Source: Nitrospirota bacterium (GTDB lineage Bacteria; Nitrospirota; Thermodesulfovibrionia; UBA6902). From it: a DNA stretch of 64,000 nt. Under the pieces are notes generated by a model. It did no database searches, was not told the origin of the DNA, and was given only the letters and a program-made list of their open reading frames with translations. The translations under genes and the position numbers were made by a program. The DNA is taken from assembly GCA_016214845.1 (NCBI GenBank), contig JACRMS010000027.1, positions 1 to 64,000 on the forward strand, given 5' to 3'. Positions within the stretch are counted from its first letter, which is position 1; every line of letters starts with the position of its first letter. Positions 1-64,000 of this stretch are shown here, piece by piece.

Positions 1-2
1 CG

Positions 3-149
3 CACCTTTTGATGACAGGGACCAATATCAGGGAATTGCAGGAACTGCTGGGTCATAAGCATGTCGAGACCACAATGATTTACACGCATGTGCTGAGGGA
101 GATGTCGAACATTCCGAAAAGCCCGCTGGATAATCTTTACAATAACTGA
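3..149 (+). CDS. Integron-type tyrosine recombinase, C-terminal fragment
   Basis: Only the last 48 residues lie in the window; the frame is open from base 3 to TGA at 147-149. They contain the tyrosine-recombinase C-terminal signature: a box [12 protein letters not shown] segment (conserved His), then TMIYTHVL with the nucleophilic Tyr. The tail reading SPLDNLY resembles integron integrases (IntI end with a THVL...SPLD motif) more than XerC/D, but the IntI-specific extra domain would lie outside the window, so the subclass is an inference. The enzyme would recombine attI/attC sites. In ordinary integrons the array lies beyond the intI 5' end, i.e. left of this window. I see no attC-like sites just downstream. 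Confidence 0.75.
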
Positions 150-174
150 GACAATGGAAGTAAAGAAGAAGTTG

Positions 175-206
175 TTAAAAGCTTAAAGCTGACTGCTAAC
201 AGTTCT
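175..206. repeat. AGCT/TTAGC-type low-complexity repeat
   Basis: A short tract of AGCTTAAAGCTGACTGCTAAC type lies between the integrase end and the glycosyltransferase stop. Similar AGCT-rich tracts recur at 11715-11758, 20512-20545 and 51067-51106, always just after a stop codon. Confidence 0.5.
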
Positions 207-903
207 TAGGCGAATAAAACAGGTTTTTAAAGACGGCGCGTAGTATCCTGTAACCGATGATGGCGATCCCCTTGACGTTGCCGGTGAATTTTGATCTGCC
301 GGTGCCTTTGCGGTAGCTTACCGGGACTTCCAGTATCCTGAACCCGCATTTCACTGCCTTGGCCTGCATCTCAATGGTCCAGCCGAGGTTGTCATTCATG
401 TCGAGCTGGAGCAGTTTATCGAATTTGATCGCCCTGAAAGGGCCGACGTCGGTGTATTTAAATCCGTAGAAAATTCTGATCAACGCGGTTGCCAGAAAGT
501 TCCCAAAGCGCACGGGAAAACGGAGCGCTCCTTTTTCAACATTGCCCATGACCCTTGAGCCGACGACAAGATCGTAATCCTCACTGATTATCGGCCTGAC
601 GAGCCTGCCTATCTCATCAGGATGGTCGCTGTGATTTCCATCGACAAAGACGACTATGCCGGGATCTTTTTCCTTGAGGTATTCCATGCCCCTGAGGCAG
701 GGGTATCCGTAACCTTTCTTTGATTCAAACAGGACTGTTGCTCCCAGGCTCTTTGCTATCGAAGGCGTGTTGTCGCTGCTGCCGTTGTCCACGACGACAA
801 CCTCGTCTACAATATCCTTCGGGATATCACGCAGAACGAAGGGCAGGGTCTTTTCTTCATTCAGCACCGGGATGATCACGGCTGTTTTTTTATTTGCGGA
901 CAT
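196..903 (-). CDS. Family-2 glycosyltransferase (DPM1/DPG-synthase type)
   Basis: A 235-residue GT-A enzyme that likely transfers a sugar from a nucleotide donor to a polyprenyl phosphate or glycan acceptor at the inner membrane. It opens with the GT2 nucleotide-binding strand TAVIIPVLNEEKTL, followed by VVVDNGSSDNT at about residues 36-46. The DXD-like site reads FVDGNHSDHP instead of the common DADGQHDP. The C-terminal part has VPVSYRKGTGRSKFTG, typical of dolichol-phosphate mannose synthase-like proteins. There is no multi-TM tail. It is the last gene of a minus-strand glycan cluster. Acceptor and sugar cannot be told from sequence. Confidence 0.85.
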   Translation of the reverse strand: MSANKKTAVIIPVLNEEKTLPFVLRDIPKDIVDEVVVVDNGSSDNTPSIAKSLGATVLFESKKGYGYPCLRGMEYLKEKDPGIVVFVDGNHSDHPDEIGRLVRPIISEDYDLVVGSRVMGNVEKGALRFPVRFGNFLATALIRIFYGFKYTDVGPFRAIKFDKLLQLDMNDNLGWTIEMQAKAVKCGFRILEVPVSYRKGTGRSKFTGNVKGIAIIGYRILRAVFKNLFYSPKNC

Positions 904-942
904 ATTCTATTGTAAATTATTTAATCTAAAAACGGCAGTTTA

Positions 943-1062
943 TATCCACAGATTTCACAGATAAAAACAGTGAGATAACTAAAAGCAGGCAATAATATTT
1001 ATTGTAGAGACGACCCGCCGGGTCGTCTCTACTTTGTGATAATCTGCGTTAATCTGTGGACA
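943..1062. repeat. CACAGATT-type imperfect inverted repeat with a nested palindrome
   Basis: The outer arms read TCCACAGATTTCACAGAT (from 945) and AATCTGCGTTAATCTGTGGA (to about 1060), an imperfect inverted repeat. A related element lies at 58539-58612. A separate perfect palindrome at 1004-1032 sits inside it. No gene is seen in 904-1071. Confidence 0.7.
1004..1032. repeat. Perfect 13-bp-arm palindrome
   Basis: Left arm GTAGAGACGACCC (1004-1016), loop GCC, right arm GGGTCGTCTCTAC (1020-1032). No T-run follows on either strand, so a repeat element is more likely than a terminator. It begins and ends in GTAG/CTAC like the GTAGGGGC-type repeats elsewhere in the window. Confidence 0.75.
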
Positions 1063-1071
1063 AATGCTTTT

Positions 1072-1227
1072 TTAGGGTTTCAACAACTCTCTGAATTCCC
1101 GCCACCATTTCAGTTGGTTCTCAAGGAACGGCACCCTCTCCGGCACTGAAAAATATACCACTACAAGGACCAGGGCGATCAGTATAAACAATATGGAAAA
1201 GATGTTGTCTTTGGTTTCAGCCTTCAT
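1072..1227 (-). CDS. Small single-pass membrane protein
   Basis: A 51-residue ORF whose ATG (1225-1227) overlaps the stop of the upstream membrane glycosyltransferase by 11 bases, suggesting translational coupling. Residues about 9-28 form one hydrophobic segment (FSILFILIALVLVVVYFSVP), followed by a short charged tail ending WWREFRELLKP. I recognise no family. Its position suggests an accessory subunit of the adjacent GT-C enzyme or of the glycan pathway. The overlap and the clear TM segment argue that it is real, although it is short. Confidence 0.55.
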   Translation of the reverse strand: MKAETKDNIFSILFILIALVLVVVYFSVPERVPFLENQLKWWREFRELLKP

Positions 1228-3208
1228 TTTTCATGACCTTTACAATCTTGTAATTTTCATCAGAGTAAACAACCTTGAACTTCTCCTTCACCGCGCCCAG
1301 CCAGCCAAGCGAGGATGATAAGGCGCGCTCCTTCTCGATCCATTTATCTTCTTCTGAGTTTGTTCTGACCAGTACATGCGATGTATTATTTTCGCCAAGC
1401 TTTCCGGCCCATTCTTTATAGGTGCCGGATTTAATATAAACAATCCTGCTGGAAAAGGCATTGTTCCACAGGGGCGAAAGGAACAGGGGCTCAAATGTGT
1501 AGGCAAGGGTGTCGCCCTTTGAGATGTTTTTGCTTATCCATATCCAATGTCCGTATTCCTGGCGCGCGTGCAGGTCTATGCTGAAAGGCGCGTGATTGGC
1601 AACTGTGCGCTCGGCAGCGGGCAAATGGAGAAATTTCCTGACCTGAGACGGCGTAACGCACGGCGAGTCAGCCGTAAAGGTCACGTATATGACAAGCAAT
1701 AAGGCGATTGTCTTTATCGCGACTTCTCTTTTAACGAAATAATCAAGTATAAACCCGAAAGAGACGGCCCCGAGCCCGAAGAGAAAAATAACGTACCTTG
1801 TGTTCCAGTTCCTCGGAGAGAAGAGGAACGCGGCAATGAGGACCGCGCTCACAGCAATGAAATTGTGCCTCTTCTTTATCAGGGCGTACGCAAAGGAAAA
1901 CACGAAGGCCGGTAAAAACAGGATGAACCACAGGGGGCCGAACCCGCTCAGCCTTGAATCATAGAAATAATATTCCGCCCTTTCCGCCCAGACATAGAAC
2001 AGCTTGCCGAAATAGGACAGGCCGCCGAAGACTTCAGGCGCGGGTTCAATTATACCTTTGTACAGCCCTTTGAAGATCGTGACATTGAAAACGGATATCT
2101 CCATGGGGTAAACAGGGTTGCCGTAGAGTATCCAGTTTTTGATATACCAGTAGCCGCCTGTTAAAAGGACGGGGACAAGAAAATAAATGAGATAGAGCCC
2201 GGAGCTTTTTGCAAGGGCCCGCGTTTTGGACAGCGATGTAATTTTCCGCAGTTTGAAATACGTTATTATCTCCTTAACTGAAAAGGCCGCCGACAAAATT
2301 ATCACAAACAGCGGGCCGGAGCCTTTTGAGCCAAGCAGTATCCCGGCGGTCAGGCCGGAGAGCAGGAGAGAGAATGGCGAAGGGCAATTAGTATTAAGAA
2401 GGAAATTTATGGCGGCAAGGAACAGGACGGACACGGCGATGTCGACATAGTTTGTCGAGGATTGCAGGATTATTACCGGCGCGAAGAAAAATAGGAGTCC
2501 CGCGCAGGCCGCGTGCTTTTCTCCGACTTTCAGCTTAACGGCAATGCTGTATATTGCAAGAATGCCAATGAAGGTGAAAAGCAGCTGGCCCAGGTCGCTT
2601 ATAACGTCACTTTTTAAAAATATAATGTTCCAGAGGAAAAACAGCTCTATGTTCTTCGGGAATATATTTATGAACTGGTTTATGAATGAATGGTTGGAGA
2701 CCTCCTGTATGGCCCCGCTCTGCATTATATAGCCGACTATCGGAAGGTGGTACCAGAGAGCGTCCCATGTGTATGAAGGGAAGAGATACCCGAGAAAGAT
2801 TATCCAGCAGGCCGATATAAAGAAGAGGACAAATATGACAAGCAATATAAGGTCGCTTTTCATTTTAACGGAAAAGCTGATGATACCGTCGCGGATCTCG
2901 CTGAATATGCCCGGTATGAAAGACTGCCTGTTCCGTGCCCCCCTCACTGCGTATATCAGGACAATTGCCGATATGGAGATGTTGAGCCAGAACAGGGGCG
3001 CGGCAAAAAGTTTCCTGAACACTACCCCAAGCAGGGTCTCAGTCGCTATTATTTGCGCCAACCCCAGGATGAAAGCGCCGATTAACCTGTCAACAAACGA
3101 AAGGATTTCCCTCTGCCTGAAAAGAAAGACATGCCATGAGAGGAACAGGCAGATATTTACTGTTATGTATGCTGTAATATTCAAATTATCAATTACTGAG
3201 ACTGTCAT
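1217..3208 (-). CDS. Polytopic GT-C family glycosyltransferase (PMT/ArnT-like)
   Basis: A 663-residue inner-membrane protein with about a dozen hydrophobic segments and a soluble C-terminal part of roughly 130 residues. The first large extracytoplasmic loop holds YTWDALWYHLP at about residue 150, matching the acidic D...YH motif of PMT_2/GT-C enzymes that use polyprenyl-phosphate sugars. It likely moves a lipid-linked sugar onto a glycan or lipid on the periplasmic side. It lies between a small TM protein and a TPR protein in a minus-strand glycan cluster. The DPM1-like enzyme at 196-903 could supply its donor; that link is an inference. Substrate unknown. Confidence 0.75.
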   Translation of the reverse strand: MTVSVIDNLNITAYITVNICLFLSWHVFLFRQREILSFVDRLIGAFILGLAQIIATETLLGVVFRKLFAAPLFWLNISISAIVLIYAVRGARNRQSFIPGIFSEIRDGIISFSVKMKSDLILLVIFVLFFISACWIIFLGYLFPSYTWDALWYHLPIVGYIMQSGAIQEVSNHSFINQFINIFPKNIELFFLWNIIFLKSDVISDLGQLLFTFIGILAIYSIAVKLKVGEKHAACAGLLFFFAPVIILQSSTNYVDIAVSVLFLAAINFLLNTNCPSPFSLLLSGLTAGILLGSKGSGPLFVIILSAAFSVKEIITYFKLRKITSLSKTRALAKSSGLYLIYFLVPVLLTGGYWYIKNWILYGNPVYPMEISVFNVTIFKGLYKGIIEPAPEVFGGLSYFGKLFYVWAERAEYYFYDSRLSGFGPLWFILFLPAFVFSFAYALIKKRHNFIAVSAVLIAAFLFSPRNWNTRYVIFLFGLGAVSFGFILDYFVKREVAIKTIALLLVIYVTFTADSPCVTPSQVRKFLHLPAAERTVANHAPFSIDLHARQEYGHWIWISKNISKGDTLAYTFEPLFLSPLWNNAFSSRIVYIKSGTYKEWAGKLGENNTSHVLVRTNSEEDKWIEKERALSSSLGWLGAVKEKFKVVYSDENYKIVKVMKNEG

Positions 3209-3231
3209 GAGTAATGGCTTCTTTTATTTTT

Positions 3232-3360
3232 CGTCATGCCCTAAGCCTGCCCTCGAATTTTGTAATCGGGGGTCAGTAATCGGGCATCCAGAACTTATTA
3301 AAAAACTGGATTCCCGCTCAACAGCCTGCCAACAGTAGGTGCTTTAGGCACGGGAATGAC
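3232..3360. repeat. CATGCCC/GGGCATCCAG and CTGGATTCCCG/CGGGAATGAC repeat
   Basis: A compound of two inverted-repeat half elements: GTCATGCCC...ATCGGGCATCCAG, then CTGGATTCCCG...CACGGGAATGAC. Members of the same family occur at 26331-26359, 27385-27465, 41573-41605 and 48557-48643. It fills most of the gap 3209-3407. Confidence 0.75.
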
Positions 3361-3407
3361 GATCCGATGTTTGAACTTATGGACAGACTCTAATCACTCG
3401 TTACTTA

Positions 3408-4027
3408 TCACTCTTTGTTAAAGCAGTTCCAGAATCTCCTGAAACTGCAGTCTGTCATTTCATGATAATGCCTGAGCTGCTCTTCGGCCCTGTCCTTCAT
3501 TCCCATTTTGTCATAAACCACGCCGGTGTCCCATAAGGAATAACGGTGAGAGGGATCGACCTCAAGGACTTTTTTGTATTGTGACAGCGCTTTCTCGTAT
3601 TGAGCGGTTTCCTTATAGATATATGCTATATCATAGAGCGCAAAAGTATTCCCGGGATCGATCTCCAAAGCCTTTTCATATTGAGCAACAGCTTTGTCAT
3701 ATTGGTGTTTTTCCCTGTAGATATATCCTAAGTCATAATTTGCATACGGATGGCGCGGGAAAATATTCAGAAGCGTACTATATACGTCCTCAGCCTTGTC
3801 AAAATCCTTCCGCTCTTTGTATATCAGGCCAAGCTGGTAATAAGCATACGCGTCATGCGGGTTTGCTTGCGCGGCCCTTGCAAATTCTTCAATGGCCTTG
3901 TCCTGCAATTTTACGCTTTGATAGAAAATTGCCAGGAGGGTATGCCTGTTATCGACGATATAAAAAGATAGTACAGATAAAAGAGAGACAGTTATCAGAA
4001 GAACAGCAGTTTTTTTTTAAATCTCAT
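3408..4027 (-). CDS. Membrane-anchored TPR protein, 5' end frameshifted at an A9 tract
   Basis: The intact frame (from about 4016 to TAA-side end 3408) encodes four tetratricopeptide repeats, for example YANYDLGYIYREKHQYDKA and FALYDIAYIYKETAQYEKA. A hydrophobic segment reading TAVLLITVSLLSVLSFYIV precedes them. That frame has no ATG or GTG, only an internal TTG at 3906-3908. A plausible ATG (4025-4027) starts MRFKKK and runs into nine A bases at 4010-4018; one extra A would join it to the TM-TPR frame. So it is either a slippage site, a true inactivation, or an assembly error. TPR proteins commonly scaffold complexes. Next to a polysaccharide synthase and an outer-membrane barrel, a periplasmic role in export is plausible. 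Confidence 0.65.
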
Positions 4028-4043
4028 ACTTGTTAAAACATCA

Positions 4044-4079
4044 ATCACTTACCGCCGGATTAGTCCGGCGGTAAGTGAT
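4044..4079 (-). terminator. 16-bp-stem hairpin, possible terminator
   Basis: Perfect inverted repeat with arms ATCACTTACCGCCGGA (4044-4059) and its complement (4064-4079), loop TTAG. It lies between the stop of the beta-barrel gene (4106) and the TPR gene, both on the minus strand. The U-tract on the minus strand is weak (TGATGTTTTAAC), so this may be a repeat or processing hairpin rather than a canonical terminator. Confidence 0.5.
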
Positions 4080-4105
4080 CTTATTCCAAATTGAAGTTGA
4101 ACTAA

Positions 4106-5131
4106 TTAGTGCAAGTAAACAAGGGCGATGCCGAAGGTCTCGCCAAGCGCGTAATTTTCCGTCTTGAAATATCCAAAGCCGTCCAGGTCCCTGCTGTATG
4201 AAAGTACAGTTTGTATCTCCGGTGTTATGTTGAACTGCAGGCCGACAGACAGGTTCAGATCATTCGGCTCAAGACCAAGCGAGTCTAATATCAGTTCAGC
4301 CTTTGCAGTGTCTTTATTAGGGGCCGTTTTTATTCCTGCTTCCGCCTTGCTGCGGTCTACGAGCTCATTTGAGACCTCTGCATTTCCAACGGACCTGAAC
4401 CAGTCAATATAGCCTGTTAAGGACAACCATGAAGTTACCGGATACCCTCCGCCGAAGGAGACCTTAAACTGGTCTGACGGTTTAAAGGAATGATGTTTAA
4501 CAATATTGTTTTCAAATCTGTACTTATACCCCGCGTTAAGCCATCCGTATCCCTTGCCGAAGCCCCTGCCGAATTGGAGAAGCAGGGTCGCGTCATACTG
4601 ACCGTCTCCGAGGCTTAAATGATCGAGAGGATTTTCATAATCAGCGTTATATATGTATGTCGGGATCTTTGTTTCTCCCTGGACGGACATCAAGGTCCCG
4701 GTACCCAGAACATTTTGGGTAAGATTGTATCTCAGTCCCAGATTTACATCTCCAATTCCGCTTGGGCCCAGATCATCGCCATATCTGATATTATCATTAG
4801 AGCGCTGCCAGTCAAATGGGATTGCAGTGTAAATGGTCAGTATGTCAGTGATGCCGTATTCTCCGTAATAGGTAATTTTTGTGGACGTAAATTCTTCTTC
4901 AGAGCGTCTATAGGCTTTAGCATGAACTGTTTCAATTTCGCCAAGTGAGGGAGGTGGCCCTGGATTTACCTTGTTCTCAATAGTAGTAAATTTTTTTGTC
5001 GTCTTGTAGTAAGATAAACCAAGCTGATTATAAGAATGACCTTTCGCCTGGGTCCACGCTGAGAATGCCTCATCAGAGATGAAAATAACTGCCGTTAAAA
5101 ACATAACAGTGATAAATATCCTTTTCTTCAT
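4106..5131 (-). CDS. Predicted outer-membrane beta-barrel protein
   Basis: A 341-residue protein with a Sec signal peptide (MKKRIFITVMFLTAVIFIS, cleavage near FSA-W at about residue 25). The rest alternates short amphipathic strands (LSYYKTT, LGLRYNLTQN, NAGYKYRFEN, LTGYIDWFR, LSVGLQFNI) and ends GIALVYLH, close to the aromatic-terminal signal of outer-membrane barrels. It resembles transporter-like porins of unknown substrate. It is flanked by a TPR protein and a CslA-like synthase on the same strand, which suggests a role in exporting or secreting a polysaccharide. A general porin remains possible. Confidence 0.7.
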   Translation of the reverse strand: MKKRIFITVMFLTAVIFISDEAFSAWTQAKGHSYNQLGLSYYKTTKKFTTIENKVNPGPPPSLGEIETVHAKAYRRSEEEFTSTKITYYGEYGITDILTIYTAIPFDWQRSNDNIRYGDDLGPSGIGDVNLGLRYNLTQNVLGTGTLMSVQGETKIPTYIYNADYENPLDHLSLGDGQYDATLLLQFGRGFGKGYGWLNAGYKYRFENNIVKHHSFKPSDQFKVSFGGGYPVTSWLSLTGYIDWFRSVGNAEVSNELVDRSKAEAGIKTAPNKDTAKAELILDSLGLEPNDLNLSVGLQFNITPEIQTVLSYSRDLDGFGYFKTENYALGETFGIALVYLH

Positions 5132-5185
5132 AACCCGCTCCTTTTGTTGAATTTATTTTGATAACAATAAAATATTTTGTCGGTT

Positions 5186-6706
5186 TTAAGCAGCAATTAC
5201 GTCTTCCGTGTTTCGCTTTGAAATAAAATGGCGTGCAAAACGATTGGAAGTTATGACGCCTAATATTACTTGATAAAGCGATAAAAATGCAACATAAAAA
5301 TACCCCATCTGGAAAATCATGAGAAAGGGAATCGACACATATATTTTGTTTACATAAGCGAAATAAATATTGAACGTAAAGTATATTCCAAGAAGCAGTT
5401 CGATGATTACAAGGAAGTTCATTTCCCCCCTGTATTTTTTGCCGAACCATTTGTCCCTCTTTTTTTCAATGCTGTATTTCGGCGTCCGTTTGAACTCGGT
5501 TTTCCTGTTGAAAAGCGCCTCCAGGACGCCTTTTGAATTACTTACTGACAGGCCTATGCCCAGCGACATAAGCATCGGCATATATATTAATCTTGATTTC
5601 CAGTTCTTATGAATTTCTCTTTGCGAGCACATATAGAAAAATGATATGCCGGTAGTCGCAACCAGGAGAAACGGCGCGTCCGTCACGAGCATCTGAAACC
5701 ATCCGATGTTGATCCTTGCGATCATGGAAGGGTACATCAAAACCGAAAGCAGCAGCATAAGAAGATAGGATATATTGTTTGTGAGGTGAAAGAAGGCTTC
5801 AACCTTCACCTTTAAGGGCAGGCTGCTTCTGAAGATCTGCATGAGTAATTTTTTCGCGGTTTGAATAGAACCCTTGGCCCATCTGTTCTGCTGCGTCTTA
5901 AACGCGTTAATATCGACCGGAATTTCCGAAGGGGCTATTTCATCCTTCAGGAAAACAAACTTCCACCCGCGCAGTTGTGATCTGTAACTCAGGTCAAGGT
6001 CTTCGGTGATCGTATCATTCTGCCAGCCGCCTGCGGTTTCGATCGCTTCTTTCCTCCACACGCCTGCCGTGCCGTTAAAGTTGAAAAAGCGGCCCGACCA
6101 GTTTCTTGCAGAATGCTCAATTACAAAGTGGCCGTCAAGCATTATGGCCTGTACTTTGGTAAGAAATGAGTAATCCCTGTTAAGGTGGGTCCATCTCGTC
6201 TGCACCATCCCGACAGAGCTGTCGGCGAAGTAATGAATTGTTTTTTGCAGGACGTCTTTTTCCGGGACAAAGTCGGCATCAAAAACCGCAATGAATTCGC
6301 CTTTAGCGGACTTCAGACCGTTTGCCAGCGCGCCGCCTTTAAACCCTTCCCTGTTTTCGCGGTGGATGTAATTGATGTCGTATCCTTTTTTTCTGAATTC
6401 AGCCACGCATTCCTGGGCCACCGCTGCTGTCTCATCAGTCGAATCATCGAGCACCTGTATCTCAAGAAGCTCCAGGGGATAATCTATATCGCAGGACGCA
6501 GTGATCAAGCGTCTGGTAACATACATTTCATTGAAGATGGGAAGCTGGACTGTGACGCGGGGCAGGCGCTCCAGTTTCTCCTTAAGCGCGGGTTTGTTTT
6601 TTTGATGTTTGTAGTAAAGGTATACCATGTAATAACGGTGCGAAGCATAAATAAAGACCGTTATAAGGACAAAGAAATATACTGCCAAGAACAAGTAAAG
6701 TAACAT
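5186..6706 (-). CDS. Processive GT2 polysaccharide synthase (CslA/BcsA-like)
   Basis: A 506-residue inner-membrane enzyme. It has an N-terminal TM segment (residues about 1-22), a GT-A domain with VTVQLPIFNE, DDSTDET (about 88-94), DXD as DADFVPE (about 143-149), TITEDLDLS and the processive-synthase motif QQNRW, then about four C-terminal TM helices. This order is typical of beta-glycan synthases such as CslA mannan synthases and cellulose synthase-like proteins. There is no PilZ domain. It is the first gene of the minus-strand cluster, diverging from arsR across a 272-bp gap. The polymer cannot be identified; beta-mannan or glucomannan is one guess from length and motif order. Confidence 0.85.
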   Translation of the reverse strand: MLLYLFLAVYFFVLITVFIYASHRYYMVYLYYKHQKNKPALKEKLERLPRVTVQLPIFNEMYVTRRLITASCDIDYPLELLEIQVLDDSTDETAAVAQECVAEFRKKGYDINYIHRENREGFKGGALANGLKSAKGEFIAVFDADFVPEKDVLQKTIHYFADSSVGMVQTRWTHLNRDYSFLTKVQAIMLDGHFVIEHSARNWSGRFFNFNGTAGVWRKEAIETAGGWQNDTITEDLDLSYRSQLRGWKFVFLKDEIAPSEIPVDINAFKTQQNRWAKGSIQTAKKLLMQIFRSSLPLKVKVEAFFHLTNNISYLLMLLLSVLMYPSMIARINIGWFQMLVTDAPFLLVATTGISFFYMCSQREIHKNWKSRLIYMPMLMSLGIGLSVSNSKGVLEALFNRKTEFKRTPKYSIEKKRDKWFGKKYRGEMNFLVIIELLLGIYFTFNIYFAYVNKIYVSIPFLMIFQMGYFYVAFLSLYQVILGVITSNRFARHFISKRNTEDVIAA

Positions 6707-6965
6707 TAGGCTACCTCAAAAATATTGACATTAGAACTAAAAGAATTTTAGACGAAAAATTATAACACACTGCCTGTTGCAGAAACAATTAGAAATTTTT
6801 ATATTGCAATTACAGAATGGGATTGTGAAAAAAGCCTGTTATTATCATCCCTGATTCGGCCTGCTGCATCATTTAAATGTTGGTTTAACCCGCCTGCCGG
6901 GACAGGTAAATGTTCTTCAAAAGTTTCCGCGAGACAGAAAAATCTTGATTTTCATGCCGGATGAA

Positions 6966-6981
6966 CATATATTAGTATATG
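6966..6981. promoter_or_regulatory. Palindromic operator over the arsR start codon
   Basis: CATATA-TTAG-TATATG is a perfect 6-4-6 inverted repeat whose right arm contains the ATG (6979-6981). No Shine-Dalgarno is visible upstream. ArsR/SmtB-type repressors bind AT-rich inverted repeats near their own promoters, so autorepression is likely. The rest of 6707-6978 shows no gene, only an imperfect CCTGCCGGGACAGG palindrome at about 6892-6905. Confidence 0.55.
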
Positions 6982-7314
6982 CTGCGTAAGAGCAAACATC
7001 CTGCCGATGTTTCCCCATTAGATTGGGCCGATACTCTGAAAGCGCTCGCTGATGAAAGCCGTTTACAGATAATCCGCGAACTATTAAATCAGGAAGCTAC
7101 TGTCCAGGATTTGGCAAAAACCCTGGGGATCAAAATATATAACATTTCGCGGCACCTGAAAATATTGGAGACAAGCGGCCTGGTCGAAAAAAGAAAAGAT
7201 GGCGTTTACAGGTTCTATCATATAACAGAAAGCCTGCGTTCGCGTTTGTCGACCGACAACCAGGTGCTGGATTTGGGATGCTGCAAGTTTATATTTAAGG
7301 GCACAACCACATAA
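6979..7314 (+). CDS. ArsR/SmtB-family winged-helix repressor
   Basis: A 111-residue regulator with a classic ArsR core: LKALADESRLQIIRELL (about 20-36), recognition helix around IKIYNISRHLKILETSGLV and wing KRKDGVYRFY. Its only cysteines are vicinal Cys101-Cys102 in LDLGCCKFIF near the C-terminus. A C-terminal Cys pair is known as part of the As(III) site of Acidithiobacillus-type ArsR, but related Cys pairs may sense other thiophilic ligands. It precedes a molybdoenzyme by 77 bases in the same direction and is probably its regulator. A palindrome overlaps the start codon. Confidence 0.85.
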   Translation: MLRKSKHPADVSPLDWADTLKALADESRLQIIRELLNQEATVQDLAKTLGIKIYNISRHLKILETSGLVEKRKDGVYRFYHITESLRSRLSTDNQVLDLGCCKFIFKGTTT

Positions 7315-7391
7315 GCTCTCCATTCTTTTTCTAATATCAAGACCCTCATGCGTCATTTCACAAAAAGCCGGGTTGTTTAGTAATATACATT

Positions 7392-10300
7392 ATGGCAAAA
7401 CAGCAGAAGCGATACGGGATGCTGATCAACCTCGACAGATGCATCGGATGCTATGCCTGCCAGGTGACGTGCAAGGCTGAATACGGTCTCCCATTTGGTA
7501 CATTCCGCTGCCGTGTCGAGACTTACCAGTCGGGAACTTTCCCTGACATTAAAAAAGTTTTTCTCCCCCGCCTTTGCAACCACTGTGACAAGGCGCCGTG
7601 CATCGAAGAGTGCAAAGAGAAGGCCCTTTTCAAAAATCAGGACGGGGTTGTAGTTTTAAATAAACTCAATTGCACCGGCTGTCAGATGTGCGGTGAGAAA
7701 TGCCCCTACAACGCAATCGATATAAATACGCTCACAGGGCAGTCCGAGAAATGCGACTTCTGCTATGAAAGAATAATAAAAGGACTTCAGCCTGTCTGTG
7801 TGCAGAGCTGCATGGGAAAGGCCTTTATGTTCGGCGACATAAATGATCCGAAGAGCGATATATCAGTCGAGTTGGCAAGACATCCGTTGAAAGTCCTCAA
7901 TCCCGAACTCGGGACCAATCCCTCGATCTTTTATATCTTCAAGGGCTATGCAGGCAACACACCTCTAAAAGATAACGTGACAGCAGGCGGGCATCCCACA
8001 CGTCGCGTCAAAGTCCCGGAGCCGGAAGCACAATCCGAAGGCGCGGCAAAATTGATCTACACATCAGACGCCATGTGCCCGTCCGAATGCGGGATTACCG
8101 TGCTTGTAGAAGACGGTGTTGCAAAAAAAATATACGGCAATCCCCATTCCCTGATAAACAACGGGGCCTTCTGCGCGAAAGGCGCCTCAGGGCTTCAGCT
8201 TACTTACTCTCCTGACAGGGTCAAGACCCCTCTCATCAGGACCGGTGAAAGAGGAGAGGACAAATGGAAAGAGATCACCTGGGAAGAGGCCTCTGACTAT
8301 ATCGCCAAAAAGTTGATCGAGATAAAACATAAATACGGGGCGGAGGCGGTATTTTTAGACTGCGGCGACGTTACCGACAGGGAGGCGTATTACAGGCTGT
8401 TTCACGCGTACGGCACGCCGAACACATACAATCACGGGAGCATTTGCGATCCAAACCGCAGATGGGGACAGGGACTAATGTTAGGAGATGAAAGGCCGCT
8501 GCCTGACGTTCAGAGGCCTGTCCTCATGAGAAACGATGACAATGAAATGTATCTCAAAGACAGGCATGACGCAAAGCTCATCCTGAACATAGGCGTCAAT
8601 CCTTTTGTGGCGACAAGATACAATTACATGTCAAAGGGCATTGTCGGGGCAAAGGAAGAAAACGGCTGCGTGTATATTGTAGTTGATCCAGCACATACCA
8701 GTTCCGCCGCACACGCGGACAGATGGCTTCCCATAATACCGGGGACGGACGCGGCGCTGCTTGCGGGGATGCTATATTACATCATCCTGAATGATGCGGG
8801 GCAGAAATACATTGCCCATAATTTTATAAAAAATTACTCCATAGGCTGGGAGGAATTCAGAAATGAATTTCTCTCGTACACGGAAATGGCAGACCCCTCA
8901 AACGGTTTACATTTCTTTACCCCTGAATGGACTGCGGAGAAGACGGGCATTTCAGCGGAGGACATAAAAAAGATATCACACCTGTTCGGCAGTACGAAGC
9001 CGGCTGCGATTGAGATAGGGATGCACGGCACAGCGCACCATACAAACGGTGATGTTACGTCAATACTTTCCACTACGCTCTGCCTGATAACAGGCAACAT
9101 TGACGTGCCCGGCGGGCTGGTGTTTGTTGATTCCCTGAAACCAAGGCGTGGAAGCAAAACAACAGGGAAGCAATTCCTTGAAAAGGAGGTCATCAAAAAG
9201 ATCGGCGACAGTGATGTTTCAGCTAAACTTTCTGAGCTTCATAAAGACCTCTTCGGGGATTACCCAGCCGCATGGAAAGGCGTGCTGACAGACCTGCCGC
9301 AGAAGATCAGGGACGGCGTAAAGCTCAAACACGGCCCGTTCAAAGATCATTCCTATCCGGTAAAGGCATTCATAACAAGGGCAGGCAATCCTGTAATAAC
9401 CGCGGGCAGCACGCCTGACTGGACCGATGCATTGACCCGGAAAAAGGAAAACAATATTCTCCCCTTCAATAAATGGGGGCTTGGGGAAATATTGGATGAA
9501 TATCAGCTTGAGCTGATGGTCTTCATTGATACACACATCACGGAGACGGGTAAATACGCTGACATTATTTTGCCCGAAGCGGGCTTTCTTGAAAGGATGG
9601 GGGTGAGCGATGTTTATACCATGGGCCCTGAGATCGCGATAAGAGACCAGGCCATCAAACCGCTGCATGGATCAAAGACGCCTTTTGAAATAATGATCAC
9701 CCTTTCTGAAGCGCTCGCAAGAAACGGCGACCCGGATATCAGGCAGGAAGACTTCCACGGGAAATACAAAAACGAGGAAGATTTTATAAATGAAATACTT
9801 TCCGATGCGCCTGCATTTTACAATTACGGCGAGCCTCTCCCTTATCCCGGTCTTCCCGAAGGAAGTTTGATAATCGGCGCGCCGGACAATCCAAAAGCAG
9901 TGTGGGGCAGAAAGGTAATAAAAGAAGGGGAACCCCTCACAGTTGACTGGCTCAGGAAACATCACGGTGTCGCGGTTTGGCCCGCAAGCTATCACAGGTA
10001 TAAAAAACTGGACGGCTTCCCGTCAGGCGTATATCCGAAGACCGCTTCAAGGAAATTTGAATTTAAATTCTCTTATCTTGAAAACATAAATAATAAATTC
10101 GATTCAAAATTCCCCGTTACATTCTACTGGCGTGACTGCAAATGGAACCCGAAGAACCCCGCCTTTAAAGAAATATGCGAAGAATATCCCTTCCAGTTAA
10201 TAAGCGGCAGGGTCCACTATTCAATGACCATGACGACAATATGCCCGTACCTTGCCGAGACAGAGACCGAATGCATGAAAAGGTTGAATGACGGAAGCCA

Positions 10301-10616
10301 CTCAATCCCTGTTCTGGCTTTCAACAAATCCGACGGCGCGAAACTGGACTTAAAGACAGGAGACATTGTTGCACTTGAGACGTCCTTCAAAAAACAGGTG
10401 AGGGGAAAAGTTTTTCTCACTGAAGAAATAATGCCGGGAGTAATTAAAACCGCCTTCGGCCCCGGAGACAAAAAGATCTACGGCCCCGGCCTGATCAATA
10501 AGGCCCCGGAAGACACCCCGAATATCAACCAATGCTTTGACCCTGAGAATATTTCACCCTTCACAGGGATGCCGGGATTTGGGGACATCATGGTGAAGGT
10601 TGTTAAAGAACCTTGA
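7392..10616 (+). CDS. Molybdopterin oxidoreductase fused to an N-terminal four-cluster ferredoxin domain
   Basis: A 1074-residue fusion. Residues 1 to about 150 form a DmsB/PsrB-like electron-transfer domain with four Cys groups (C17-x2-C-x2-C-x3-C27; NHCDKAPCIEEC; CTGCQMCGEKC; CDFC...CVQSC). From about residue 217 a DMSO-reductase-family catalytic subunit follows. Its FS0 motif reads D226-AM-C229-PSE-C233-x27-C261, so the usual first Cys is Asp. NHGSIC352DPNRR gives a probable Mo-ligating Cys. The molybdopterin dinucleotide-binding domain ends the protein. There is no Tat signal, so it is probably cytosolic. No membrane subunit is nearby. The reaction is unknown; sulfur-oxyanion, polysulfide or metalloid substrates are possible. 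Regulation by the upstream ArsR protein is likely. Confidence 0.85.
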   Translation: MAKQQKRYGMLINLDRCIGCYACQVTCKAEYGLPFGTFRCRVETYQSGTFPDIKKVFLPRLCNHCDKAPCIEECKEKALFKNQDGVVVLNKLNCTGCQMCGEKCPYNAIDINTLTGQSEKCDFCYERIIKGLQPVCVQSCMGKAFMFGDINDPKSDISVELARHPLKVLNPELGTNPSIFYIFKGYAGNTPLKDNVTAGGHPTRRVKVPEPEAQSEGAAKLIYTSDAMCPSECGITVLVEDGVAKKIYGNPHSLINNGAFCAKGASGLQLTYSPDRVKTPLIRTGERGEDKWKEITWEEASDYIAKKLIEIKHKYGAEAVFLDCGDVTDREAYYRLFHAYGTPNTYNHGSICDPNRRWGQGLMLGDERPLPDVQRPVLMRNDDNEMYLKDRHDAKLILNIGVNPFVATRYNYMSKGIVGAKEENGCVYIVVDPAHTSSAAHADRWLPIIPGTDAALLAGMLYYIILNDAGQKYIAHNFIKNYSIGWEEFRNEFLSYTEMADPSNGLHFFTPEWTAEKTGISAEDIKKISHLFGSTKPAAIEIGMHGTAHHTNGDVTSILSTTLCLITGNIDVPGGLVFVDSLKPRRGSKTTGKQFLEKEVIKKIGDSDVSAKLSELHKDLFGDYPAAWKGVLTDLPQKIRDGVKLKHGPFKDHSYPVKAFITRAGNPVITAGSTPDWTDALTRKKENNILPFNKWGLGEILDEYQLELMVFIDTHITETGKYADIILPEAGFLERMGVSDVYTMGPEIAIRDQAIKPLHGSKTPFEIMITLSEALARNGDPDIRQEDFHGKYKNEEDFINEILSDAPAFYNYGEPLPYPGLPEGSLIIGAPDNPKAVWGRKVIKEGEPLTVDWLRKHHGVAVWPASYHRYKKLDGFPSGVYPKTASRKFEFKFSYLENINNKFDSKFPVTFYWRDCKWNPKNPAFKEICEEYPFQLISGRVHYSMTMTTICPYLAETETECMKRLNDGSHSIPVLAFNKSDGAKLDLKTGDIVALETSFKKQVRGKVFLTEEIMPGVIKTAFGPGDKKIYGPGLINKAPEDTPNINQCFDPENISPFTGMPGFGDIMVKVVKEP

Positions 10617-10652
10617 AAAATCTCAGGGTAATTGCTAAATTAACGTTCTATT

Positions 10653-11720
10653 ATGTCTGACCTTAACGAACTGAGAAAAAAGATCGACGAGATCGACCAG
10701 CGCATCGTTGAACTGCTGAACAAAAGGGCGGAGGTTGCTATTGAGATCGGCAAGGCGAAGCAGGACAAACACCTGAGCATACATTCGCCTGAGAGAGAAA
10801 GGGAGATCCTCAAGAGACTCACGGAGAAAAATCCCGGGCCGTTCCCCTCCAATGTCCTCAAGCTGCTCTATGAGGAAATCCTGTCCGCATCACTTTCATT
10901 GCAGGAGCCGTTGAAGGTCGCTTATCTCGGTCCTTCAGCGACTTTCACTCACCTTGCGGCAAGCAGGAAGTTCGGCTCCTCTGCGGAGTATCTGCCAGTA
11001 AGCAATATAAGGTCGGTTTTCGAGGCCGTCTCAAGAGGCAAGGCCCGTTACGGCGTGGTGCCCATCGAGAACTCGACGGAGGGCGTGATCAATTACACGC
11101 TCGACATGTTCGTGGATTCCGATCTGAAAATTGCCTTTGAGATAATGCTTGAGATAAGACATAATCTCCTGTCAAAGACCGGGAAGAAATCGGACGTAAA
11201 GAAAATTTACTCTCATCCCCCGGCAACGGCCCAGTGCAAGGTATGGCTTGAAAGGAATTTCCCGGGTGTTCCGGTCCTGGAAGAAATGAGCACTGCCGCT
11301 GCGGCCAAACGCGTCAGCAAAGACCCCTCAGCAGCAGCTGTCGCAAGCGAGCTCGCGGCCTCGGTCTACGATCTCCGGTTTATTGAAAAGGGCATTGAGG
11401 ATTATAAAAATAATTTCACCCGCTTTCTTGTTATCGCAAAAGAGTCTTTGCCAAGAACGGGCAAAGACAAGACATCTGTCATGCTGTCCATAAAAGACAG
11501 GGCAGGCGCGCTTTATTCAATACTGAGGCCTTTTGCAAGACACAGGATCAGCCTTTCAAAGATTGAATCAAGGCCCTCACGGAGAAAGGCGTGGGAATAT
11601 ATTTTCTTCGTTGACATGGAAGGGCATATAGAAGATAAAGGAGTAAAAAAAGCAATTGATGAAGTAAAGAAGGAATGCCTCTTTCTGAAAGTGTTAGGCT
11701 CCTACCCGTCTGCGGAATAG
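10653..11720 (+). CDS. pheA: Chorismate mutase / prephenate dehydratase (P-protein)
   Basis: A 355-residue bifunctional enzyme that converts chorismate to prephenate and then to phenylpyruvate. Residues 1 to about 85 are an AroQ-type mutase (LNELRKKIDEIDQRIVELLN). The prephenate dehydratase domain begins VAYLGPSATFTHLAA and has VPIENSTEGVINYTLD and the catalytic-region NFTRFLVIA. A C-terminal ACT domain (SVMLSIKDRAGALYSIL ... KIESRPSR) provides phenylalanine feedback inhibition. It is the first gene of the aromatic operon. Its stop codon lies at the edge of an AGCT-type repeat. Confidence 0.95.
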   Translation: MSDLNELRKKIDEIDQRIVELLNKRAEVAIEIGKAKQDKHLSIHSPEREREILKRLTEKNPGPFPSNVLKLLYEEILSASLSLQEPLKVAYLGPSATFTHLAASRKFGSSAEYLPVSNIRSVFEAVSRGKARYGVVPIENSTEGVINYTLDMFVDSDLKIAFEIMLEIRHNLLSKTGKKSDVKKIYSHPPATAQCKVWLERNFPGVPVLEEMSTAAAAKRVSKDPSAAAVASELAASVYDLRFIEKGIEDYKNNFTRFLVIAKESLPRTGKDKTSVMLSIKDRAGALYSILRPFARHRISLSKIESRPSRRKAWEYIFFVDMEGHIEDKGVKKAIDEVKKECLFLKVLGSYPSAE

Positions 11721-11758
11721 CTGACAGCTTACAGCTATTAGCTATTAGCTATTTTCAA
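11715..11758. repeat. AGCT-type low-complexity repeat after pheA
   Basis: TAGCTGACAGCTTACAGC followed by repeated TATTAGC units. It starts at the pheA stop codon and ends just before the hisC start. It is related to 20512-20545 and 51067-51106. Confidence 0.6.
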
Positions 11759-11761
11759 ATT

Positions 11762-12847
11762 ATGATACACACACCTGAACACATAAAAAGCCTCAAGCCG
11801 TATGTCCCCGGCAAGCCCATGGAAGAGCTGGAAAGGGAGTTTGGGATCACAGGCGCGATCAAGCTTGCGTCCAATGAAAATCCTCTTGGTCCGTCGCCTC
11901 TTGCGCTCAGGGCCCTGCGGGAAGGCATGAAAGGTTTGAACAGGTACCCGGACGGAAGCTGTTATTATCTCAGGCAGGCGTTGTCGGAGAAATTAAAGGT
12001 CAGACCCGAAGAGATATTATTCGGCAACGGCTCCAATGAAATCATCGAGCTGGCAGTCAGGACCTTTCTCAATCCCGGAGATGAAGCGGTAATGGCGCAT
12101 CCGTCTTTTGTAGTATATTCGACAATTGTGCAGGCGGCACAAGGCAGGAATGTGATTGTCCCGCTTAAAGACCGGCGGCATGACCTTCCTGAAATGGCGT
12201 TGGCGATAACAGGCAGGACGAAGATTGTTTTTATCGCAAACCCGAACAATCCCACCGGCACGATCATTACGAAAGAAGAGATGGATGCTTTTATGGAGAA
12301 GGTCCCCGAAGGGGTCCTTGTAATTGTTGACGAGGCGTATTATGAATATGTCTCTTCACCGGATTACGCGGACAGCATGAAATATTTCAGGGCGAACAGG
12401 GACATTCTTGTCCTCAGGACATTTTCTAAAATATACGGACTTGCGGGGCTGAGGATTGGATACGGGACCGCGAACTCAGCGATCATTACTGAGATGAACA
12501 AGGTGCGCCAGCCTTTTAACATTAACTCTCTTGCGCAGAAGGCCGCCCTTGAAGCTCTGAAAGATGAAGGGCATATTGCAAAGACAAAGCGGACAAATGA
12601 AAAAGGAAAGAAATATCTCTGTAAAGAACTCAAGGCGCTGAAGCTTGATTATGTTCCTACAGAGGCGAATTTTATTTATGTCCCTTTGAAAGATAATACA
12701 TCCGTCCAGTTGTACAACGACCTTCTCAAAGAAGGAGTTATTGTAAGGCCGATGGGGCCTGACGCAGTGCGTATCACGATAGGGCTCCCTGAGGAGAACA
12801 AGAGACTGATAGAGGCATTAAGGAAGATCCAGAGTTATGAATTATGA
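11762..12847 (+). CDS. hisC: Histidinol-phosphate aminotransferase (or aromatic aminotransferase)
   Basis: A 361-residue class I/II PLP aminotransferase. ATG at 11762 is chosen because IHTPEHIKSLKPYVPGKP is the usual HisC N-terminus; a longer frame would run through the repeat. It shows IKLASNENPLGPSP, FGNGSNEIIEL, NPNNPTG, DEAYYEYV and the PLP-lysine site TFSKIYGLAGLRIGYG. Located between pheA and tyrA, it may act on phenylpyruvate and hydroxyphenylpyruvate as well as, or instead of, imidazole-acetol phosphate. The family is known for this dual use. It overlaps tyrA by 4 bases (ATGA). Confidence 0.9.
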   Translation: MIHTPEHIKSLKPYVPGKPMEELEREFGITGAIKLASNENPLGPSPLALRALREGMKGLNRYPDGSCYYLRQALSEKLKVRPEEILFGNGSNEIIELAVRTFLNPGDEAVMAHPSFVVYSTIVQAAQGRNVIVPLKDRRHDLPEMALAITGRTKIVFIANPNNPTGTIITKEEMDAFMEKVPEGVLVIVDEAYYEYVSSPDYADSMKYFRANRDILVLRTFSKIYGLAGLRIGYGTANSAIITEMNKVRQPFNINSLAQKAALEALKDEGHIAKTKRTNEKGKKYLCKELKALKLDYVPTEANFIYVPLKDNTSVQLYNDLLKEGVIVRPMGPDAVRITIGLPEENKRLIEALRKIQSYEL

Positions 12848-13716
12848 AATCAGGCATGAAGATAAACTTTAAACACATTGCGATAATCGGGGTTGGACTC
12901 ATCGGCGGCTCCTTTGCCATGGCCCTTAAGAAGCAGGGATTCAAGGGCAGGATAACCGGCCTCGGCAGGAACAGGAAAAATTTAATCAAGGCGAAGAAGC
13001 TTGGTGTCATAGACGATTATTCCACGGATTACGCGGAGGGAATTAAAGACGCTGACCTAGTCCTGCTTGCGGTACCCGTGGGCCAGTTCGAGAGGATTGT
13101 AAAGAGTATCAGGGGCAGCATGAAGAAGGGTGCGATAGTTGCGGACGTCGGTAGCGTAAAGGCGCAGATCGTGAAAAAGATCGGGCCGCTGATGCCCGAA
13201 GGCGTACACTTTGTCGGGGCCCATCCAATCGCGGGCAAGGAATGTTCAGGCATAAGCTGTGCCTCGGCGGACCTGTTTAAGAATGCAAGATGCATTATCA
13301 CTCCCGGTCTCAAGACAAACAAAGCGGCGCTGAATAAAGTTGTCAGCCTCTGGAAAAATCTCGGCAGCAGGACGCTTTTCATGTCTCCTGAAGAACATGA
13401 CCTTATCTTTGCCGCTGTAAGTCATCTGCCTCATGTGGCCGCGTACGGGCTGGTCAACAGCATAATGAAATTAGATGACAACATACTTCATCACGGGGGA
13501 AAGGGCCTGCGTGATATGACCAGGATAGCCTTAAGCCCCTCTGAACTCTGGCGTGACATCTGCGCTTATAATAAAAAGAATATTCTGAAGACACTCAAGA
13601 AGCTCTCGTCTTCCATCACACATATTACAGGGCTTATTGAGACATCTGACTGGACGGCCCTCGAGAAGGAATTTGAGAAGGCCAAAGAGGCGAGAGAGAC
13701 GCTTGAGTCAGATTAG
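12844..13716 (+). CDS. tyrA: Prephenate dehydrogenase
   Basis: A 290-residue NAD(P)-dependent enzyme making 4-hydroxyphenylpyruvate for tyrosine synthesis. It has an N-terminal Rossmann motif (IAIIGVGLIGGSFAMAL), VLLAVPVGQ, the VGAHPIAGKECSG active-site segment, and FAAVSHLPHVAAYGLV with a conserved His. There is no mutase or ACT domain, so it is the monofunctional short form. Its start overlaps hisC (ATGA) and its end overlaps aroA by 14 bases, which supports tight co-translation. Confidence 0.93.
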   Translation: MKSGMKINFKHIAIIGVGLIGGSFAMALKKQGFKGRITGLGRNRKNLIKAKKLGVIDDYSTDYAEGIKDADLVLLAVPVGQFERIVKSIRGSMKKGAIVADVGSVKAQIVKKIGPLMPEGVHFVGAHPIAGKECSGISCASADLFKNARCIITPGLKTNKAALNKVVSLWKNLGSRTLFMSPEEHDLIFAAVSHLPHVAAYGLVNSIMKLDDNILHHGGKGLRDMTRIALSPSELWRDICAYNKKNILKTLKKLSSSITHITGLIETSDWTALEKEFEKAKEARETLESD

Positions 13717-15037
13717 TATCAAATATAAAAGTCCTCTCCGGGGAGAGCTTACCCCGCCTCCCGACAAATCAATTTCTCACCGCGCGATAATATTTTCGTC
13801 TCTTGCAGAAGGCAAAAGCATTGTCAGGAATTTCCTTTACGCTGAAGACCCGCTGAGCACCATCGGCGCGTTCAGGCAAATGGGAATTGAAATAGAAGAC
13901 AGAAGACAGAAGACAGAGGACAGAATGCAGAGGGCAGAGGGCAGAGGGCAGAGAGAAGAAACGGAAATAATAATCAATGGCAAGGGGCTTTCGGGTTTGC
14001 AGGCGCCGAAAGACGAAATCGACTGCGGGAATTCGGGGACGACCATGAGGCTCCTTTGCGGCGTTCTTGCGGGACAGCCTTTTTCAGCGACCCTTAAGGG
14101 TGATGCCTCTTTAAGCCGCAGGCCCATGAAAAGGGTGATGGGACCTATCACTCAGATGGGCGCGGTTTTTAAATCTGAAGACGGTCATCCGCCTTTAACT
14201 GTAACAGGCGGGCAGCTGAAACCAATACATTACAAATCCCCTGTTGCCAGCGCGCAGGTAAAATCAGCGATACTGCTGGCGGGGCTTTATTGCAACGGCG
14301 TTACTTCTGTGAGCGAGCCGGAGAGATCAAGAGACCACACGGAGCGGATGCTCAGGGCATCAGGCGTAGATTTGAAGATAGACGGTTTGACGGTTAGCGT
14401 GAGAGGCAGGGCAAAACTGGACCCTTTCGAGTTGACGGTCCCGGCAGATTTTTCATCAGCCGCGTTCTTCATTGTGGCGGGCATTATTGTTCCTCAGTCG
14501 GAGATATTGATAACAAATGTCGGCATCAATCCTACAAGAGTTGGTTTAGTTGAGATCCTGAAATCTATGGGCGCTAATATCAGGCTTGAGAATGAGCGGG
14601 AGGTTTCAGGCGAGCCTGTGGCTGATATTTCTGTAACTCACTCACAGCTTTCTGGAATTGAGATCAGCGGCGACATGGTCCCCAGATCCATTGACGAATT
14701 TCCCATTCTCTGTGTAGCAGCGGCATTGGCCCGGGGCAAAACAAAAATAACGGGCGCAAGGGAATTACGTGTCAAGGAGTCGGACAGGATCGCAGCTATG
14801 GCTGCGGAACTGCGGAAGATGGGAGTCAACGTTGAAGAGCTTGAGGACGGACTGATCATTGAGGGAAGAGAGAAACTTAAATCCGCAAACATTCAAAGTT
14901 ACGGCGACCACAGGATAGCAATGTCCATGGCAATAGCCGCGCTTATGGCTGATGGAGAGACCACGGTCTCGGATACCGATTGCATCAACACATCCTTCCC
15001 GGGGTTTGTTGAGATATTAGAGAAGCTGCAGAAGTAA
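13703..15037 (+). CDS. aroA: EPSP synthase with an in-frame repeat insert
   Basis: A 444-residue 5-enolpyruvylshikimate-3-phosphate synthase, sixth step of the shikimate pathway. Start TTG 13703 is chosen because the conserved N-terminus (ISIKYKSPLRGELTPPPDKS) follows directly and GAGAGAC precedes it; the frame upstream lies inside tyrA. Family motifs include PDKSISHRAIIF, DCGNSGTTMRLL, GDASLSRRPM and NPTRVGLVEIL. Residues about 65-87 (EDRRQKTEDRMQRAEGRGQR and beyond) are a charged low-complexity insert encoded by a purine-rich GAAGACA/GAGGGCA repeat. It falls in a variable loop before the conserved INGKGL strand, so activity could survive. Confidence 0.93.
   Translation: MSQISIKYKSPLRGELTPPPDKSISHRAIIFSSLAEGKSIVRNFLYAEDPLSTIGAFRQMGIEIEDRRQKTEDRMQRAEGRGQREETEIIINGKGLSGLQAPKDEIDCGNSGTTMRLLCGVLAGQPFSATLKGDASLSRRPMKRVMGPITQMGAVFKSEDGHPPLTVTGGQLKPIHYKSPVASAQVKSAILLAGLYCNGVTSVSEPERSRDHTERMLRASGVDLKIDGLTVSVRGRAKLDPFELTVPADFSSAAFFIVAGIIVPQSEILITNVGINPTRVGLVEILKSMGANIRLENEREVSGEPVADISVTHSQLSGIEISGDMVPRSIDEFPILCVAAALARGKTKITGARELRVKESDRIAAMAAELRKMGVNVEELEDGLIIEGREKLKSANIQSYGDHRIAMSMAIAALMADGETTVSDTDCINTSFPGFVEILEKLQK
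13893..13963. repeat. AGAAGACAG/AGAGGGCAG minisatellite inside aroA
   Basis: Tandem purine-rich units of 7 bases (GAAGACA, then GAGGACA and GAGGGCA). The tract keeps the aroA frame open and encodes a Glu/Arg/Gln-rich loop. Confidence 0.8.
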
Positions 15038-15111
15038 TTCTATTGCCTAACCAATCATTTTTTTGTATAGTTTTAGCACGCTTTAATTCTTTTGTTTGGA
15101 GGGTAAAAGGA

Positions 15112-15696
15112 ATGGCTGAAGAAGAACGCGCGTCCGGCAAGTGGACATTGAAGAAGTTTTTATGGTTTGCAATCCTGGGGACCCTCATTGTTATCTTTGG
15201 TTTGTATCTGCTGTATCCTGAATCGACAATCAAAAAGATAAAAATCCCCGGTCTTATAGAAGCGGAATTAGAGAGGAAGCTTGCCCCTGAGGAAAACATT
15301 CAGAGTATTCCCAAAGCCGAGCTCGCGAAGCGTCAGGAAGAACTTAAAAGAGAATTGTCGCAGACCGAGACAAGAATGGAGACCGCCGTACCGCCTGCTC
15401 AGCCAAATTACGAACTGTCGAACATAAGCGGGATATGGCAGGCCGCAGGCGGCATATCTTACACTATTCAACAAAGCGGCAATATGATCGCATTGCAGGA
15501 GATGAATGTTGTTTACGGAGTAACGGCAGTCGGGCAAGGGAGCCTATCAGGACAAAGTGTGAATGTCGCCTACAACACGATCGTAGGGACAACGGGAAGA
15601 TTAATTCTTGAAATATCCAAAGACGGCAGACAACTCACGGGCTCTTATAGCGACGCGGTTACGGGCATATCCGGTCCGGTTACTCTTTACAGATGA
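15112..15696 (+). CDS. Membrane-anchored protein of unknown function
   Basis: A 194-residue protein. ATG 15112 is chosen for its strong GGAGGGTAAAAGGA ribosome site; the open frame continues upstream without support. Residues about 15-37 (FLWFAILGTLIVIFGLYLLY) form one TM helix. A short coiled-coil-like stretch rich in Glu, Lys and Arg follows (ELAKRQEELKRELSQTETR). The C-terminal 65 residues (ISGIWQAAGGISYTI ... GSYSDAVTGISGPVTLYR) look like a small beta-rich domain of the kind that reports ligand-scale 'W-x-G' folds. I recognise no family. It sits between aroA and cmk on the same strand. Confidence 0.7.
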   Translation: MAEEERASGKWTLKKFLWFAILGTLIVIFGLYLLYPESTIKKIKIPGLIEAELERKLAPEENIQSIPKAELAKRQEELKRELSQTETRMETAVPPAQPNYELSNISGIWQAAGGISYTIQQSGNMIALQEMNVVYGVTAVGQGSLSGQSVNVAYNTIVGTTGRLILEISKDGRQLTGSYSDAVTGISGPVTLYR

Positions 15697-15805
15697 GGGG
15701 CAAACTCCCTTCCGCCACGGCCTCATAGATTAAGAATTTCGGATTTTGTTATTATACCCTGCGTTTTGAAACACTATACTCATAGTGGAATTTATCCCGA
15801 TAGGC

Positions 15806-15865
15806 GTCATGCTGGAGCCGGTTCAGCATCTCTTTCTCAGATTCCGAAACAAGTTCGGGATGACA
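15806..15865. repeat. GTCATGCTG...CAGCATC / CCGAAACAAGTTCGGGATGACA repeat
   Basis: Two hairpin halves: GTCATGCTGGAGCCGGTTCAGCATC and then CCGAAACAAGTTCGG followed by GATGACA. Same family as 21057-21130, 28361-28388 and 49880-49963. Confidence 0.75.
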
Positions 15866-15873
15866 AGAAAGCA

Positions 15874-15898
15874 GGGCGGGTTTAAAGCCCGCCCCTAC
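15874..15898. repeat. GGGCGGGTTTAAAGCCCGCCC palindrome
   Basis: A palindrome followed by CTAC, directly after the previous repeat. Same family as 50627-50647, 53458-53482 and 54517-54541. It completes the gene-free gap 15697-15926. Confidence 0.8.
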
Positions 15899-15926
15899 AG
15901 CAGGAAAGGACATTTCGTAACAACAT

Positions 15927-16574
15927 ATGAAAGACGTAATCACTATAGACGGGCCTTCCGGCTCAGGCAAGGGAACGATATCAAAATTATTAGCCAATCG
16001 GCTCGGCTATAGATATCTTGACACCGGGGCATTGTACAGGGCGGTTGCGTGGAAGGTGAGAGAGGACAAGATCAGTCTCGATGATGCAAAGGCTCTCAAG
16101 GATTTATTGGAGAAAATACGGATCGAACTTGATAACAGCAGGACCACCGTTGACGGCACGGATGTCACCTCTGAGATCAGGACGGCAGAGGTCGGAGAGT
16201 TGAGCTCGCAGGTCTCGGCAATACCTGTTGTGCGGGCAGGCCTTTTTTCCATACAGAGGAACTTATGTCTTCAGGGTAAGGTAGTGATTGAGGGGAGGGA
16301 CACAGGGACAACTATCTTCCCTGAGGCGGAAAATAAATTCTTCCTTGACGCGGGCCTCAATGAAAGAGCACGGAGAAGATTCGAGGAATTGAAATTAAAA
16401 GGCCCCGGAATTACAATCGAACAGACCATTGAAGATATCAGGAAGAGGGACGAGAGAGATTCAACAAGAGAGAGCTCTCCCCTGACAAGAACGGAAGATA
16501 TGGTTTATATAGATTCGACCAGCCTGAGCATTGATGAGGTTGTAGAGAAAATAATGGAGAGTCTTAAGAAGTAA
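15927..16574 (+). CDS. cmk: Cytidylate kinase
   Basis: A 215-residue kinase that phosphorylates CMP/dCMP with ATP. P-loop ITIDGPSGSGKGTISK (about 4-19), followed by LGYRYLDTGALYRAVAW, VVIEGRDTGTTIFPEA and the lid region RDERDSTRESSPL, all cmk signatures. Length is normal. It precedes plsC and ispH-rpsA, a gene order known in several bacterial groups (cmk near rpsA). The start ATG has little Shine-Dalgarno support; AGGAAAGGAC lies about 18 bases upstream. Confidence 0.95.
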   Translation: MKDVITIDGPSGSGKGTISKLLANRLGYRYLDTGALYRAVAWKVREDKISLDDAKALKDLLEKIRIELDNSRTTVDGTDVTSEIRTAEVGELSSQVSAIPVVRAGLFSIQRNLCLQGKVVIEGRDTGTTIFPEAENKFFLDAGLNERARRRFEELKLKGPGITIEQTIEDIRKRDERDSTRESSPLTRTEDMVYIDSTSLSIDEVVEKIMESLKK

Positions 16575-16587
16575 AAAAGGAGAATCA

Positions 16588-17211
16588 GTGTACGATCTTT
16601 TATACAGGTTTACCGCATTCTTAATCAGGGTGATCCTTCGCGTCAATGGAGGGATAGAAATAAAAGGCCTGGAGAACGTCCCGTTAAAAGGAGGGGCGAT
16701 CATAGCTGCCAATCATGTAAGCTATATCGATCCTCCTTTGTTAGGTGCAGTGACCCCGAGGAGGGCGACGTTCATGGCGAGAAAGGGGCTCTTCGAGCTT
16801 CTCTGGTTAAACTGGTTCATAAAGCATTATGCAATTCCCGTTAACAGGGAAAGAACGCAGCCCTCGACAATAAAAGAAACTATCAGGAGATTGAAGGGCG
16901 GAGAGCTTATAGCTATTTTTCCTGAAGGCAGGCGAAGCGAGAGCGGGGAAATGATGAAGGCAAAGCGCGGAGTAGGCATGATAGTCAGTCTCAGCAAGGC
17001 CCCAGTGGTCCCGGCTTTTATTTCCGGTTCTGAAAAAGTATTGCCGGTTGACGCCGGGTGGCTTAAGAGAGGTAAAATTACAGTAGTATTTGGAAGGCCG
17101 ATATATTATACTCCTGATGCGCGGGAGAAGGGCGCACGCGGCGATCGTTTACACGAAGAGATAAGCGAGAAAGTCATGACTGCCATAAGTGAGTTGAAAA
17201 AAACGTTATGA
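16588..17211 (+). CDS. plsC: 1-acyl-sn-glycerol-3-phosphate acyltransferase
   Basis: A 207-residue membrane-associated acyltransferase that makes phosphatidic acid. It starts with GTG 16588 after AAAAAAGGAG. Motif I is NHVSYIDPP (about residues 42-50), the acceptor motif is IFPEGRRSESG, and VPAFISGSEKV corresponds to motif IV. An N-terminal amphipathic or TM helix (FTAFLIRVILRVN) anchors it. It overlaps ispH by 4 bases (ATGA), indicating co-translation. Confidence 0.92.
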   Translation: MYDLLYRFTAFLIRVILRVNGGIEIKGLENVPLKGGAIIAANHVSYIDPPLLGAVTPRRATFMARKGLFELLWLNWFIKHYAIPVNRERTQPSTIKETIRRLKGGELIAIFPEGRRSESGEMMKAKRGVGMIVSLSKAPVVPAFISGSEKVLPVDAGWLKRGKITVVFGRPIYYTPDAREKGARGDRLHEEISEKVMTAISELKKTL

Positions 17212-18047
17212 AGATAATGGTTGCTAAAAAAGCGGGCTTCTGTTTCGGGGTCAAACGCGCCATTGACATCACCTTTGATCTTGCAAAGGAATCAAAGAAA
17301 GGGGTATTTACTTACGGGCCCCTGATCCACAATCCCCAGGTGGTCGGGGAACTCAAACGCAAGGGTGTGAATACGACCAATGATCTTTATTCGCCTGACA
17401 TTAAGACCCTCATTATCAGGACCCACGGCGTGTCGCCGGAGGTTTATTCCGGGACCTCGGAAATGGGATATAATGTTATTGACGCTACCTGCCCTTTTGT
17501 AAAGAAGGCGCAGCGTTTTACAAAGATACTCAAGGACGAGGGGTACCAGGTGCTGATAATCGGAGATAAACAGCATCCCGAAGTGCAGGGGTTGATAGGT
17601 TTTGCCGGAGACAACGTGATTGTTGCTGATGACGTGGAGAATTTGCCGGATGTAAAAAAGAAGGTCGGCATAATCGTTCAGACAACCCAGCCTTTTGAGA
17701 CGTTCAGGAAGATTGTACTGCGGGTCATAGAGACAGCGAGAGAGGTGAAGATATATAATACCATCTGCGATTCTACGGCCCAGAGGGTCAAGGAGACAAA
17801 AGAGCTTGCGAAGAAGGTGGACATGATGATCATAGTCGGGGGCAAGAACAGCGCAAACACAAACCAGCTTGTTAAACTTTCCAATGAGGTTTGTGCTAAA
17901 GTATACCACATAGAAACTGCTGAGGAGATACTTAAGAAGTGGTTTAAAGGGGTGGACAAGGTTGGCATATCGGGAGGCGCTTCAACGCCCCAATGGATCA
18001 TAGACGGTGTTGTAAAGAAAATTAGAGAAATTTCTGTCAGGAGGTAA
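17208..18047 (+). CDS. ispH: 4-hydroxy-3-methylbut-2-enyl diphosphate reductase
   Basis: A 279-residue [4Fe-4S] enzyme, last step of the MEP isoprenoid pathway. The three cluster cysteines are in AGFCFGVKRA (Cys12), DATCPFVKK and NTICDSTAQRV. Also present are the HGVSPE and QTTQPFE segments and the C-terminal GISGGASTPQWIIDGV. It is directly followed by rpsA 14 bases later, an association so common that fused IspH-S1 proteins exist in Clostridia. Confidence 0.96.
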   Translation: MKIMVAKKAGFCFGVKRAIDITFDLAKESKKGVFTYGPLIHNPQVVGELKRKGVNTTNDLYSPDIKTLIIRTHGVSPEVYSGTSEMGYNVIDATCPFVKKAQRFTKILKDEGYQVLIIGDKQHPEVQGLIGFAGDNVIVADDVENLPDVKKKVGIIVQTTQPFETFRKIVLRVIETAREVKIYNTICDSTAQRVKETKELAKKVDMMIIVGGKNSANTNQLVKLSNEVCAKVYHIETAEEILKKWFKGVDKVGISGGASTPQWIIDGVVKKIREISVRR

Positions 18048-18061
18048 TATAATATATAACA

Positions 18062-19639
18062 ATGGAACCACAAGTGGAAGATTTTGAAAAACTTTATGCG
18101 AACACCTTCAAGGGATTGAAGGAGAGGGCAATAGTAAAGGGCAATGTTCTAAAGGTCAAGCCCGACGGAGTTATTGTTGATGTAGGGACCAAGTGTGAGG
18201 GCTTTATCCCTCTCAGTGAGCTGCTGGAAAATGAGCTGACCCGTTTGAAACCCGGAGACGATGTGGAGGTGTTTGTTGAGAACCTTCATGATTCGGACGG
18301 CTTTGTAAAACTCTCAAGGCTCAAGGCCCAGGGTATCAGGACATGGGACATGCTCGAAGACGCTTTTCACAAAGGAGTGCCCGTTGACGGCAAGATCACA
18401 GGAAAGGTAAAAGGAGGGCTGACTGTGTCCATCGGCGGGATAAGCGCATTTCTTCCCGGCTCGCAGATTGATTTGAAGGCCCCCAAGAATACCGATGAGC
18501 TTATTGGGAAGAGCTGCCCGTTTAAGATAATTAATCTTACTCACAAAGGCTCAAATGTTATCGTATCAAGACGCGCCCTGCTTGAAGAGGAAAGGAACAA
18601 GCTCAGGGGAGAAACACTGACCGTTTTAAAAGAAGGCGCGATAGTAAAAGGGACTGTTAAAAACCTCACGGATTACGGGGCATTTATAGACCTTGGAGGA
18701 GTGGACGGCCTTCTGCACATATCTGATATGTCCTGGGGCAGGATCAGCCACCCCGGAGAATTATTCACTGTCGGAGACACTGTTGAAGTTGTGATCCTTA
18801 CATTTAACCCTGAGACTGAAAAGGTCACACTCGGTTACAAACAGAAAAGGCCGGATCCATGGAATTTAGTGGATGAAAAATATCCGTCCGGCCAGAAGGT
18901 CCTCGGCAAGGTCATTACAACTACTGATTACGGAGTATTTGTCGAGCTTGAAGAAGGAGTAGAAGGGCTTATCCATGTATCAGAGCTTGACTGGGTGGAA
19001 AAGTCCATAAAACCTTCAAAATTCTTTACCGTTGGAGACAGGGTCGAGGCAGCCATACTGAAAGTCAACAAGGAAGAAAAGAAGATATCCCTCAGCATAA
19101 AACAGCTCAAGCCGAACCCGTGGGATGTTGTTAGGAGTAAATACACCGTCGGACAAAAGATTTCAGGCAAGGTTAAAAGCTTTGCGGATTTCGGGGCGTT
19201 TATCGCTCTTGATGAGGGGGTTGACGCGCTGCTCCACATTTCAGACATATCATGGGTAAAGCGCGTAAAACATCCATCAGACGTACTCAAGAAAGGGCAG
19301 CAGATTGAAGTTGTTGTATTAAATATTGAGCCGGAGAAGGAACGTATTTCTGTCGGGCTAAAGGAACTTACACCTGATCCCTGGGCCGGTGAGATCCCGA
19401 ACAAATACAAACTTGGCGATACCGTGAATGTTAAGGTTGTAAGCGTAACGGATTTCGGTGTCTTTGCAGAGCTTGAAGACGGGGTGGAAGGCTTGATACA
19501 TAAATCCGAACTCGATAAAAAACCCGACGAGAAGATGGAAGACCTGTTCAAGAAAGGGACTGAGCTGACCGCGAGGGTCCTTAACGTTAATCCCGCCGAG
19601 AGGAAGATAGACCTCACGATGAAAACAATGATCGGCTAA
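18062..19639 (+). CDS. rpsA: 30S ribosomal protein S1
   Basis: A 525-residue protein with six S1 (OB-fold) domains starting near residues 20, 105, 190, 277, 363 and 450, for example GTVKNLTDYGAFIDLGGVDG and GKVITTTDYGVFVELEEGVE. Domains 1 and 2 are the more diverged ribosome-binding type and 3-6 are canonical RNA-binding. It recruits mRNA to the 30S subunit. It sits downstream of ispH and upstream of sppA and an ihfB-like gene, as in many bacteria. Confidence 0.95.
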   Translation: MEPQVEDFEKLYANTFKGLKERAIVKGNVLKVKPDGVIVDVGTKCEGFIPLSELLENELTRLKPGDDVEVFVENLHDSDGFVKLSRLKAQGIRTWDMLEDAFHKGVPVDGKITGKVKGGLTVSIGGISAFLPGSQIDLKAPKNTDELIGKSCPFKIINLTHKGSNVIVSRRALLEEERNKLRGETLTVLKEGAIVKGTVKNLTDYGAFIDLGGVDGLLHISDMSWGRISHPGELFTVGDTVEVVILTFNPETEKVTLGYKQKRPDPWNLVDEKYPSGQKVLGKVITTTDYGVFVELEEGVEGLIHVSELDWVEKSIKPSKFFTVGDRVEAAILKVNKEEKKISLSIKQLKPNPWDVVRSKYTVGQKISGKVKSFADFGAFIALDEGVDALLHISDISWVKRVKHPSDVLKKGQQIEVVVLNIEPEKERISVGLKELTPDPWAGEIPNKYKLGDTVNVKVVSVTDFGVFAELEDGVEGLIHKSELDKKPDEKMEDLFKKGTELTARVLNVNPAERKIDLTMKTMIG

Positions 19640-19660
19640 ACCGGGGTTGGAGTTTTTAAA

Positions 19661-20509
19661 TTGAAGAAGGTCCTGATTTTTTTCGCTGTAATTTTCGTCC
19701 TGATTTTAATCCTGAGCCTTGTGATGACTGTTTCGCGCAAGGTTTCGTTGGGAGATAAAGTCGCGCTGGTGCGGGTCACCGGCGTGATCCTTGATTCCAC
19801 CGATGTCATTGAGGAATTAAAGGAGCATTCAAAAGACAGCTCCGTAAAAGCTATTGTCCTGAGGATAGACAGTCCCGGCGGCGCAGTTGCGCCGTCTCAG
19901 GAGATATATGAAGAAATCAAAAAGATAAAAGAAAAGAAGAAGGTCATCGTTTCAATGGGGACTGTGGCCGCTTCAGGGGGCTATTACATATCCGCTCCGG
20001 CGGACAAGATAGTGGCAAACGCCGGGACTTTGACCGGCTCTATCGGGGTGATCATGGAGATCCCGAACATCTCAGGCCTTATGCAGAAAATTGGCGTTGA
20101 AACACAGGTGATAAAAAGCGGCGCGCATAAAGACATGGCATCCATTTTCAAATCTCTGAAGCCTGAAGAGAAAGAGATCCTCCAGACAGTCCTTGACGAC
20201 GTGCACGACCAGTTTATTAAAGCCGTTTCAGAGGGCCGGGGGATTAAATTTGAACAAATAAAAAAACTTGCCGACGGTCGGATATTTACCGGCAGAATGG
20301 CAAAGGAAGTAGGGCTTGTTGATGAAATAGGCAACCTTCAGGATGCTATTATGTTAGCAGGTGAGCTGACAGGCATAAAAGGCGAGCCTCAGGTTGTTCA
20401 GAAGAAGGAGAAGTTCAGCTTTATCGACATGCTCAAAGGAGAACTGCCGAAAAATCTTATGGGCAGCGTCTTTCAGGGTGTCAGTTTAAAATATTTAATG
20501 ACACCGTAA
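19661..20509 (+). CDS. sppA: Signal peptide peptidase, short SppA
   Basis: A 282-residue serine protease of the S49 (ClpP-like) family with one N-terminal TM helix (VLIFFAVIFVLILILSLVM). The start is TTG 19661 (GGGGTTGGAG upstream is a modest ribosome site). It contains VLRIDSPGGAVAPSQEI, the nucleophile region GTVAASGGYY and the catalytic Lys region GVIMEIPN...KSGAHKDM. This is the half-length bacterial form, compared with the E. coli tandem enzyme. It digests cleaved signal peptides in the inner membrane. Confidence 0.93.
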   Translation: MKKVLIFFAVIFVLILILSLVMTVSRKVSLGDKVALVRVTGVILDSTDVIEELKEHSKDSSVKAIVLRIDSPGGAVAPSQEIYEEIKKIKEKKKVIVSMGTVAASGGYYISAPADKIVANAGTLTGSIGVIMEIPNISGLMQKIGVETQVIKSGAHKDMASIFKSLKPEEKEILQTVLDDVHDQFIKAVSEGRGIKFEQIKKLADGRIFTGRMAKEVGLVDEIGNLQDAIMLAGELTGIKGEPQVVQKKEKFSFIDMLKGELPKNLMGSVFQGVSLKYLMTP

Positions 20510-20511
20510 CC

Positions 20512-20545
20512 ACAAGCTGATGGCTGTCAGCTATCAGCTTTTTGA
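20512..20545. repeat. AGCTGATGGCTGTCAGCTATC repeat after sppA
   Basis: AGCTGATGGCTGTCAGC followed by TATCAGC. It begins three bases after the sppA stop and belongs to the AGCT-type family. Confidence 0.55.
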
Positions 20546-20604
20546 CTGGCAACATACAACTAACTTGAATTTTGTTATCAGATTATTTTTAAAGGGAGGT
20601 ATAT

Positions 20605-20886
20605 ATGACTAAATCAGTTCTTATTGAAAAAGTTTCCGGGAAGGTTGAAGGGCTCTCAAAGAAGCAGGTTGAAGTTATAATTGAGACCATGTTTGAAAGC
20701 ATCAAGGAAGCCCTTGCAAAAGGCGATAAGGTTGAGATCAGGGGTTTCGGCAATTTCAGGCTCAGGGCCAGAAACGCAAGACAGGCAAGAAATCCAAAGA
20801 CCGGCACCTCCGTCGCAGTGCCTCCCAAAAAGGTCCCGTTCTTCAAAGTCGGCAAAGAGCTCCGTGAAATGGTAAATAAGGTTTAG
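20605..20886 (+). CDS. IHF-beta-like / HU-family nucleoid protein
   Basis: A 93-residue DNA-bending protein. It has the HU/IHF fold: MTKSVLIEKVSGKVEGLSKK, VEIRGFGNFRLRARNAR, the flexible arm RNPKTGTSVAVPPKKVPFF, then a C-terminal helix. The position after rpsA-sppA matches proteobacterial rpsA-ihfB synteny, and the RARNARQARNPKTG sequence fits IHF-beta. It would heterodimerise with the IhfA-like protein at 55742. GGGAGGTATAT is a good ribosome site. Two other HU/IHF genes are in the window. Confidence 0.9.
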   Translation: MTKSVLIEKVSGKVEGLSKKQVEVIIETMFESIKEALAKGDKVEIRGFGNFRLRARNARQARNPKTGTSVAVPPKKVPFFKVGKELREMVNKV

Positions 20887-20900
20887 GGAACGAATACTCT

Positions 20901-20955
20901 CCGCTGGTCTGTTTTGTAAAATGGACCAGCGGCTTTCATTTTCCCGCTATACATG
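20901..20955 (+). terminator. Rho-independent terminator after the ihfB-like gene
   Basis: Stem CCGCTGGTC (20901-20909) with GACCAGCGG (20934-20942), loop of 24 bases, then CTTTCATTTT. It ends the aromatic-to-ihfB run. Confidence 0.7.
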
Positions 20956-21056
20956 CTTCACGCCGCACGCCTGAAAAAAATCCTTCTTTCCTACCCGAAC
21001 AGCAGATGATTATGTTATCATCAATATCGTTTGAGACTACTTACAAATGTGTTTTT

Positions 21057-21130
21057 GTCACCCTGAACCTGTTTCAGGGTCTCATCGTATAGTGACTTCA
21101 AATAGATGCTGAAAAGAGTTCAGCATGACA
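21057..21130. repeat. CACCCTGAAC...CAGGGTCTC / GCTGAAAAGAGTTCAGCATGACA repeat
   Basis: Two palindromic halves, CACCCTGAACCTGTTTCAGGG and GATGCTGAAAAGAGTTCAGC then ATGACA. It fills most of the gap between the ihfB terminator and cobA-hemD. Confidence 0.75.
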
Positions 21131-21155
21131 ATTTATTTTTTGATTTAATCCAAAC

Positions 21156-22739
21156 ATGCAAAAAGGAAAAGTCTACATAGTCGGCGCGGGCCCGGGTGAT
21201 ATCAGCCTCCTTACGGTGAAGGGGCTCAAGTGCCTGCAGAAGGCCGAAGTTGTTGTTTATGACTTCCATCTGAACGCGCAGGTCCTCAATTACATAAGCC
21301 GCGACGCCGAGTTCATTTACGCTGGCAAACGCGGCGGTCATCACACGATGACGCAGGATGAGATAAACAGGACCCTTGTTGAAAAGTCAAAGGAAGGAAA
21401 GACCATCTGCCGGTTAAAAGGCGGCGACCCTTTTGTCTTCGGCAGAGGGGGAGAAGAGGCAGAGACCCTGGCGAATGAAGGCATTGAGTTTGAGATCGTC
21501 CCCGGGGTCAGCTCTGCGATCGCAGCGCCTGCTTATGCCGGGATACCGCTTACTCACAGATTGTATTCCTCATCGCTCGCGATCGTCCCCGGTTATGAAG
21601 ATGAAAATAAAAAGGAAAGCTCCATTGACTGGGCAAGGCTTGCAACAGGGGTGGGGACCATTGTGTTTCTCATGGCGGTAAAAAATATCGCCCACGTCTG
21701 CCGGCAGCTTATCGATAACGGCAGGAAACCTGAGACCCCGGTCGCCGTTGTGCGCTGGGGAACAAGGCCGGAACAGACCACGCTCGTTGGAGATCTAAAA
21801 AGCATTCCTGGACTCGTCAGGGAAAACGACATCAAGCCCCCGGCGGTCATGGTTGTGGGCGATGTTGTAAAACTGAGAGAGGTCCTCAAGTGGTATGAGA
21901 AAAAACCGCTGTTCGGCCAGAGGATACTTGTTACAAGGGAACACTCTTACGGATTCGACACGCTGGAAGAATCAGGCGCTGAAATAATAGATTTCCCCAC
22001 CATAAAGATCGTCCCTCCAGTGGACTGGGCAGAGATGGACAGGGCGATTGATAAAATAGAGTCTTACAACTGGCTGATAATTACAAGCGCAAACGGCGTT
22101 AAATATTTTTTCAATAGACTTTTTGAGAGAGACAGGGACATCAGGGACCTGAAAGGGATAAAGATATGCGCTGTAGGATCAAAGACCGCGGAGGCAATTA
22201 ATAAATTAGGAATAAAAGTTGATCTTGTGCCGGAGGAGTTTAACGCGGAAGGACTTATCTGTGCGTTTTTGAAAGAAGCTGAGAAGTTAAGAAGATGTGA
22301 AGATGAGAAAAGCTCAACTTCTCAACCTCTCAACCTCCCAACTTCTTCATTAGCAGGGTTAAAATTCCTTCTCCCCCGCGCAGAGACGGCACGGGAAATT
22401 CTTCCTCAGAAAATTCGTGAGCTTGGCGGGGAGATTGATGTTGTTACAGCGTACAGGGCCGTGAAGCCTGAAACCCACGGGCGGAGGATAAGAAGATTTT
22501 TGAAAGAGGGGAAGATCACCATCGCTACATTTACAAGCGCCGCCACTTTTAAAAATTTCATGGAAATCACCGGGGGCGACGCTGACGGCCTTCTGAAAGA
22601 CGTTGCGATTGCAGTGATCGGCCCCGTCACTGCAAAGGCAGTGGAGAAGGCCGGGCTGAAAGTCAGCATCATGCCCAAAGAGGCGACCATTGAAGCAATG
22701 GTGAATGAGATATTCATCTGGGCGAAAAAGGAAAAATAA
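21156..22739 (+). CDS. Uroporphyrinogen-III C-methyltransferase / uroporphyrinogen-III synthase fusion
   Basis: A 527-residue bifunctional CobA-HemD enzyme at the siroheme/heme/cobalamin branch. Residues 1 to about 245 are the SAM-dependent methyltransferase (VYIVGAGPGDISLLTVKGL, RLKGGDPFVFGRGGEE, MAVKNIAHV). From about 250 the HemD domain follows (ILVTREHSYGFDTL, ITSANGVKYF, TAEAINKLG, TFTSAATFKNF). Residues about 376-398 (EKLRRCEDEKSSTSQPLNLP...) form an in-frame insert encoded by a GAAGTT/CTCAACCTC repeat, in the middle of the HemD domain. hemC is not in the window. The fusion itself is common in Nitrospirota, Clostridia and deltaproteobacteria. Confidence 0.93.
   Translation: MQKGKVYIVGAGPGDISLLTVKGLKCLQKAEVVVYDFHLNAQVLNYISRDAEFIYAGKRGGHHTMTQDEINRTLVEKSKEGKTICRLKGGDPFVFGRGGEEAETLANEGIEFEIVPGVSSAIAAPAYAGIPLTHRLYSSSLAIVPGYEDENKKESSIDWARLATGVGTIVFLMAVKNIAHVCRQLIDNGRKPETPVAVVRWGTRPEQTTLVGDLKSIPGLVRENDIKPPAVMVVGDVVKLREVLKWYEKKPLFGQRILVTREHSYGFDTLEESGAEIIDFPTIKIVPPVDWAEMDRAIDKIESYNWLIITSANGVKYFFNRLFERDRDIRDLKGIKICAVGSKTAEAINKLGIKVDLVPEEFNAEGLICAFLKEAEKLRRCEDEKSSTSQPLNLPTSSLAGLKFLLPRAETAREILPQKIRELGGEIDVVTAYRAVKPETHGRRIRRFLKEGKITIATFTSAATFKNFMEITGGDADGLLKDVAIAVIGPVTAKAVEKAGLKVSIMPKEATIEAMVNEIFIWAKKEK
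22281..22348. repeat. GAAGTTAAGAAG / CTTCTCAACCTC repeat inside cobA-hemD
   Basis: An imperfect inverted repeat: GAGAAGTTAAGAAGATGTG on the left and CTTCTCAACCTCTCAACCTC on the right. It is in frame within the uroporphyrinogen-III synthase domain. Similar AAGAGTTGAGAGTTTGG text follows recG at 60783. Confidence 0.7.
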
Positions 22740-22830
22740 AAAATCAACGGTGCCTTATCTTATTCCTGCCTGAGTTCACACCTGACTTTATGCCGGGCGG
22801 GATGACAGGCAAGCGTGATATAATTTTCTC

Positions 22831-24927
22831 ATGATCCCAAAAGACATTCAGGAAAAAGAAGCCATCCTTGGTTTCATTAAGACTACCGCAAGGCCCGTGA
22901 GCGTCCGGGAGATCGCGATCGCGCTGGGCATTCCCAAGAAAGAAAACAGGACTGTCAAGAGGTCACTGAAATCATTGGTCCAGTCAGGAGATGTTTTCAA
23001 GACCCGTTACGGCCTTTACGGAATAGTAGCGCAGTTGAATCTCGCCACCGGATATTTTGAGGCGCACAGGGACGGGTTCGGTTTTGTGATCCCCGACAAG
23101 CCCGGTGAACGGGACCTTTTTATTCCGCCTCGAAAAACTTCCGGCGCAATGTCCGGTGACAAAGTTATCGCCCGCGTAGACAGCCCCGCGAGAAGGGAAG
23201 GCTGCATTATAAAGATCCTTGAGCGCGCTCAGAAGAAAGTGGTGGGCACGTTTACCCGCGACGGAAACATGTTCTATGTAAAACCGAAGAGCAGGAAGAT
23301 ACCGGTCGGCATATTGATCAGCCCCGCAAACAGGGCTGGGGCAAAGAGTGGCAATAATGTAGTCGTAGAACTCACTTCGTATCCGAGCGCGATAAAGCCG
23401 CCTGAGGGAAAGATATTAAAAATCCTGCCTGACATTGTTGAACCGGTACACGAAGTGGAAATGATCATCGAAGAATTCTCCCTTCCCCTGAAATTCCCTG
23501 CCGCTGTGCTCTCCGAGGTTAAAGAGCTGTCCGGAGAAATTGAGATGCGGAAGAGGGTAGATTGCCGCAGCCTTTTGACCGTGACCATTGACGGGGAGAC
23601 TGCAAAGGATTATGACGACGCGGTATCGATCAGCCGGACAGCGGACGGTTTCCTCCTTCATGTCCACATTGCGGACGTGAGTTATTACGTGCCGTGGGAT
23701 TCCGCGATTGACCTGGAGGCAAGGCGCAGGGGCACAAGCGTTTATTTCCCCGGCAGCGTGATCCCGATGCTCCCGGAAAAACTTTCAAACAATTTATGCA
23801 GCCTTGTGCCGCGTCAGGACAGGCCGACTTTCACTGCCGAGATGCACTTTGACATGAAGGGCCGGATACTGAAAAAAGACTTCTATCCAAGCGTCATTAA
23901 CAGCAACGAGAGGATGACTTATACGTCTGTAAAGAAGATACTTGTGGACCACGACAGCGCTGAGCGCGAAAAATACGGATACCTCATTGAAAGCTTCGTG
24001 ATGATGGAAGAGCTTTGCGACATACTGAGGACGCAGAGGATGAAGAGGGGCAGTCTTGATTTTGATCTGCCGGAGCCGGAGGTGCTCCTTGATATACAGG
24101 GAAGGCCGGAGGCAATCGGCAGGGCTGAGCGCAATCTCGCGCATATGATAATTGAAGAATTCATGATAGCGGCGAATGAGGCCGTTGCTTCCCACCTTGA
24201 GGCCCTTGAGCTGCCGTCAATTTACAGGATACACGAAAAGCCCGACCCTCACAAGCTCGATGAGCTAAGGCCCATTTTTCAATCGTTCGGCCTGCATTTC
24301 AAAAAGCCGGATGCCGGGACTTTTCAAACTCTCCTGAAAAAGATACAGGGGACTGTCGAGGAGACGCTGCTGAATATTCTGCTCCTGCGTTCTTTGAAAC
24401 AGGCAAAATATTCTACTGAAAACACGGGACACTTCGGACTTGCCTCTGAAAGCTACACTCACTTTACTTCTCCAATCAGGCGTTATCCAGACCTTGTCGT
24501 CCACAGGATACTCAAGGAGGCCCTGAGCAGGAAAAAGATCTCAAAGGAGAAGAGGGAGTATTTCGAGAAACTCCTGCCGGAGATAGCCGCTCAATCCTCA
24601 AAAACGGAACGGACCGCGGACGAGGCTGAAAGAGAGATAGTCAATGCGATGAGGGTGTGGTTTATGAAAGACAAGGTCGGCGACGAATACACCGGCATCG
24701 TTTCAAATATTTCATCCAAGGGCATGAGAATCCAGTTGAAGGAATTTTTTGTCGAGGGCTTTCTTCACGTCTCTTCAATACCGGATGACTATTACAGGTT
24801 TGACGAGCAGACCTACCGTCTCATCGGCAGGCGGAAGAAGAAAACATTCTCCGTCGGCAAGGAAGTCAATGTGCGGATAGAGCGCGTCAATATTGAAGAG
24901 AGAGAGATCGTGCTTGGTCTGGTGTAG
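22831..24927 (+). CDS. rnr: Ribonuclease R
   Basis: A 698-residue processive 3'-5' exoribonuclease. Order: an N-terminal winged-helix domain (residues about 1-70, ILGFIKTTARPVSVREIAIAL), cold-shock/OB domains (GFGFVIPDKPGERDLFIPP at about 83-101), the RNB catalytic domain with metal-binding aspartates in TIDGETAKDYDDAVS, FTSPIRRYPDLVVHR, and a C-terminal S1 domain (YTGIVSNISSKGMRIQL). It degrades structured RNA and takes part in tmRNA quality control. It is convergent with the minus-strand pseudopilin gene, with one base between the two stops. Confidence 0.95.
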   Translation: MIPKDIQEKEAILGFIKTTARPVSVREIAIALGIPKKENRTVKRSLKSLVQSGDVFKTRYGLYGIVAQLNLATGYFEAHRDGFGFVIPDKPGERDLFIPPRKTSGAMSGDKVIARVDSPARREGCIIKILERAQKKVVGTFTRDGNMFYVKPKSRKIPVGILISPANRAGAKSGNNVVVELTSYPSAIKPPEGKILKILPDIVEPVHEVEMIIEEFSLPLKFPAAVLSEVKELSGEIEMRKRVDCRSLLTVTIDGETAKDYDDAVSISRTADGFLLHVHIADVSYYVPWDSAIDLEARRRGTSVYFPGSVIPMLPEKLSNNLCSLVPRQDRPTFTAEMHFDMKGRILKKDFYPSVINSNERMTYTSVKKILVDHDSAEREKYGYLIESFVMMEELCDILRTQRMKRGSLDFDLPEPEVLLDIQGRPEAIGRAERNLAHMIIEEFMIAANEAVASHLEALELPSIYRIHEKPDPHKLDELRPIFQSFGLHFKKPDAGTFQTLLKKIQGTVEETLLNILLLRSLKQAKYSTENTGHFGLASESYTHFTSPIRRYPDLVVHRILKEALSRKKISKEKREYFEKLLPEIAAQSSKTERTADEAEREIVNAMRVWFMKDKVGDEYTGIVSNISSKGMRIQLKEFFVEGFLHVSSIPDDYYRFDEQTYRLIGRRKKKTFSVGKEVNVRIERVNIEEREIVLGLV

Positions 24928-24928
24928 T

Positions 24929-26323
24929 TTACCTGTCGGTCCCCGTAAAATTTACCCGGGCATTTTTATTGATGTCAGCCGATTCCGCTGAACTGTATGA
25001 TAATAGCGCCTGAACTGCGCCCCCGCAGGACCCGTCAGTTGTAGAGTACCGATAAATGGTCCCACCGGAATTGAGCTTTGATGTGCTGGTTGTAATTTCA
25101 GAGTTATTGTTAACCCTTCTGCACGTGCTGCCAACCGTAAAGTCGCGCCGCGCGCCGGTATTGTTCCAGACACTGTACGCAGTTTGCGAGGCGCTGGCTG
25201 CGGCAGGGTTGATCGCAAGTGAAAGATCTTTAGATGCTGTCCTTCCCCCGCTGTCGGTAACGGTCACGCTGATCTGATGAGTGCCTTCCGCTCCAGATGC
25301 CGGTGTCCCTGTTATTGTGTTTCCGCTGCATGTAATTCCTTTTGAGGTAATCGCTGAAGGACACGTCAGGGTCCACGTGTATGAAGAACTTCCGCCAGTG
25401 GCGCTGATTGTTGCTGTATAACCCAGTCCCACTGTTCCATAACTCAGGACCTCTGTAGTTATCCTCGGATCATTCGGATTGATGGTGATCGAAAAACTTT
25501 TTGTTGCTGACCTTCCCTCCGCATCTGTTACTGTAACTGTAAAATTGAAACTTCCGTCTGCGGTTGGGGTCCCGCAAATGCAGGGATTTGATTGGGTACA
25601 GGTAGTAATGCCGCAGGTCCCTGATGTTTGTAACGATAGTCCCGTTGGAAGTGAGCCGGTAATATTCCATGATTGATAGGGGGTCGATCCGTCAGTTGCC
25701 TCCAGAACAGAAGCAGGAAAAGCAACCTCTTCTGTCCCTGTCGGCAGGCTGTCCGTTACTATTCTGAAGGAATTGCATATCTGCTGCCTCAGAGTGTTAA
25801 TGTCCATGTACATCACTGTGTCATCGTAACCGGCGCCGGCGTCCTGAGGGCACGCGATCGTCACTCCTGTGTCGGATATGGTAAACGGTGAGGCAATGCC
25901 GGTCTGATTGCACATGTTCTCACCCTGGCTGAATACAATGAACGCCACATTTGTCTTATTTACTCCCCTGTCATTTACAGTAAGGTATGTCCCTTGTGTA
26001 GTGCAAAGATCTGCGCCTGTTATTCCGCCTGCGGGGCGGTACACTAAACCCGTGTTGTAAGAATCGATAGTTTTTGTACTGAGAGCCATGAGTGTAGGCG
26101 GCAGTCTTTTGTTGGCTGTTGCGTATCCTGAAATTGTTTCGTAAACCTCTTTAACCGTATTCCTCGTCTCATTCAGCTTTGCCCTTTTGGTCAGCGGGCC
26201 GATCATTCCCGCGCCCATGCCGATCAGCAATCCGACGATGACAAGAACTATCGCAAGCTCCACGAGGGTGAAACCGTTTGAACAAGGGGTTGGGGATTGG
26301 GGATTGGGGATTGGTCCATTCAT
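24929..26323 (-). CDS. Large pseudopilin with Ig-like domains
   Basis: About 464 residues. Type IV prepilin motif NGFTLVELAIVLVIVG with cleavage after Gly and the conserved Glu5. ATG 26323 gives a 17-residue leader (MNGPIPNPQSPTPCSNG). A GTG at 26401 overlapping the previous gene (GTGA) would extend it by 26 residues. After the N-terminal helix there is a beta-rich region, then two putative Ig/cadherin-like domains (SFNFTVTVTDAEGRSATKSF and ISVTVTDSGGRTASKDL) and a Cys-containing C-terminal part. Most of the leader is encoded by GGGGATT repeats. It is likely a minor pilin or pilus-tip adhesin using the type IV pilus or type II secretion machinery. Confidence 0.8.
   Translation of the reverse strand: MNGPIPNPQSPTPCSNGFTLVELAIVLVIVGLLIGMGAGMIGPLTKRAKLNETRNTVKEVYETISGYATANKRLPPTLMALSTKTIDSYNTGLVYRPAGGITGADLCTTQGTYLTVNDRGVNKTNVAFIVFSQGENMCNQTGIASPFTISDTGVTIACPQDAGAGYDDTVMYMDINTLRQQICNSFRIVTDSLPTGTEEVAFPASVLEATDGSTPYQSWNITGSLPTGLSLQTSGTCGITTCTQSNPCICGTPTADGSFNFTVTVTDAEGRSATKSFSITINPNDPRITTEVLSYGTVGLGYTATISATGGSSSYTWTLTCPSAITSKGITCSGNTITGTPASGAEGTHQISVTVTDSGGRTASKDLSLAINPAAASASQTAYSVWNNTGARRDFTVGSTCRRVNNNSEITTSTSKLNSGGTIYRYSTTDGSCGGAVQALLSYSSAESADINKNARVNFTGTDR
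26286..26314. repeat. GGGGATT tandem repeat in the pseudopilin leader
   Basis: Tandem units GGGGTTGGGGATTGGGGATT and one more GGGGATTGG. It encodes the PNPQSPTP part of the prepilin leader on the minus strand. Confidence 0.75.
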
Positions 26324-26330
26324 TGTCAGA

Positions 26331-26359
26331 GCGTCATTCCCGTGAAAACGGGAATCCAG
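26331..26359. repeat. CATTCCCGTGAAAACGGGAATCCAG palindrome
   Basis: CGTCATTCCCG TGAAAA CGGGAATCCAG. On the minus strand it would encode LDSRFHGND, in the possible 5' extension of the pseudopilin. The identical peptide is encoded at 48557-48583. Confidence 0.8.
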
Positions 26360-26397
26360 TTCTTTTAATTGTTCAATTCTTGCTTCTGTCTCTAACC

Positions 26398-26589
26398 TCA
26401 CGACTGCCTCTTGTAGAGATAAAATACGATCATTATATTCCCGATCAGGTTCACCAGTATCGCGGTCCTCGTCCTTCTTATTACCTCACCCATTTGTGTA
26501 TCAGGCGAGATCCAGAAAAGATAGTATCCGCACAGCACGAGCGCCAACCCGATTATCCCTGTCAGCTTTATGAAAATTGTCCTGTACAT
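26398..26589 (-). CDS. Small two-TM membrane protein
   Basis: A 63-residue ORF beginning MYRTIFIKLTGIIGLAL. Two hydrophobic segments (about 8-28 and 43-58) are separated by a polar loop with Arg residues. Its TGA overlaps a GTG start option for the pseudopilin gene (GTGA), which suggests linked translation. No family is recognised. It could be a small membrane partner of the pilin-like genes. Confidence 0.55.
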   Translation of the reverse strand: MYRTIFIKLTGIIGLALVLCGYYLFWISPDTQMGEVIRRTRTAILVNLIGNIMIVFYLYKRQS

Positions 26590-26615
26590 CGCAAATAATT
26601 TTCAACCAACCAAGC

Positions 26616-26643
26616 AAAAAGGGGTGATTTCTCACCCCTTTTT
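26616..26643 (-). terminator. Rho-independent terminator after the pilin gene
   Basis: AAAAAGGGGTGA and TCACCCCTTTTT around a TTTC loop; the A/T flanks make it bidirectional. It lies 27 bases after the minus-strand pilin stop at 26670 and upstream of the small TM gene. Confidence 0.8.
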
Positions 26644-26669
26644 CATTCTACACATTTCCTGCACTTTAT

Positions 26670-27251
26670 TTATAATCCATAATAAAGATCAACCGTAGCT
26701 GTGGTATAAGCAGCGCTTGCCTGAACTGTGCCTGAAGTGTAAACCCCGTCGTCAAATTTTATATCGACTATCTCGGCAATCCTGCCCGGAATGCCTGTGG
26801 CCTGAATAAAATTTCTTGTGCCTATTGCAGTTCCGAAGTTCCTGTTAAGGACACCATATCTCCCATTAAACGGATGAGAAGGAAGCGCAGCTGCACCGGT
26901 TGTTGCAGGATCACCTGCAAGCAGCCCAGCATTCCGAAGTGCCCGCCATGCCCTCTGCGATTCTCCCGCAGGAACAGGGCCGATAGTGCCTTCGATGAGA
27001 CCATCTCCATCGCCAGTGCCAATTCCCCACCCACGGGCGCTGGTATCATCGCCGGGTAAAGTATTATACCTGTCATAATAGGTAAAGTAAGCGGCGCTTA
27101 TTCCCTGCAGGTCGTTCATCAGTCTTTTATTTTTGGCGTCATCAATCATCGCCTGCCCTTTCAGAACAGCCCCGATCAATAGCCCGATGATTATCATCAC
27201 TATCGAAAGCTCGATGAGAGTGAAGCCCTTTTCCCCAAGTTCTTTTTTCAT
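26670..27251 (-). CDS. Type IV pilin-like protein
   Basis: A 193-residue prepilin. ATG 27251 is chosen because GGGAGGAACTA precedes it and it gives a normal 9-residue leader (MKKELGEKG) before FTLIELSIVMIIIGLLIG. The mature N-terminus has the Phe1 and Glu5 of T4 pilins. The globular part starts with YFTYYDRYNTLPGDDTSARG, a pattern common in pseudopilin-like proteins of this clade, and lacks a Cys pair. It has its own terminator. It likely forms part of a type IV pilus or a type II secretion pseudopilus. The prepilin peptidase at 61173 could process it. Confidence 0.85.
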   Translation of the reverse strand: MKKELGEKGFTLIELSIVMIIIGLLIGAVLKGQAMIDDAKNKRLMNDLQGISAAYFTYYDRYNTLPGDDTSARGWGIGTGDGDGLIEGTIGPVPAGESQRAWRALRNAGLLAGDPATTGAAALPSHPFNGRYGVLNRNFGTAIGTRNFIQATGIPGRIAEIVDIKFDDGVYTSGTVQASAAYTTATVDLYYGL

Positions 27252-27384
27252 TAGTTCCTCCCTGTATTTAAAAGTTATCAAATATAGATATTGGTTTATT
27301 AAGTTTTCAACTAATATATCGGAAAAATTTTTTGGAAACTTTAATGAGGCAGGTTCTAAGTCTATAATTGCCATTTTGTATTTT

Positions 27385-27465
27385 TGTCATACCCGAAGTC
27401 TGTAATCGGGCATCCAGACGGCATTCAAAAAACTGGATTCCGGCTTAAGGACTGCCGGAATGACA
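27385..27465. repeat. CATACCCGA...TCGGGCATCCAG / CTGGATTCCGG...CCGGAATGACAG repeat
   Basis: The same two-part organisation as 3232-3360: GTCATACCCGA...AATCGGGCATCCAG then CTGGATTCCGGC...TGCCGGAATGACAG. It lies in the gap 27252-27494 between the pilin promoter side and the folP stop. Confidence 0.75.
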
Positions 27466-27494
27466 GACAGAAAAACCGAGGTTATAGACAGACA

Positions 27495-28340
27495 CTATCC
27501 AACAATACCTGTTCTTATAGCATCCGCTATCTTTGCCACGCGGGCCATTTCTTTGACGTCATGGACCCTGATAATGTTCGCGCCGTTGAATATTCCTATG
27601 GCAATGGCAGCGGCTGTTCCTTCGATCCTTTCAGTAACAGGAATGCCTCCGAGGACCTTACCGATGAAGGCCTTCCTTGACGGTCCTAAAAGGACCGGTT
27701 TCTCAAGGCCGGTGAATTCGTTCAGGCGTTTTATGATCTCAAGATTGTGTTCGACAGTTTTTCCAAAACCTATGCCGGGGTCAATAATGATCTTATCGTC
27801 AGCGATCCCTGCGTTCCTTGCAATCGCGATCCCCTCTCTCAGGTAATCAATTATTTCAGGGACCAGAGAATCGTAGACAGGATTTTTCTGCATGTTTTTC
27901 GGGGCGCCTTTGATGTGCATGATTACAACAGGCACTTTATGTCTTGCCGCAACGCGCGGCATCTCAGGATCAAATCTCAATCCGCTGATGTCATTTATCA
28001 TGGAAGCCCCTGCCGGGATGGCAGCTTCCGCAACGGCAGACTTGTATGTATCAATTGATACCGGGATTTTAATTTTATCTGTAATCGCCTCAATGACAGG
28101 CACAACCCGCTTTATTTCCTCTTTCGCGGAGATCTTCTCCGCGCCGGGCCTCGTGGACTCTCCTCCGATATCGATGATATCAGCGCCGTCATCCCTCATT
28201 CTGAGCGCCTGCTCAACAGCTTTATTTTTGTCGAAATACTTACCACCGTCAGAGAATGAATCCGGAGTGACGTTTAATATCCCCATGATGTAGGTGCGCT
28301 GTGAGAAGTCAAAACTGAAGTTTTTCCAACTGAGTTTCAA
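27495..28340 (-). CDS. folP: Dihydropteroate synthase
   Basis: A 281-residue TIM-barrel enzyme condensing p-aminobenzoate with hydroxymethyl-dihydropterin diphosphate. It shows GILNVTPDSFSDGGKY (about 20-35), DIIDIGGESTRPGAE, the SIDTYK and NDISG segments, VVIMHIKG, DPGIGFGKTVEHN and GPSRKAFIG, the sulfonamide-target site. It is downstream of ftsH on the same strand, separated by 82 bases that contain a palindromic repeat. ftsH-folP linkage is common in bacteria. Confidence 0.95.
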   Translation of the reverse strand: MKLSWKNFSFDFSQRTYIMGILNVTPDSFSDGGKYFDKNKAVEQALRMRDDGADIIDIGGESTRPGAEKISAKEEIKRVVPVIEAITDKIKIPVSIDTYKSAVAEAAIPAGASMINDISGLRFDPEMPRVAARHKVPVVIMHIKGAPKNMQKNPVYDSLVPEIIDYLREGIAIARNAGIADDKIIIDPGIGFGKTVEHNLEIIKRLNEFTGLEKPVLLGPSRKAFIGKVLGGIPVTERIEGTAAAIAIGIFNGANIIRVHDVKEMARVAKIADAIRTGIVG

Positions 28341-28360
28341 GCAGCCTCCGCAAAAAAAAA

Positions 28361-28388
28361 AGACCCTGAAACGAGTTCAGGGTGACAG
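28361..28388. repeat. GACCCTGAAACGAGTTCAGGGTGACAG palindrome
   Basis: ACCCTGAA ACGAG TTCAGGGT, an 8-bp inverted repeat followed by GACAG. It is a single-hairpin member of the CACCCTGAAC family, between ftsH and folP, and might double as a transcription attenuator. Confidence 0.75.
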
Positions 28389-28422
28389 AATTAAAATCAA
28401 TAAGATATTCAATAAACTTAAT

Positions 28423-30279
28423 CTAAGACGATGTTTCCGAGGCGATATTTGTTTCGCTTGCTGTCTCAGATTTTGGAGAATTACCGTTTGTGCCCTGAAT
28501 TATGGCCTCTATTTCAGCGGCATCAAGGGTCTCTTTTTCACGCAGGGCCTGCGCGACCTTAAAGAGAGTCGCCTTGTTCTCAACGAGGAGACGTTTTGCA
28601 TATTCGTATCTTTCAGTGATAATGGTCCTGACCTCTTCGTCAATGTCTTCCGCGGTCCTCTCGGAATAATCTTTGTGTCTCGTGATCTCCTTGCCGAGGA
28701 ATATCTGCTCCTCGCGCTTCCCAAAAGTAAGGGGCCCCAGCTTGTCGCTCATCCCCCACTCACAGACCATCTTTCTCGCGAGGTCTGTGGCCCTCTGAAG
28801 GTCATTGCCGGCTCCGGTTGTCATATGTCCAAGGGCGATCTCTTCAGCCGCCCGTCCGCCCATTAAAACCGCCAGCATGTTTAAAATGTGTTCCCTTGAA
28901 TAAGTGTATCTGTCATCAATAGGAAGCTGCTGTGTTATGCCAAGCGCCATGCCGCGCGGGATAATGCTGACCTTGTGAAGCGGGTCGGTCCCCGGGGTCA
29001 GCTTTGCCACAAGTGCGTGGCCTGCTTCATGGTGCGCCGTATTGTTCTTTTCCTCTTCAGACAGGATCATGCTCTTTCTTTCCTTGCCCATCATGACCTT
29101 GTCTTTCGCGTCTTCAAAGTCCACCATCTCGACTTTTGTCTTTGACTTCCTGGCTGCATTCAACGCGGCTTCATTAATAAGGTTGGCAAGGTCTGCGCCT
29201 GAAAATCCCGGCGTTCCCCTTGCGAGCACTTCCATGTTTACATTTTCATCAAGCGGGATCTTCTTAATGTGGACCTTGATTATCTCAAGCCTTCCTTTTA
29301 CGTCAGGATGAGGCACAACCACCTGCCTGTCAAATCTTCCGGGCCTCAAAAGCGCGGGATCCAGCACGTCGGGCCTGTTTGTGGAGGCAAGCACGATAAT
29401 GCCTTCATTGGGATCAAAACCGTCAAGCTCCACCAGGAGCTGGTTCAGCGTCTGCTCGCGTTCGTCATGACCGCCTCCGAGTCCGGCGCCCCTGTGACGT
29501 CCCACGGCGTCAATTTCATCAATAAAAATAATGCACGGTGAACTCTTCTTTGCCTGATCAAACAGGTCGCGTACTCTTGATGCGCCGACACCGACGAACA
29601 TCTCTACGAAATCAGAGCCGCTGATTGAAAAAAACGGCACGCCTGCTTCGCCTGCAATGGCCCTCGCAAGAAGCGTCTTTCCGGAACCGGGAGGGCCCAC
29701 AAGCATCACGCCTTTGGGGATTTTCCCGCCAAGTCTCTGGAACCTCTGTGGGTCTTTCAAAAATTGTATGATTTCCTGGACCTCTTCTTTGGCCTCTTCG
29801 ATCCCGGCCACATCAGCGAAGGTTATTTTTATCCCTTTTTCAGAGACAAGCTTGGCCCTGCTTCTTCCGAAGGAGAGCGCCTTGTTGCCGCCGGTCTGCA
29901 TTTGTCTCATAAAAAACACCCATAGAAAGACAAGCAGAATGACCGGGCCAAAGTTGAAAAGGATATTCAGATACCACGGCGTGTGATCGGGCTTTGCGGA
30001 AATCTTTATGCCTTTATCTCGCAGTTCTTTTATAAGGTCGGGATAATCAGGGGCGTATGACTTGAATTTCGCCCCGCTTTTCAGTGTGCCTATTATTACA
30101 TTCTCCGGTTTTTTTATGGTGACCTCCGTTACCTCGCCCTGCTGTAACTTTGTCATGAAATCGGAAAAGACAATCTCGTCATCGGGCTTGGATGTATCGA
30201 GGAGATTGAAGGCGAGTATCATCATCAAGCCGAATAAGACCCAAATAACTATACTTTTATACAAATTACGTCCCTCCAT
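28423..30279 (-). CDS. ftsH: ATP-dependent zinc metalloprotease FtsH
   Basis: A 618-residue membrane AAA+ protease that extracts and degrades membrane and misfolded proteins. Two TM helices (about 8-26 and 108-128) flank a periplasmic domain. Then come Walker [15 protein letters not shown] (about 194), Walker [13 protein letters not shown], the second region of homology ([20 protein letters not shown]) and the zinc-binding HEAGH with a downstream Asp ligand region (ATDLARKMV). Normal length. It starts with ATG 30279, before a 111-base gap that separates it from the divergent synthase at 30391. Confidence 0.96.
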
Positions 30280-30390
30280 ATCGCGTTATTACCACTAAGA
30301 TTAACATATTCCCTTTTGTATTGCCAATGGTTGGCCTTGCCTCCCCCTCGCAGTTGTAAATGATTGTAAAGTGTGTTTAAATATTCGTCT

Positions 30391-31629
30391 ATGAAAAATA
30401 TATTCCTGATCGACGTTACAAACAGGGACGGGGTGCAGACTTCGCGTATTTTATTAAGCAAGCTCGCCAAGACAATGCTTAATATTTATCTTGAAGAGAT
30501 GGGGGTTTTCCAGAGCGAAATCGGTTTCCCCACTTTGAAGCACGAGATGAATTATATAAACGCTAATCTTGAGCTTGCCAAAAAAGGCGTTATTAAAAGG
30601 ATGCATCTTGAGGGGTGGTGCAGGGCGGTAAAGGAAGACATTGAACTGACCTTCAGGAATTGTCCCGACATCAGGCACTTGAATATTTCAATATCCACCT
30701 CCGACATAATGATCCAGGGGAAATTTCAGGGTAGAAAGACCTGGAAGGACATTATGAATTCAACTGTAGAGGCCCTGAAGTCGGCAAAAGCCATGGGAGC
30801 TGAGACCGTCGGGGTAAACGCGGAGGACGCCTCGCGGACTGATATAGAGAAACTCATAGAGTTGTCACTCGCGGCCAAGGAGAACGGAGCAAACCGTTTC
30901 AGGTACTGCGATACGCTCGGCGCGGACGACCCAATAACAATCTATCAAAGGATAAAGAAGATTGCCGGGGCAACGCAATTCCCCATTGAAATGCATTGTC
31001 ACAACGACCTCGGAATGGCTGAGGCCGTGTCCGTTGCCGGGGCGCAGGGCGCTGTTGAAAGCGGAGTTGACGCTTACATCAATACGACAATCAACGGCTT
31101 CGGGGAAAGGGCGGGCAACTGCGACCTTGTTTCCACGATACTTGCGCTGAAATATTCTCACGGCTTCGCGGCGAAGTTTCATCTTGACGAGCACGTTGAC
31201 TCAAAGAAATCATGGAAGATAGCGCGCTATGCGTCGTATGCATTCAATATCCCGATCCCGATAAGCCAGGCCGGGGTGGGGGCCAACGCCTTTGCGCATG
31301 AATCAGGCATCCACGCTGACGGCGCCCTTAAGGACAGGCGCAACTATGAGCTTTATGATCCTGAGGACGTCGGCAGGGGAGAGCCCGAACTTTCCCAGAC
31401 AGGCAGAATTATAACAACCGGTGAATACGGCGGGCTCAAGGGCTTCATGCATGTTTATGATCAGCTTGGGATACATTTCCAGAATGACAAAGAGGCAAGA
31501 CGTATCCTCGAACTCGTGCAGTACGCCAACCTGCATACACAGAAGCCTCTCACTGATGATGAACTGAAGTTCATTGCTGAACATCCCGAGATAGCGGTTA
31601 AGATACTGACGGTCACGCCGCAATTTTAA
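30391..31629 (+). CDS. Homocitrate/Re-citrate/isopropylmalate synthase-family enzyme
   Basis: A 412-residue DRE-TIM metallolyase. Start ATG 30391 is chosen because the family begins with a strand followed by D-x-T-x-R-D-G (here IDVTNRDGVQTS); a GTG 18 bases upstream is less likely. Other motifs: YCDTLGADDP, the metal site MHCHNDLGMAEA, NGFGERAGNCDL and GANAFAHESGIHADG. The catalytic barrel is complete but the C-terminus is short and lacks the LeuA regulatory domain, as in NifV and in Re-citrate synthase of Clostridium kluyveri. The neighbour is an isocitrate/homoisocitrate dehydrogenase-like gene, so citrate to 2-oxoglutarate is the favoured reading; homocitrate formation is the alternative. 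Confidence 0.75.
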   Translation: MKNIFLIDVTNRDGVQTSRILLSKLAKTMLNIYLEEMGVFQSEIGFPTLKHEMNYINANLELAKKGVIKRMHLEGWCRAVKEDIELTFRNCPDIRHLNISISTSDIMIQGKFQGRKTWKDIMNSTVEALKSAKAMGAETVGVNAEDASRTDIEKLIELSLAAKENGANRFRYCDTLGADDPITIYQRIKKIAGATQFPIEMHCHNDLGMAEAVSVAGAQGAVESGVDAYINTTINGFGERAGNCDLVSTILALKYSHGFAAKFHLDEHVDSKKSWKIARYASYAFNIPIPISQAGVGANAFAHESGIHADGALKDRRNYELYDPEDVGRGEPELSQTGRIITTGEYGGLKGFMHVYDQLGIHFQNDKEARRILELVQYANLHTQKPLTDDELKFIAEHPEIAVKILTVTPQF

Positions 31630-31700
31630 AATTAGTGTCAGTGTCAGTGAGTCGTGTCAGTTCATTCTTGCTGACACTACTCACTGACACTTTGCATTTT
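31630..31700. repeat. GTGTCAGT / ACTGACAC repeat
   Basis: GTGTCAGTGTCAGTGAG on the left and CTCACTGACACT on the right with internal CTGACAC units; an imperfect inverted repeat between the synthase and the dehydrogenase. A GGAGGAATTAG ribosome site for the next gene follows it. Confidence 0.65.
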
Positions 31701-31730
31701 AATAAAAATTTAACAGGAGGAATTAGTTAG

Positions 31731-32810
31731 ATGTATAGAATAACTCTCATCCCCGGCGACGGCACAGGGCCGGAGATAACAGAAGCTGTAAGAAGGGTAC
31801 TTGAAGCCACGGGTGTTTCATTTGAATGGGACATCCAGAATGCCGGTGAGGACGTGTATCACCAGGAAGGGAACCCGCTGCCGGACAGGGTCATTGAATC
31901 CATCAAGAGGAGCAAGGTCGCGCTTAAAGGCCCGATAACCACGCCGGTAGGAACAGGATTCAGGAGCGTGAATGTCACGTTAAGGCAGGCTATGGACCTT
32001 TACAGTTGCCTCAGGCCGTGCAAATCATATCAGGGAGCAAGGACCAGATACGAAAACATCGACCTTGTCATCGTAAGAGAAAACACCGAAGACCTTTACG
32101 CAGGCATCGAGTATCAGAAAGGTTCCGAAGGCGCAAAGGCGATCATTGACCTCGTTAAAAAATTTTCCAGCAAGGACATTCGCCCTGATTCAGGCATAAG
32201 CATAAAGCCGATCTCCGTCTTCGGCACTGAGCGCATTGTCCGTTTCGCTTTCGAGTACGCAAGGAAAAACAAGAGGCGCAAAGTGACCTCGGTGCACAAG
32301 GCAAATATAATGAAACACTCAGACGGACTGTTCCTTGAAGTCTCAAGAGAGGTTGCCAAAAAATACCCTGACATTGAATTTGAAGACAAAATCATCGATA
32401 ATATGTGTATGCAGCTTGTGCAAAAACCTGAACTCTACGATGTGCTGGTGCTGCCGAACCTTTATGGCGACATTATTTCAGACCTCGCCGCTGGACTGAT
32501 CGGAGGGCTCGGGCTCGCTCCCGGCGCGAACCTCGGCAGTGAATATGCCGTTTTCGAGGCGACCCACGGAAGCGCTCCGAAATACAAGGGGCTCAACAAG
32601 GTAAATCCCCTTGCAATGATGCTCAGCGGAGTAATGATGCTGAGACACCTTGGAGAAACAGCTGCAGCGGAGAAACTCGACAGCGCCATTGCTTCAGTAA
32701 TAAAAGAGGGGAAACACGTTACTTATGACATGAAACCTGCCCCTGACGACCCGACTGCTGCGACGACATCAGGTGTCGCCGACGCTATCATCTCAAAAAT
32801 CACAAAATAA
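31731..32810 (+). CDS. Isocitrate/isopropylmalate dehydrogenase family enzyme, probably isocitrate dehydrogenase
   Basis: A 359-residue beta-decarboxylating dehydrogenase. It opens with ITLIPGDGTGPEIT and carries the substrate-loop motif RSVNVTLRQAMDLYSCLRP, which fits NAD-type isocitrate dehydrogenase better than LeuB (a Ser/Val-Asn-x-x-LR pattern rather than the LeuB ARLR-type loop). Further: RENTEDLYAGIEY, the catalytic Tyr-Lys region VTSVHKANIMKHSDGLF, the metal site VLPNLYGDIISDLAAGL and the NAD-site EATHGSAPKY. It is encoded 101 bases after the synthase-like gene. It makes 2-oxoglutarate or, if the pair handles homocitrate, 2-oxoadipate. Confidence 0.82.
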   Translation: MYRITLIPGDGTGPEITEAVRRVLEATGVSFEWDIQNAGEDVYHQEGNPLPDRVIESIKRSKVALKGPITTPVGTGFRSVNVTLRQAMDLYSCLRPCKSYQGARTRYENIDLVIVRENTEDLYAGIEYQKGSEGAKAIIDLVKKFSSKDIRPDSGISIKPISVFGTERIVRFAFEYARKNKRRKVTSVHKANIMKHSDGLFLEVSREVAKKYPDIEFEDKIIDNMCMQLVQKPELYDVLVLPNLYGDIISDLAAGLIGGLGLAPGANLGSEYAVFEATHGSAPKYKGLNKVNPLAMMLSGVMMLRHLGETAAAEKLDSAIASVIKEGKHVTYDMKPAPDDPTAATTSGVADAIISKITK

Positions 32811-32813
32811 AAA

Positions 32814-34076
32814 ATGGACCCTGAGACGCTCAGTTTTATACTTATAATAATTTGTCTGCTTTTCATTGCCTTACTGTCCAGCTCGGAAGTGGCTTTTATT
32901 TCCGTCAACAGGATCAGGCTGCGTCATCTCATTGAAAAAGGAAGCAGTAATGCCGCGATCGTCCAGAAAATCCGCGACCAGCATGACCGCCTTTTCAGCG
33001 CCGTAATTCTTTCAGGGAATTTATTCACTGTTCTCGCCACCTCTATAGGCACGGCATTGGCCATAGATTATCTGGGAGAAGATAAGGGCATAATTATAGC
33101 GACCGTTGTAATGACCGTTCTGACTGTTGTCTTCGGCGAGCTTACGCCGAAAACCTTTGCCGTTACCTACGCAGAAGGGATCTCCCTCGCGCTTGCAAGG
33201 CCCATGGAGATATTCATAAAATTCATCTCGCCTTTTGTGTGGGTCTTCAACAAAATGTCAAACGGGATTATCCGCATGTTCGGAGGCGAGATAAAACCAG
33301 CCCCGCAGTTCCTGACGGAAGAAGAGATGAAGTCAATGATAAAACTCGGTGAAGAGGAAGGGGCACTTGAAAAAGAAGAAAAAGAGATGCTGCATAATGT
33401 TTTTGCATTCGGAGACAAAAAGGTCACCGAGGCCATGGTCCCGAGGACCGAGGTAGTGGCAGTCCCTGAAGACGCCATCGTAGCTGACGTCCTTTCACTT
33501 GTATCGGATGAAGGCTATTCCCGTTATCCCGTTATCATGGAAAACGTGGACAACATTATCGGCGTGTTGTACGTCAAAGACATTTTAAGGAAAATGTCCA
33601 GGGAGGAAGTTTCCCCGAATTCCCCGATAAAGAGCTTTATCCGGGACGCATATTATATACCTGAAAGCAAAATGGTCACGTCGCTCCTTGACGAGATGCA
33701 GAAGAACAAATTCCAGATCGCCATTGTCCTTGATGAACACGGGGGCACGGCAGGACTGATAACGCTCGAAGACATCATGGAAGAGATCGTGGGCGGGCTC
33801 CAGGACGAATTTGAGGCCATAGAGGCGGAGAAGGAAGTTGAGATAGTTGACGAGAGGACCTTTGTGGTATCAGGGTCGACAGGCATAGATGAGATCAACG
33901 AGCTTGTCGGCATTGAGCTTGACAGCCAGGAGTATCATACCATCGGCGGTTTATTGTTCGGCCTGTTCGGGCGTCTGCCTAAGATCGGCGAGCAGCTCCG
34001 GTATCACGGCCTCAGGTTCCTTATTCTTGAGATGGACGGCAAGAAGATTGAGAAAGTAAAGATAACCAAGCTTTAA
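32814..34076 (+). CDS. CNNM/CorC-type membrane protein (HlyC/CorC family)
   Basis: A 420-residue protein. The N-terminal DUF21/CNNM domain (residues 1 to about 180) has four hydrophobic segments and begins with a helix ending LSSSEVAFISVNRIRLR. Two CBS domains follow (VTEAMVPRTEVVAVPEDAIV and ... QIAIVLDEHGGTAGLITLED), then a C-terminal CorC_HlyC domain (GLLFGLFGRLPKIGEQLRY). Such proteins take part in Mg2+/divalent cation export or resistance. The start follows the dehydrogenase stop by 3 bases. Confidence 0.88.
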   Translation: MDPETLSFILIIICLLFIALLSSSEVAFISVNRIRLRHLIEKGSSNAAIVQKIRDQHDRLFSAVILSGNLFTVLATSIGTALAIDYLGEDKGIIIATVVMTVLTVVFGELTPKTFAVTYAEGISLALARPMEIFIKFISPFVWVFNKMSNGIIRMFGGEIKPAPQFLTEEEMKSMIKLGEEEGALEKEEKEMLHNVFAFGDKKVTEAMVPRTEVVAVPEDAIVADVLSLVSDEGYSRYPVIMENVDNIIGVLYVKDILRKMSREEVSPNSPIKSFIRDAYYIPESKMVTSLLDEMQKNKFQIAIVLDEHGGTAGLITLEDIMEEIVGGLQDEFEAIEAEKEVEIVDERTFVVSGSTGIDEINELVGIELDSQEYHTIGGLLFGLFGRLPKIGEQLRYHGLRFLILEMDGKKIEKVKITKL

Positions 34077-34082
34077 ATCCGG

Positions 34083-34655
34083 TCAATAGTTCAAATGACA
34101 AGCCAGGCAGATCGCATTTTTCGAGTTATCTACACGCGCTAATTTCGGCAGCTTCGATTTCCCGTGCGGGTCGTGGCATGTTGCGCATTCAGCAACCGCG
34201 GTCTCAGGGGTTTCACCGAAGAGGGGAACTTTCCCCTTATCCCCTGAGACATAAAAAAACTTTCCTTCACGAACAATATTGTGATTTATTTTTTTCCGGT
34301 CAAAATTCAGAGGTGAGAATTTAATCGGATGGTTTGCCATTTTTACAATGTCGCTTTGAAGCCTGTGAGAGGGGAGTATGGTAACGGTGTCTTTATGACA
34401 GGATTCGCAGAGACGCGACTGATCGGGAATGACAAGCGCTGCCGGCTCAAGATCGGGATTGGAGGCCAGGTGGCAAATGCTGCATTTGCTGACGTGCCAG
34501 GTGTGAACATCAATGGACCCTGCATTTTTGCTTTGGGGCTGCGGTGTTGATACTCCCTCGACGCGGGTGCTTGACAGCCTGCTGACCTGAGCTGATGAAG
34601 TGGAGGAGAAAAACAACAATAACAGGAATAACAAGCCGGGACGGAATTTACTCAT
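34083..34655 (-). CDS. Periplasmic tetraheme cytochrome c
   Basis: A 190-residue secreted protein with a signal peptide (residues about 1-22, LLFLLLLFFSSTSSA) and four CXXCH heme motifs: CSICH, CESCH, CATCH and CLACH. The spacing and the C-terminal HGKSKLPKLAR segment fit doubled-CXXCH cytochromes of anaerobic electron-transfer chains. It has no membrane-anchor domain. It is convergent with the CorC-type gene. Its upstream region (34656-34836) is shared with the divergent zinc-ribbon gene and contains two palindromes. Its redox partner is not visible. Confidence 0.85.
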   Translation of the reverse strand: MSKFRPGLLFLLLLFFSSTSSAQVSRLSSTRVEGVSTPQPQSKNAGSIDVHTWHVSKCSICHLASNPDLEPAALVIPDQSRLCESCHKDTVTILPSHRLQSDIVKMANHPIKFSPLNFDRKKINHNIVREGKFFYVSGDKGKVPLFGETPETAVAECATCHDPHGKSKLPKLARVDNSKNAICLACHLNY

Positions 34656-34773
34656 TCAAAGTTCCTCCATTTGAACCTTAGACCAACCTTTGTAAAATCA
34701 TATCATATTTTTTTCCGCACAGGCTATACCACTGTGCTTTGAAGTGTGAATATAAAAATATGTATTGCATTTT

Positions 34774-34789
34774 TATGACCTGTGTCATA
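34774..34789. promoter_or_regulatory. TATGAC-N4-GTCATA palindrome
   Basis: A perfect 6-4-6 inverted repeat in the intergenic region between the cytochrome (minus) and the zinc-ribbon gene (plus). The layout (two 6-base half sites around 4 bases) fits a CRP/FNR-family dimer. A second palindrome lies 11 bases on. Confidence 0.4.
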
Positions 34790-34800
34790 TCTTTTAAATT

Positions 34801-34815
34801 TTTTATGTCATAAAA
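34801..34815. promoter_or_regulatory. TTTTATG-T-CATAAAA palindrome
   Basis: A perfect 7-1-7 inverted repeat ending 21 bases before the zinc-ribbon start. It shares the TATG/CATA core with 34774-34789. Together they may form two operator sites. Confidence 0.4.
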
Positions 34816-34836
34816 TTAAAACAAAAAGAGGTGCAA

Positions 34837-35076
34837 ATGTTAAAAGACGGCTGTCCCGGAAGCAACGACATAAAGCAACCGAAACCTGAAGACATAAAAT
34901 GTCGTCACTGCGGCAAGGAAATAGAAATATGGAGTGACGAGACCGAGGCCAGGTGCAAGCACTGCGGGAAGATGAACTTGCGCGCAATCGGCCCGACGTG
35001 TCTTGACTGGTGCGCGTTTGCAAAAGAGTGCGTAGGCGAGGCGAAGTATAAGAGACTGAAGGCAGGAATTAATTAA
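34837..35076 (+). CDS. Small zinc-ribbon protein
   Basis: A 79-residue protein. ATG 34837 is chosen because AAAGAGGTG sits just upstream. It holds a zinc-ribbon pair, CRHCGKE and CKHCGKM (CXXC-x14-CXXC), and then a second Cys group CLDWCAFAKEC. It has no TM segment. Related small cysteine-rich proteins occur in anaerobes, but I recognise no function. Position and palindromes suggest redox- or metal-dependent control alongside the cytochrome. Confidence 0.7.
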   Translation: MLKDGCPGSNDIKQPKPEDIKCRHCGKEIEIWSDETEARCKHCGKMNLRAIGPTCLDWCAFAKECVGEAKYKRLKAGIN

Positions 35077-35087
35077 CCGCTTTCCCT

Positions 35088-35870
35088 CTACGCGCCTTCT
35101 TCAGCGGATTTCTTCTTCCTGTTAAGAATTTTTGACGCCAATAACCCGGCTTCATACAATATCAGCATCGGCACTGCCATGAGAATCTGGTTGAATGCGT
35201 CCGGCGTAGGCGTTAATATGCCGGCGACGATAAATACGATCAGCACGGCATACTTCCTGTTCTTTGCAAGAAAATCCGTTGTCACAATTCCCATCCTTGT
35301 CAGGAACACTATAATAACGGGCATTTCAAAAACAGCCCCGAATGCCAGGATAAATTTCAGGCAGAAGTCTATATATTTTTCCGCTGATATCATCGGTTTG
35401 ATATTCTGCGTTTTGTAATTAAGCAGGAAGTCGATTGCAAAGGGCAGGATGATACCAAAACAAAACAGTGCGCCTATCAGAAAGAGAAACGTCGTTGTGA
35501 AGATAAACGGTATGGCGTATTTTTTTTCTTTCGGCAGCAGCCCGGGGGCGATGAATTTCCAGATCTCCCAGAAAATAACAGGCGAGCTGATTATGCACGC
35601 GCTTATGAAAGCGATCTTCATGTGCATCCAGAAGGCCTCCGCTGGTGCGAGGAATACAAGATTCAGGTCCGGATTTTGTGAAGGGATGTAGGAGATATAG
35701 GGGTCCTTCAATGAAAAAGCTATGGTGCTGCGCATCGGCGCGGTCAACATCCCGAAGATAAATTCGGAGTAGTAAAAACAAATCCCGAAGGCAATGCCTA
35801 CTGTTGCCAGCGTTATGACGATCCTGTTTCTTAATTCGACAAGGTGTTCTGTAAGCGGCGCTTTATCCAT
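35088..35870 (-). CDS. tatC: Sec-independent translocase subunit TatC
   Basis: A 260-residue polytopic protein with six hydrophobic segments. The signature is MDKAPLTEHLVELRNRI at the start, FYYSEFIFG, then PAEAFWMHMKIAFISA, IWKFIAPGLLPKEKK and the last two helices. ATG 35870 is chosen; it follows CAGGGAAAG and overlaps the tatA stop by 8 bases. It recognises twin-arginine signal peptides and, with TatA, exports folded cofactor-containing proteins. The molybdoenzyme in this window has no such signal. Confidence 0.94.
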   Translation of the reverse strand: MDKAPLTEHLVELRNRIVITLATVGIAFGICFYYSEFIFGMLTAPMRSTIAFSLKDPYISYIPSQNPDLNLVFLAPAEAFWMHMKIAFISACIISSPVIFWEIWKFIAPGLLPKEKKYAIPFIFTTTFLFLIGALFCFGIILPFAIDFLLNYKTQNIKPMISAEKYIDFCLKFILAFGAVFEMPVIIVFLTRMGIVTTDFLAKNRKYAVLIVFIVAGILTPTPDAFNQILMAVPMLILYEAGLLASKILNRKKKSAEEGA

Positions 35871-36219
35871 CTTTCCCTGGTTCTGTTTTTTCCTTTTTCT
35901 CCTCAACAGGTGCAGCGCCTGCGTTATCTACAGCCGGGTTTCCGGGTTTTTTATTTTCAACCACCTCGGTTATTTTGTTAATCTCAGGCTCAATCGATTT
36001 GTAGATGGAGTCTGCCAAATCGGTTTTTATGTCTTTTATTTCCTTTGCTACGTTCAATTCAGACTCATCTATGGAATTCTTCAGATTGTTTATAGCAGCT
36101 TTGAGCTCTCTTATCCCTTTGCCGAGCGTCCTGCCAAGCTCCGGCAGTCTCTTGGGGCCGAAGACCAGAAAGGCCACAATGAAGATCACGATCAGTTCCT
36201 GTGCTCCGAGGTCAAACAT
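35863..36219 (-). CDS. tatA: Sec-independent translocase subunit TatA/TatB
   Basis: A 118-residue protein with an N-terminal TM helix (LGAQELIVIFIVAFLVFGP), a hinge KRLPELGRTLGKGIRELKAA, then an amphipathic helix and a charged Glu/Lys-rich tail. The TM-FGPKRLPELG motif defines the family; whether it acts as TatA or TatB is not decided by sequence, and with no other copy in the window it may do both. It is the first gene of the tatA-tatC pair. Confidence 0.9.
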   Translation of the reverse strand: MFDLGAQELIVIFIVAFLVFGPKRLPELGRTLGKGIRELKAAINNLKNSIDESELNVAKEIKDIKTDLADSIYKSIEPEINKITEVVENKKPGNPAVDNAGAAPVEEKKEKTEPGKDG

Positions 36220-36424
36220 TAATTGAACAATATCAGAAAAACTCGCCGGGTGTCAATTTGCATATTTATAAAATTTTATTTGTGCGGCTTTAACCGCAAC
36301 GATTGTATAATCTGAGCAATAATCTTATAATTTGTGTTATTAATTTTGGCTGGAAGATTGCCAAAAATCTAACAGCCTGTAATAATGACGGGCAAAAAGA
36401 TTAACGATAAATAGAGGAGGATAT

Positions 36425-37303
36425 ATGTTTAAGGGTTCGATAGTTGCAATAGTGACGCCGTTTAAAAACGGAAAGGTTGATGAAAAAGCTCTGGGCGAGC
36501 TGATTGAATGGCACATTAAGGAAGGCACCAACGCCATTGTGCCGTGCGGGACAACAGGTGAGTCGGCCACACTCGATTATGAAGAACATTACAGGGTCAT
36601 TGAGATAACCGTAAAAGCCGTCAATAAGCGGATACCTGTCATTGCAGGGACAGGCGCAAACGCAACGGATGAAACCATCATGATCACGAAGAAGGCAAAA
36701 GACCTGGGCGCTGACGGCGCGCTACTTGTATCTCCGTATTACAATAAACCCACACAGGAAGGCCTGTACCTGCATTACAAAGCCGTTGCTGAGGCAGTCG
36801 ATATTCCCATGCTTCTTTATAATGTACCCGGACGCACAGCGGTGAACATGCTTCCGCAGACAGTCGCAAGGCTTGCCGGGGTGAAAAACATTGTTGGTAT
36901 TAAGGAAGCCACAGGCGATATGAGACAGGCGAGCGATATTATAAGGCTTTGCGGGGACAGGTTCGACGTAATTTCGGGCGACGACTTTACAACTTTCACA
37001 ATGCTGGCGCTTGGCGGAAAAGGGGTCATCTCTGTTTCAGCCAATGTCGCCCCGCGAGATGTCTCTGCGATGATAGCGGCCTGGGAGGCAGGCAATATTA
37101 ATGAAGCAAGAAGGCTGCACTTCAAGCTTGAGCCTTTAAACCAGGCGATGTTTATAGAAACCAATCCTATCCCGGCAAAGACAGCCCTGAGCATGATGGG
37201 CAAGATCCAGGAGGAGTTCAGGCTGCCACTCTGTCCGATGAGCAGTGACAATAAAGAAAAACTCAGGAATGTTCTTGTAAATTACGGTGTTGTATCCAAA
37301 TAG
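36425..37303 (+). CDS. dapA: 4-hydroxy-tetrahydrodipicolinate synthase
   Basis: A 292-residue TIM-barrel class I aldolase that condenses pyruvate with aspartate semialdehyde, first committed step of lysine/diaminopimelate synthesis. Motifs: AIVTPFKNGKVDEKAL, PCGTTGESATLDYEEHY, LLVSPYYNKPTQEGLY, the catalytic-Tyr segment LLYNVPGRTAVNM and Schiff-base Lys in IVGIKEATGDM. The ribosome site GAGGAGGATAT is good. It precedes the putative 6S RNA gene. Confidence 0.95.
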   Translation: MFKGSIVAIVTPFKNGKVDEKALGELIEWHIKEGTNAIVPCGTTGESATLDYEEHYRVIEITVKAVNKRIPVIAGTGANATDETIMITKKAKDLGADGALLVSPYYNKPTQEGLYLHYKAVAEAVDIPMLLYNVPGRTAVNMLPQTVARLAGVKNIVGIKEATGDMRQASDIIRLCGDRFDVISGDDFTTFTMLALGGKGVISVSANVAPRDVSAMIAAWEAGNINEARRLHFKLEPLNQAMFIETNPIPAKTALSMMGKIQEEFRLPLCPMSSDNKEKLRNVLVNYGVVSK

Positions 37304-37325
37304 GTTTTATTTGATGAAATATTTC

Positions 37326-37354
37326 TTGATAAATTGGTGACTTTTCTGTTATAA
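37326..37354 (+). promoter_or_regulatory. Sigma-70-like promoter for the putative 6S RNA
   Basis: TTGATA (37326-37331), 17 bases, then TTATAA (37349-37354). It lies about 8-12 bases before a purine-rich start region at about 37362, consistent with an RNA transcript with no ORF. Confidence 0.5.
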
Positions 37355-37361
37355 AAAGTAA

Positions 37362-37590
37362 AAAGGAGATGCACCTGCCTTGTTTGTGAAGAAGGAGAAA
37401 AACTTGTTCCGACATTTAGATATTTTTGGGAACCGGCGTAAAGCAAGTGTTGTGCGCCCGGATAGGGATTTGCCTGATCTTGCTTTCAAGGTACCCACCT
37501 GTGTAAACAGGGATTCAAGTTTTTTTCCTACACGGCAAGGTGGGTCTCTTTATTTCGCAGTTGCGGTGGAAAATTCAGCTAACAGCTTTT
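37362..37590 (+). ncRNA. ssrS: Putative 6S RNA
   Basis: A gene-free stretch between dapA and rarA that fits 6S RNA (RNA polymerase inhibitor). An 8-bp stem ACCCACCT (37493-37500) / AGGTGGGT (37538-37545) encloses GTGTA/TACAC (37501-37505 / 37529-37533) and a loop with GGGATTCAAG, and a TTGATA/TTATAA promoter precedes it. Position next to rarA-rny matches the usual 6S locus of deltaproteobacteria. The boundaries, especially the 3' end, are approximate. A 70-codon ORF overlapping it has no ribosome site and is not called. Confidence 0.5.
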
Positions 37591-37609
37591 GACAGTCAGG
37601 GTTTCTGGT

Positions 37610-37750
37610 ATGGATAATTATAAAGATATCGCTAAAATTTCAAGACCTCGTAAAAATTATTTTAGATTTCTTTTGCTTTTGAAGATACATCAGCGGAATG
37701 ATTTTAACGGGGCTGATAATAAGATAGATTTGAATTCTCCTGTAATTTAA
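37610..37750 (+). CDS. Possible short hypothetical protein
   Basis: A 46-residue ORF from ATG 37610, beginning MDNYKDIAKISRPRKNYFRF and ending NSPVI. It has no good ribosome site, no hydrophobic segment and no recognised family. It is listed only because it lies in an otherwise gene-free gap before rarA; it may be chance. Confidence 0.2.
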   Translation: MDNYKDIAKISRPRKNYFRFLLLLKIHQRNDFNGADNKIDLNSPVI

Positions 37751-37804
37751 TCCAGTCAAAGCCTTTCTGTCCGAAGTCCTGTCTTTTTCCCCTCACTGCA
37801 TTAC

Positions 37805-37831
37805 GGAGGTTGGGGAGGAACTCCCCATACA
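37805..37831 (+). promoter_or_regulatory. Shine-Dalgarno plus hairpin before rarA
   Basis: GGAGG at 37805-37809 is followed by a hairpin TGGGGAG-GAA-CTCCCCA (37811-37827), then 4 bases to ATG 37832. Folding would bring the first ribosome site to about 5 bases from the start; a second GGAGG (37814-37818) inside the stem has 13-base spacing. The hairpin could set translation. Confidence 0.5.
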
Positions 37832-39097
37832 ATGGAGCTTTTAAGAACGGCAAAAAAGGCCCCACTCGCATGGAGGATGCAGCCGCAAAGTCTCGACGAA
37901 TTCGTCGGCCAGGCGCATATACTCGGACAGGGGAAGCCCCTCAGGGAAGCCATCGAGAGGGACTCGATATCTTCACTGATCTTATATGGTCCGCCCGGGA
38001 CCGGCAAGACCGCGCTGGCACATATCATTGCCAAAAAGACCCACGCTCATTTCATATCCCTCAACGCTGTTACATCCGGGATCGCCGACATTAAGGAGGC
38101 ATTGAAAGAGGCGAGGGGCGTGGACAGGGCCATACTTTTTATAGACGAGATCCATAGGTTTAATAAAGTTCAGCAGGACGCTTTACTGCCCGATGTGGAA
38201 AACGGCATTGTGACACTTATAGGGGCGTCAACTCAGAACCCTTTTTTCTCAATAATCCCGGCGCTGTCATCAAGGTCCATGATCTTCCAGTTTTTCCCTT
38301 TGAAAGAGGCGGAAATAAAAGTCATGTTACAGCGCGCCCTGCAAGACCGGGAAAAGGGGATTGGCGAGCTGGAGATAAAACTGGAGCCGGATGCCGCGGA
38401 TTTCATAGCAACAATGTGTGAAGGCGATGCGAGAAGGGCCTTGAACATACTTGAGATGGGCGCCTTTATCATCAAAAGCACAAACCGCCCTTCTTTCGAT
38501 ATTAAGCTGGCAAAAGAGGTTTTGCAGAATAAGACGTTATACTACAGCGAAGATGAGCATTACGACACTATATCGGCTTTTATAAAAAGTATGAGGGGCA
38601 GTGACCCAGACGCGGTTTTATACTGGCTGGCAAAGATGATAGAGGCAGGGGAAGACCCGCTTTACATCGCCCGCAGGATCGTAATCTGCGCGTCGGAGGA
38701 TGTGGGCAATGCAGACCCCAGGGCGCTTGAAATAGCGGTCGCCGCTTTTCAGGCTGTCGAGTCGATCGGCATGCCTGAGGGACGCATCCCGTTGGCCCAG
38801 GCGGCGATCTATATCGCGCTGGCCCCAAAGAGCAATTCATCTTACAAAGGGATAGACAACGCCCTGACATATGTCAGGGAAGAAAGACTTTCGCCTGTGC
38901 CGTCATACCTGAAAAGCGCAAACTATAAAGGCGCGTCACGCCTCGGCGCAGGAACAGGATACAAATATCCGCATGATTATAAAGGTCATCATGTGGACCA
39001 ACAATATATGACCAACAATAAAAATTTCTTTTTCCCGTCAGACCAGGGATACGAGAAGATATTCAAGAAGAGACTAAGTAAAAGGAGGAGCAGATAA
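37832..39097 (+). CDS. rarA: Replication-associated recombination protein A (AAA ATPase)
   Basis: A 421-residue AAA+ ATPase of the RarA/MgsA/WRNIP1 family that acts on stalled replication forks with SSB. It has Walker [16 protein letters not shown] (about residues 52-66), Walker [21 protein letters not shown], and the downstream family segments [22 protein letters not shown] and [19 protein letters not shown]. The last base overlaps the first base of rny (39097), so translation is coupled. Confidence 0.95.
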
Positions 39098-40650
39098 TGA
39101 TTAACATCGTGGTTATTGCCGCAGGTCTTATCGTAGGTTTTGTGCTGTCGTTCATATACTTCAAAATTAGCACAAGCAAGAAGTCAAAAGAGTTGGAAGA
39201 AAGGGCGCAGAGACTTTTGCATGAAGCTGAAAAAGAGGCCGCCAACCTGAAAAAAGAGGCACAGCTTGAGGCCGCTGATACGGGTCTCCGTTTAAAGGCA
39301 GAGGCTGAAAAAGAGCTGAAAGAAAGGCGCTCGGAACTTAACCTTTTCGAAAAGAGGGTCCGCCAGAGAGAAGAGATGTTCGACAGGAAATTAGAGCAGC
39401 TTGACAGGAAGGAAACCTTCTTCAGCAAGAAGGAAAGGGAGTTCAACAACAGGGAAAAGGGGCTGCTGGAGAAAGAGCAGAACGCTGAAGCCCTTTTGAA
39501 AAAACAGAACGAGGTGCTGGCCCAGGTTGCAACCCTTTCAGTTGAGGACGCAAAAAATGAGCTTATGCACAGGATCGAAGAAGAGTCGAGATATGAGGCG
39601 GCAAAGATAGCAAAACGCATTGAAGATGAAGCAATTGAGTGCGCCGACAGAAAGTCCAAGGAGATCATGAGCATCGCCATTCAGCGGTATGCGAACGAGT
39701 ACGTCGCCGACTACACTATCTCAACTGTCAGCCTTCCAAATGACGAGATGAAGGGAAGGATAATCGGCAGAGAGGGCAGGAACATCAGGACGCTTGAAGC
39801 CGCAACAGGAGTTGAATTCATAGTAGACGATACCCCCGAAACGGTTTTACTGTCCTGTTTTGACCCTGTAAGAAGAGAGATCGGAAGGATCTCACTTGAG
39901 CGTCTCATCGCCGACGGCAGGATACATCCCACAAGGATTGAAGAGATCGTAGAGAAAGTCAGGAAGGAGATTGACGCGTTAATAAAAGAAGAAGGCGAGA
40001 AGGCGATCTTTGACCTGGGCCTTCACGGCATTCATCCTGAACTTGTAAGGCTGATCGGAAGGTTGAGATACAGGACCTCATACGGTCAGAACGTTCTTCA
40101 GCATTCCAGAGAGGTTGCGTCCCTTGCAAGCATGATGGCCGGAGAGCTCAAGGTGGATTCAAAACTTGCAAAAAGGGCCGGGATACTCCATGACATAGGA
40201 AAGGCCGTGGACAGTGAAGTTGAAGGCACGCATCAGGGAATTGGCGCTGATCTGGCGAGAAAGTACGGAGAGAACGCCAAGGTTGTTAACGCCATTGCCG
40301 TTCATCACGGGGAAGGCGACCCTGCAACTGTAGAGGCCTCACTTGTTGCTGCTGCAGATGCCCTTTCCGCTGCGAGACCCGGGGCGAGAAAAGAAACTCT
40401 GACGGATTATATAAAACGTGTTGAGAAGCTTGAAGAGATAGCGACTTCAGTTGAAGGCGTAAACAGGTCCTATGCGATACAGGCAGGAAGGGAAGTGCGG
40501 ATCATCGTGAAACCTGAAGAGGTGAACGATGAACTGTGCGCTCAGATATCAAGGACCCTGGCCAAGAAGATTGAAGGCGAGCTTACTTATCCTGGACAGA
40601 TCAAGGTCACGGTGATCAGGGAATCAAGATTCGTGGAATACGCGAAATAA
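39097..40650 (+). CDS. rny: Ribonuclease Y
   Basis: A 517-residue membrane-anchored endoribonuclease of RNA decay. An N-terminal TM helix ([18 protein letters not shown]), a long charged coiled coil to about residue 200, a KH domain with [15 protein letters not shown], and an HD domain with [13 protein letters not shown] and [12 protein letters not shown]. The A in the ATG start is shared with the last base of rarA. It is followed by ymdB, the usual rny-ymdB order. Confidence 0.96.
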
Positions 40651-40662
40651 ATAAGAATAATG

Positions 40663-40735
40663 GGACAAAGGCACAACGGCCCGGATTTGTTTGCTCTTTG
40701 TGCCTTTGCATCTTTGTGCCTTTGCGCCTGCTAAT
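40663..40735. repeat. TTTGTGCCTTTG tandem repeat
   Basis: A GACAAAGGCACAACGG segment and then repeated CTTTGTGCCTTTGCATC units; an imperfect inverted and tandem repeat between rny and ymdB. Confidence 0.55.
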
Positions 40736-40739
40736 TATT

Positions 40740-41522
40740 ATGAAAATATTATTCATCGGAGACATTGTCGGAAAGCCGGGAAGGAACGCCGTCAAGGAGG
40801 GGCTTCCCGACCTTATCAATAAACTAAAGATAGACTTTGTTATTGCAAATGGGGAGAATGCAGCCGGCGGTTTCGGAATAACTCAGGAGACCGGGGAAGA
40901 GATACTCGCCCTAGGCGTTCACGTGCTTACTTCCGGGAACCATATATGGGACAAGAAAGACGCGCTCTCATATATTACAAAGGAAAACCGGCTGCTGAGG
41001 CCCGCCAATTATCCATCAGACGTTCCGGGATTCGGAAGCATAATCATGAACACCGCTGCCGGTGAGAAGATCGCAGTTTTAAATCTTTCCGGCAGGGTCT
41101 TTATGAACCAGCTTGATTGCCCTTTTCAGGTAGCGCGGAGAGAGCTGTCCGAGATTAAAAAACAGGCCAAAGTCATCATCGTTGATTTCCACGCGGAAGC
41201 AACATCGGAAAAATCCGCGATGGGCCATTTCCTTGACGGAGAGGTAAGCGCCGTTATCGGCACTCATACTCACGTTCAAACTGCGGATGAGAAGATCCTG
41301 CCAAAAGGCACAGCGTTCATCACGGACGTTGGAATGACGGGACCCGCGGACTCCGTCATCGGAGTGAAGAAGGAACAGATAATACAGAAGTTCCTCACGC
41401 AAATACCTGTCCGTTTTGAAACCGCAAAGGGCGAATCAGTGCTTTCCTGCGTTGCATTGGAGATCAATTCAAGGACAGGAATGGCGACATCCATCCAGAG
41501 ACTGCATCTGACCTTCGCTTAA
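40740..41522 (+). CDS. ymdB: YmdB-family metallophosphoesterase
   Basis: A 260-residue calcineurin-fold phosphodiesterase. ATG 40740 is chosen because the family starts with a strand leading to FIGDIVGKPGRNAVKEGL; the frame upstream is repeat DNA. Metal ligands are in NGENAAGG, TSGNHIWDKKD, VDFHAEATSEK and GTHTHVQTAD. YmdB of Bacillus hydrolyses 2',3'-cAMP and affects biofilm fate; the rny-ymdB link is conserved. The biological role in this organism is not known. Confidence 0.92.
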   Translation: MKILFIGDIVGKPGRNAVKEGLPDLINKLKIDFVIANGENAAGGFGITQETGEEILALGVHVLTSGNHIWDKKDALSYITKENRLLRPANYPSDVPGFGSIIMNTAAGEKIAVLNLSGRVFMNQLDCPFQVARRELSEIKKQAKVIIVDFHAEATSEKSAMGHFLDGEVSAVIGTHTHVQTADEKILPKGTAFITDVGMTGPADSVIGVKKEQIIQKFLTQIPVRFETAKGESVLSCVALEINSRTGMATSIQRLHLTFA

Positions 41523-41572
41523 TTCAGAAGAACCACAGAGGACACAGAGAATTTTAATTGAAGACATATTTT

Positions 41573-41605
41573 CTGGATGCCCGATTAAAAATTTCGGGCA
41601 TGACG
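41573..41605. repeat. CTGGATGCCCGAT...TCGGGCATGACG palindrome
   Basis: CTGGATGCCCGA TTAAAAATT TCGGGCATGACG; the compact single-hairpin form of the family at 3232-3360. It follows ACCACAGAGGACACAGAGAA (41531-41550), which recurs reversed at 58632-58650. Confidence 0.75.
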
Positions 41606-41631
41606 AATATTGAAACTAACCAAAAATGCAA

Positions 41632-41665
41632 ACAAGGAGTTCCGCTGTTGACTGGAACTCCTTGT
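41632..41665 (-). terminator. Rho-independent terminator of the HU gene
   Basis: ACAAGGAGTTCC (41632-41643) and GGAACTCCTTGT (41654-41665), a perfect 12-bp stem with a 10-base loop. On the minus strand it is followed by TTGCATTTTTGG. It lies 13 bases after the HU stop. Confidence 0.8.
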
Positions 41666-41677
41666 GCTTTGAAGTAA

Positions 41678-41950
41678 TTATTTTATTGCTTGTTTGAGAG
41701 CTTTTCCGGCAGAAAATCTTGGGACTTTTGCAGCAGGTATTTTTATTTCCGCTCCTGTTCTCGGATTGCGGCCTTTCCTGGCTTTTCTTTTTGAAACAGA
41801 GAAGGTCCCAAATCCGACGAGGGTCACTTTCCCGCCTTTCTTAAGCGTTTTTGTAACTCCGTCAATCAGGGAATCAAGCGCCTTTGCAGCGGCGGCCTTT
41901 GATATCCCGGCCCCGTTTGCAACCGAATCAATCAGTTCAGCTTTAGTCAT
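41678..41950 (-). CDS. HU-family DNA-binding protein
   Basis: A 90-residue nucleoid protein with the standard HU pattern: [39 protein letters not shown], the arm [20 protein letters not shown] and [10 protein letters not shown]. This is the HU type, compared with the IHF-like copies at 20605 and 55742. AGGAGGAATAC is a strong ribosome site. It has its own terminator and is monocistronic. Confidence 0.94.
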
Positions 41951-42169
41951 GTATTCCTCCTTTCATAAAAAAATTGATGTTCAAAAAAACATCAATGATG
42001 AAAGATACCAAAGGCATAAATGTTTGTCAATACATTTCGACTAATAAAAAAATTAATCTTTATGAATGAAAACATCGCCGTCTTCATTCATGAAATGTTT
42101 GCGGGACCCATTATTGCGGACTGTAAAATATTTATTTGCTTTGATGAAGTGAGAAGCGGGTCCGGGAAA

Positions 42170-42937
42170 CTATTTCAGGAGCTCGACATACTCCAAGGCT
42201 TCCCTGCTTCTTTTGATATCTTTGTCCTTCTCCGCCACTATCCTGAAATGCTCCAGCGCCCTGCCTCTTTCCCCTGACCTGAGAAATGATCTGGCAAGTT
42301 CCCAGTGGGCGTCCATATAATCAGGCATGATGCCTATCGCCTTTGAGAATTCATCAATAGCGGAACGGTCATCCCCGAGTTTCACATAGACAAGACCGAG
42401 GTTAAAGTTTGCCACCGGGAAGACCGGGTTTCTGATGAGCGCCTCCCTGAGGACTTTAGCGGCGCTGTCATAGTCGCCTTTTTTGTAATACGCGTACCCC
42501 ATGCTTGCATACGCCTTTTCAGGCGTGAGATATACGGGATTGGTCAATGCGGCCTTGAAGCTTTTGACTGCCTCATCCCAGTTGCCCATGTCCAGATATA
42601 CCAGCCCGAGATTGTTCATGGCATCGGAATAATTAGGATCCAGAGATATCGCTTGTTTGTAGTAGTCAACTGCTTCATCATATTTATTAAAGCGCGAGCT
42701 TATGTATCCGAGATAGTTATAAGTTTCCTTGTTTTTCGGGTCCAGCTTGAGCGCCTTCTGGAATTCTATAAACGCTTCATTAAGCTGGCCGTTGCTTAAA
42801 TAAACATATCCGAGCTTGTTGTGCCCCTCTGCCTCCTTCATGTCTTCAGGGTTCGTCATGGTAGCGCACGAGGCAAGAAACAGCGCGAAGAGTAAAGAGC
42901 AGAGAACAGAATTTATGGAGACGTATGATTTTGACAT
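42170..42937 (-). CDS. TPR lipoprotein, PilF/PilW-like pilus pilotin
   Basis: A 255-residue secreted lipoprotein. The lipobox LFLASC at about residues 19-24 follows a hydrophobic leader, and about six TPR units follow, such as GHNKLGYVYLSNGQLNEAF and AMNNLGLVYLDMGNWDEAV. PilF/PilW proteins of this layout assist outer-membrane secretin assembly in type IV pili. Pilins, prepilin peptidase and a PilS-like kinase occur elsewhere in the window, which fits. A generic TPR scaffold is the alternative. It is divergent from the gene at 43105. Confidence 0.8.
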   Translation of the reverse strand: MSKSYVSINSVLCSLLFALFLASCATMTNPEDMKEAEGHNKLGYVYLSNGQLNEAFIEFQKALKLDPKNKETYNYLGYISSRFNKYDEAVDYYKQAISLDPNYSDAMNNLGLVYLDMGNWDEAVKSFKAALTNPVYLTPEKAYASMGYAYYKKGDYDSAAKVLREALIRNPVFPVANFNLGLVYVKLGDDRSAIDEFSKAIGIMPDYMDAHWELARSFLRSGERGRALEHFRIVAEKDKDIKRSREALEYVELLK

Positions 42938-43038
42938 AAGTGTGCAATCCTCCCGGCAAAGTGTAACGACAGGCTAAACTTAACAGAAACATGTAAAGAA
43001 TTCAAGGAGAGAGTGTATTGTGCAAGACCATTTTTTGC

Positions 43039-43083
43039 TTGACAAATCATTGCCGTTATGATTCAATTGATTCAATTGAATCA
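43039..43083 (+). promoter_or_regulatory. Promoter with GATTCAATT operator repeats
   Basis: TTGACA (43039-43044), 17 bases, then TTCAAT (43062-43067). Over and after the -10 lie two direct copies of GATTCAATT (43060-43068, 43069-43077) and an inverted copy, forming the perfect palindrome TGATTCAATTGAATCA (43068-43083). It is 21 bases upstream of the ATG at 43105. This looks like a repressor-controlled promoter. Confidence 0.5.
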
Positions 43084-43104
43084 TCCCAATGGAGGACATA
43101 AGTA

Positions 43105-43335
43105 ATGAATGAACTGAGCAACAAAGTGTTGAGCGCCTACGTCAGGGGTATTTACAGTAAATATGAAGAAAGATGTTCCATCGACCCCCAGCAGCTTCAG
43201 AAGATTATGTCCGAACACGGGATCAATTACGTGGACCACAGCTGCTGCGACGGCTTCTGCCCGGATTGCGAACAGATCCTCAGTTGCGAGGCCTATGAAG
43301 AGTTAAAAGGCGAGTGGGAGGGGTTTTATACGTAG
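43105..43335 (+). CDS. Small cysteine-rich hypothetical protein
   Basis: A 76-residue protein. The N-terminal half is a charged helical region (LSNKVLSAYVRGIYSKYEER). The C-terminal half holds five Cys in HSCCDGFCPDCEQILSC, a possible metal or Fe-S site. No family is recognised. AATGGAGGACATAAGTA gives a ribosome site. It is the first gene after a palindrome-controlled promoter and is followed by a channel-like gene. Confidence 0.65.
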   Translation: MNELSNKVLSAYVRGIYSKYEERCSIDPQQLQKIMSEHGINYVDHSCCDGFCPDCEQILSCEAYEELKGEWEGFYT

Positions 43336-43371
43336 GAATACTCAACCATAATCAGCAGAGGTGGACTTTTT

Positions 43372-43731
43372 ATGTTTGAACATCATAAAAAACCGTTAAT
43401 CAGCCGGGCGGAATTTATCCGCAGACAGATAATGTATGCCGGGTTTTCGATGATAGTGCTGGCCTTCTCGATCGGCCTGGGTATGGCTGGTTATCATGTC
43501 TGGGGCGGGCTTGCGTGGATGGATTCCTTCCTGAACGCGTCAATGATATTGACCGGGATGGGGCCCGTTGATCACCTGAACACTGACAGCGGAAAATTGT
43601 TCGCCGCTCTTTACGCGCTGTTCAGCGGCATATCGTTCCTTACATTTGTGGCAGTGCTTTTCGCGCCGGTATATCACCGGTTTTTGCATAAACTGCATCT
43701 CGATATTGAAGAGGACATAGAGGCCGGATAG
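43372..43731 (+). CDS. Two-TM channel-like membrane protein with a variant pore loop
   Basis: A 119-residue protein with TM1 (about residues 20-44), a short loop with WMDSFLNASMILTGMGPVDH, and TM2 (LFAALYALFSGISFLTFVAVLF). The layout TM-pore helix-TM with DSGKLFAALYALFSGI resembles 2-TM K+ channels, where the filter TVGYGD is replaced here by TGMGPV. Ion conduction is therefore not assured. It is downstream of the Cys-rich gene and probably in the same transcript. Related short proteins exist but I cannot name a studied one. Confidence 0.65.
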   Translation: MFEHHKKPLISRAEFIRRQIMYAGFSMIVLAFSIGLGMAGYHVWGGLAWMDSFLNASMILTGMGPVDHLNTDSGKLFAALYALFSGISFLTFVAVLFAPVYHRFLHKLHLDIEEDIEAG

Positions 43732-43753
43732 ATGTTGCGGGAAAGTTGATTGA

Positions 43754-44056
43754 ATGGACAAGCTCATCGGCATAGGGTTTTACCGGAAGGAGCAATGGCC
43801 CCTTTTGCTTGAAAGCGCCGATGACATCGACGCGATGGTAAAAGTGTACGACGAGTGGATGAAGGGGATCCAGAGGCTGATTGAAAATATAAGGATGGAG
43901 GGGATCGAGCCCGTTACTGTGGAAATAGATATAAATGAACTATTGGAATATTGCAGGGAACATAATCTGAAAAACAACGGTGAGACGCGATCACAGTTTG
44001 TAGCGGAATTATTGAGAAGCGGGAGATGTGAAAAAACCGGGCATTGTTCTTTATAA
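43754..44056 (+). CDS. Hypothetical protein of about 100 residues
   Basis: A mixed alpha/beta protein beginning MDKLIGIGFYRKEQWPLLLE, with no TM helix and no known motif. It has an acidic middle (EIDINELLEYCREHNL) and a C-terminal Cys pair in RCEKTGHCSL. It lies 22 bases after the channel-like gene and likely shares its transcript. The phrase VKVYDEWMKGIQRL recalls small helper proteins, but nothing firm can be said. Confidence 0.6.
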   Translation: MDKLIGIGFYRKEQWPLLLESADDIDAMVKVYDEWMKGIQRLIENIRMEGIEPVTVEIDINELLEYCREHNLKNNGETRSQFVAELLRSGRCEKTGHCSL

Positions 44057-44127
44057 AGCGCCCGGCGGAAATATCCGCAGTCCTTATTCTGCCATTTGCT
44101 TCGCCTGGTATTACGGTTAGAAAAAGT

Positions 44128-44688
44128 ATGCAGACCTACAACATTTACAAGCTCCTGAAAGAAGAACTCAAGAACGGCTCATCCGACCTTGTCACGAGGA
44201 CATCGGGGCAGGCCATACGCCGGAGGATCGAGCGGGACATCGAAAATGAAAAAGACGGCGAGGTCATCGCCCTCGATTTCTCGAAGATCGGGATAATTGA
44301 TTACTCCTGCGCGGATGAAATAATCGCAAAGCTCATCACACGTTTGCTCGGTAACGAATACGGCGATAAATATGTCCTCCTCACCGGTCTCAGCGACAAC
44401 CAGAAGGAGAATATTGAAGTCGCCCTTGAGAGGAAGGACCTGGCTGTGGCGGCTGAAATGAGAGACGGGGAAAGGGTCCTGCTTGGAAACCTCCACAATT
44501 ACCTCCAGGACACACTCGACGCGATCCGAAAAAAGGGGAAGCTGACCGCAAAGGAACTCTCCGAAATGAAAAATATCGAGGCCAACACAAGCGGCACTCG
44601 CCTGCTGAACCTCCACAAGAAAAGACTGGTCAGAAAGGTCGACGAGATCAAAAACGGCGCAAGGGTGTGGGTGTATGAGAGGCTGTGA
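44128..44688 (+). CDS. STAS-like (DUF4325-type) protein with a C-terminal winged helix
   Basis: A 186-residue protein. ATG 44128 is preferred; the frame upstream overlaps the preceding gene. Residues about 20-115 fit a STAS/DUF4325-like alpha/beta fold: GSSDLVTRTSGQAIRRRIER, VIALDFSKIGIIDYSCADEI, YVLLTGLSDNQKENIEVAL. Residues about 130-186 look like a winged-helix module (LTAKELSEMKNIEANTSGTR, LLNLHKKRLVRKVDEIKNG). Such proteins act as regulators or anti-anti-sigma-like switches and often occur beside mobile or defence genes. It precedes a restriction-modification pair. Confidence 0.65.
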   Translation: MQTYNIYKLLKEELKNGSSDLVTRTSGQAIRRRIERDIENEKDGEVIALDFSKIGIIDYSCADEIIAKLITRLLGNEYGDKYVLLTGLSDNQKENIEVALERKDLAVAAEMRDGERVLLGNLHNYLQDTLDAIRKKGKLTAKELSEMKNIEANTSGTRLLNLHKKRLVRKVDEIKNGARVWVYERL

Positions 44689-44707
44689 GGGGAAAGGAAA
44701 TATTTAA

Positions 44708-45382
44708 ATGAAACTTAAACTGACGATTGATATTTTGATTAAAGAAGCAAAAGCGTTTTGCGAGGTTGAATCAACATTTGGTAACCGCGATTTATTCGGG
44801 ATAACTGACGGCAAGGCTGTAGGCACTTTTATAGAGCACAAGTTTCACAATTATCTTTTATTGAAATATAAATATCCGGTTGGTTCTTCCGCAAACGGCA
44901 TTGACATGCCTTCTGAAGATATAAATACAGACATTAAAGTCACCTCTTTTAAACAGCCTCAATCATCATGCCCCTTCAAAAATGCAAGGCAAAAGATATA
45001 TGGACTCGGCTACAATCTACTAATATTTGTTTATGAGAAGAATGATGACCCGAAAAAGAAAGTAGCAAGATTAAACTTTGTAAGCTGCTCGTTTATCCAT
45101 AAAAACCGCACTGCTGATTATCAACTAACACGCACTATCCGCCAAATGCTTGAGAATGATGCTAATGCAGAAGATATAACTGCGTATCTGACAGACCGTA
45201 ATTTGCCGGCTGATGAAATTACCATGAATAAATTGGCACAGGAAATATTAGCTAACCCGCCTGAGCAAGGGTACTTGACTATATCAAACGCGCTACAGTG
45301 GCGGTTACAGTACGGAAGGGTCGTAGATTTAAATGAGAATGTTCAGGGGATAGTTAAAATAGTCAGCAAAGCAGGGAGTTGA
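44708..45382 (+). CDS. Putative type II restriction endonuclease
   Basis: A 224-residue protein directly before a DNA adenine methyltransferase, overlapping it by 4 bases. A PD-(D/E)XK-like active site is suggested by GTFIEHKFHNYLL and, 28 residues on, GIDMPSEDINTDIKVTSF, where D-I-K fits the catalytic D-x-K pattern. The rest has no recognised domain. Pairing with a methyltransferase is the main support. I cannot give the recognition sequence. It is AT-richer than the core genes, as transferred R-M systems often are. Confidence 0.7.
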   Translation: MKLKLTIDILIKEAKAFCEVESTFGNRDLFGITDGKAVGTFIEHKFHNYLLLKYKYPVGSSANGIDMPSEDINTDIKVTSFKQPQSSCPFKNARQKIYGLGYNLLIFVYEKNDDPKKKVARLNFVSCSFIHKNRTADYQLTRTIRQMLENDANAEDITAYLTDRNLPADEITMNKLAQEILANPPEQGYLTISNALQWRLQYGRVVDLNENVQGIVKIVSKAGS

Positions 45383-47217
45383 TAAAGATGCAGTCGGCGA
45401 TAAGACATCTACATCCTGAAACGGTCCAATACCTTAAAGCAAGGTTGGGCGATATATCGGATTTTAATATTGCTAATAAATTATTAGTCGATATTTCAGG
45501 CATTGATATGTTTTTCAGAAATCAAGTGGACTTTCTTACAACGATGGAACTCCTTAAGCCGTGCTTTGCAGTTTCTGAGGAGACTGATAGACGTGAATAT
45601 GGAGATTTTCAGACACCGCTTGAATTGGCAGACTCAATATGTTCGCATCTGGCTATGGAAAATATATCGCCGGATGTAATAATTGAACCCACTTTCGGCA
45701 AAGGCTCGTTCCTGCTTTCAGCCGTCAAGTTTTTTGGCGAAGTAAAAGAAATCTACGGGGTCGAAATCCACGAGCCATACTATTGGCAGACTAAATTCAG
45801 CATCCTTGAATATTTTATAAACAACCGGAAACAGAACAAGCCAAAGATATTTCTCTACCACAATAATGTTTTTCAATTTGATTTTGGCACGCTTGAAAAA
45901 TCCATCGGCAGGCATAATGTTTTGATATTAGGCAATCCGCCGTGGGTGACTAATTCCGAATTGGGAAGCCTGGATGCGCACAATCTTCCCGGCAAAAGCA
46001 ATTTCAAAGCGCTCAATGGACTTGACGCTATCACCGGCAAGGGGAATTTCGATATCTGTGAATACATCATCCTGATGATGATCAAGTTGTTTTCAAAGTA
46101 TAACGGACATATGGCGATGCTGACAAAGAATGCTGTGATTAAAAACCTGATCTACGATTTGCCGAAGATGCACTACAACATTCACAATTCATCTGCCCTG
46201 AGAATTAATGCCAAAGAACACTTTGACGCAGCTGTAGAGGCCTCGTTATTCAAATGCAGCTTTGGCAGGGATGATAACCAATCCGCTTTTTTGTGCAAGG
46301 TCTCAATGCTTGCCTCTCCAAATGTTGTTGAAAATACATTCGGGTGGGTCAGGGACAAATTCGTTTCCGATATGAATTCTTACGGAGCGTATAAAAAATA
46401 TGACGGCGTTTCTCGATACATATGGAGGCAGGGGATAAAACACGACTGCTCAAAGATCATGGAGCTTGACGCGCTGCAAAATAATAAATATCGCAACGGC
46501 TTAGGACAGGAAGCGGATATCGAAGATGAACTGATATACGGATTGATTAAAAGCTCGGATTTGAATTCCCCGGTAATAACGCAGCTCAGGAAATATGTAA
46601 TCGTAACGCAGCGAATGATCGGCGAAAGCACAGCGGCTATAGAATATAAGTCCCCGAAGCTTTATCAATACTTGCTACAGAACAAACATTTATTTGACCA
46701 GAGGAAATCAAGCATTTATAAAAACAAGCCGCTGTTTTCAATATTTGGAGTGGGAGAGTATTCTTTTAAACCATATAAAGTTGCGATCTCCGGTCTTTAT
46801 AAACGCTCATCATTTTCGCTGATATTGCCTGTGAACGGCAAGCCTCTTATGCTGGATGATACATGCTATCATCTGGGCTTTGACAACATCACAGAAGCTG
46901 TTTTTGTTTGGGCTGTTTTGAACAGCGCACATGTTCAGGAACTGCTTGCTTCAATAACTTTCCTGGATGCCAAACGACCGTATACAAAAGATGTCTTAAT
47001 GAGACTCGATATCAATCAGGTTGCTTGTGACATGACTTATGAAGAAATCGCTGCGCGGATTGAGTCATTAGACAAGACAATGTTAGTTAATGTTAATGAA
47101 GACAAATGGATTACCTTTCGTGAACAGTTTGCTGATGTAAAAGACAAAGAAGGAAATCAGCCGTCTTTGTTTGCATGTCAGGTTTTAATTCCCTTGCCCC
47201 TTGCGGGAGAGGGTTAG
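45379..47217 (+). CDS. N6-adenine DNA methyltransferase with a repeat-derived C-terminus
   Basis: A 612-residue SAM-dependent enzyme. Motif I region IEPTFGKGSFLLSAVKFFGE (about residues 100-119), acidic motif II VEIHEPY and motif IV GNPPWVTNSELG (about 187-198) place it with NPPW-type (gamma-class) adenine methyltransferases. The rest is probably the target-recognition region. It is ATGA-coupled to the endonuclease gene. The last residues (LIPLPLAGEG) are encoded by a CCCTTGCCCCTTGCGGGAGAG repeat and do not look like enzyme sequence. Confidence 0.85.
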   Translation: MIKMQSAIRHLHPETVQYLKARLGDISDFNIANKLLVDISGIDMFFRNQVDFLTTMELLKPCFAVSEETDRREYGDFQTPLELADSICSHLAMENISPDVIIEPTFGKGSFLLSAVKFFGEVKEIYGVEIHEPYYWQTKFSILEYFINNRKQNKPKIFLYHNNVFQFDFGTLEKSIGRHNVLILGNPPWVTNSELGSLDAHNLPGKSNFKALNGLDAITGKGNFDICEYIILMMIKLFSKYNGHMAMLTKNAVIKNLIYDLPKMHYNIHNSSALRINAKEHFDAAVEASLFKCSFGRDDNQSAFLCKVSMLASPNVVENTFGWVRDKFVSDMNSYGAYKKYDGVSRYIWRQGIKHDCSKIMELDALQNNKYRNGLGQEADIEDELIYGLIKSSDLNSPVITQLRKYVIVTQRMIGESTAAIEYKSPKLYQYLLQNKHLFDQRKSSIYKNKPLFSIFGVGEYSFKPYKVAISGLYKRSSFSLILPVNGKPLMLDDTCYHLGFDNITEAVFVWAVLNSAHVQELLASITFLDAKRPYTKDVLMRLDINQVACDMTYEEIAARIESLDKTMLVNVNEDKWITFREQFADVKDKEGNQPSLFACQVLIPLPLAGEG

Positions 47218-47223
47218 GGTGAG
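47188..47223. repeat. CCCTTGCCCCTTGCGGGAGAGGG repeat at the methyltransferase 3' end
   Basis: CCCTTGCCCCTT GCGGGAGAGGG followed by TTAGGGTGAG, a widespread type of palindrome. It supplies the last 9-10 codons and the stop of the methyltransferase. Confidence 0.75.
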
Positions 47224-47252
47224 ATTTTTTAATGATTCAAAAAGGAGGTTTT

Positions 47253-47426
47253 ATGGCAACGAACAAACCATATGGAGACAATCACAGACAAGGCGCAATA
47301 AGAGACCGTTCACAGGTTCACAATCCTCACAATGACCGATGGGTGAAGAGAGATACCGATACCGGAAGATTCATTGACCAAAAGGCGGATAAGGGAACGT
47401 TTAAAGGGGTGAGGAAGGAAAGGTAG
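47253..47426 (+). CDS. Small basic protein linked to a restriction-modification locus
   Basis: A 57-residue protein from ATG 47253 after AAAGGAGGTTTT. It is rich in Arg, Lys, Asp and Asn (MATNKPYGDNHRQGAIRDRS ... DTGRFIDQKADKGTFKGVRK) and has no hydrophobic segment. Similar short proteins with a DTGRF(I/V)DQKAD...FKGVRKE tail are familiar next to restriction-modification genes, but their function is not known to me. It may be a nucleic-acid-binding or regulatory protein. Confidence 0.75.
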   Translation: MATNKPYGDNHRQGAIRDRSQVHNPHNDRWVKRDTDTGRFIDQKADKGTFKGVRKER

Positions 47427-47437
47427 AAAAAAGAGCA

Positions 47438-48640
47438 ATGGCAAAACCTCGTACAACATCATTTACTGAAGAATTTGAACCAATATTAATCAGTGCATGG
47501 AATCGGTATGCTGACAGAATTGACAAAAAATTGCTTGAAAAAACAAGAGCAGCAATTACCAATATTAGAAGAGTATATCGGTTTAAAGAAAAATATCCAT
47601 CAAGCATCAACTTTCGGCAGCCTAAATATAGGGCAGGATATCTTGCCGCATTTGGTCAACGACATGCTTATCTTCCATATTGGCATTTAAAAAAAATAAG
47701 AGAATACAATAGAGACTATATTCCTAAACCAAAATCTGGCAATCTTACTATTACATCAATTGGTGCTGGAGCATCAATTGAAATTTACGGTCTTTGTTTG
47801 TTTTATAACGAGGAAAGACAAGACTTGAGACGATTACAATTAAACCTTATTGAAAAAATAGATGAATGGGGTCCAACCCGTAATATAGTTTTTGGAAAAT
47901 TATTGAACGACAAATTTCCCAAAATAAATATAAAACAAAATCATATTAACGCAGATATTACACAAAACGATTGTGTGAAAAAATTTGCAGAATATCATGA
48001 TGCTTTGATCTCCACCGATATTGTACTCATCTACAATGTATTGAATGAAATCGACACTAAATATGCATCAAGTGTCTACCGTAACATTCAATATATTCTT
48101 CGACAAGCTAACGATTCGATCTTAATCTTATTAATGGAGCCAAATGCTAAAAAAGCTCAACCAAGAGTAAAGTGGCTTTTAGAACGATTTGTGGAATCAA
48201 CAGAAATTGTTTTATCGAATAATGATGAAGACATAGTTTTCACAGAAGAACCGATATGTATTACTCTTGAGGAGACCAGTGAAGGACTAAATGATAGGCT
48301 TTTTAATCAACCCGGACCTCATTTTGAGAATTCTTTAAAAAGAACGCATATGGCATGTTTTGTTAAGCCTTGGTCTCCGATTCCATATGAAAAGGTACAA
48401 GAACAACTTGAAAAATATCAGATAAGACGAGCGAAAGGGAAATTTGTAACAACAGCAAAAGGTATAGATAATGAACAACAGAATTTTTTAAATACGTGCA
48501 ATGGAATTAAAATTTCATTAACAGAGAGTCAATCAGAGGATGAAGGAAGTGAAACTCTGGATTCCCGTTTTCACGGGAATGACGGAAAGATTCCGGACAT
48601 TCATCCTTCGCAGTGCTGCGGAGAACGGAAGCCGGAATGA
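47438..48640 (+). CDS. AT-rich Rsm22-like/SAM-fold protein with a repeat-derived tail
   Basis: A 400-residue protein. The central part has SIGAGASIEIYGLCLFY (about residues 109-125), which fits a SAM-binding motif I, and VLIYNVLNEIDTKY at the motif IV position; the overall outline recalls Rsm22-like ribosomal methyltransferases. The last 30 residues (from TLDSRFHGND) are encoded by a CTGGATTCCCG palindrome and lie outside any domain. Base composition is clearly lower in GC than the neighbours, so transfer is likely. It follows the R-M locus and may be a defence or modification protein. Catalysis is not shown. Confidence 0.65.
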   Translation: MAKPRTTSFTEEFEPILISAWNRYADRIDKKLLEKTRAAITNIRRVYRFKEKYPSSINFRQPKYRAGYLAAFGQRHAYLPYWHLKKIREYNRDYIPKPKSGNLTITSIGAGASIEIYGLCLFYNEERQDLRRLQLNLIEKIDEWGPTRNIVFGKLLNDKFPKINIKQNHINADITQNDCVKKFAEYHDALISTDIVLIYNVLNEIDTKYASSVYRNIQYILRQANDSILILLMEPNAKKAQPRVKWLLERFVESTEIVLSNNDEDIVFTEEPICITLEETSEGLNDRLFNQPGPHFENSLKRTHMACFVKPWSPIPYEKVQEQLEKYQIRRAKGKFVTTAKGIDNEQQNFLNTCNGIKISLTESQSEDEGSETLDSRFHGNDGKIPDIHPSQCCGERKPE

Positions 48641-48643
48641 CAG
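48557..48643. repeat. CTGGATTCCCG...CGGGAATGACGG and GATTCCGG...CCGGAATGACAG repeats
   Basis: Two consecutive elements: CTGGATTCCCG TTTTCA CGGGAATGACGG and GATTCCGGAC...GAAGCCGGAATGACAG. They supply the 3' end and stop of the Rsm22-like gene. The first gives the peptide LDSRFHGND also encoded at 26331-26359. Confidence 0.8.
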
Positions 48644-48663
48644 TTGAATAGATGGAGATATAA

Positions 48664-50685
48664 TTGGACGCATTAAAGAACGCTTTTAAAATCCTAAAGA
48701 AAGAATTCCCGCACTACGAGGACCGGCCGCAGCAGAGGGAGATGGCGGAGGCGGTGTATTCCTGTCTTCAGAACAATAAGAGGCTGCTTGTGGAGGCCGG
48801 AACTGGGGTCGGGAAATCTTTTGCTTATCTCATTCCGGCGATATTGTCGAATGAAAAGACGATTGTCTCTACAGCTTCAATCGCGCTTCAGGACCAGCTC
48901 ATAAACAAGGACCTGTCCTTTCTTCAGAGGGCAATGCCGCAGAGGTTTTCCTTTGCCATGCTCAAGGGCAAGAACAATTACCTCTGCCTGAAACGCGAGA
49001 GGGAATTTTCTGAGATGACTGAATCATTCATCAGGTTCCGGGAGTGGGCGGCTGAGACTGAGACGGGCGACAAGGATGAGCTTTCATTCATCCCTGATTT
49101 CTGGTCGAGGGTCTGCGGCGATTCAAACGACTGCGGAGTCACGCAATGCCCTTTTTACAGTGAGTGTTTTTATTACGCGCATTTCAGGGACTTGTTCAGG
49201 AAGGACATCATCGTAGTCAATCATCACCTTCTTATGTACGATCTCCTGTCGGGATTCAACATGCTTCCCTTTCATAAACAGTTGATCATTGACGAGGCGC
49301 ACCAGATAGAAAACGTTGTCTCGCACGTCTTCGGCAGTGTCCTGAATTATTCGCATGTGATATGGCTCCTCTATCGTCTGAGAGGATTGAAGATAGCGGT
49401 TGACCAGCTTTTTCAGCAGGTGGATTCATTTTTTAACACCCCCCTGAATCCCCCCTTACTAAGGGGGAAAGTAAAGAGTGCTGCGTCTTTTTCAAAGGGG
49501 AATGAAAAAATTCCTGACGCGGTTGTCGAAGGATTGAAAAAGCTGAAAGAGCAGCTTGCGCTTGATAAGGTGCTTCACAGGTTGAATCTCTACAAGGACT
49601 CGGCTGAGAGCGAGGAGCTGAGGGACCGGGCGGAAACGACAATGCTATATGTGAGGTCTCTTGAAATCACGATAGATGATTTTATCGCGCGGGAGGATGA
49701 AGGCAAGGTTTATTACATGACGGTCAATAAAAAAACGCTGGAGCTGAAGAGCAATCTTGTCGAGTCGAAGAAGCCGTTTTGCGACATGCTGAACGGTTAT
49801 GAAAGCGTGGCAATGACATCCGCCACCCTGACGACAGCGGGAGAATTCAACTATATCAAAGAGAGGCTCGGAATAGTTTGTCACCCTGGACCTTGCCCTG
49901 AACTTGTTTCACGGGTTGATTCAGGGTCTAAAGAAGAGATGCCGAAACAAGTTCGGCATGACAGTTCAGATGTAGACTTCAAAGAGATGGTGATCGGGTC
50001 GCCTTTTGATTACAAGACGCAGGCGCTCCTTTACCTTGATAAGAAACTGCCGACTCCTGACAGGGAGAACAGTCAGCTTTTTCAGACGGAGAGTCTCAGG
50101 GTAATCGAGGGGCTTATCAATGCGTCAAAGGGCAGGGCGCTGGTGCTATTTACTTCATACAGCCACCTGCGGTTTGTGTCTGAAAATATAAAAACAGAGT
50201 ATCCATTCAAGTCCCAGGGCGACATGCCGCCTGCGAGATTGATCGATTGGTTCAAAGCCACTCCTGATTCAGTCCTCCTTGCGACCGCTACATTCTGGCA
50301 GGGGATCGATATCAAGGGCGAAGACCTGAGCCTCGTAGTGATTGTTAAAATGCCTTTTGGCTCTCCGGGAGACCCTGTGTACGATGAAAGGTGCAAGAGG
50401 CTGGGTTCCCGCTGGTTCAATGACCTCACGCTTCCGTCAGCCATACTTCAATTGCGGCAGGGTTTCGGGCGTCTCATAAGAAGCTCTGACGAGCGCGGCG
50501 TGGTTGCCATTCTTGACGGACGGCTTGTCAGGAGCTCATACGGCAGGAACATTATATCTTCCCTGCCGGAGATGGATGTTGTTCACGACATTGAGGACGT
50601 GAAGATGTTTTTTGGTTCTGATGTAAGGGCGGGTTTGAAACCCGCCCATGCAAAGCGGGTTAAAGGAATAAAGAGCAAATGTTAA
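48664..50685 (+). CDS. DinG-family Fe-S DNA helicase with three in-frame repeat inserts
   Basis: A 673-residue XPD-like superfamily-2 helicase of the DinG/YoaA type. Start TTG 48664. Walker A region VEAGTGVGKSFAYLIPA (about 37-53), Fe-S cysteines in CGDSNDCGVTQCPFYSEC, DEAH box IDEAHQIENV (about 210) and motif VI LRQGFGRLIRSS. It unwinds DNA in replication and repair. Residues about 259-280 (NTPLNPPLLRG...), 406-433 (CHPGPCPELVSRVDSGSKEE...) and 654-660 (VRAGLKPAH) are each encoded by a known palindromic repeat type. The first and second sit between conserved motifs; the third is at the C-terminus. Confidence 0.9.
   Translation: MDALKNAFKILKKEFPHYEDRPQQREMAEAVYSCLQNNKRLLVEAGTGVGKSFAYLIPAILSNEKTIVSTASIALQDQLINKDLSFLQRAMPQRFSFAMLKGKNNYLCLKREREFSEMTESFIRFREWAAETETGDKDELSFIPDFWSRVCGDSNDCGVTQCPFYSECFYYAHFRDLFRKDIIVVNHHLLMYDLLSGFNMLPFHKQLIIDEAHQIENVVSHVFGSVLNYSHVIWLLYRLRGLKIAVDQLFQQVDSFFNTPLNPPLLRGKVKSAASFSKGNEKIPDAVVEGLKKLKEQLALDKVLHRLNLYKDSAESEELRDRAETTMLYVRSLEITIDDFIAREDEGKVYYMTVNKKTLELKSNLVESKKPFCDMLNGYESVAMTSATLTTAGEFNYIKERLGIVCHPGPCPELVSRVDSGSKEEMPKQVRHDSSDVDFKEMVIGSPFDYKTQALLYLDKKLPTPDRENSQLFQTESLRVIEGLINASKGRALVLFTSYSHLRFVSENIKTEYPFKSQGDMPPARLIDWFKATPDSVLLATATFWQGIDIKGEDLSLVVIVKMPFGSPGDPVYDERCKRLGSRWFNDLTLPSAILQLRQGFGRLIRSSDERGVVAILDGRLVRSSYGRNIISSLPEMDVVHDIEDVKMFFGSDVRAGLKPAHAKRVKGIKSKC
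49438..49503. repeat. CCCCCCTGAATCCCCCCTTACT repeat in the DinG gene
   Basis: CCCCCTGAATCCCCCCTT ACT AAGGGGGAAAG, continuing to CTTTTTCAAAGGGGAATG. The frame stays open and gives NTPLNPPLLRGKVKSAASFS. This peptide type is familiar as a repeat translation in many genomes. Confidence 0.8.
49880..49963. repeat. CACCCTGGAC...CAGGGTCT / CCGAAACAAGTTCGGCATGACA repeat in the DinG gene
   Basis: A two-part element of the same family as 21057-21130 and 15806-15865. It lies in frame and gives 28 residues (CHPGPCPELVSRVDSGSKEE and EMPKQVRHDSS) between helicase motifs. Confidence 0.8.
50627..50647. repeat. GGGCGGGTTTGAAACCCGCCC palindrome in the DinG gene
   Basis: A perfect palindrome with GTAA upstream, 38 bases before the gene end. 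It encodes RAGLKPA near the C-terminus. Same family as 15874-15898. Confidence 0.85.
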
Positions 50686-51074
50686 AACTCAGGGGACACC
50701 ATCTGATCTGTCTTCACTTCTTTAACGGAGAAGGTTATGACGCCGCCTTTGTTGAAAATCTCAAAGACGTCTTAAGCAGAACACAGAAGGAAGATGTCGA
50801 GGTTTGCGAAGGAGCGGATGAGGTTTGCGCAAAATGTCCTTATCTCAAAGGTGATAAATGCGAGTATGACGCGCAAGCGGACAACGAAATAAAAGAGATG
50901 GACGAGAAGGCTTTGATGTATCTCAAAGTGAGGCCGGGTGCAAAAATTAAATGGCAGGAGATAAGGGAAGCGGTCCCCGGATTATTTCCTCAATGGTTTA
51001 GCGAATATTGTTTAGAGTGTGACTGGAAAAAGGTGTGCGTGAAAAATCAGGATTATCGAAAACTGAGAGCTTAA
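50679..51074 (+). CDS. DUF1284 family protein
   Basis: A 131-residue protein starting MLKLRGHHLICLHFFNGEGY, the typical DUF1284 N-terminus. It has a Cys set in CEGADEVCAKCPYLKGDKCE and ECDWKKVC, which may bind a metal or an Fe-S cluster. The start overlaps the DinG stop by 7 bases. The function of DUF1284 is unknown. An AGCTTAAAAGC-type repeat (51067-51106) follows the stop. Confidence 0.85.
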   Translation: MLKLRGHHLICLHFFNGEGYDAAFVENLKDVLSRTQKEDVEVCEGADEVCAKCPYLKGDKCEYDAQADNEIKEMDEKALMYLKVRPGAKIKWQEIREAVPGLFPQWFSEYCLECDWKKVCVKNQDYRKLRA

Positions 51075-51106
51075 AAGCTTAAAGCTGATAGCTATTGGCT
51101 TTAAGC
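51067..51106. repeat. AGCTTAAAAGC... AGCT-type repeat
   Basis: AGCTTAAAAGCTTAAAGC and further AGCTGATAGC units with TTTAAGCTAAA at the end. It begins at the DUF1284 stop. Confidence 0.6.
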
Positions 51107-51125
51107 TAAACGAAGGAGGAAGTGT

Positions 51126-51590
51126 ATGCTGCTTTATCTTGTGCAACATGCGGAGGCTTTAATCAAGGAGGAAGACGCTTCGCGCAGTCTTTCCGAAAAA
51201 GGCATTGCAGGTATCAAGAAGGTTGCGGCCTTTGCAGCATCGCTGGATATCACAGTGAAAAAGATATGCCACAGCGGGAAGATGAGGGCCCTGCAGACCG
51301 CTCAGATTTTGGCTGAGCACCTGAAATTCGACAAGGAACTAACGAAGGCAGAGGGACTGGAGCCGATGGATGACCCGGAGGTTTGGCTTTCCTGGCTTGG
51401 CGAGATGAAAGAGGACATGGCCGTAGTCGGACACCTCCCGCATTTGGGCAGGCTTTCTTCGTTACTTCTATGCGGAGATAAAGAGAAAAATTTAATAGAC
51501 TTCAAGATGGGCGGCGTTGTATGCTTGAAAGGGTTTGAAGACGGCAAATGGACAGTGGAGTGGATGATAACACCGGAGATGATTAAGTGA
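51126..51590 (+). CDS. sixA: Phosphohistidine phosphatase SixA-like
   Basis: A 154-residue histidine phosphatase of the RHG branch. The RHG site reads LVQHAEALIKEED (Q for R in the first position is a variant), with HSGKMRALQTAQILAEHLK and a second His in VVGHLPHLGRL. SixA dephosphorylates phosphohistidine on phosphorelay or PTS proteins. The ribosome site AAGGAGGAAGTGT is strong. The stop overlaps rmuC's GTG start (GTGA). Confidence 0.87.
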   Translation: MLLYLVQHAEALIKEEDASRSLSEKGIAGIKKVAAFAASLDITVKKICHSGKMRALQTAQILAEHLKFDKELTKAEGLEPMDDPEVWLSWLGEMKEDMAVVGHLPHLGRLSSLLLCGDKEKNLIDFKMGGVVCLKGFEDGKWTVEWMITPEMIK

Positions 51591-53119
51591 CTACATTGAT
51601 GTTAATCGTAGTTGTATTGGTTGTGATCGCGATTGTCCTGTTAATTGGTTTATTGACGCGGAATCCGAACACAAAATTACTGCAAATTGAAGCCCAACTC
51701 TCGTCTTTTGAAAAGAACCAGGAGAGGACGGAAAGGGCGTTAAAGGAAGAGATAGCCAAGAACAGGGATGAAACAGCCAGCAATTCAAAACAGTTGCGGG
51801 AAGAAATAACCAACAACATGACGAATATTGCCAACTTGCAGAAAGACCAGCTCGATATCTTTTCAAATCAGTTGACCGCCTTGACCGCCTCAAATGAAGA
51901 CAAACTTGGCAGGATGACTCAAACGGTTGAGGAAAAATTAAGCCTGCTGCAAGAACAGGGGACCTGTAATGCCAGGGACAACAGGGACGAGATGACTAAA
52001 TCTTTAAAGTCCTTTGAAGAGAAGTTCAGCGCAAGCGTGAAGGAATTCAATGAGCTTCAGAAACAAAAATTCAACGACCTGTCAAATAAACAAACTGAAC
52101 TCATTCAGTCTACCGAAATGAAATTAGACAAGATGAGAGAAACCATCGAAGCGAGGCTGAAAATAATTCAGGATGACAACAGCGAGAAGCTTGAAAAGAT
52201 GAGGGCCACAGTTGACGAGAAGCTTCACAAGACCCTTGAAGAAAGGCTCAGTCAATCCTTTAAGATAGTCAGCGAAAGGCTGGAGCTGGTGCATAAGGGA
52301 TTGGGAGAAATGCAGAACCTGGCTGTCGGCGTCGGCGACCTTAAAAAGGTCTTATCGAATGTTAAGACGCGCGGAATAATCGGTGAGATCATGCTGGGCA
52401 ATATCCTGGAGCAGATATTGACTCCTGACCAGTATGCCCAGAACGTGGCCACTAAAAAGGGCAGCAGGGACAATGTGGAATTCGCGGTCAGGCTTCCCGG
52501 AAAAGACGATTCAGGAGATGTGGTCTATCTGCCCCTGGATTCCAAATTTCCAAGGGAGAACTATGAAACATTGGTTGATGCTTATGAACATGGGAACCCG
52601 GCAGCGATTGAAGAAGCCGGGAAACTCCTTGAAGGCAATATCAAGAAATTTGCCAAAGACATAAGAGATAAATATATTGATCCGCCGAATACGACAGATT
52701 TCGGAATAATGTTTTTACCGGTTGAGGGGCTTTACGCCGAAGTAGTGCGGAGGCCGGCGCTGCTTGAAGTTTTACAGAGAGATTATAAAATAATGATCGC
52801 AGGGCCGACGACGTTGTCTGCTTTTTTAAACAGCCTGCAGATGGGATTCAGGACCCTTGCTATTGAGAAGCGTTCAAGCGAAGTGTGGAAGATATTGGGG
52901 GCTGTCAAAACCGAATTCGACAAATTCGGAGGCGTGTTAAGAAAGGCCCAGGAAAAGATAAACCAGGCGAGCGAAGAAATACATAACCTTGTCGGGACAA
53001 GGACAAGGCAGATCCAGAGTAAACTGAAAAGCGTTCATGAGTTGCCTGTGCAGGAATCCAAACTGTATTTATTTGATGAAGCAGATAATGAAAACGAAAC
53101 AACAGAAGAAAACACTTAA
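51587..53119 (+). CDS. rmuC: DNA recombination protein RmuC homologue
   Basis: A 510-residue protein. A GTG start at 51587 overlaps the sixA stop. An N-terminal hydrophobic segment (LMLIVVVLVVIAIVLLIGL) is followed by a long coiled coil with many Glu, Lys and Asn up to about residue 240, then the RmuC nuclease-like domain (GVGDLKKVLSNVKTRGIIGE, DSKFPRENYETLVDAYEH, MFLPVEGLYAEVVRRP). RmuC limits inversion of short repeats in E. coli, which is noteworthy in a genome full of them. Confidence 0.9.
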   Translation: MTTLMLIVVVLVVIAIVLLIGLLTRNPNTKLLQIEAQLSSFEKNQERTERALKEEIAKNRDETASNSKQLREEITNNMTNIANLQKDQLDIFSNQLTALTASNEDKLGRMTQTVEEKLSLLQEQGTCNARDNRDEMTKSLKSFEEKFSASVKEFNELQKQKFNDLSNKQTELIQSTEMKLDKMRETIEARLKIIQDDNSEKLEKMRATVDEKLHKTLEERLSQSFKIVSERLELVHKGLGEMQNLAVGVGDLKKVLSNVKTRGIIGEIMLGNILEQILTPDQYAQNVATKKGSRDNVEFAVRLPGKDDSGDVVYLPLDSKFPRENYETLVDAYEHGNPAAIEEAGKLLEGNIKKFAKDIRDKYIDPPNTTDFGIMFLPVEGLYAEVVRRPALLEVLQRDYKIMIAGPTTLSAFLNSLQMGFRTLAIEKRSSEVWKILGAVKTEFDKFGGVLRKAQEKINQASEEIHNLVGTRTRQIQSKLKSVHELPVQESKLYLFDEADNENETTEENT

Positions 53120-53137
53120 ACCCAAAAGGAGGGCATT

Positions 53138-53416
53138 ATGGCGGAAAAATTGAGTCACGAGGAGTTTATCAAAAAGGCGATTGTGAGCCTGAGGAAGGAA
53201 GGCTACAAAGGGATACACACTGTGTATTCAGGCTTCAACACCGCGTTCAAAAAATACTTTGACGGTGAAGACCCGATTAAGGTCACCAACCAGCTTGCCT
53301 CTGAAGGGAAGATAGTAGTCAGGCCGGTCAAAGGCGGTGTCATGCTTTACCTCCCTGAAGAAGCCCCGCAAATGAAGAACGCCGGAGAAGACGCGTTAAA
53401 GAAGATGGGACTGTAA
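53138..53416 (+). CDS. Small winged-helix-like hypothetical protein
   Basis: A 92-residue protein. The pattern EEFIKKAIVSLRKEGYKGIH, VTNQLASEGKIVVRPVKGG and VMLYLPEE suggests a small winged-helix or related fold. No cysteines and no TM segment. AAAAGGAGGGC gives a good ribosome site. Located 18 bases after rmuC, it may be co-transcribed. Similar proteins occur in Nitrospirota-like genomes, but I know no function. Confidence 0.65.
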   Translation: MAEKLSHEEFIKKAIVSLRKEGYKGIHTVYSGFNTAFKKYFDGEDPIKVTNQLASEGKIVVRPVKGGVMLYLPEEAPQMKNAGEDALKKMGL

Positions 53417-53457
53417 GAAGATTAGTAGTCAGTAGTCGGTAGTCAGGAGAAGAATTT

Positions 53458-53482
53458 GTAGGGGCAGGTTTTAAACCTGCCC
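53458..53482. repeat. GTAGGGGCAGGTTTTAAACCTGCCC palindrome
   Basis: Palindrome GGGCAGGTTTTAAACCTGCCC preceded by GTAG. Same family as 15874-15898. The preceding 53418-53446 holds AGTAGTCAGTAGTCGG direct repeats. Confidence 0.8.
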
Positions 53483-53537
53483 GATATGGGGCGAGGCGGT
53501 TCCTCGTCCATTTTTTAGAAAGGATTGAAAGTACGCT

Positions 53538-54497
53538 ATGCCGGACATTCTTGAACAGTCAATTGAATTACGAAAGATATGGGGGGCATTCAGGCAGGCG
53601 AGGGTGCTCCTTACAGCCAACAACTACAGGGTGTTTGATCTTCTGACGAAACCCCAATCAACAAAGACAATAGCAAAAAAACTAAAGACGGATCTGAGGG
53701 CAACTGGAATTTTGCTTGATGCGCTGACAGGGCTTGGACTTCTGAAAAAACAAAATGACAAATATCAAAACACAATCCTCTCTTCAAGTCTCCTTGTCTC
53801 CGGCAGCCCGCATTATCAGGGCAACATCATCAACCATGCTGAGACATTATGGCAGAACTGGTCAGGACTTGATGAGAGTTTAAAGACCGGCAAGCCCTAT
53901 CGCAAGGAACATGACCATGAGGCCTTTATCCTTGGAATGAACGACCTCGCGTCATTGAAGGCGGGGAATGTCATCAATGCGATAGGCCTTAAAGGTGTGA
54001 AAACCGCTCTTGATCTTGGAGGCGGCCCCGGCACTTATTCAATCGCAATGGCGCAAAAGGGCGTCGCGGTAACACTCTTTGACAGACCGGAAACAGTTGC
54101 GATTGCAAAGAAGGTCATCTCCTTGTTCCTCCCCCTGTCTAATATCAATTTTCTCCTGGGCGATTTCAATCATGATGCAATCGGCAAAGGCTACGACCTG
54201 ATATTCGCCAGCCAGATACTTCATTCAAATTCCGTGAAGGAAAATATCAGTCTTCTTAGGAAATGCAAAAGAGCATTAAACAAAAACGGCAGGATCGTCA
54301 TCCAGGAGTTCCGCATATCAAAAGACCTGACACATCCTGCGCCGGGCGCTTTGTTTTCGGTAAACATGCTTGTCAACACAGACGGCGGCAGGTGCTATTC
54401 ACCCGATGAGATGAAGGGCTGGTTCCTGAAGACGGGTTTGAAAAACATTTCAGGGAAATCTGTTGATGATTCGGTATTGATAAGCGCGAGAAAATAA
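53538..54497 (+). CDS. SAM-dependent O-methyltransferase (family 2 type)
   Basis: A 319-residue enzyme. The N-terminal winged-helix dimerisation domain has VFDLLTKPQSTKTIAKKLKT and ILLDALTGLGLLKKQ; the SAM domain has TALDLGGGPGTYSIAMAQKG (about residues 155-174), the acidic LFDRPETVAIAK and DLIFASQILHSNS. This is the layout of acetylserotonin/caffeate-type methyltransferases and of many quinone- or tetrapyrrole-related bacterial homologues. Substrate unknown. AAAGGATTGAAAG precedes the ATG. Confidence 0.83.
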   Translation: MPDILEQSIELRKIWGAFRQARVLLTANNYRVFDLLTKPQSTKTIAKKLKTDLRATGILLDALTGLGLLKKQNDKYQNTILSSSLLVSGSPHYQGNIINHAETLWQNWSGLDESLKTGKPYRKEHDHEAFILGMNDLASLKAGNVINAIGLKGVKTALDLGGGPGTYSIAMAQKGVAVTLFDRPETVAIAKKVISLFLPLSNINFLLGDFNHDAIGKGYDLIFASQILHSNSVKENISLLRKCKRALNKNGRIVIQEFRISKDLTHPAPGALFSVNMLVNTDGGRCYSPDEMKGWFLKTGLKNISGKSVDDSVLISARK

Positions 54498-54516
54498 TTT
54501 TTATTTGTTTGTCGCA

Positions 54517-54541
54517 GGGCAGGTTTGAAACCTGCCCCTAC
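54517..54541. repeat. GGGCAGGTTTGAAACCTGCCCCTAC palindrome
   Basis: A near-identical copy of 53458-53482 in the reverse sense. The two copies flank the O-methyltransferase gene. Confidence 0.8.
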
Positions 54542-54558
54542 AAATATAAGAAAGAATC

Positions 54559-55587
54559 ATGACTATTCGTGAACAGACAGAGGCTATAGAAAAACAGATC
54601 CTTCATCCCAACGCGTGCCTGAGTTCGCAGAGCAAGGGCAGGCAGAAGAAGGAGAAGGAAGACGACATCCGCACCTGTTTTCAGCGTGACAGGGACAGGA
54701 TTATCCATTCAAAGGCGTTCAGGAGATTAAAGCACAAGACACAGGTCTTCCTTGCCCCTAAAGGCGATCATTACAGGACGCGGCTGACGCACACCCTTGA
54801 GGTCTCGCAGATAGCAAGGACCATTGCGCGGGCGCTCAGGCTCAATGAAGACCTTACAGAGGCCATCGCGCTCGGACACGATCTGGGCCACACCCCTTTC
54901 GGCCATGCGGGAGAGGATGTTTTACGCGAGATCTATCCAGGGGGGTTTAAACACTACGAACAGAGCCTCAGGGTTGTCGATGTGCTTGAGAGAAACGGGC
55001 AGGGACTTAACTTGACCCATGAGGTGAGGGACGGAATTGTAAAGCATTCAAAAGGGAAAGGGGAGATATTTTCTTCCCGCAACAGGAGCGAGACCCTCGA
55101 AGGACAGATAGTAAGGGCCTCGGACGCGATCGCGTACATCAATCATGACCTTGATGACTCGTTGAGGGCCGGGGTCCTTAAGCGTTCCGAACTGCCGCCC
55201 GAATTTCTCAAGATCGGGGAGACCCACGCAAAGAGGATCGGCGCGATGGTGAGGGACGTAATTAATTATTCTATTTCAACTGGACTGAAAGAAGTTTCCA
55301 TGGGTGAAGAAATGAAGGCAACCACATACGCGATGAAAGATTTTCTTTATAAAAACGTTTATGAGCGCGATCTCTCAAAGAAAGAATTTAAGAAGGCGAG
55401 AAAAATCCTCCTCGACCTTTACAATTATTACATGGAGCATTCCGATGAGGTCTTCAAAGAATTCCCTAAGGAATCGATCGACAACAGGGAAAGGATGGTA
55501 TGCGATTTTATTGCGGGAATGACCGACAGGTTTGCGCTGCTGACATACGAGCGTCTTTTCCTTCCCCAGCCGTGGCTGGTTCTCTGA
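54559..55587 (+). CDS. dgt: Deoxyguanosinetriphosphate triphosphohydrolase-like protein
   Basis: A 342-residue HD-domain dNTPase that hydrolyses dNTPs to nucleosides. It has [37 protein letters not shown], metal-binding HD in [16 protein letters not shown], and the segments [12 protein letters not shown] and [17 protein letters not shown]. This is the short dgt (type 2) form. Directly upstream is a GGGCAGGTTTGAAAC repeat. Confidence 0.92.
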
Positions 55588-55687
55588 CAAAACCCTTAAC
55601 TGTTCTTTCCCATGTATATCGCTAATTTAAAAATATAATTTGCATATATTGCGCAAATTACATATAATTTTCTTGAAGCAGATTATA

Positions 55688-55716
55688 TTGACAACGAGGA
55701 TATGTCCTCTTATAAT
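55688..55716 (+). promoter_or_regulatory. Consensus sigma-70 promoter with a palindrome in the spacer
   Basis: TTGACA (55688-55693), 17-base spacer, TATAAT (55711-55716): a perfect consensus in both boxes. The spacer contains GAGGA-TATG-TCCTC (55696-55709), a perfect inverted repeat. It drives the ihfA-like gene starting at 55742. The gap 55588-55741 holds nothing else. Confidence 0.85.
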
Positions 55717-55741
55717 TTTTAAAAATTAACAGGGGGTTGTT

Positions 55742-56020
55742 ATGACAAAGGCGGATTTAGCTGACAGGCTTTACGAAAAGATCGGTCTTCCAAAAAAAGA
55801 AGCGGCTGCGATAGTAGAGACTCTTTTTGAATCAATGAAAAGTATCCTCGCTGACGGGGAATCAATAAAGATAACCGGATTCGGGACATTCCTTGTCAGA
55901 AAGAAAGGCTCCCGCAGGGGGAGAAACCCGAAGACAGGAACTGAGCTTGAGATAGAGCAGAGAAGGGTGGTGACTTTTAAGCCCAGTCTTCAGTTTAAAG
56001 ATCTTGTTGAGAAGGTATAA
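55742..56020 (+). CDS. ihfA: Integration host factor alpha-like protein
   Basis: A 92-residue HU/IHF fold: TKADLADRLYEKIGLPKKEA, SIKITGFGTFLVRKKGSR, the arm RNPKTGTELEIEQRRVVTF and KPSLQFKDLVEKV. RRVVTFKPS and the position before a MerR gene and tRNA-Pro match the proteobacterial ihfA-merR-tRNA-Pro order. It likely pairs with the IhfB-like protein at 20605. A consensus promoter and AGGGGGTTGTT ribosome site precede it. Confidence 0.9.
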   Translation: MTKADLADRLYEKIGLPKKEAAAIVETLFESMKSILADGESIKITGFGTFLVRKKGSRRGRNPKTGTELEIEQRRVVTFKPSLQFKDLVEKV

Positions 56021-56026
56021 TCCTCT

Positions 56027-56368
56027 ATGGGAACTTCACCAGAGAAGAAGGTAAGTTCTGATAGGCTCTTTTATAAAATTGGCGAAATCAGCGAGATAAC
56101 AGAGTTAGAGTCTTACGTTTTGAGATACTGGGAAACTGAATTCCCTTTTCTTAAGCCGCGCAAGAATAAGACAGGTCAGAGGATTTATACGCGGAAGGAC
56201 CTTGAGATTATTCTTCAGATAAAGAACCTTCTTTATAAAGAAAAGTATACGATCGCAGGCGTCAGAAAGATCTTCGGAGAAACTCCGGCCAAGAAGAGCT
56301 CTGTCTCTATCCAGACGATCCAGGAGATCAGAAAAAAGTTAAAGGAGATAGTTAGTATATTAAAGTAG
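56027..56368 (+). CDS. MerR-family transcriptional regulator
   Basis: A 113-residue protein, 6 bases after ihfA. The DNA-binding half reads [40 protein letters not shown] and [20 protein letters not shown], typical of the short MerR group found with ihfA. The C-terminus is a short dimer helix without effector Cys. Its target is unknown. It is encoded immediately before tRNA-Pro. Confidence 0.88.
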
Positions 56369-56371
56369 AGC

Positions 56372-56450
<79 letters not shown>

Positions 56451-56534
56451 TTGTTACTGACATGTTTGCTGCCTTCAATTGAAGGCAGCAAGCACTCTTA
56501 ACATAAAATATTTAGAGCACAGAGGGGTGTCTTA

Positions 56535-56696
56535 ATGAAAAAGACTGCAATCCTGATCTTTTCAATAGTGCTTACATGCTTGTTATTTGCAGCAGGCTGT
56601 AAGAAAGACGAGAAGTCTCAACCCGCCAGCGATGATAATTCCCAAACAGAGCATAAAGAACCAGCGCCAGTCCCGGAAGGCACGCCCAAATACTGA
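56535..56696 (+). CDS. Small lipoprotein
   Basis: A 53-residue ORF from ATG 56535: a leader KKTAILIFSIVLTCLLF, lipobox AAGC at residues 19-22, then a short polar tail (KKDEKSQPASDDNSQTEHKE). It is too short to be more than a membrane-anchored tail or peptide and has no recognised family. AGAGGGGTGTCTTA gives a modest ribosome site. Confidence 0.65.
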   Translation: MKKTAILIFSIVLTCLLFAAGCKKDEKSQPASDDNSQTEHKEPAPVPEGTPKY

Positions 56697-56858
56697 TTTT
56701 TTACTTTATATATTTGAAAGACCGGGGGGCATCCCTGTAATATTTACTTTAGGGGCAATCTTTAACCCGTTGCATTCGCTTATTATATTCTCCTTGTATT
56801 TTTCATGACAAAAGTGCTATCCTTTTTATAGTTTTTCGTAATCTTAGAGTGAATTTTG

Positions 56859-56887
56859 AAGAGTGGGCCTTCCCACTCTTTTGTTTT
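56859..56887 (+). terminator. Hairpin with T-run in the rimP leader
   Basis: AAGAGTGGG CCTT CCCACTCTT followed by TTGTTTT. It lies 66 bases before the rimP start, at the place where the known rimP-leader terminator sits in enterobacteria. It may end the lipoprotein transcript or attenuate rimP-nusA. The gap 56697-56952 otherwise shows no gene. Confidence 0.75.
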
Positions 56888-56952
56888 ATAGGAATAAAGG
56901 TTAAAAACCCGGAGATGTTGCGGGAAAATGCTGAAAGCGGTTTAAGAGTTTC

Positions 56953-57420
56953 ATGATGAACATAGAGGAAATAAAAAAGAAAATAGCAGAAACCATTGAA
57001 CCGGTGATAAACTCCATTGGTTTTGAACTTGACGATTTAGAGTTCAACAGGATGGGGGCCAGAGGATTGTTGAGGGTTTTTATTGACAAGGATGGCGGCG
57101 TGACAATCGACGATTGTGAGCGGGCAAGCCGCGAGATAGAGGCAGTGCTTGATGTGGAGGACATTATCCCGTTTTCTTATGTCCTGGAAGTATCGTCGCC
57201 GGGCCTTGACAGGCCCCTCAGGCAGCCGAAGGATTTTAAAAAGTATTCCGGAAAGAAGGTCAGAGTTACTACCAGCGCGCCGATAGATAAAGAGACGTTT
57301 TTTGTAGGAGAGATTGCTGAGGCGGGAGAAAATGAAATAACGCTCCTTTTGCCTAAAGACAGGAAGATCATTATACCTTATGAAAATATTTCAAAGGCAA
57401 GGCTGGAGGTGGAGGTATAA
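56953..57420 (+). CDS. rimP: Ribosome maturation factor RimP
   Basis: A 155-residue protein for 30S assembly. The N-terminal domain has INSIGFELDDLEFNRMGARG and LLRVFIDKDGGVTIDDCERA; then IPFSYVLEVSSPGLDRPLR and a C-terminal SH3-like domain (VRVTTSAPIDKETFFVGEIA). Two adjacent ATGs at 56953 and 56956 are both possible starts. nusA follows with no gap. Expression may depend on the hairpin just upstream. Confidence 0.93.
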   Translation: MMNIEEIKKKIAETIEPVINSIGFELDDLEFNRMGARGLLRVFIDKDGGVTIDDCERASREIEAVLDVEDIIPFSYVLEVSSPGLDRPLRQPKDFKKYSGKKVRVTTSAPIDKETFFVGEIAEAGENEITLLLPKDRKIIIPYENISKARLEVEV

Positions 57421-58533
57421 ATGAGTAAAGAACTTGTTCACATCATAGAGCAGATGAGTAAGGAAAGAGGCATTCCTAAAGAGTCCATCATCGGGACGCT
57501 GGAATCGGCCCTTTTATCAGCCGTAAGAAAGAATCACGGACTTAAGCCTGATATAAACATAAAGATCGACCCGAAGTCAGGCGACATTGCAATAACCGCA
57601 TTGAAAAAGATCGTTGAAAAGGTCACAAACCCCTCAGAGGAGATATCCCTGAAAGATGCGCAGGGAATTGATCCCTCAAAAGCAGTTGACGATATGGTCG
57701 AGACCCCGATGTCAATTGACAACTTCGGCAGGATCGCGGCCCAGACAGCGAAACAGGTGTTGTTTCAGCGTGTCAGAGAGGCTGAGAAGGAGGCAATCTT
57801 TGAAGAATTCAAAGACAAGGCAGGCCAGATTGTCAGCGGTGTCGTGATGCGCAAGGAGAAAGGGAATTACTATATTGCCCTTGGAAGGGCGGAGGCCGTG
57901 CTCCCGATAAAATCCACTTTGCCCACCGAGAATTTGAAAAGAGGAGAGACGGTCCGGTCGTATATAGAAGAGGTGAAGGAGACCCAGAAAGGCCCTATCA
58001 TTCTCCTTTCAAGGACCCATCCGAATTTTGTCGGCGAGCTTTTCAAGATGGAGATCCCTGAGATTTACGAAGGCCTGGTAGTTATAAAAAACATTGTAAG
58101 GGAAGCAGGCGACCGCACTAAGCTGACGGTCTTTTCGAAAAACTCGATGGTCGACCCGGTAGGCGCATGTGTGGGGATGAAAGGGACGCGCGTGCAGTCT
58201 ATAGTGAGAGAATTAAAGGGTGAAAGAATAGATATCATTCCATGGACTGAGGACCCCAGGGTCCTGCTTGCCAAGGCATTGAGCCCAGCGGCTGTAGAGA
58301 GCATCGGCATCAATGAGGAAGAAAAAACAGCGATGGTTGTCGTGAACGACCAGCAGCTTTCCCTTGCTATCGGCAAAAAAGGCCAGAACGTGAGGCTCGC
58401 GATGAAACTCACAGGCTGGGACATTGACATCATCAGCGAGTCAGAGTACAGCAAGATGAGAAAGGGAGAGGCTGAGGCTCAGTTCGAAGATGCCAAGGGA
58501 AAGAAAGAGGATGAGCCTGCTGAAGAAAAATAA
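57421..58533 (+). CDS. nusA: Transcription termination/antitermination factor NusA, short form
   Basis: A 370-residue RNA polymerase-binding factor. Order: N-terminal domain (IIGTLESALLSAVRKNHG), S1 domain (about 130-200, GVVMRKEKGNYYIALGRAEA), KH1 (VDPVGACVGMKGTRVQSIVR) and KH2 (LAIGKKGQNVRLAMKLTGWD), ending in an acidic tail. It lacks the C-terminal AR repeats of E. coli NusA, as in many bacteria. It directly follows rimP. The expected infB neighbour is absent; a CACAGATTACAC repeat and recG come next. Confidence 0.94.
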   Translation: MSKELVHIIEQMSKERGIPKESIIGTLESALLSAVRKNHGLKPDINIKIDPKSGDIAITALKKIVEKVTNPSEEISLKDAQGIDPSKAVDDMVETPMSIDNFGRIAAQTAKQVLFQRVREAEKEAIFEEFKDKAGQIVSGVVMRKEKGNYYIALGRAEAVLPIKSTLPTENLKRGETVRSYIEEVKETQKGPIILLSRTHPNFVGELFKMEIPEIYEGLVVIKNIVREAGDRTKLTVFSKNSMVDPVGACVGMKGTRVQSIVRELKGERIDIIPWTEDPRVLLAKALSPAAVESIGINEEEKTAMVVVNDQQLSLAIGKKGQNVRLAMKLTGWDIDIISESEYSKMRKGEAEAQFEDAKGKKEDEPAEEK

Positions 58534-58538
58534 TTTAT

Positions 58539-58612
58539 GTCCGCAGATTACACAGATGGACGCAGATTCTTTTGAATATTTTTTATCTGTGCAATCTGCG
58601 TAATCTGCGGAT
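58539..58612. repeat. CCGCAGATTACACAGAT / ATCTGTGC...AATCTGCGGAT repeat
   Basis: Outer arms CCGCAGATTACACAGATGG and GCAATCTGCGTAATCTGCGG with an A/T-rich middle. The related element at 943-1062 lacks the GCGG ends. It lies between nusA and recG, followed by CTCTGTGCCCTCTGTGGTTT (58632-58651). Confidence 0.75.
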
Positions 58613-58662
58613 GATTTTTTTAATAAATTTCTCTGTGCCCTCTGTGGTTTTTTTTAATGTAA

Positions 58663-60792
58663 ATGGACAAGGCCAAAAACCTCACCCAAAAAAAAGGTCC
58701 TGATCACACCCCGCCGGTAACAAAAGACACCCCTGTTCAGTTTCTTAAAGGCGTTGGCCCCGCGCGCGCCAAACTTCTGAAACGTCTTGGCATCGTATCT
58801 CTTGAGGACATGCTTTTCTATTTCCCGTGGCGTTATGAAGACAGGAAGAACCTGAAGAAGATAAACGAGCTGGGTTACGGGAAGGTCGAGACGGCCCTGT
58901 GCGAAGTTGTGTCCGCGGAAGTTGTCACCACTCCGAGGAGGCGGATGAATATCTTTGAGATCACCGTCACCGACAAAACCGGCTTTCTGAAATCCAAGTG
59001 GTTTAACCAGCCTTATCTTGAGAGATATTTTAAAAAGGGGCAGAAGGTCATTTTATGCGGCATGGTGAAGGGCAACCCGTACGCGCGGTTCGGACTTGAG
59101 ATGGAAAATCCCGACTTCGAGCTGGTCGGCGATGATGATACCTTTATCCACACGTCAAGGATCGTGCCCGTATACAAAGCCACCGAAGGCATTTCCCCGA
59201 AACAGATCAGGACGCTTATGTTCAATGCGGTAACCAATTATTCATCCCTGATAAGTGATTATTTGCCGGCAGAAGTCCTGGATAGAAACAGTCTGAAACC
59301 CTTGCAATGGGCTGTGAAGGAAACCCATTTTCCTGAAGAGTCCACCGACGTAAACGTGTTGAATGACGCCTCAAGCCCAGCGCACAAGCGCCTGGCGTTT
59401 GACGAGTTTTTTCTGCTTGAACTCGGGCTCGCTCTTTTGAAAAAAAGAGAGGCGCTGGAGCAGGGGATAAGTTTTAAGGTCGAAGATCATCTGGTGAAAA
59501 AATTTCTCAGCTCGCTTCCCTTTGAACTGACAGGCGCGCAGAAAAGGGTGATCGACGGGATAATGTCGGACATGCGGCGTCCCCTGCCGATGAACAGGCT
59601 CGTTCACGGTGACGTGGGCTGCGGCAAGACCGTTGTCGCGCTTGTGTCAATGCTCATTGCCGTTGAAAACGGTTACCAGGCGTGCCTGATGGCCCCCACC
59701 GAACTTCTCGCCGAACAGCACTTTATTAATATTCATAAAATGATCGAGACCCTCGGGCTGAAAGTTGTGCTCCTGACATCAAGCAGCAAGGGAAAGCCGG
59801 TTGATGATATTTCTCAGGGGGCCGCGCAGATCATCATAGGCACTCATGCAGTCATACAGGAAAGCGTGACGTTCAAAAATCTCGGCCTTGCGATAATTGA
59901 TGAGCAGCACAAATTTGGCGTTGTCCAGAGGGCGAACATCAGGCGCAAGGGATTTAATCCCGATATACTCATCATGACCGCGACCCCTATACCGAGGACA
60001 CTGGCGTTGACACTTTACGGAGACCTCGATATATCCATAATCGACGAACTTCCAAGAGGCAGGAGGCCGGTCATAACGAAGGTGTTTTTCCCATCGCAGA
60101 GGGACAGGATACATTCGCTTATCAAGGAAGAACTGTCCAAAGGGAGACAGGTGTACATTGTATATCCGCTCATTGAAGAATCTGAAAAGCTTGACCTCAA
60201 GTCTGCCATTGAAGGCTTTGAGGCGTTTAAAAGAATCTATCCTGAAAAGGAGATCGGGCTGGTCCACGGCAAGATGCACCATGACGAAAGAGAAGCTGTT
60301 ATGGCGCAATTCAAGTCAGGAAATATTGACATGCTTATCGCCACGACGGTCATCGAGGTAGGCATAGACGTGCCGAACGCGTCCCTGATGCTTATCGTGC
60401 ACTCGGAGAGATTCGGGCTTGCGCAGCTTCACCAGTTAAGGGGAAGAATAGGACGCGGCGGTTACGACTCTTACTGCCTGCTCATGGCTTATCCGCCTTT
60501 AAGCGAAGAGGCGAAAAGACGCCTCAAGGCAATGGAGTCTACAAGCGACGGCTTTAAGATCGCTGAAGAAGATCTGGCCATTCGCGGGCCCGGCGATTTC
60601 TTCGGCACCCGCCAGTCTGGAATCCCCGATCTGAAGATCGCCAATATTGTAAGGGATATTGCCGTGCTTGAGGCTGCCAGAAAAGAAGCCTTTGCCTTTA
60701 TTGAAGCTCAGCCGGATATGAATAAATATCCTTTACTGAAAGAAACGCTGCATAAAAAGTGGATGGGGAGATTAGAATTAGTTAAGAGTTGA
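58663..60792 (+). CDS. recG: ATP-dependent DNA helicase RecG
   Basis: A 709-residue superfamily-2 helicase that remodels stalled forks. N-terminal wedge/OB domain (VQFLKGVGPARAKLLKRLGI, DKTGFLKSKWFNQPYLERYF), Walker A GDVGCGKTVVALVSML (about 322-337), DEQH box IDEQHKFGVVQRANIRRKG, helicase C domain with ATTVIEVGIDVPNASLMLI and QLHQLRGRIGRGGYDSYCLL. The extra N-terminal 20 residues are hydrophilic. Length is normal. Confidence 0.95.
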   Translation: MDKAKNLTQKKGPDHTPPVTKDTPVQFLKGVGPARAKLLKRLGIVSLEDMLFYFPWRYEDRKNLKKINELGYGKVETALCEVVSAEVVTTPRRRMNIFEITVTDKTGFLKSKWFNQPYLERYFKKGQKVILCGMVKGNPYARFGLEMENPDFELVGDDDTFIHTSRIVPVYKATEGISPKQIRTLMFNAVTNYSSLISDYLPAEVLDRNSLKPLQWAVKETHFPEESTDVNVLNDASSPAHKRLAFDEFFLLELGLALLKKREALEQGISFKVEDHLVKKFLSSLPFELTGAQKRVIDGIMSDMRRPLPMNRLVHGDVGCGKTVVALVSMLIAVENGYQACLMAPTELLAEQHFINIHKMIETLGLKVVLLTSSSKGKPVDDISQGAAQIIIGTHAVIQESVTFKNLGLAIIDEQHKFGVVQRANIRRKGFNPDILIMTATPIPRTLALTLYGDLDISIIDELPRGRRPVITKVFFPSQRDRIHSLIKEELSKGRQVYIVYPLIEESEKLDLKSAIEGFEAFKRIYPEKEIGLVHGKMHHDEREAVMAQFKSGNIDMLIATTVIEVGIDVPNASLMLIVHSERFGLAQLHQLRGRIGRGGYDSYCLLMAYPPLSEEAKRRLKAMESTSDGFKIAEEDLAIRGPGDFFGTRQSGIPDLKIANIVRDIAVLEAARKEAFAFIEAQPDMNKYPLLKETLHKKWMGRLELVKS

Positions 60793-60822
60793 GAGTTTGG
60801 AGTTTTGAGGTTAGAATATAAA

Positions 60823-60841
60823 CGGCATTGCATCAATGCCG
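60823..60841. repeat. CGGCATTGCATCAATGCCG palindrome after recG
   Basis: Arms CGGCATTG and CAATGCCG with a CAT loop. It follows an AAGAGTTGAGAGTTTGGAG low-complexity tract (60783-60812) and precedes the AGGAGGTTT ribosome site of the next gene. Confidence 0.6.
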
Positions 60842-60861
60842 ACTCTTAATCAGGAGGTTTG

Positions 60862-61176
60862 ATGATAGACAGGATACGGAGGAATTTAAACAAGGGGCTG
60901 GACCAGGTCAAATGGGTCGCTACGTTCCTTGCCGAGCGGACCAAGGCCGAGACGGAGATCGCGAAGCTCCTCTTTGAGAGCACAAAGATCGAGGGCAAGA
61001 TCGACGACCTGTACAGGGACATCGGAAAGAGGGTGACGGAGTTGAAAGAAAAAGGCGAGAGATCCGTATGGAAGGATTTTATAATCCAGCAGGCGCTCGA
61101 TGAGGTAAAGCACCTGAAAGAGGCAGCGGAAGACTACAAAAACCAGGCCAATAATTTGACCAAGCTCCCTGAATGA
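60862..61176 (+). CDS. Coiled-coil protein of unknown function
   Basis: A 104-residue, strongly helical protein (MIDRIRRNLNKGLDQVKWVA, FLAERTKAETEIAKLLFEST, AAEDYKNQANNLTKLPE). It has no TM, Cys or catalytic motif. ATG 60862 is preferred over TTG 60859; AGGAGGTTTG precedes both. It ends over the prepilin peptidase start (ATGA). It could be a pilus-associated or cell-envelope helper, which is only context. Confidence 0.65.
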   Translation: MIDRIRRNLNKGLDQVKWVATFLAERTKAETEIAKLLFESTKIEGKIDDLYRDIGKRVTELKEKGERSVWKDFIIQQALDEVKHLKEAAEDYKNQANNLTKLPE

Positions 61177-61964
61177 TACCCTATATTTTCATCTTCATCC
61201 TCGGCGCGGTGATCGGCTCTTTTCTCAACGTGTGCATCTACCGCATACCGCAGGGCCTGTCAATTGTAAGCCCTGCTTCCAGATGCCCCTCATGCGGCGC
61301 GCCGATAAAGTTTTACGACAACATCCCCATGTTAAGTTATATGCTGCTTGCGGGAAGGTGCAGGTCCTGCAAGGCGAAGTTTTCGGCCCGGTATCCTTTT
61401 GTGGAATTTCTCAACGCCGCCCTGTACGTTATCGCGCTGAACAGGTTCGGCATTGATCCCCCGTGGGTCTTACTGGTCTACTGCATATTTATTTCGTCTC
61501 TGGTAGTGATAATTTTTATCGATATTGACCATCAGATAATCCCTAACAGCATCACCCTGCCCGGCATCCCTCTTGCGGTTATTTTAGGGTCCATAATATT
61601 GCCTGACCCGTTTTTCCGAAGCCAGATGCTTGGCATCAAATCATCAGTAATAGGCTGTCTTGCGGGCGGAGGTTCTTTTTACCTCATAGCGGTGACCGGC
61701 AAGGCGTTACTGAAAAAGGACGCGATGGGAGGCGGGGACATAAAGATGATGGCGATGGTCGGCGGACTGCTTGGATGGAAGGGCGTGATCCTCACGACCT
61801 TTATGGGAAGCCTGTTGGGTTCTATTGTCGGAGTTTCTCTAATAGCACTGAAAGGAAGAGAGTGGGGATCGAGAATTCCATTCGGCCCGTACCTCGCCGC
61901 AGGAGCGCTTGTCAGCCTTTTCTACGGGCAGGAAATTTTGATGTGGTATCTGTATGCAGGATAA
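61173..61964 (+). CDS. pilD: Prepilin peptidase / type IV leader peptidase
   Basis: A 263-residue polytopic aspartyl protease. The zinc-like Cys cluster is CPSCGAPIKFYDNIP with GRCRSCKAKFSARYPFVE. The catalytic aspartates lie in IDIDHQIIPNSI and the GGGDIKMMAMVGGLLG motif. An N-terminal TM helix precedes the Cys domain. It cleaves and may methylate prepilins such as those at 24929 and 26670. The ATG overlaps the preceding stop by 4 bases; its end overlaps the kinase start by 11. Confidence 0.94.
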   Translation: MIPYIFIFILGAVIGSFLNVCIYRIPQGLSIVSPASRCPSCGAPIKFYDNIPMLSYMLLAGRCRSCKAKFSARYPFVEFLNAALYVIALNRFGIDPPWVLLVYCIFISSLVVIIFIDIDHQIIPNSITLPGIPLAVILGSIILPDPFFRSQMLGIKSSVIGCLAGGGSFYLIAVTGKALLKKDAMGGGDIKMMAMVGGLLGWKGVILTTFMGSLLGSIVGVSLIALKGREWGSRIPFGPYLAAGALVSLFYGQEILMWYLYAG

Positions 61965-63204
61965 TTTTCTGAAAACTCTGACACTGTTTTTGTCTGCCTT
62001 TACCGGGCTTACGCTCCTGATTCTTTTCATAACGATCTACTTTTTTAAAAAGAAAAAGACGCTTAAACAGGATGAAGATATTAAAGAACATTCGGAAGTC
62101 GGTTTTGTTGTGGATACGTTTCATGAGCTGGTCGGGAAACTGAAGGAAAAGGAAAACGAGCTTCAGAGGCTGAAGGCATTCGCGGAAGATAAGGCGGTCA
62201 GCATCGAGGCGTATAACGAGAATATCCTTCAAAGCGTCCCAAGCGGTGTGATCAGCATTGATAACGACATGAGGATTAAAAGTATAAATCAATCCGCTGA
62301 ACGCATACTGGGAATAAACGCGAGAGAGGTGATCGACAGGAACTGCATCGAGGTATTGAGCGAACCGTTGGTTACTCTCATGAAAGAGGGCAGGACGGTT
62401 TCAAGAGATGAGTATCCATATATTACCGGCGATAAAAGACACATATGGCTCGGCATCACCGCGTCGGAATTAAAAAATGCCGCAGGGGAAAAGATCGGCG
62501 GCATCTTCGTCTTCACTGACCTGACGGACATAAAGTCGCTTCAGGCGCAGGTGGAATTAAAGGAAAGGCTCAGCCAGCTTGGAGAGATGTCGGCGGGGAT
62601 CTCTCATGAATTAAGAAATTCGATGGCCGTGATCTCAGGCTATGCCAAACTGTTAGGCAAAAAAACAGAGCCGGCAAACATTCCCACAGTTAATGCGATT
62701 ACTGAAGAGATAAAGAGCATGGACAGGATCATCTCCGAGCTACTTGCATTCGCGAAGCCTACGGTTTTAAGCAGGGAGGAAGTGGATTTAAATGAATTGA
62801 TAAGAGAAACGGCTGAGTCTGTTTTGACCGGAAATGATGCGGTCAAGTTTTCAATAAATTCTGAAGGTCCTGTATCAATAAAAGCTGACATGGTGCTCCT
62901 GAGACAGGCGCTGTCAAACCTTTTTATCAACGCGGCTGAGGCCATGCCTGGAGGCGGCAGCATTGATGCAGACTTGAGACTGATACAAAATAAAATTGAG
63001 ATAAGGATCAAAGATTCAGGCTGCGGCATTCCCGAGGAGATCAGGCGGAAGATATTCCTTCCATTTTATACTACAAAGCAGAAAGGTTTCGGCCTCGGGC
63101 TTGCGTTGGTGCAAAAGATCATTGTCTCCCACGGCGGCGCCATCGAAGCGGAAAGCAAAGAGGGCGATGGCGCTGTATTCACCATCACCCTTCCTCTTGG
63201 TTAG
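61954..63204 (+). CDS. PAS sensor histidine kinase (NtrB/PilS-like)
   Basis: A 416-residue membrane kinase. One or two TM helices at the N-terminus (LFLSAFTGLTLLILFITIYF), a coiled region, a PAS domain at about residues 85-190 (VPSGVISIDNDMRIKSINQS), a dimerisation domain with H in MSAGISHELRNSMAVISGYA, then ATPase boxes N (LSNLFINAAEAMPGG), G1 (IKDSGCGIPEEI) and G2 (GFGLGLALVQKIIV). Such kinases often control sigma-54-dependent or pilus genes. The start overlaps pilD. The cognate response regulator is not in the window. Confidence 0.9.
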   Translation: MQDNFLKTLTLFLSAFTGLTLLILFITIYFFKKKKTLKQDEDIKEHSEVGFVVDTFHELVGKLKEKENELQRLKAFAEDKAVSIEAYNENILQSVPSGVISIDNDMRIKSINQSAERILGINAREVIDRNCIEVLSEPLVTLMKEGRTVSRDEYPYITGDKRHIWLGITASELKNAAGEKIGGIFVFTDLTDIKSLQAQVELKERLSQLGEMSAGISHELRNSMAVISGYAKLLGKKTEPANIPTVNAITEEIKSMDRIISELLAFAKPTVLSREEVDLNELIRETAESVLTGNDAVKFSINSEGPVSIKADMVLLRQALSNLFINAAEAMPGGGSIDADLRLIQNKIEIRIKDSGCGIPEEIRRKIFLPFYTTKQKGFGLGLALVQKIIVSHGGAIEAESKEGDGAVFTITLPLG

Positions 63205-63220
63205 GCGCTGAAATGAAAAT

Positions 63221-64000
63221 TTAAAAAGCCGCTACGCCCCACGGGCACATTCCCCTGAAAGGTGTCGCTCCGGGAACAGCGATTGTATCAGTTACGGTAT
63301 TGGTAGCGGTATCAATGACCGATATGCTGTTGCCGCTGCAGTTGGAAACATATGCCTTGCCATCCGCAAGGGCTATGGATATCGGCTCCGCTCCGACTTT
63401 CACTGTGGCCTCCACAGTATCATTCATTGTGTTGACCACTGATACAGTGTTGCTTCCCCTGTTGGCTACATAAGCCTTGTGCCTGTTGGAATCCACTGTG
63501 ACGTTATACGGGGTACTGCCAACTTTTACTTTTGCTACTACCTTTTTGGCAGTGGTATCGATCACAGGCATTACGTCGATCTTGTCGCCTACCGCGTAAA
63601 CTTTGTTTAGCACGGTATCAATTCCTACCCCGACGAAGCTGTCGGTGTTTTCAAGATTATCTACCGACCCGATCATTTTTTTATCATTGAGGTCAAGGAT
63701 CGAGAGGGTGGCGTTGTGACAGTTCACGACATACGCCTTTTGATTAGCGACATCCAGCGCTACATTGAATGCCCCGATCCCCGGAGCCACGTCTGTCTGA
63801 ATTAAGCCGCCCGGCATGCTGAGGATCCCGTCCAGTGTTGAGATCAGAACATTGACTCCGTTGCCGATAGGGCTGGTTACATAGAGAAACATGACAGGGA
63901 AATTTTTTACCCATTGGTTAAGGTCGATGTTGTGTATGTTCGGGTCAAGGGCCGGGTACCAGGGATATGTCCCGACCTCTATCGTGCCTATCACCGTGTG
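63221..64000 (-). CDS. YVTN-type beta-propeller protein, 5'-truncated by the window
   Basis: The frame stays open to base 64000, so about 259 C-terminal residues are seen. Repeats of the YVTN/NHL type: YNVTVDSNRHKAYVANRGSN and TVSVVNTMNDTVEATVKVG, then ISIALADGKAYVSNCSGNSI and SVIDTATNTVTDTIAVPG. It ends RGMCPWGVAAF. These secreted propellers often bind ligands or serve as surface-layer or adhesion proteins. Its N-terminal signal cannot be judged. Confidence 0.75.
   Translation of the reverse strand, partial: HTVIGTIEVGTYPWYPALDPNIHNIDLNQWVKNFPVMFLYVTSPIGNGVNVLISTLDGILSMPGGLIQTDVAPGIGAFNVALDVANQKAYVVNCHNATLSILDLNDKKMIGSVDNLENTDSFVGVGIDTVLNKVYAVGDKIDVMPVIDTTAKKVVAKVKVGSTPYNVTVDSNRHKAYVANRGSNTVSVVNTMNDTVEATVKVGAEPISIALADGKAYVSNCSGNSISVIDTATNTVTDTIAVPGATPFRGMCPWGVAAF

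Follow-up and report, generated by a model that had tools for sequence, protein, structure and literature searches.

The dinG gene of an uncultured groundwater-metagenome Nitrospirota bacterium carries three segments that are very probably short, non-autonomous palindromic insertions of the REP/RPE-like kind, drawn from three unrelated repeat families, confined by selection to tolerant loops and retained as passengers with little effect. The gene lies in a 64,000-nucleotide stretch of contig JACRMS010000027.1 (the window), and a sequence-only reading of that stretch had proposed three different repeat families in this one gene, in frame and outside the conserved motifs; all three were found where it had placed them.

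The DinG helicase and its three variable sites

The open reading frame at 48664-50685 on the forward strand encodes 673 amino acids from a TTG start with GGAG ahead of it. The product matches the Pfam family Helicase_C_2 (PF13307; E 2.9e-36) and the DinG of Escherichia coli (6fwr), both in sequence (E 1.9e-40) and in predicted fold (Foldseek E 2.9e-38). None of its motifs (GTGVGKS at residue 46, DEAH at 210, SATL at 386 and QGFGRLIR at 599) is touched by the inserts, which also leave free the Fe-S cysteines C108, C157, C162 and C168, kept in all orthologs covering them. These motifs, the C-terminal helicase domain, the four cysteines and the fold mark the product as a DinG/XPD-type Fe-S helicase with predicted 5'-3' helicase activity. 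Strong purifying selection acts on its core (dN/dS of 0.054 against the sister gene), which rules out a pseudogene, and the protein is presumably made and active. About half of the order's genomes lack the gene, as expected for a dispensable repair helicase.

The features discussed below are as follows.

48556..48645, + strand: dRS3-like repeat region between the upstream ORF and dinG, encoding the C-terminal tail of the upstream ORF (from sequence)
48664..50685, + strand: DinG/XPD-type Fe-S helicase gene (Pfam, 6fwr sequence and Foldseek matches, core dN/dS)
49436..49478, + strand: site 1, nested CCCCC/GGGGG palindromic element, residues ~258-272 (sequence and family matches; other subtypes here in relatives)
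49487..49502, + strand: site 1, apparent second half-element (CTTTTTCAAAGGGGAA), residues ~275-280 (by-eye match to CCCCCTTTTTCAAAGGGGG copies)
49879..49929, + strand: site 2, left dimer unit TGTCACCCTGGACCTTG[CCCTGAACTTGTTTCACGGG]TTGATTCAGGGTCT (family matches; extended form also at L127; absent from the sister genome)
49937..49963, - strand: site 2, right dimer unit TGTCATGCCGAACTTGTTTCGGCATCT (family matches; absent from the sister genome)
50623..50651, + strand: site 3, GTAAGGGCGGGTTTGAAACCCGCCCATGC palindrome, residues ~653-663, in the C-terminal tail (same family in ortholog L034, decayed copy in L061)

In an alignment of ~47 orthologs from the order and beyond, to which a whole-order search added no others, the three sites are length-variable spots within a protein that otherwise aligns well. 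Most relatives have gaps at the three positions, and none was seen to carry the window's residues over DNA free of palindromes: relatives either lack the residues or have different palindromes there. The AlphaFold model (mean pLDDT 84, 45 aligned sequences) contains exactly three segments with pLDDT below 50, at residues 264-280, 407-436 and 654-673, values partly to be expected given the small number of aligned sequences across the inserts. All three inserts are thereby predicted to lie in disordered loops. Hairpins with a stem of at least 9 are concentrated in the same places, with 9 of 15 inside the three sites against 11.6% of codons there (binomial P 1e-5); this test takes its site definitions from the window gene and the alignment, and it includes related rows, which are not independent.

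The upstream ORF (47438-48640) has no Pfam match, and its tail, LDSRFHGNDG..., is encoded by dRS3-like repeat DNA. The interval 47224-48556 is not the same in the sister contig, where the flanking matches stand ~6.9 kb apart, and the neighbouring gene at 45379-47217, with N6-methylase/Eco57I-like matches, ends in the repeat-like peptide PLPLAGEG.

Repeat families and their recurrence by lineage

Each site belongs to a family dispersed through the 3.45-Mb genome, and reversed-pattern controls gave zero matches for all three. The sequence CCCCCTGAATCCCCCC at 49440-49455 of site 1 sits inside a nested palindrome around CCCCCTTACTAAGGGGG; in better genomic copies the palindrome reads TCCCCCTnnnTCCCCCTTTnnnAAAGGGGGAnnnAGGGGGA, and an apparent half of a second one lies downstream. 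The genome holds a single exact copy of this 16-mer, with no other in the window, so "repeat" holds here for the family and not for that string; as an exact-string count is misleading for this site, a looser core (CCCCCTTNNTNAAGGGGG, ≤1 mismatch) was required, which has 12+9 genomic matches and an extended context common to about 15 genomic places. Other repeat subtypes occupy site 1 in orthologs L061/L034, L032, L017, L018 and L075, and the repeat-derived peptides in relatives are of the PPLKLRGG, PPLSKGG and PPFSKGG types. Broadly, the insert subtype tracks the repeat content of the host genome: G041 and G008, where CCCCCCTTTNNCAAAGGGGGG is abundant, have it in dinG; in G001, G004, G009 and G015 it is rare, and their dinG genes have no intact site-1 palindrome.

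Across 49436-49520, the sister gene is closer to the more distant L034 (87%) than to the window gene (43%), which suggests local replacement or recombination of its site-1 tract. Recombination is possible because the L061 tract, 87% identical to L034 against 72-80% elsewhere, is unusually close to it; a new insertion in the window genome is accordingly only one reading of the difference between the sisters at this site.

Site 2 (49879-49963; residues 406-434) is a head-to-head dimer of TGTCA-stem-loop-stem-TCT units. The family units read TGTC-A-CCCTGAA(CTTGT)TTCAGGG-T-TCT, are paired head to head in most copies, and have 32+33 genomic matches to TGTCANNCTGAANTTGTTTCAGNNTCT at ≤3 mismatches. 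In the window gene, the left unit has an extra stem nested in the first, and its odd extended arm, CCCTGGACCTTG...TTGATTCAGGGTCT, recurs at L127. This insert gives the clearest case of an in-frame insertion absent from orthologs: the 92% identical contig of the sister species (97% core amino acid identity) lacks it, a net difference of 84 bp with the frame kept, as do nearly all other orthologs. The recognised family is present at this site in two lineages only, the window gene and the distant ortholog L071, where a canonical dimer occupies the same place and encodes CHPELVSGS...RVQHD; a handful of others have different extra sequence. For a MITE, a parent insertion sequence and a target-site duplication would be expected; no clear duplication was found at site 2 or at polymorphic copies in the sister comparison, and the search for a parent element covered Y1_Tnp loci.

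Site 3 is a GTAG...GGTTTNAAACC palindrome, GTAAGGGCGGGTTTGAAACCCGCCC, within the last 21 codons. Its family gave 52+50 genomic strand matches to GTAGGGGCRGGTTTNAAACCYGCCC (≤3 mismatches), a single copy usually being counted twice. Ortholog L032 carries a palindrome related to the GTAG-like one, and L071 and L075 carry unrelated repeats (TPHPRPLPQGERG and LTPPSPPLNLRG, respectively). The dN/dS of this tail against the sister is ~1.1, on 22 codons, compared with 0.054 for the core. After residue ~652, several orthologs (L004, L016, L017, L039, L047 and others) have an extra C-terminal region, LAASALGKLARFKPEIYKAV...EKPQVRQYA, HEAT-like by eye, which the window gene does not have; site 3 therefore corresponds to a linker in those proteins.

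On a tree built without the columns of the three sites, the parsimony minimum is four changes at site 1, two at site 2 (for the recognised family) and four at site 3, counts that do not separate gain from loss. Since four changes suffice at site 1, part of the recurrence there reflects shared ancestry followed by replacement or recombination. Synteny with the sister genome (G006) covers much of the window, at ~92% DNA identity and with one block at 83%, and the insertion differences show repeats gained or lost between close species. Besides the dinG site-2 insert, several of these differences are repeats of the same families, among them a 27-bp palindrome of the site-3 type at 53461, present in the window only, and a 53-bp dimer of the site-2 type opposite 36386, present in the sister only.

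Probable protein tolerance and alternative explanations

DinG is not unique in this respect, for the same families lie in frame in many other genes of the genome. Among the fetched family copies, on which in-gene counts rest, they were found in over a dozen, including P-type ATPase, AddA/UvrD-like helicase (two families), UDPGP-domain protein, ArgRS, MnmE, radical-SAM, methyltransferase and glycosyltransferase genes. A rough simulation of uniform insertion, with in-gene counts and gene lengths assumed, predicts 1.5e-4 genes per genome with all three families, against one seen, and 0.13 with at least two, against at least three seen; insertions are thus unevenly spread over genes, as tolerance predicts. 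Across 24 genomes (L182-L205), a loop of the AddA/UvrD-like helicase near L182 residue 616 holds different palindromic families by genome. Sometimes two families occur in one gene, and two further variable repeat sites lie at residues ~133 and ~764.

These palindromes are dispersed repeats of the kind that constitutes intragenic REP/RPE-like elements. They would move or be copied around the genome and insert anywhere, with in-gene copies surviving where the frame is kept, no stop is introduced and the loop tolerates extra residues. In DinG, the tolerant places would be the loop joining helix 247-258 to helix 285-298, the connector from helix 396-402 to strand 439-445, and the C-terminal tail; for that reason, elements may repeatedly have filled these places, been replaced and decayed from one lineage to another. 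The encoded peptides would be disordered passengers with little effect. As to the mobilising enzyme, none of 32 Y1_Tnp loci (2 here, 30 in ten related genomes) lies near the three families, nor was a RAYT gene flanked by the repeat, as in GTAG-type REPs, found among them. Both Y1_Tnp genes of this genome have terminal inverted repeats that differ from the three families. Many of the Y1_Tnp loci L091, L092 and L207-L229 are flanked by inverted repeats of the GGGGTCAG or GGGACACATCCC type, similar to the TIRs described in PMC3733652.

The sequence-only reading left the choice between a tolerant protein and an insertion hot spot; the data support that pairing, and since families unrelated to one another occupy the same loops, tolerance is a better fit than a DNA-level target. 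An insertion machinery that recognises dinG sequences, with protein tolerance secondary, would explain why the same three places are hit again across lineages and why one clean difference between the sisters in a dimer of the site-2 type falls directly before TGAC. It is nonetheless unlikely, given that the families found in the same loops have different ends, that the orthologs show no evident target sequence in common, and that the AddA/UvrD-like gene behaves likewise at its own loops; that two unrelated genes host a mixture of families in the same loops is evidence against a DNA target.

Ordinary family loops containing chance palindromes, with no mobile DNA, can be set aside almost entirely. 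Length variation is common in loops and the exact site-1 16-mer is single in the genome, but near-identical DNA copies occur genome-wide with controls at zero, copies are read in two frames and also lie between genes, and the site-2 residues are missing from nearly all orthologs. It is also improbable that the inserts are functional, with palindromes acting in DNA or mRNA or loops tuning the helicase. Intragenic REPs are reported in PMC3733652 to be concentrated in replication and repair genes, and two of the genes found here encode repair-type helicases; against this, the inserts are lacking in most orthologs and differ in sequence between sister species, site 3 is decayed in L061 with a dN/dS near 1 at this site, and the same families lie in ArgRS, MnmE, P-type ATPase and glycosyltransferase genes. 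A further conjecture, held with very little confidence, is that many palindrome families prefer the loops of repair helicases (DinG, AddA/UvrD-like), either through a common mobiliser or because altered helicases help the repeats persist.

Relation to known palindromic elements

Rickettsia palindromic elements (Ogata 2000, 2002), the classic case, comprise, as described in PMC10969869, several families that lie in frame within functionally unrelated genes, as found here. Those elements are ~150 bp in length, encode conserved peptides and belong to an obligate intracellular genus, whereas the present ones measure ~29-85 bp, occur in a groundwater-metagenome Nitrospirota and reach three families per gene. 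The GTAG and CGTC REPs surveyed by Di Nocera et al. (2013; PMC3733652) are closer: that survey describes in-frame REPs, including head-to-head dimers, many of which lie in genes of replication or repair and at times share a gene with a second one, with different REPs near the same recB site in two Xanthomonas species. Loops are named there as the likely reason for REP tolerance, and a function of intragenic REPs for repair genes and mutator strains is the subject of speculation. The site-2 family has the 8-9 bp stem, 4-5 nt loop, 3-nt tail and head-to-head dimers of CGTC-type REPs and no linked transposase among the 32 Y1_Tnp loci, although its tag is TGTC in nearly all copies and CGTC in only a few. 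The site-3 family has the GTAG of the GTAG type, but the tag is mostly paired, since most copies end in CTAC, and does not stand unpaired at one end. Site 1 carries neither tag.

The host protein resembles the DinG-like helicases reviewed in PMC11981726 in motifs, Fe-S cysteines and fold; some of these, according to passages of that review, have structured insertions in the motor domain, in contrast to the predicted disordered, repeat-derived inserts described here. REPs read in frame, frequently within repair genes, are already in the literature. What is new is the phylum, the mixture of families and the unusually clear return of repeats to the same loops. The passages of PMC3733652 contain no Nitrospirota ("Nitrospira" is unmatched) and no DinG, and a literature search on the encoded peptides and on DinG with REPs returned nothing specific. 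Together, these observations add Nitrospirota to the bacteria whose proteins absorb small palindromic repeats, and provide, in the DinG and AddA/UvrD-like helicases, two genes whose loops have been shared by several unrelated families. With such multi-family loops, comparison alone can test whether target choice or protein tolerance is at work. They also carry a warning for annotation, in that GAGLKPAP, PPLxKGG and CHPELVSGS peptides in such proteins represent repeat DNA and not conserved function.
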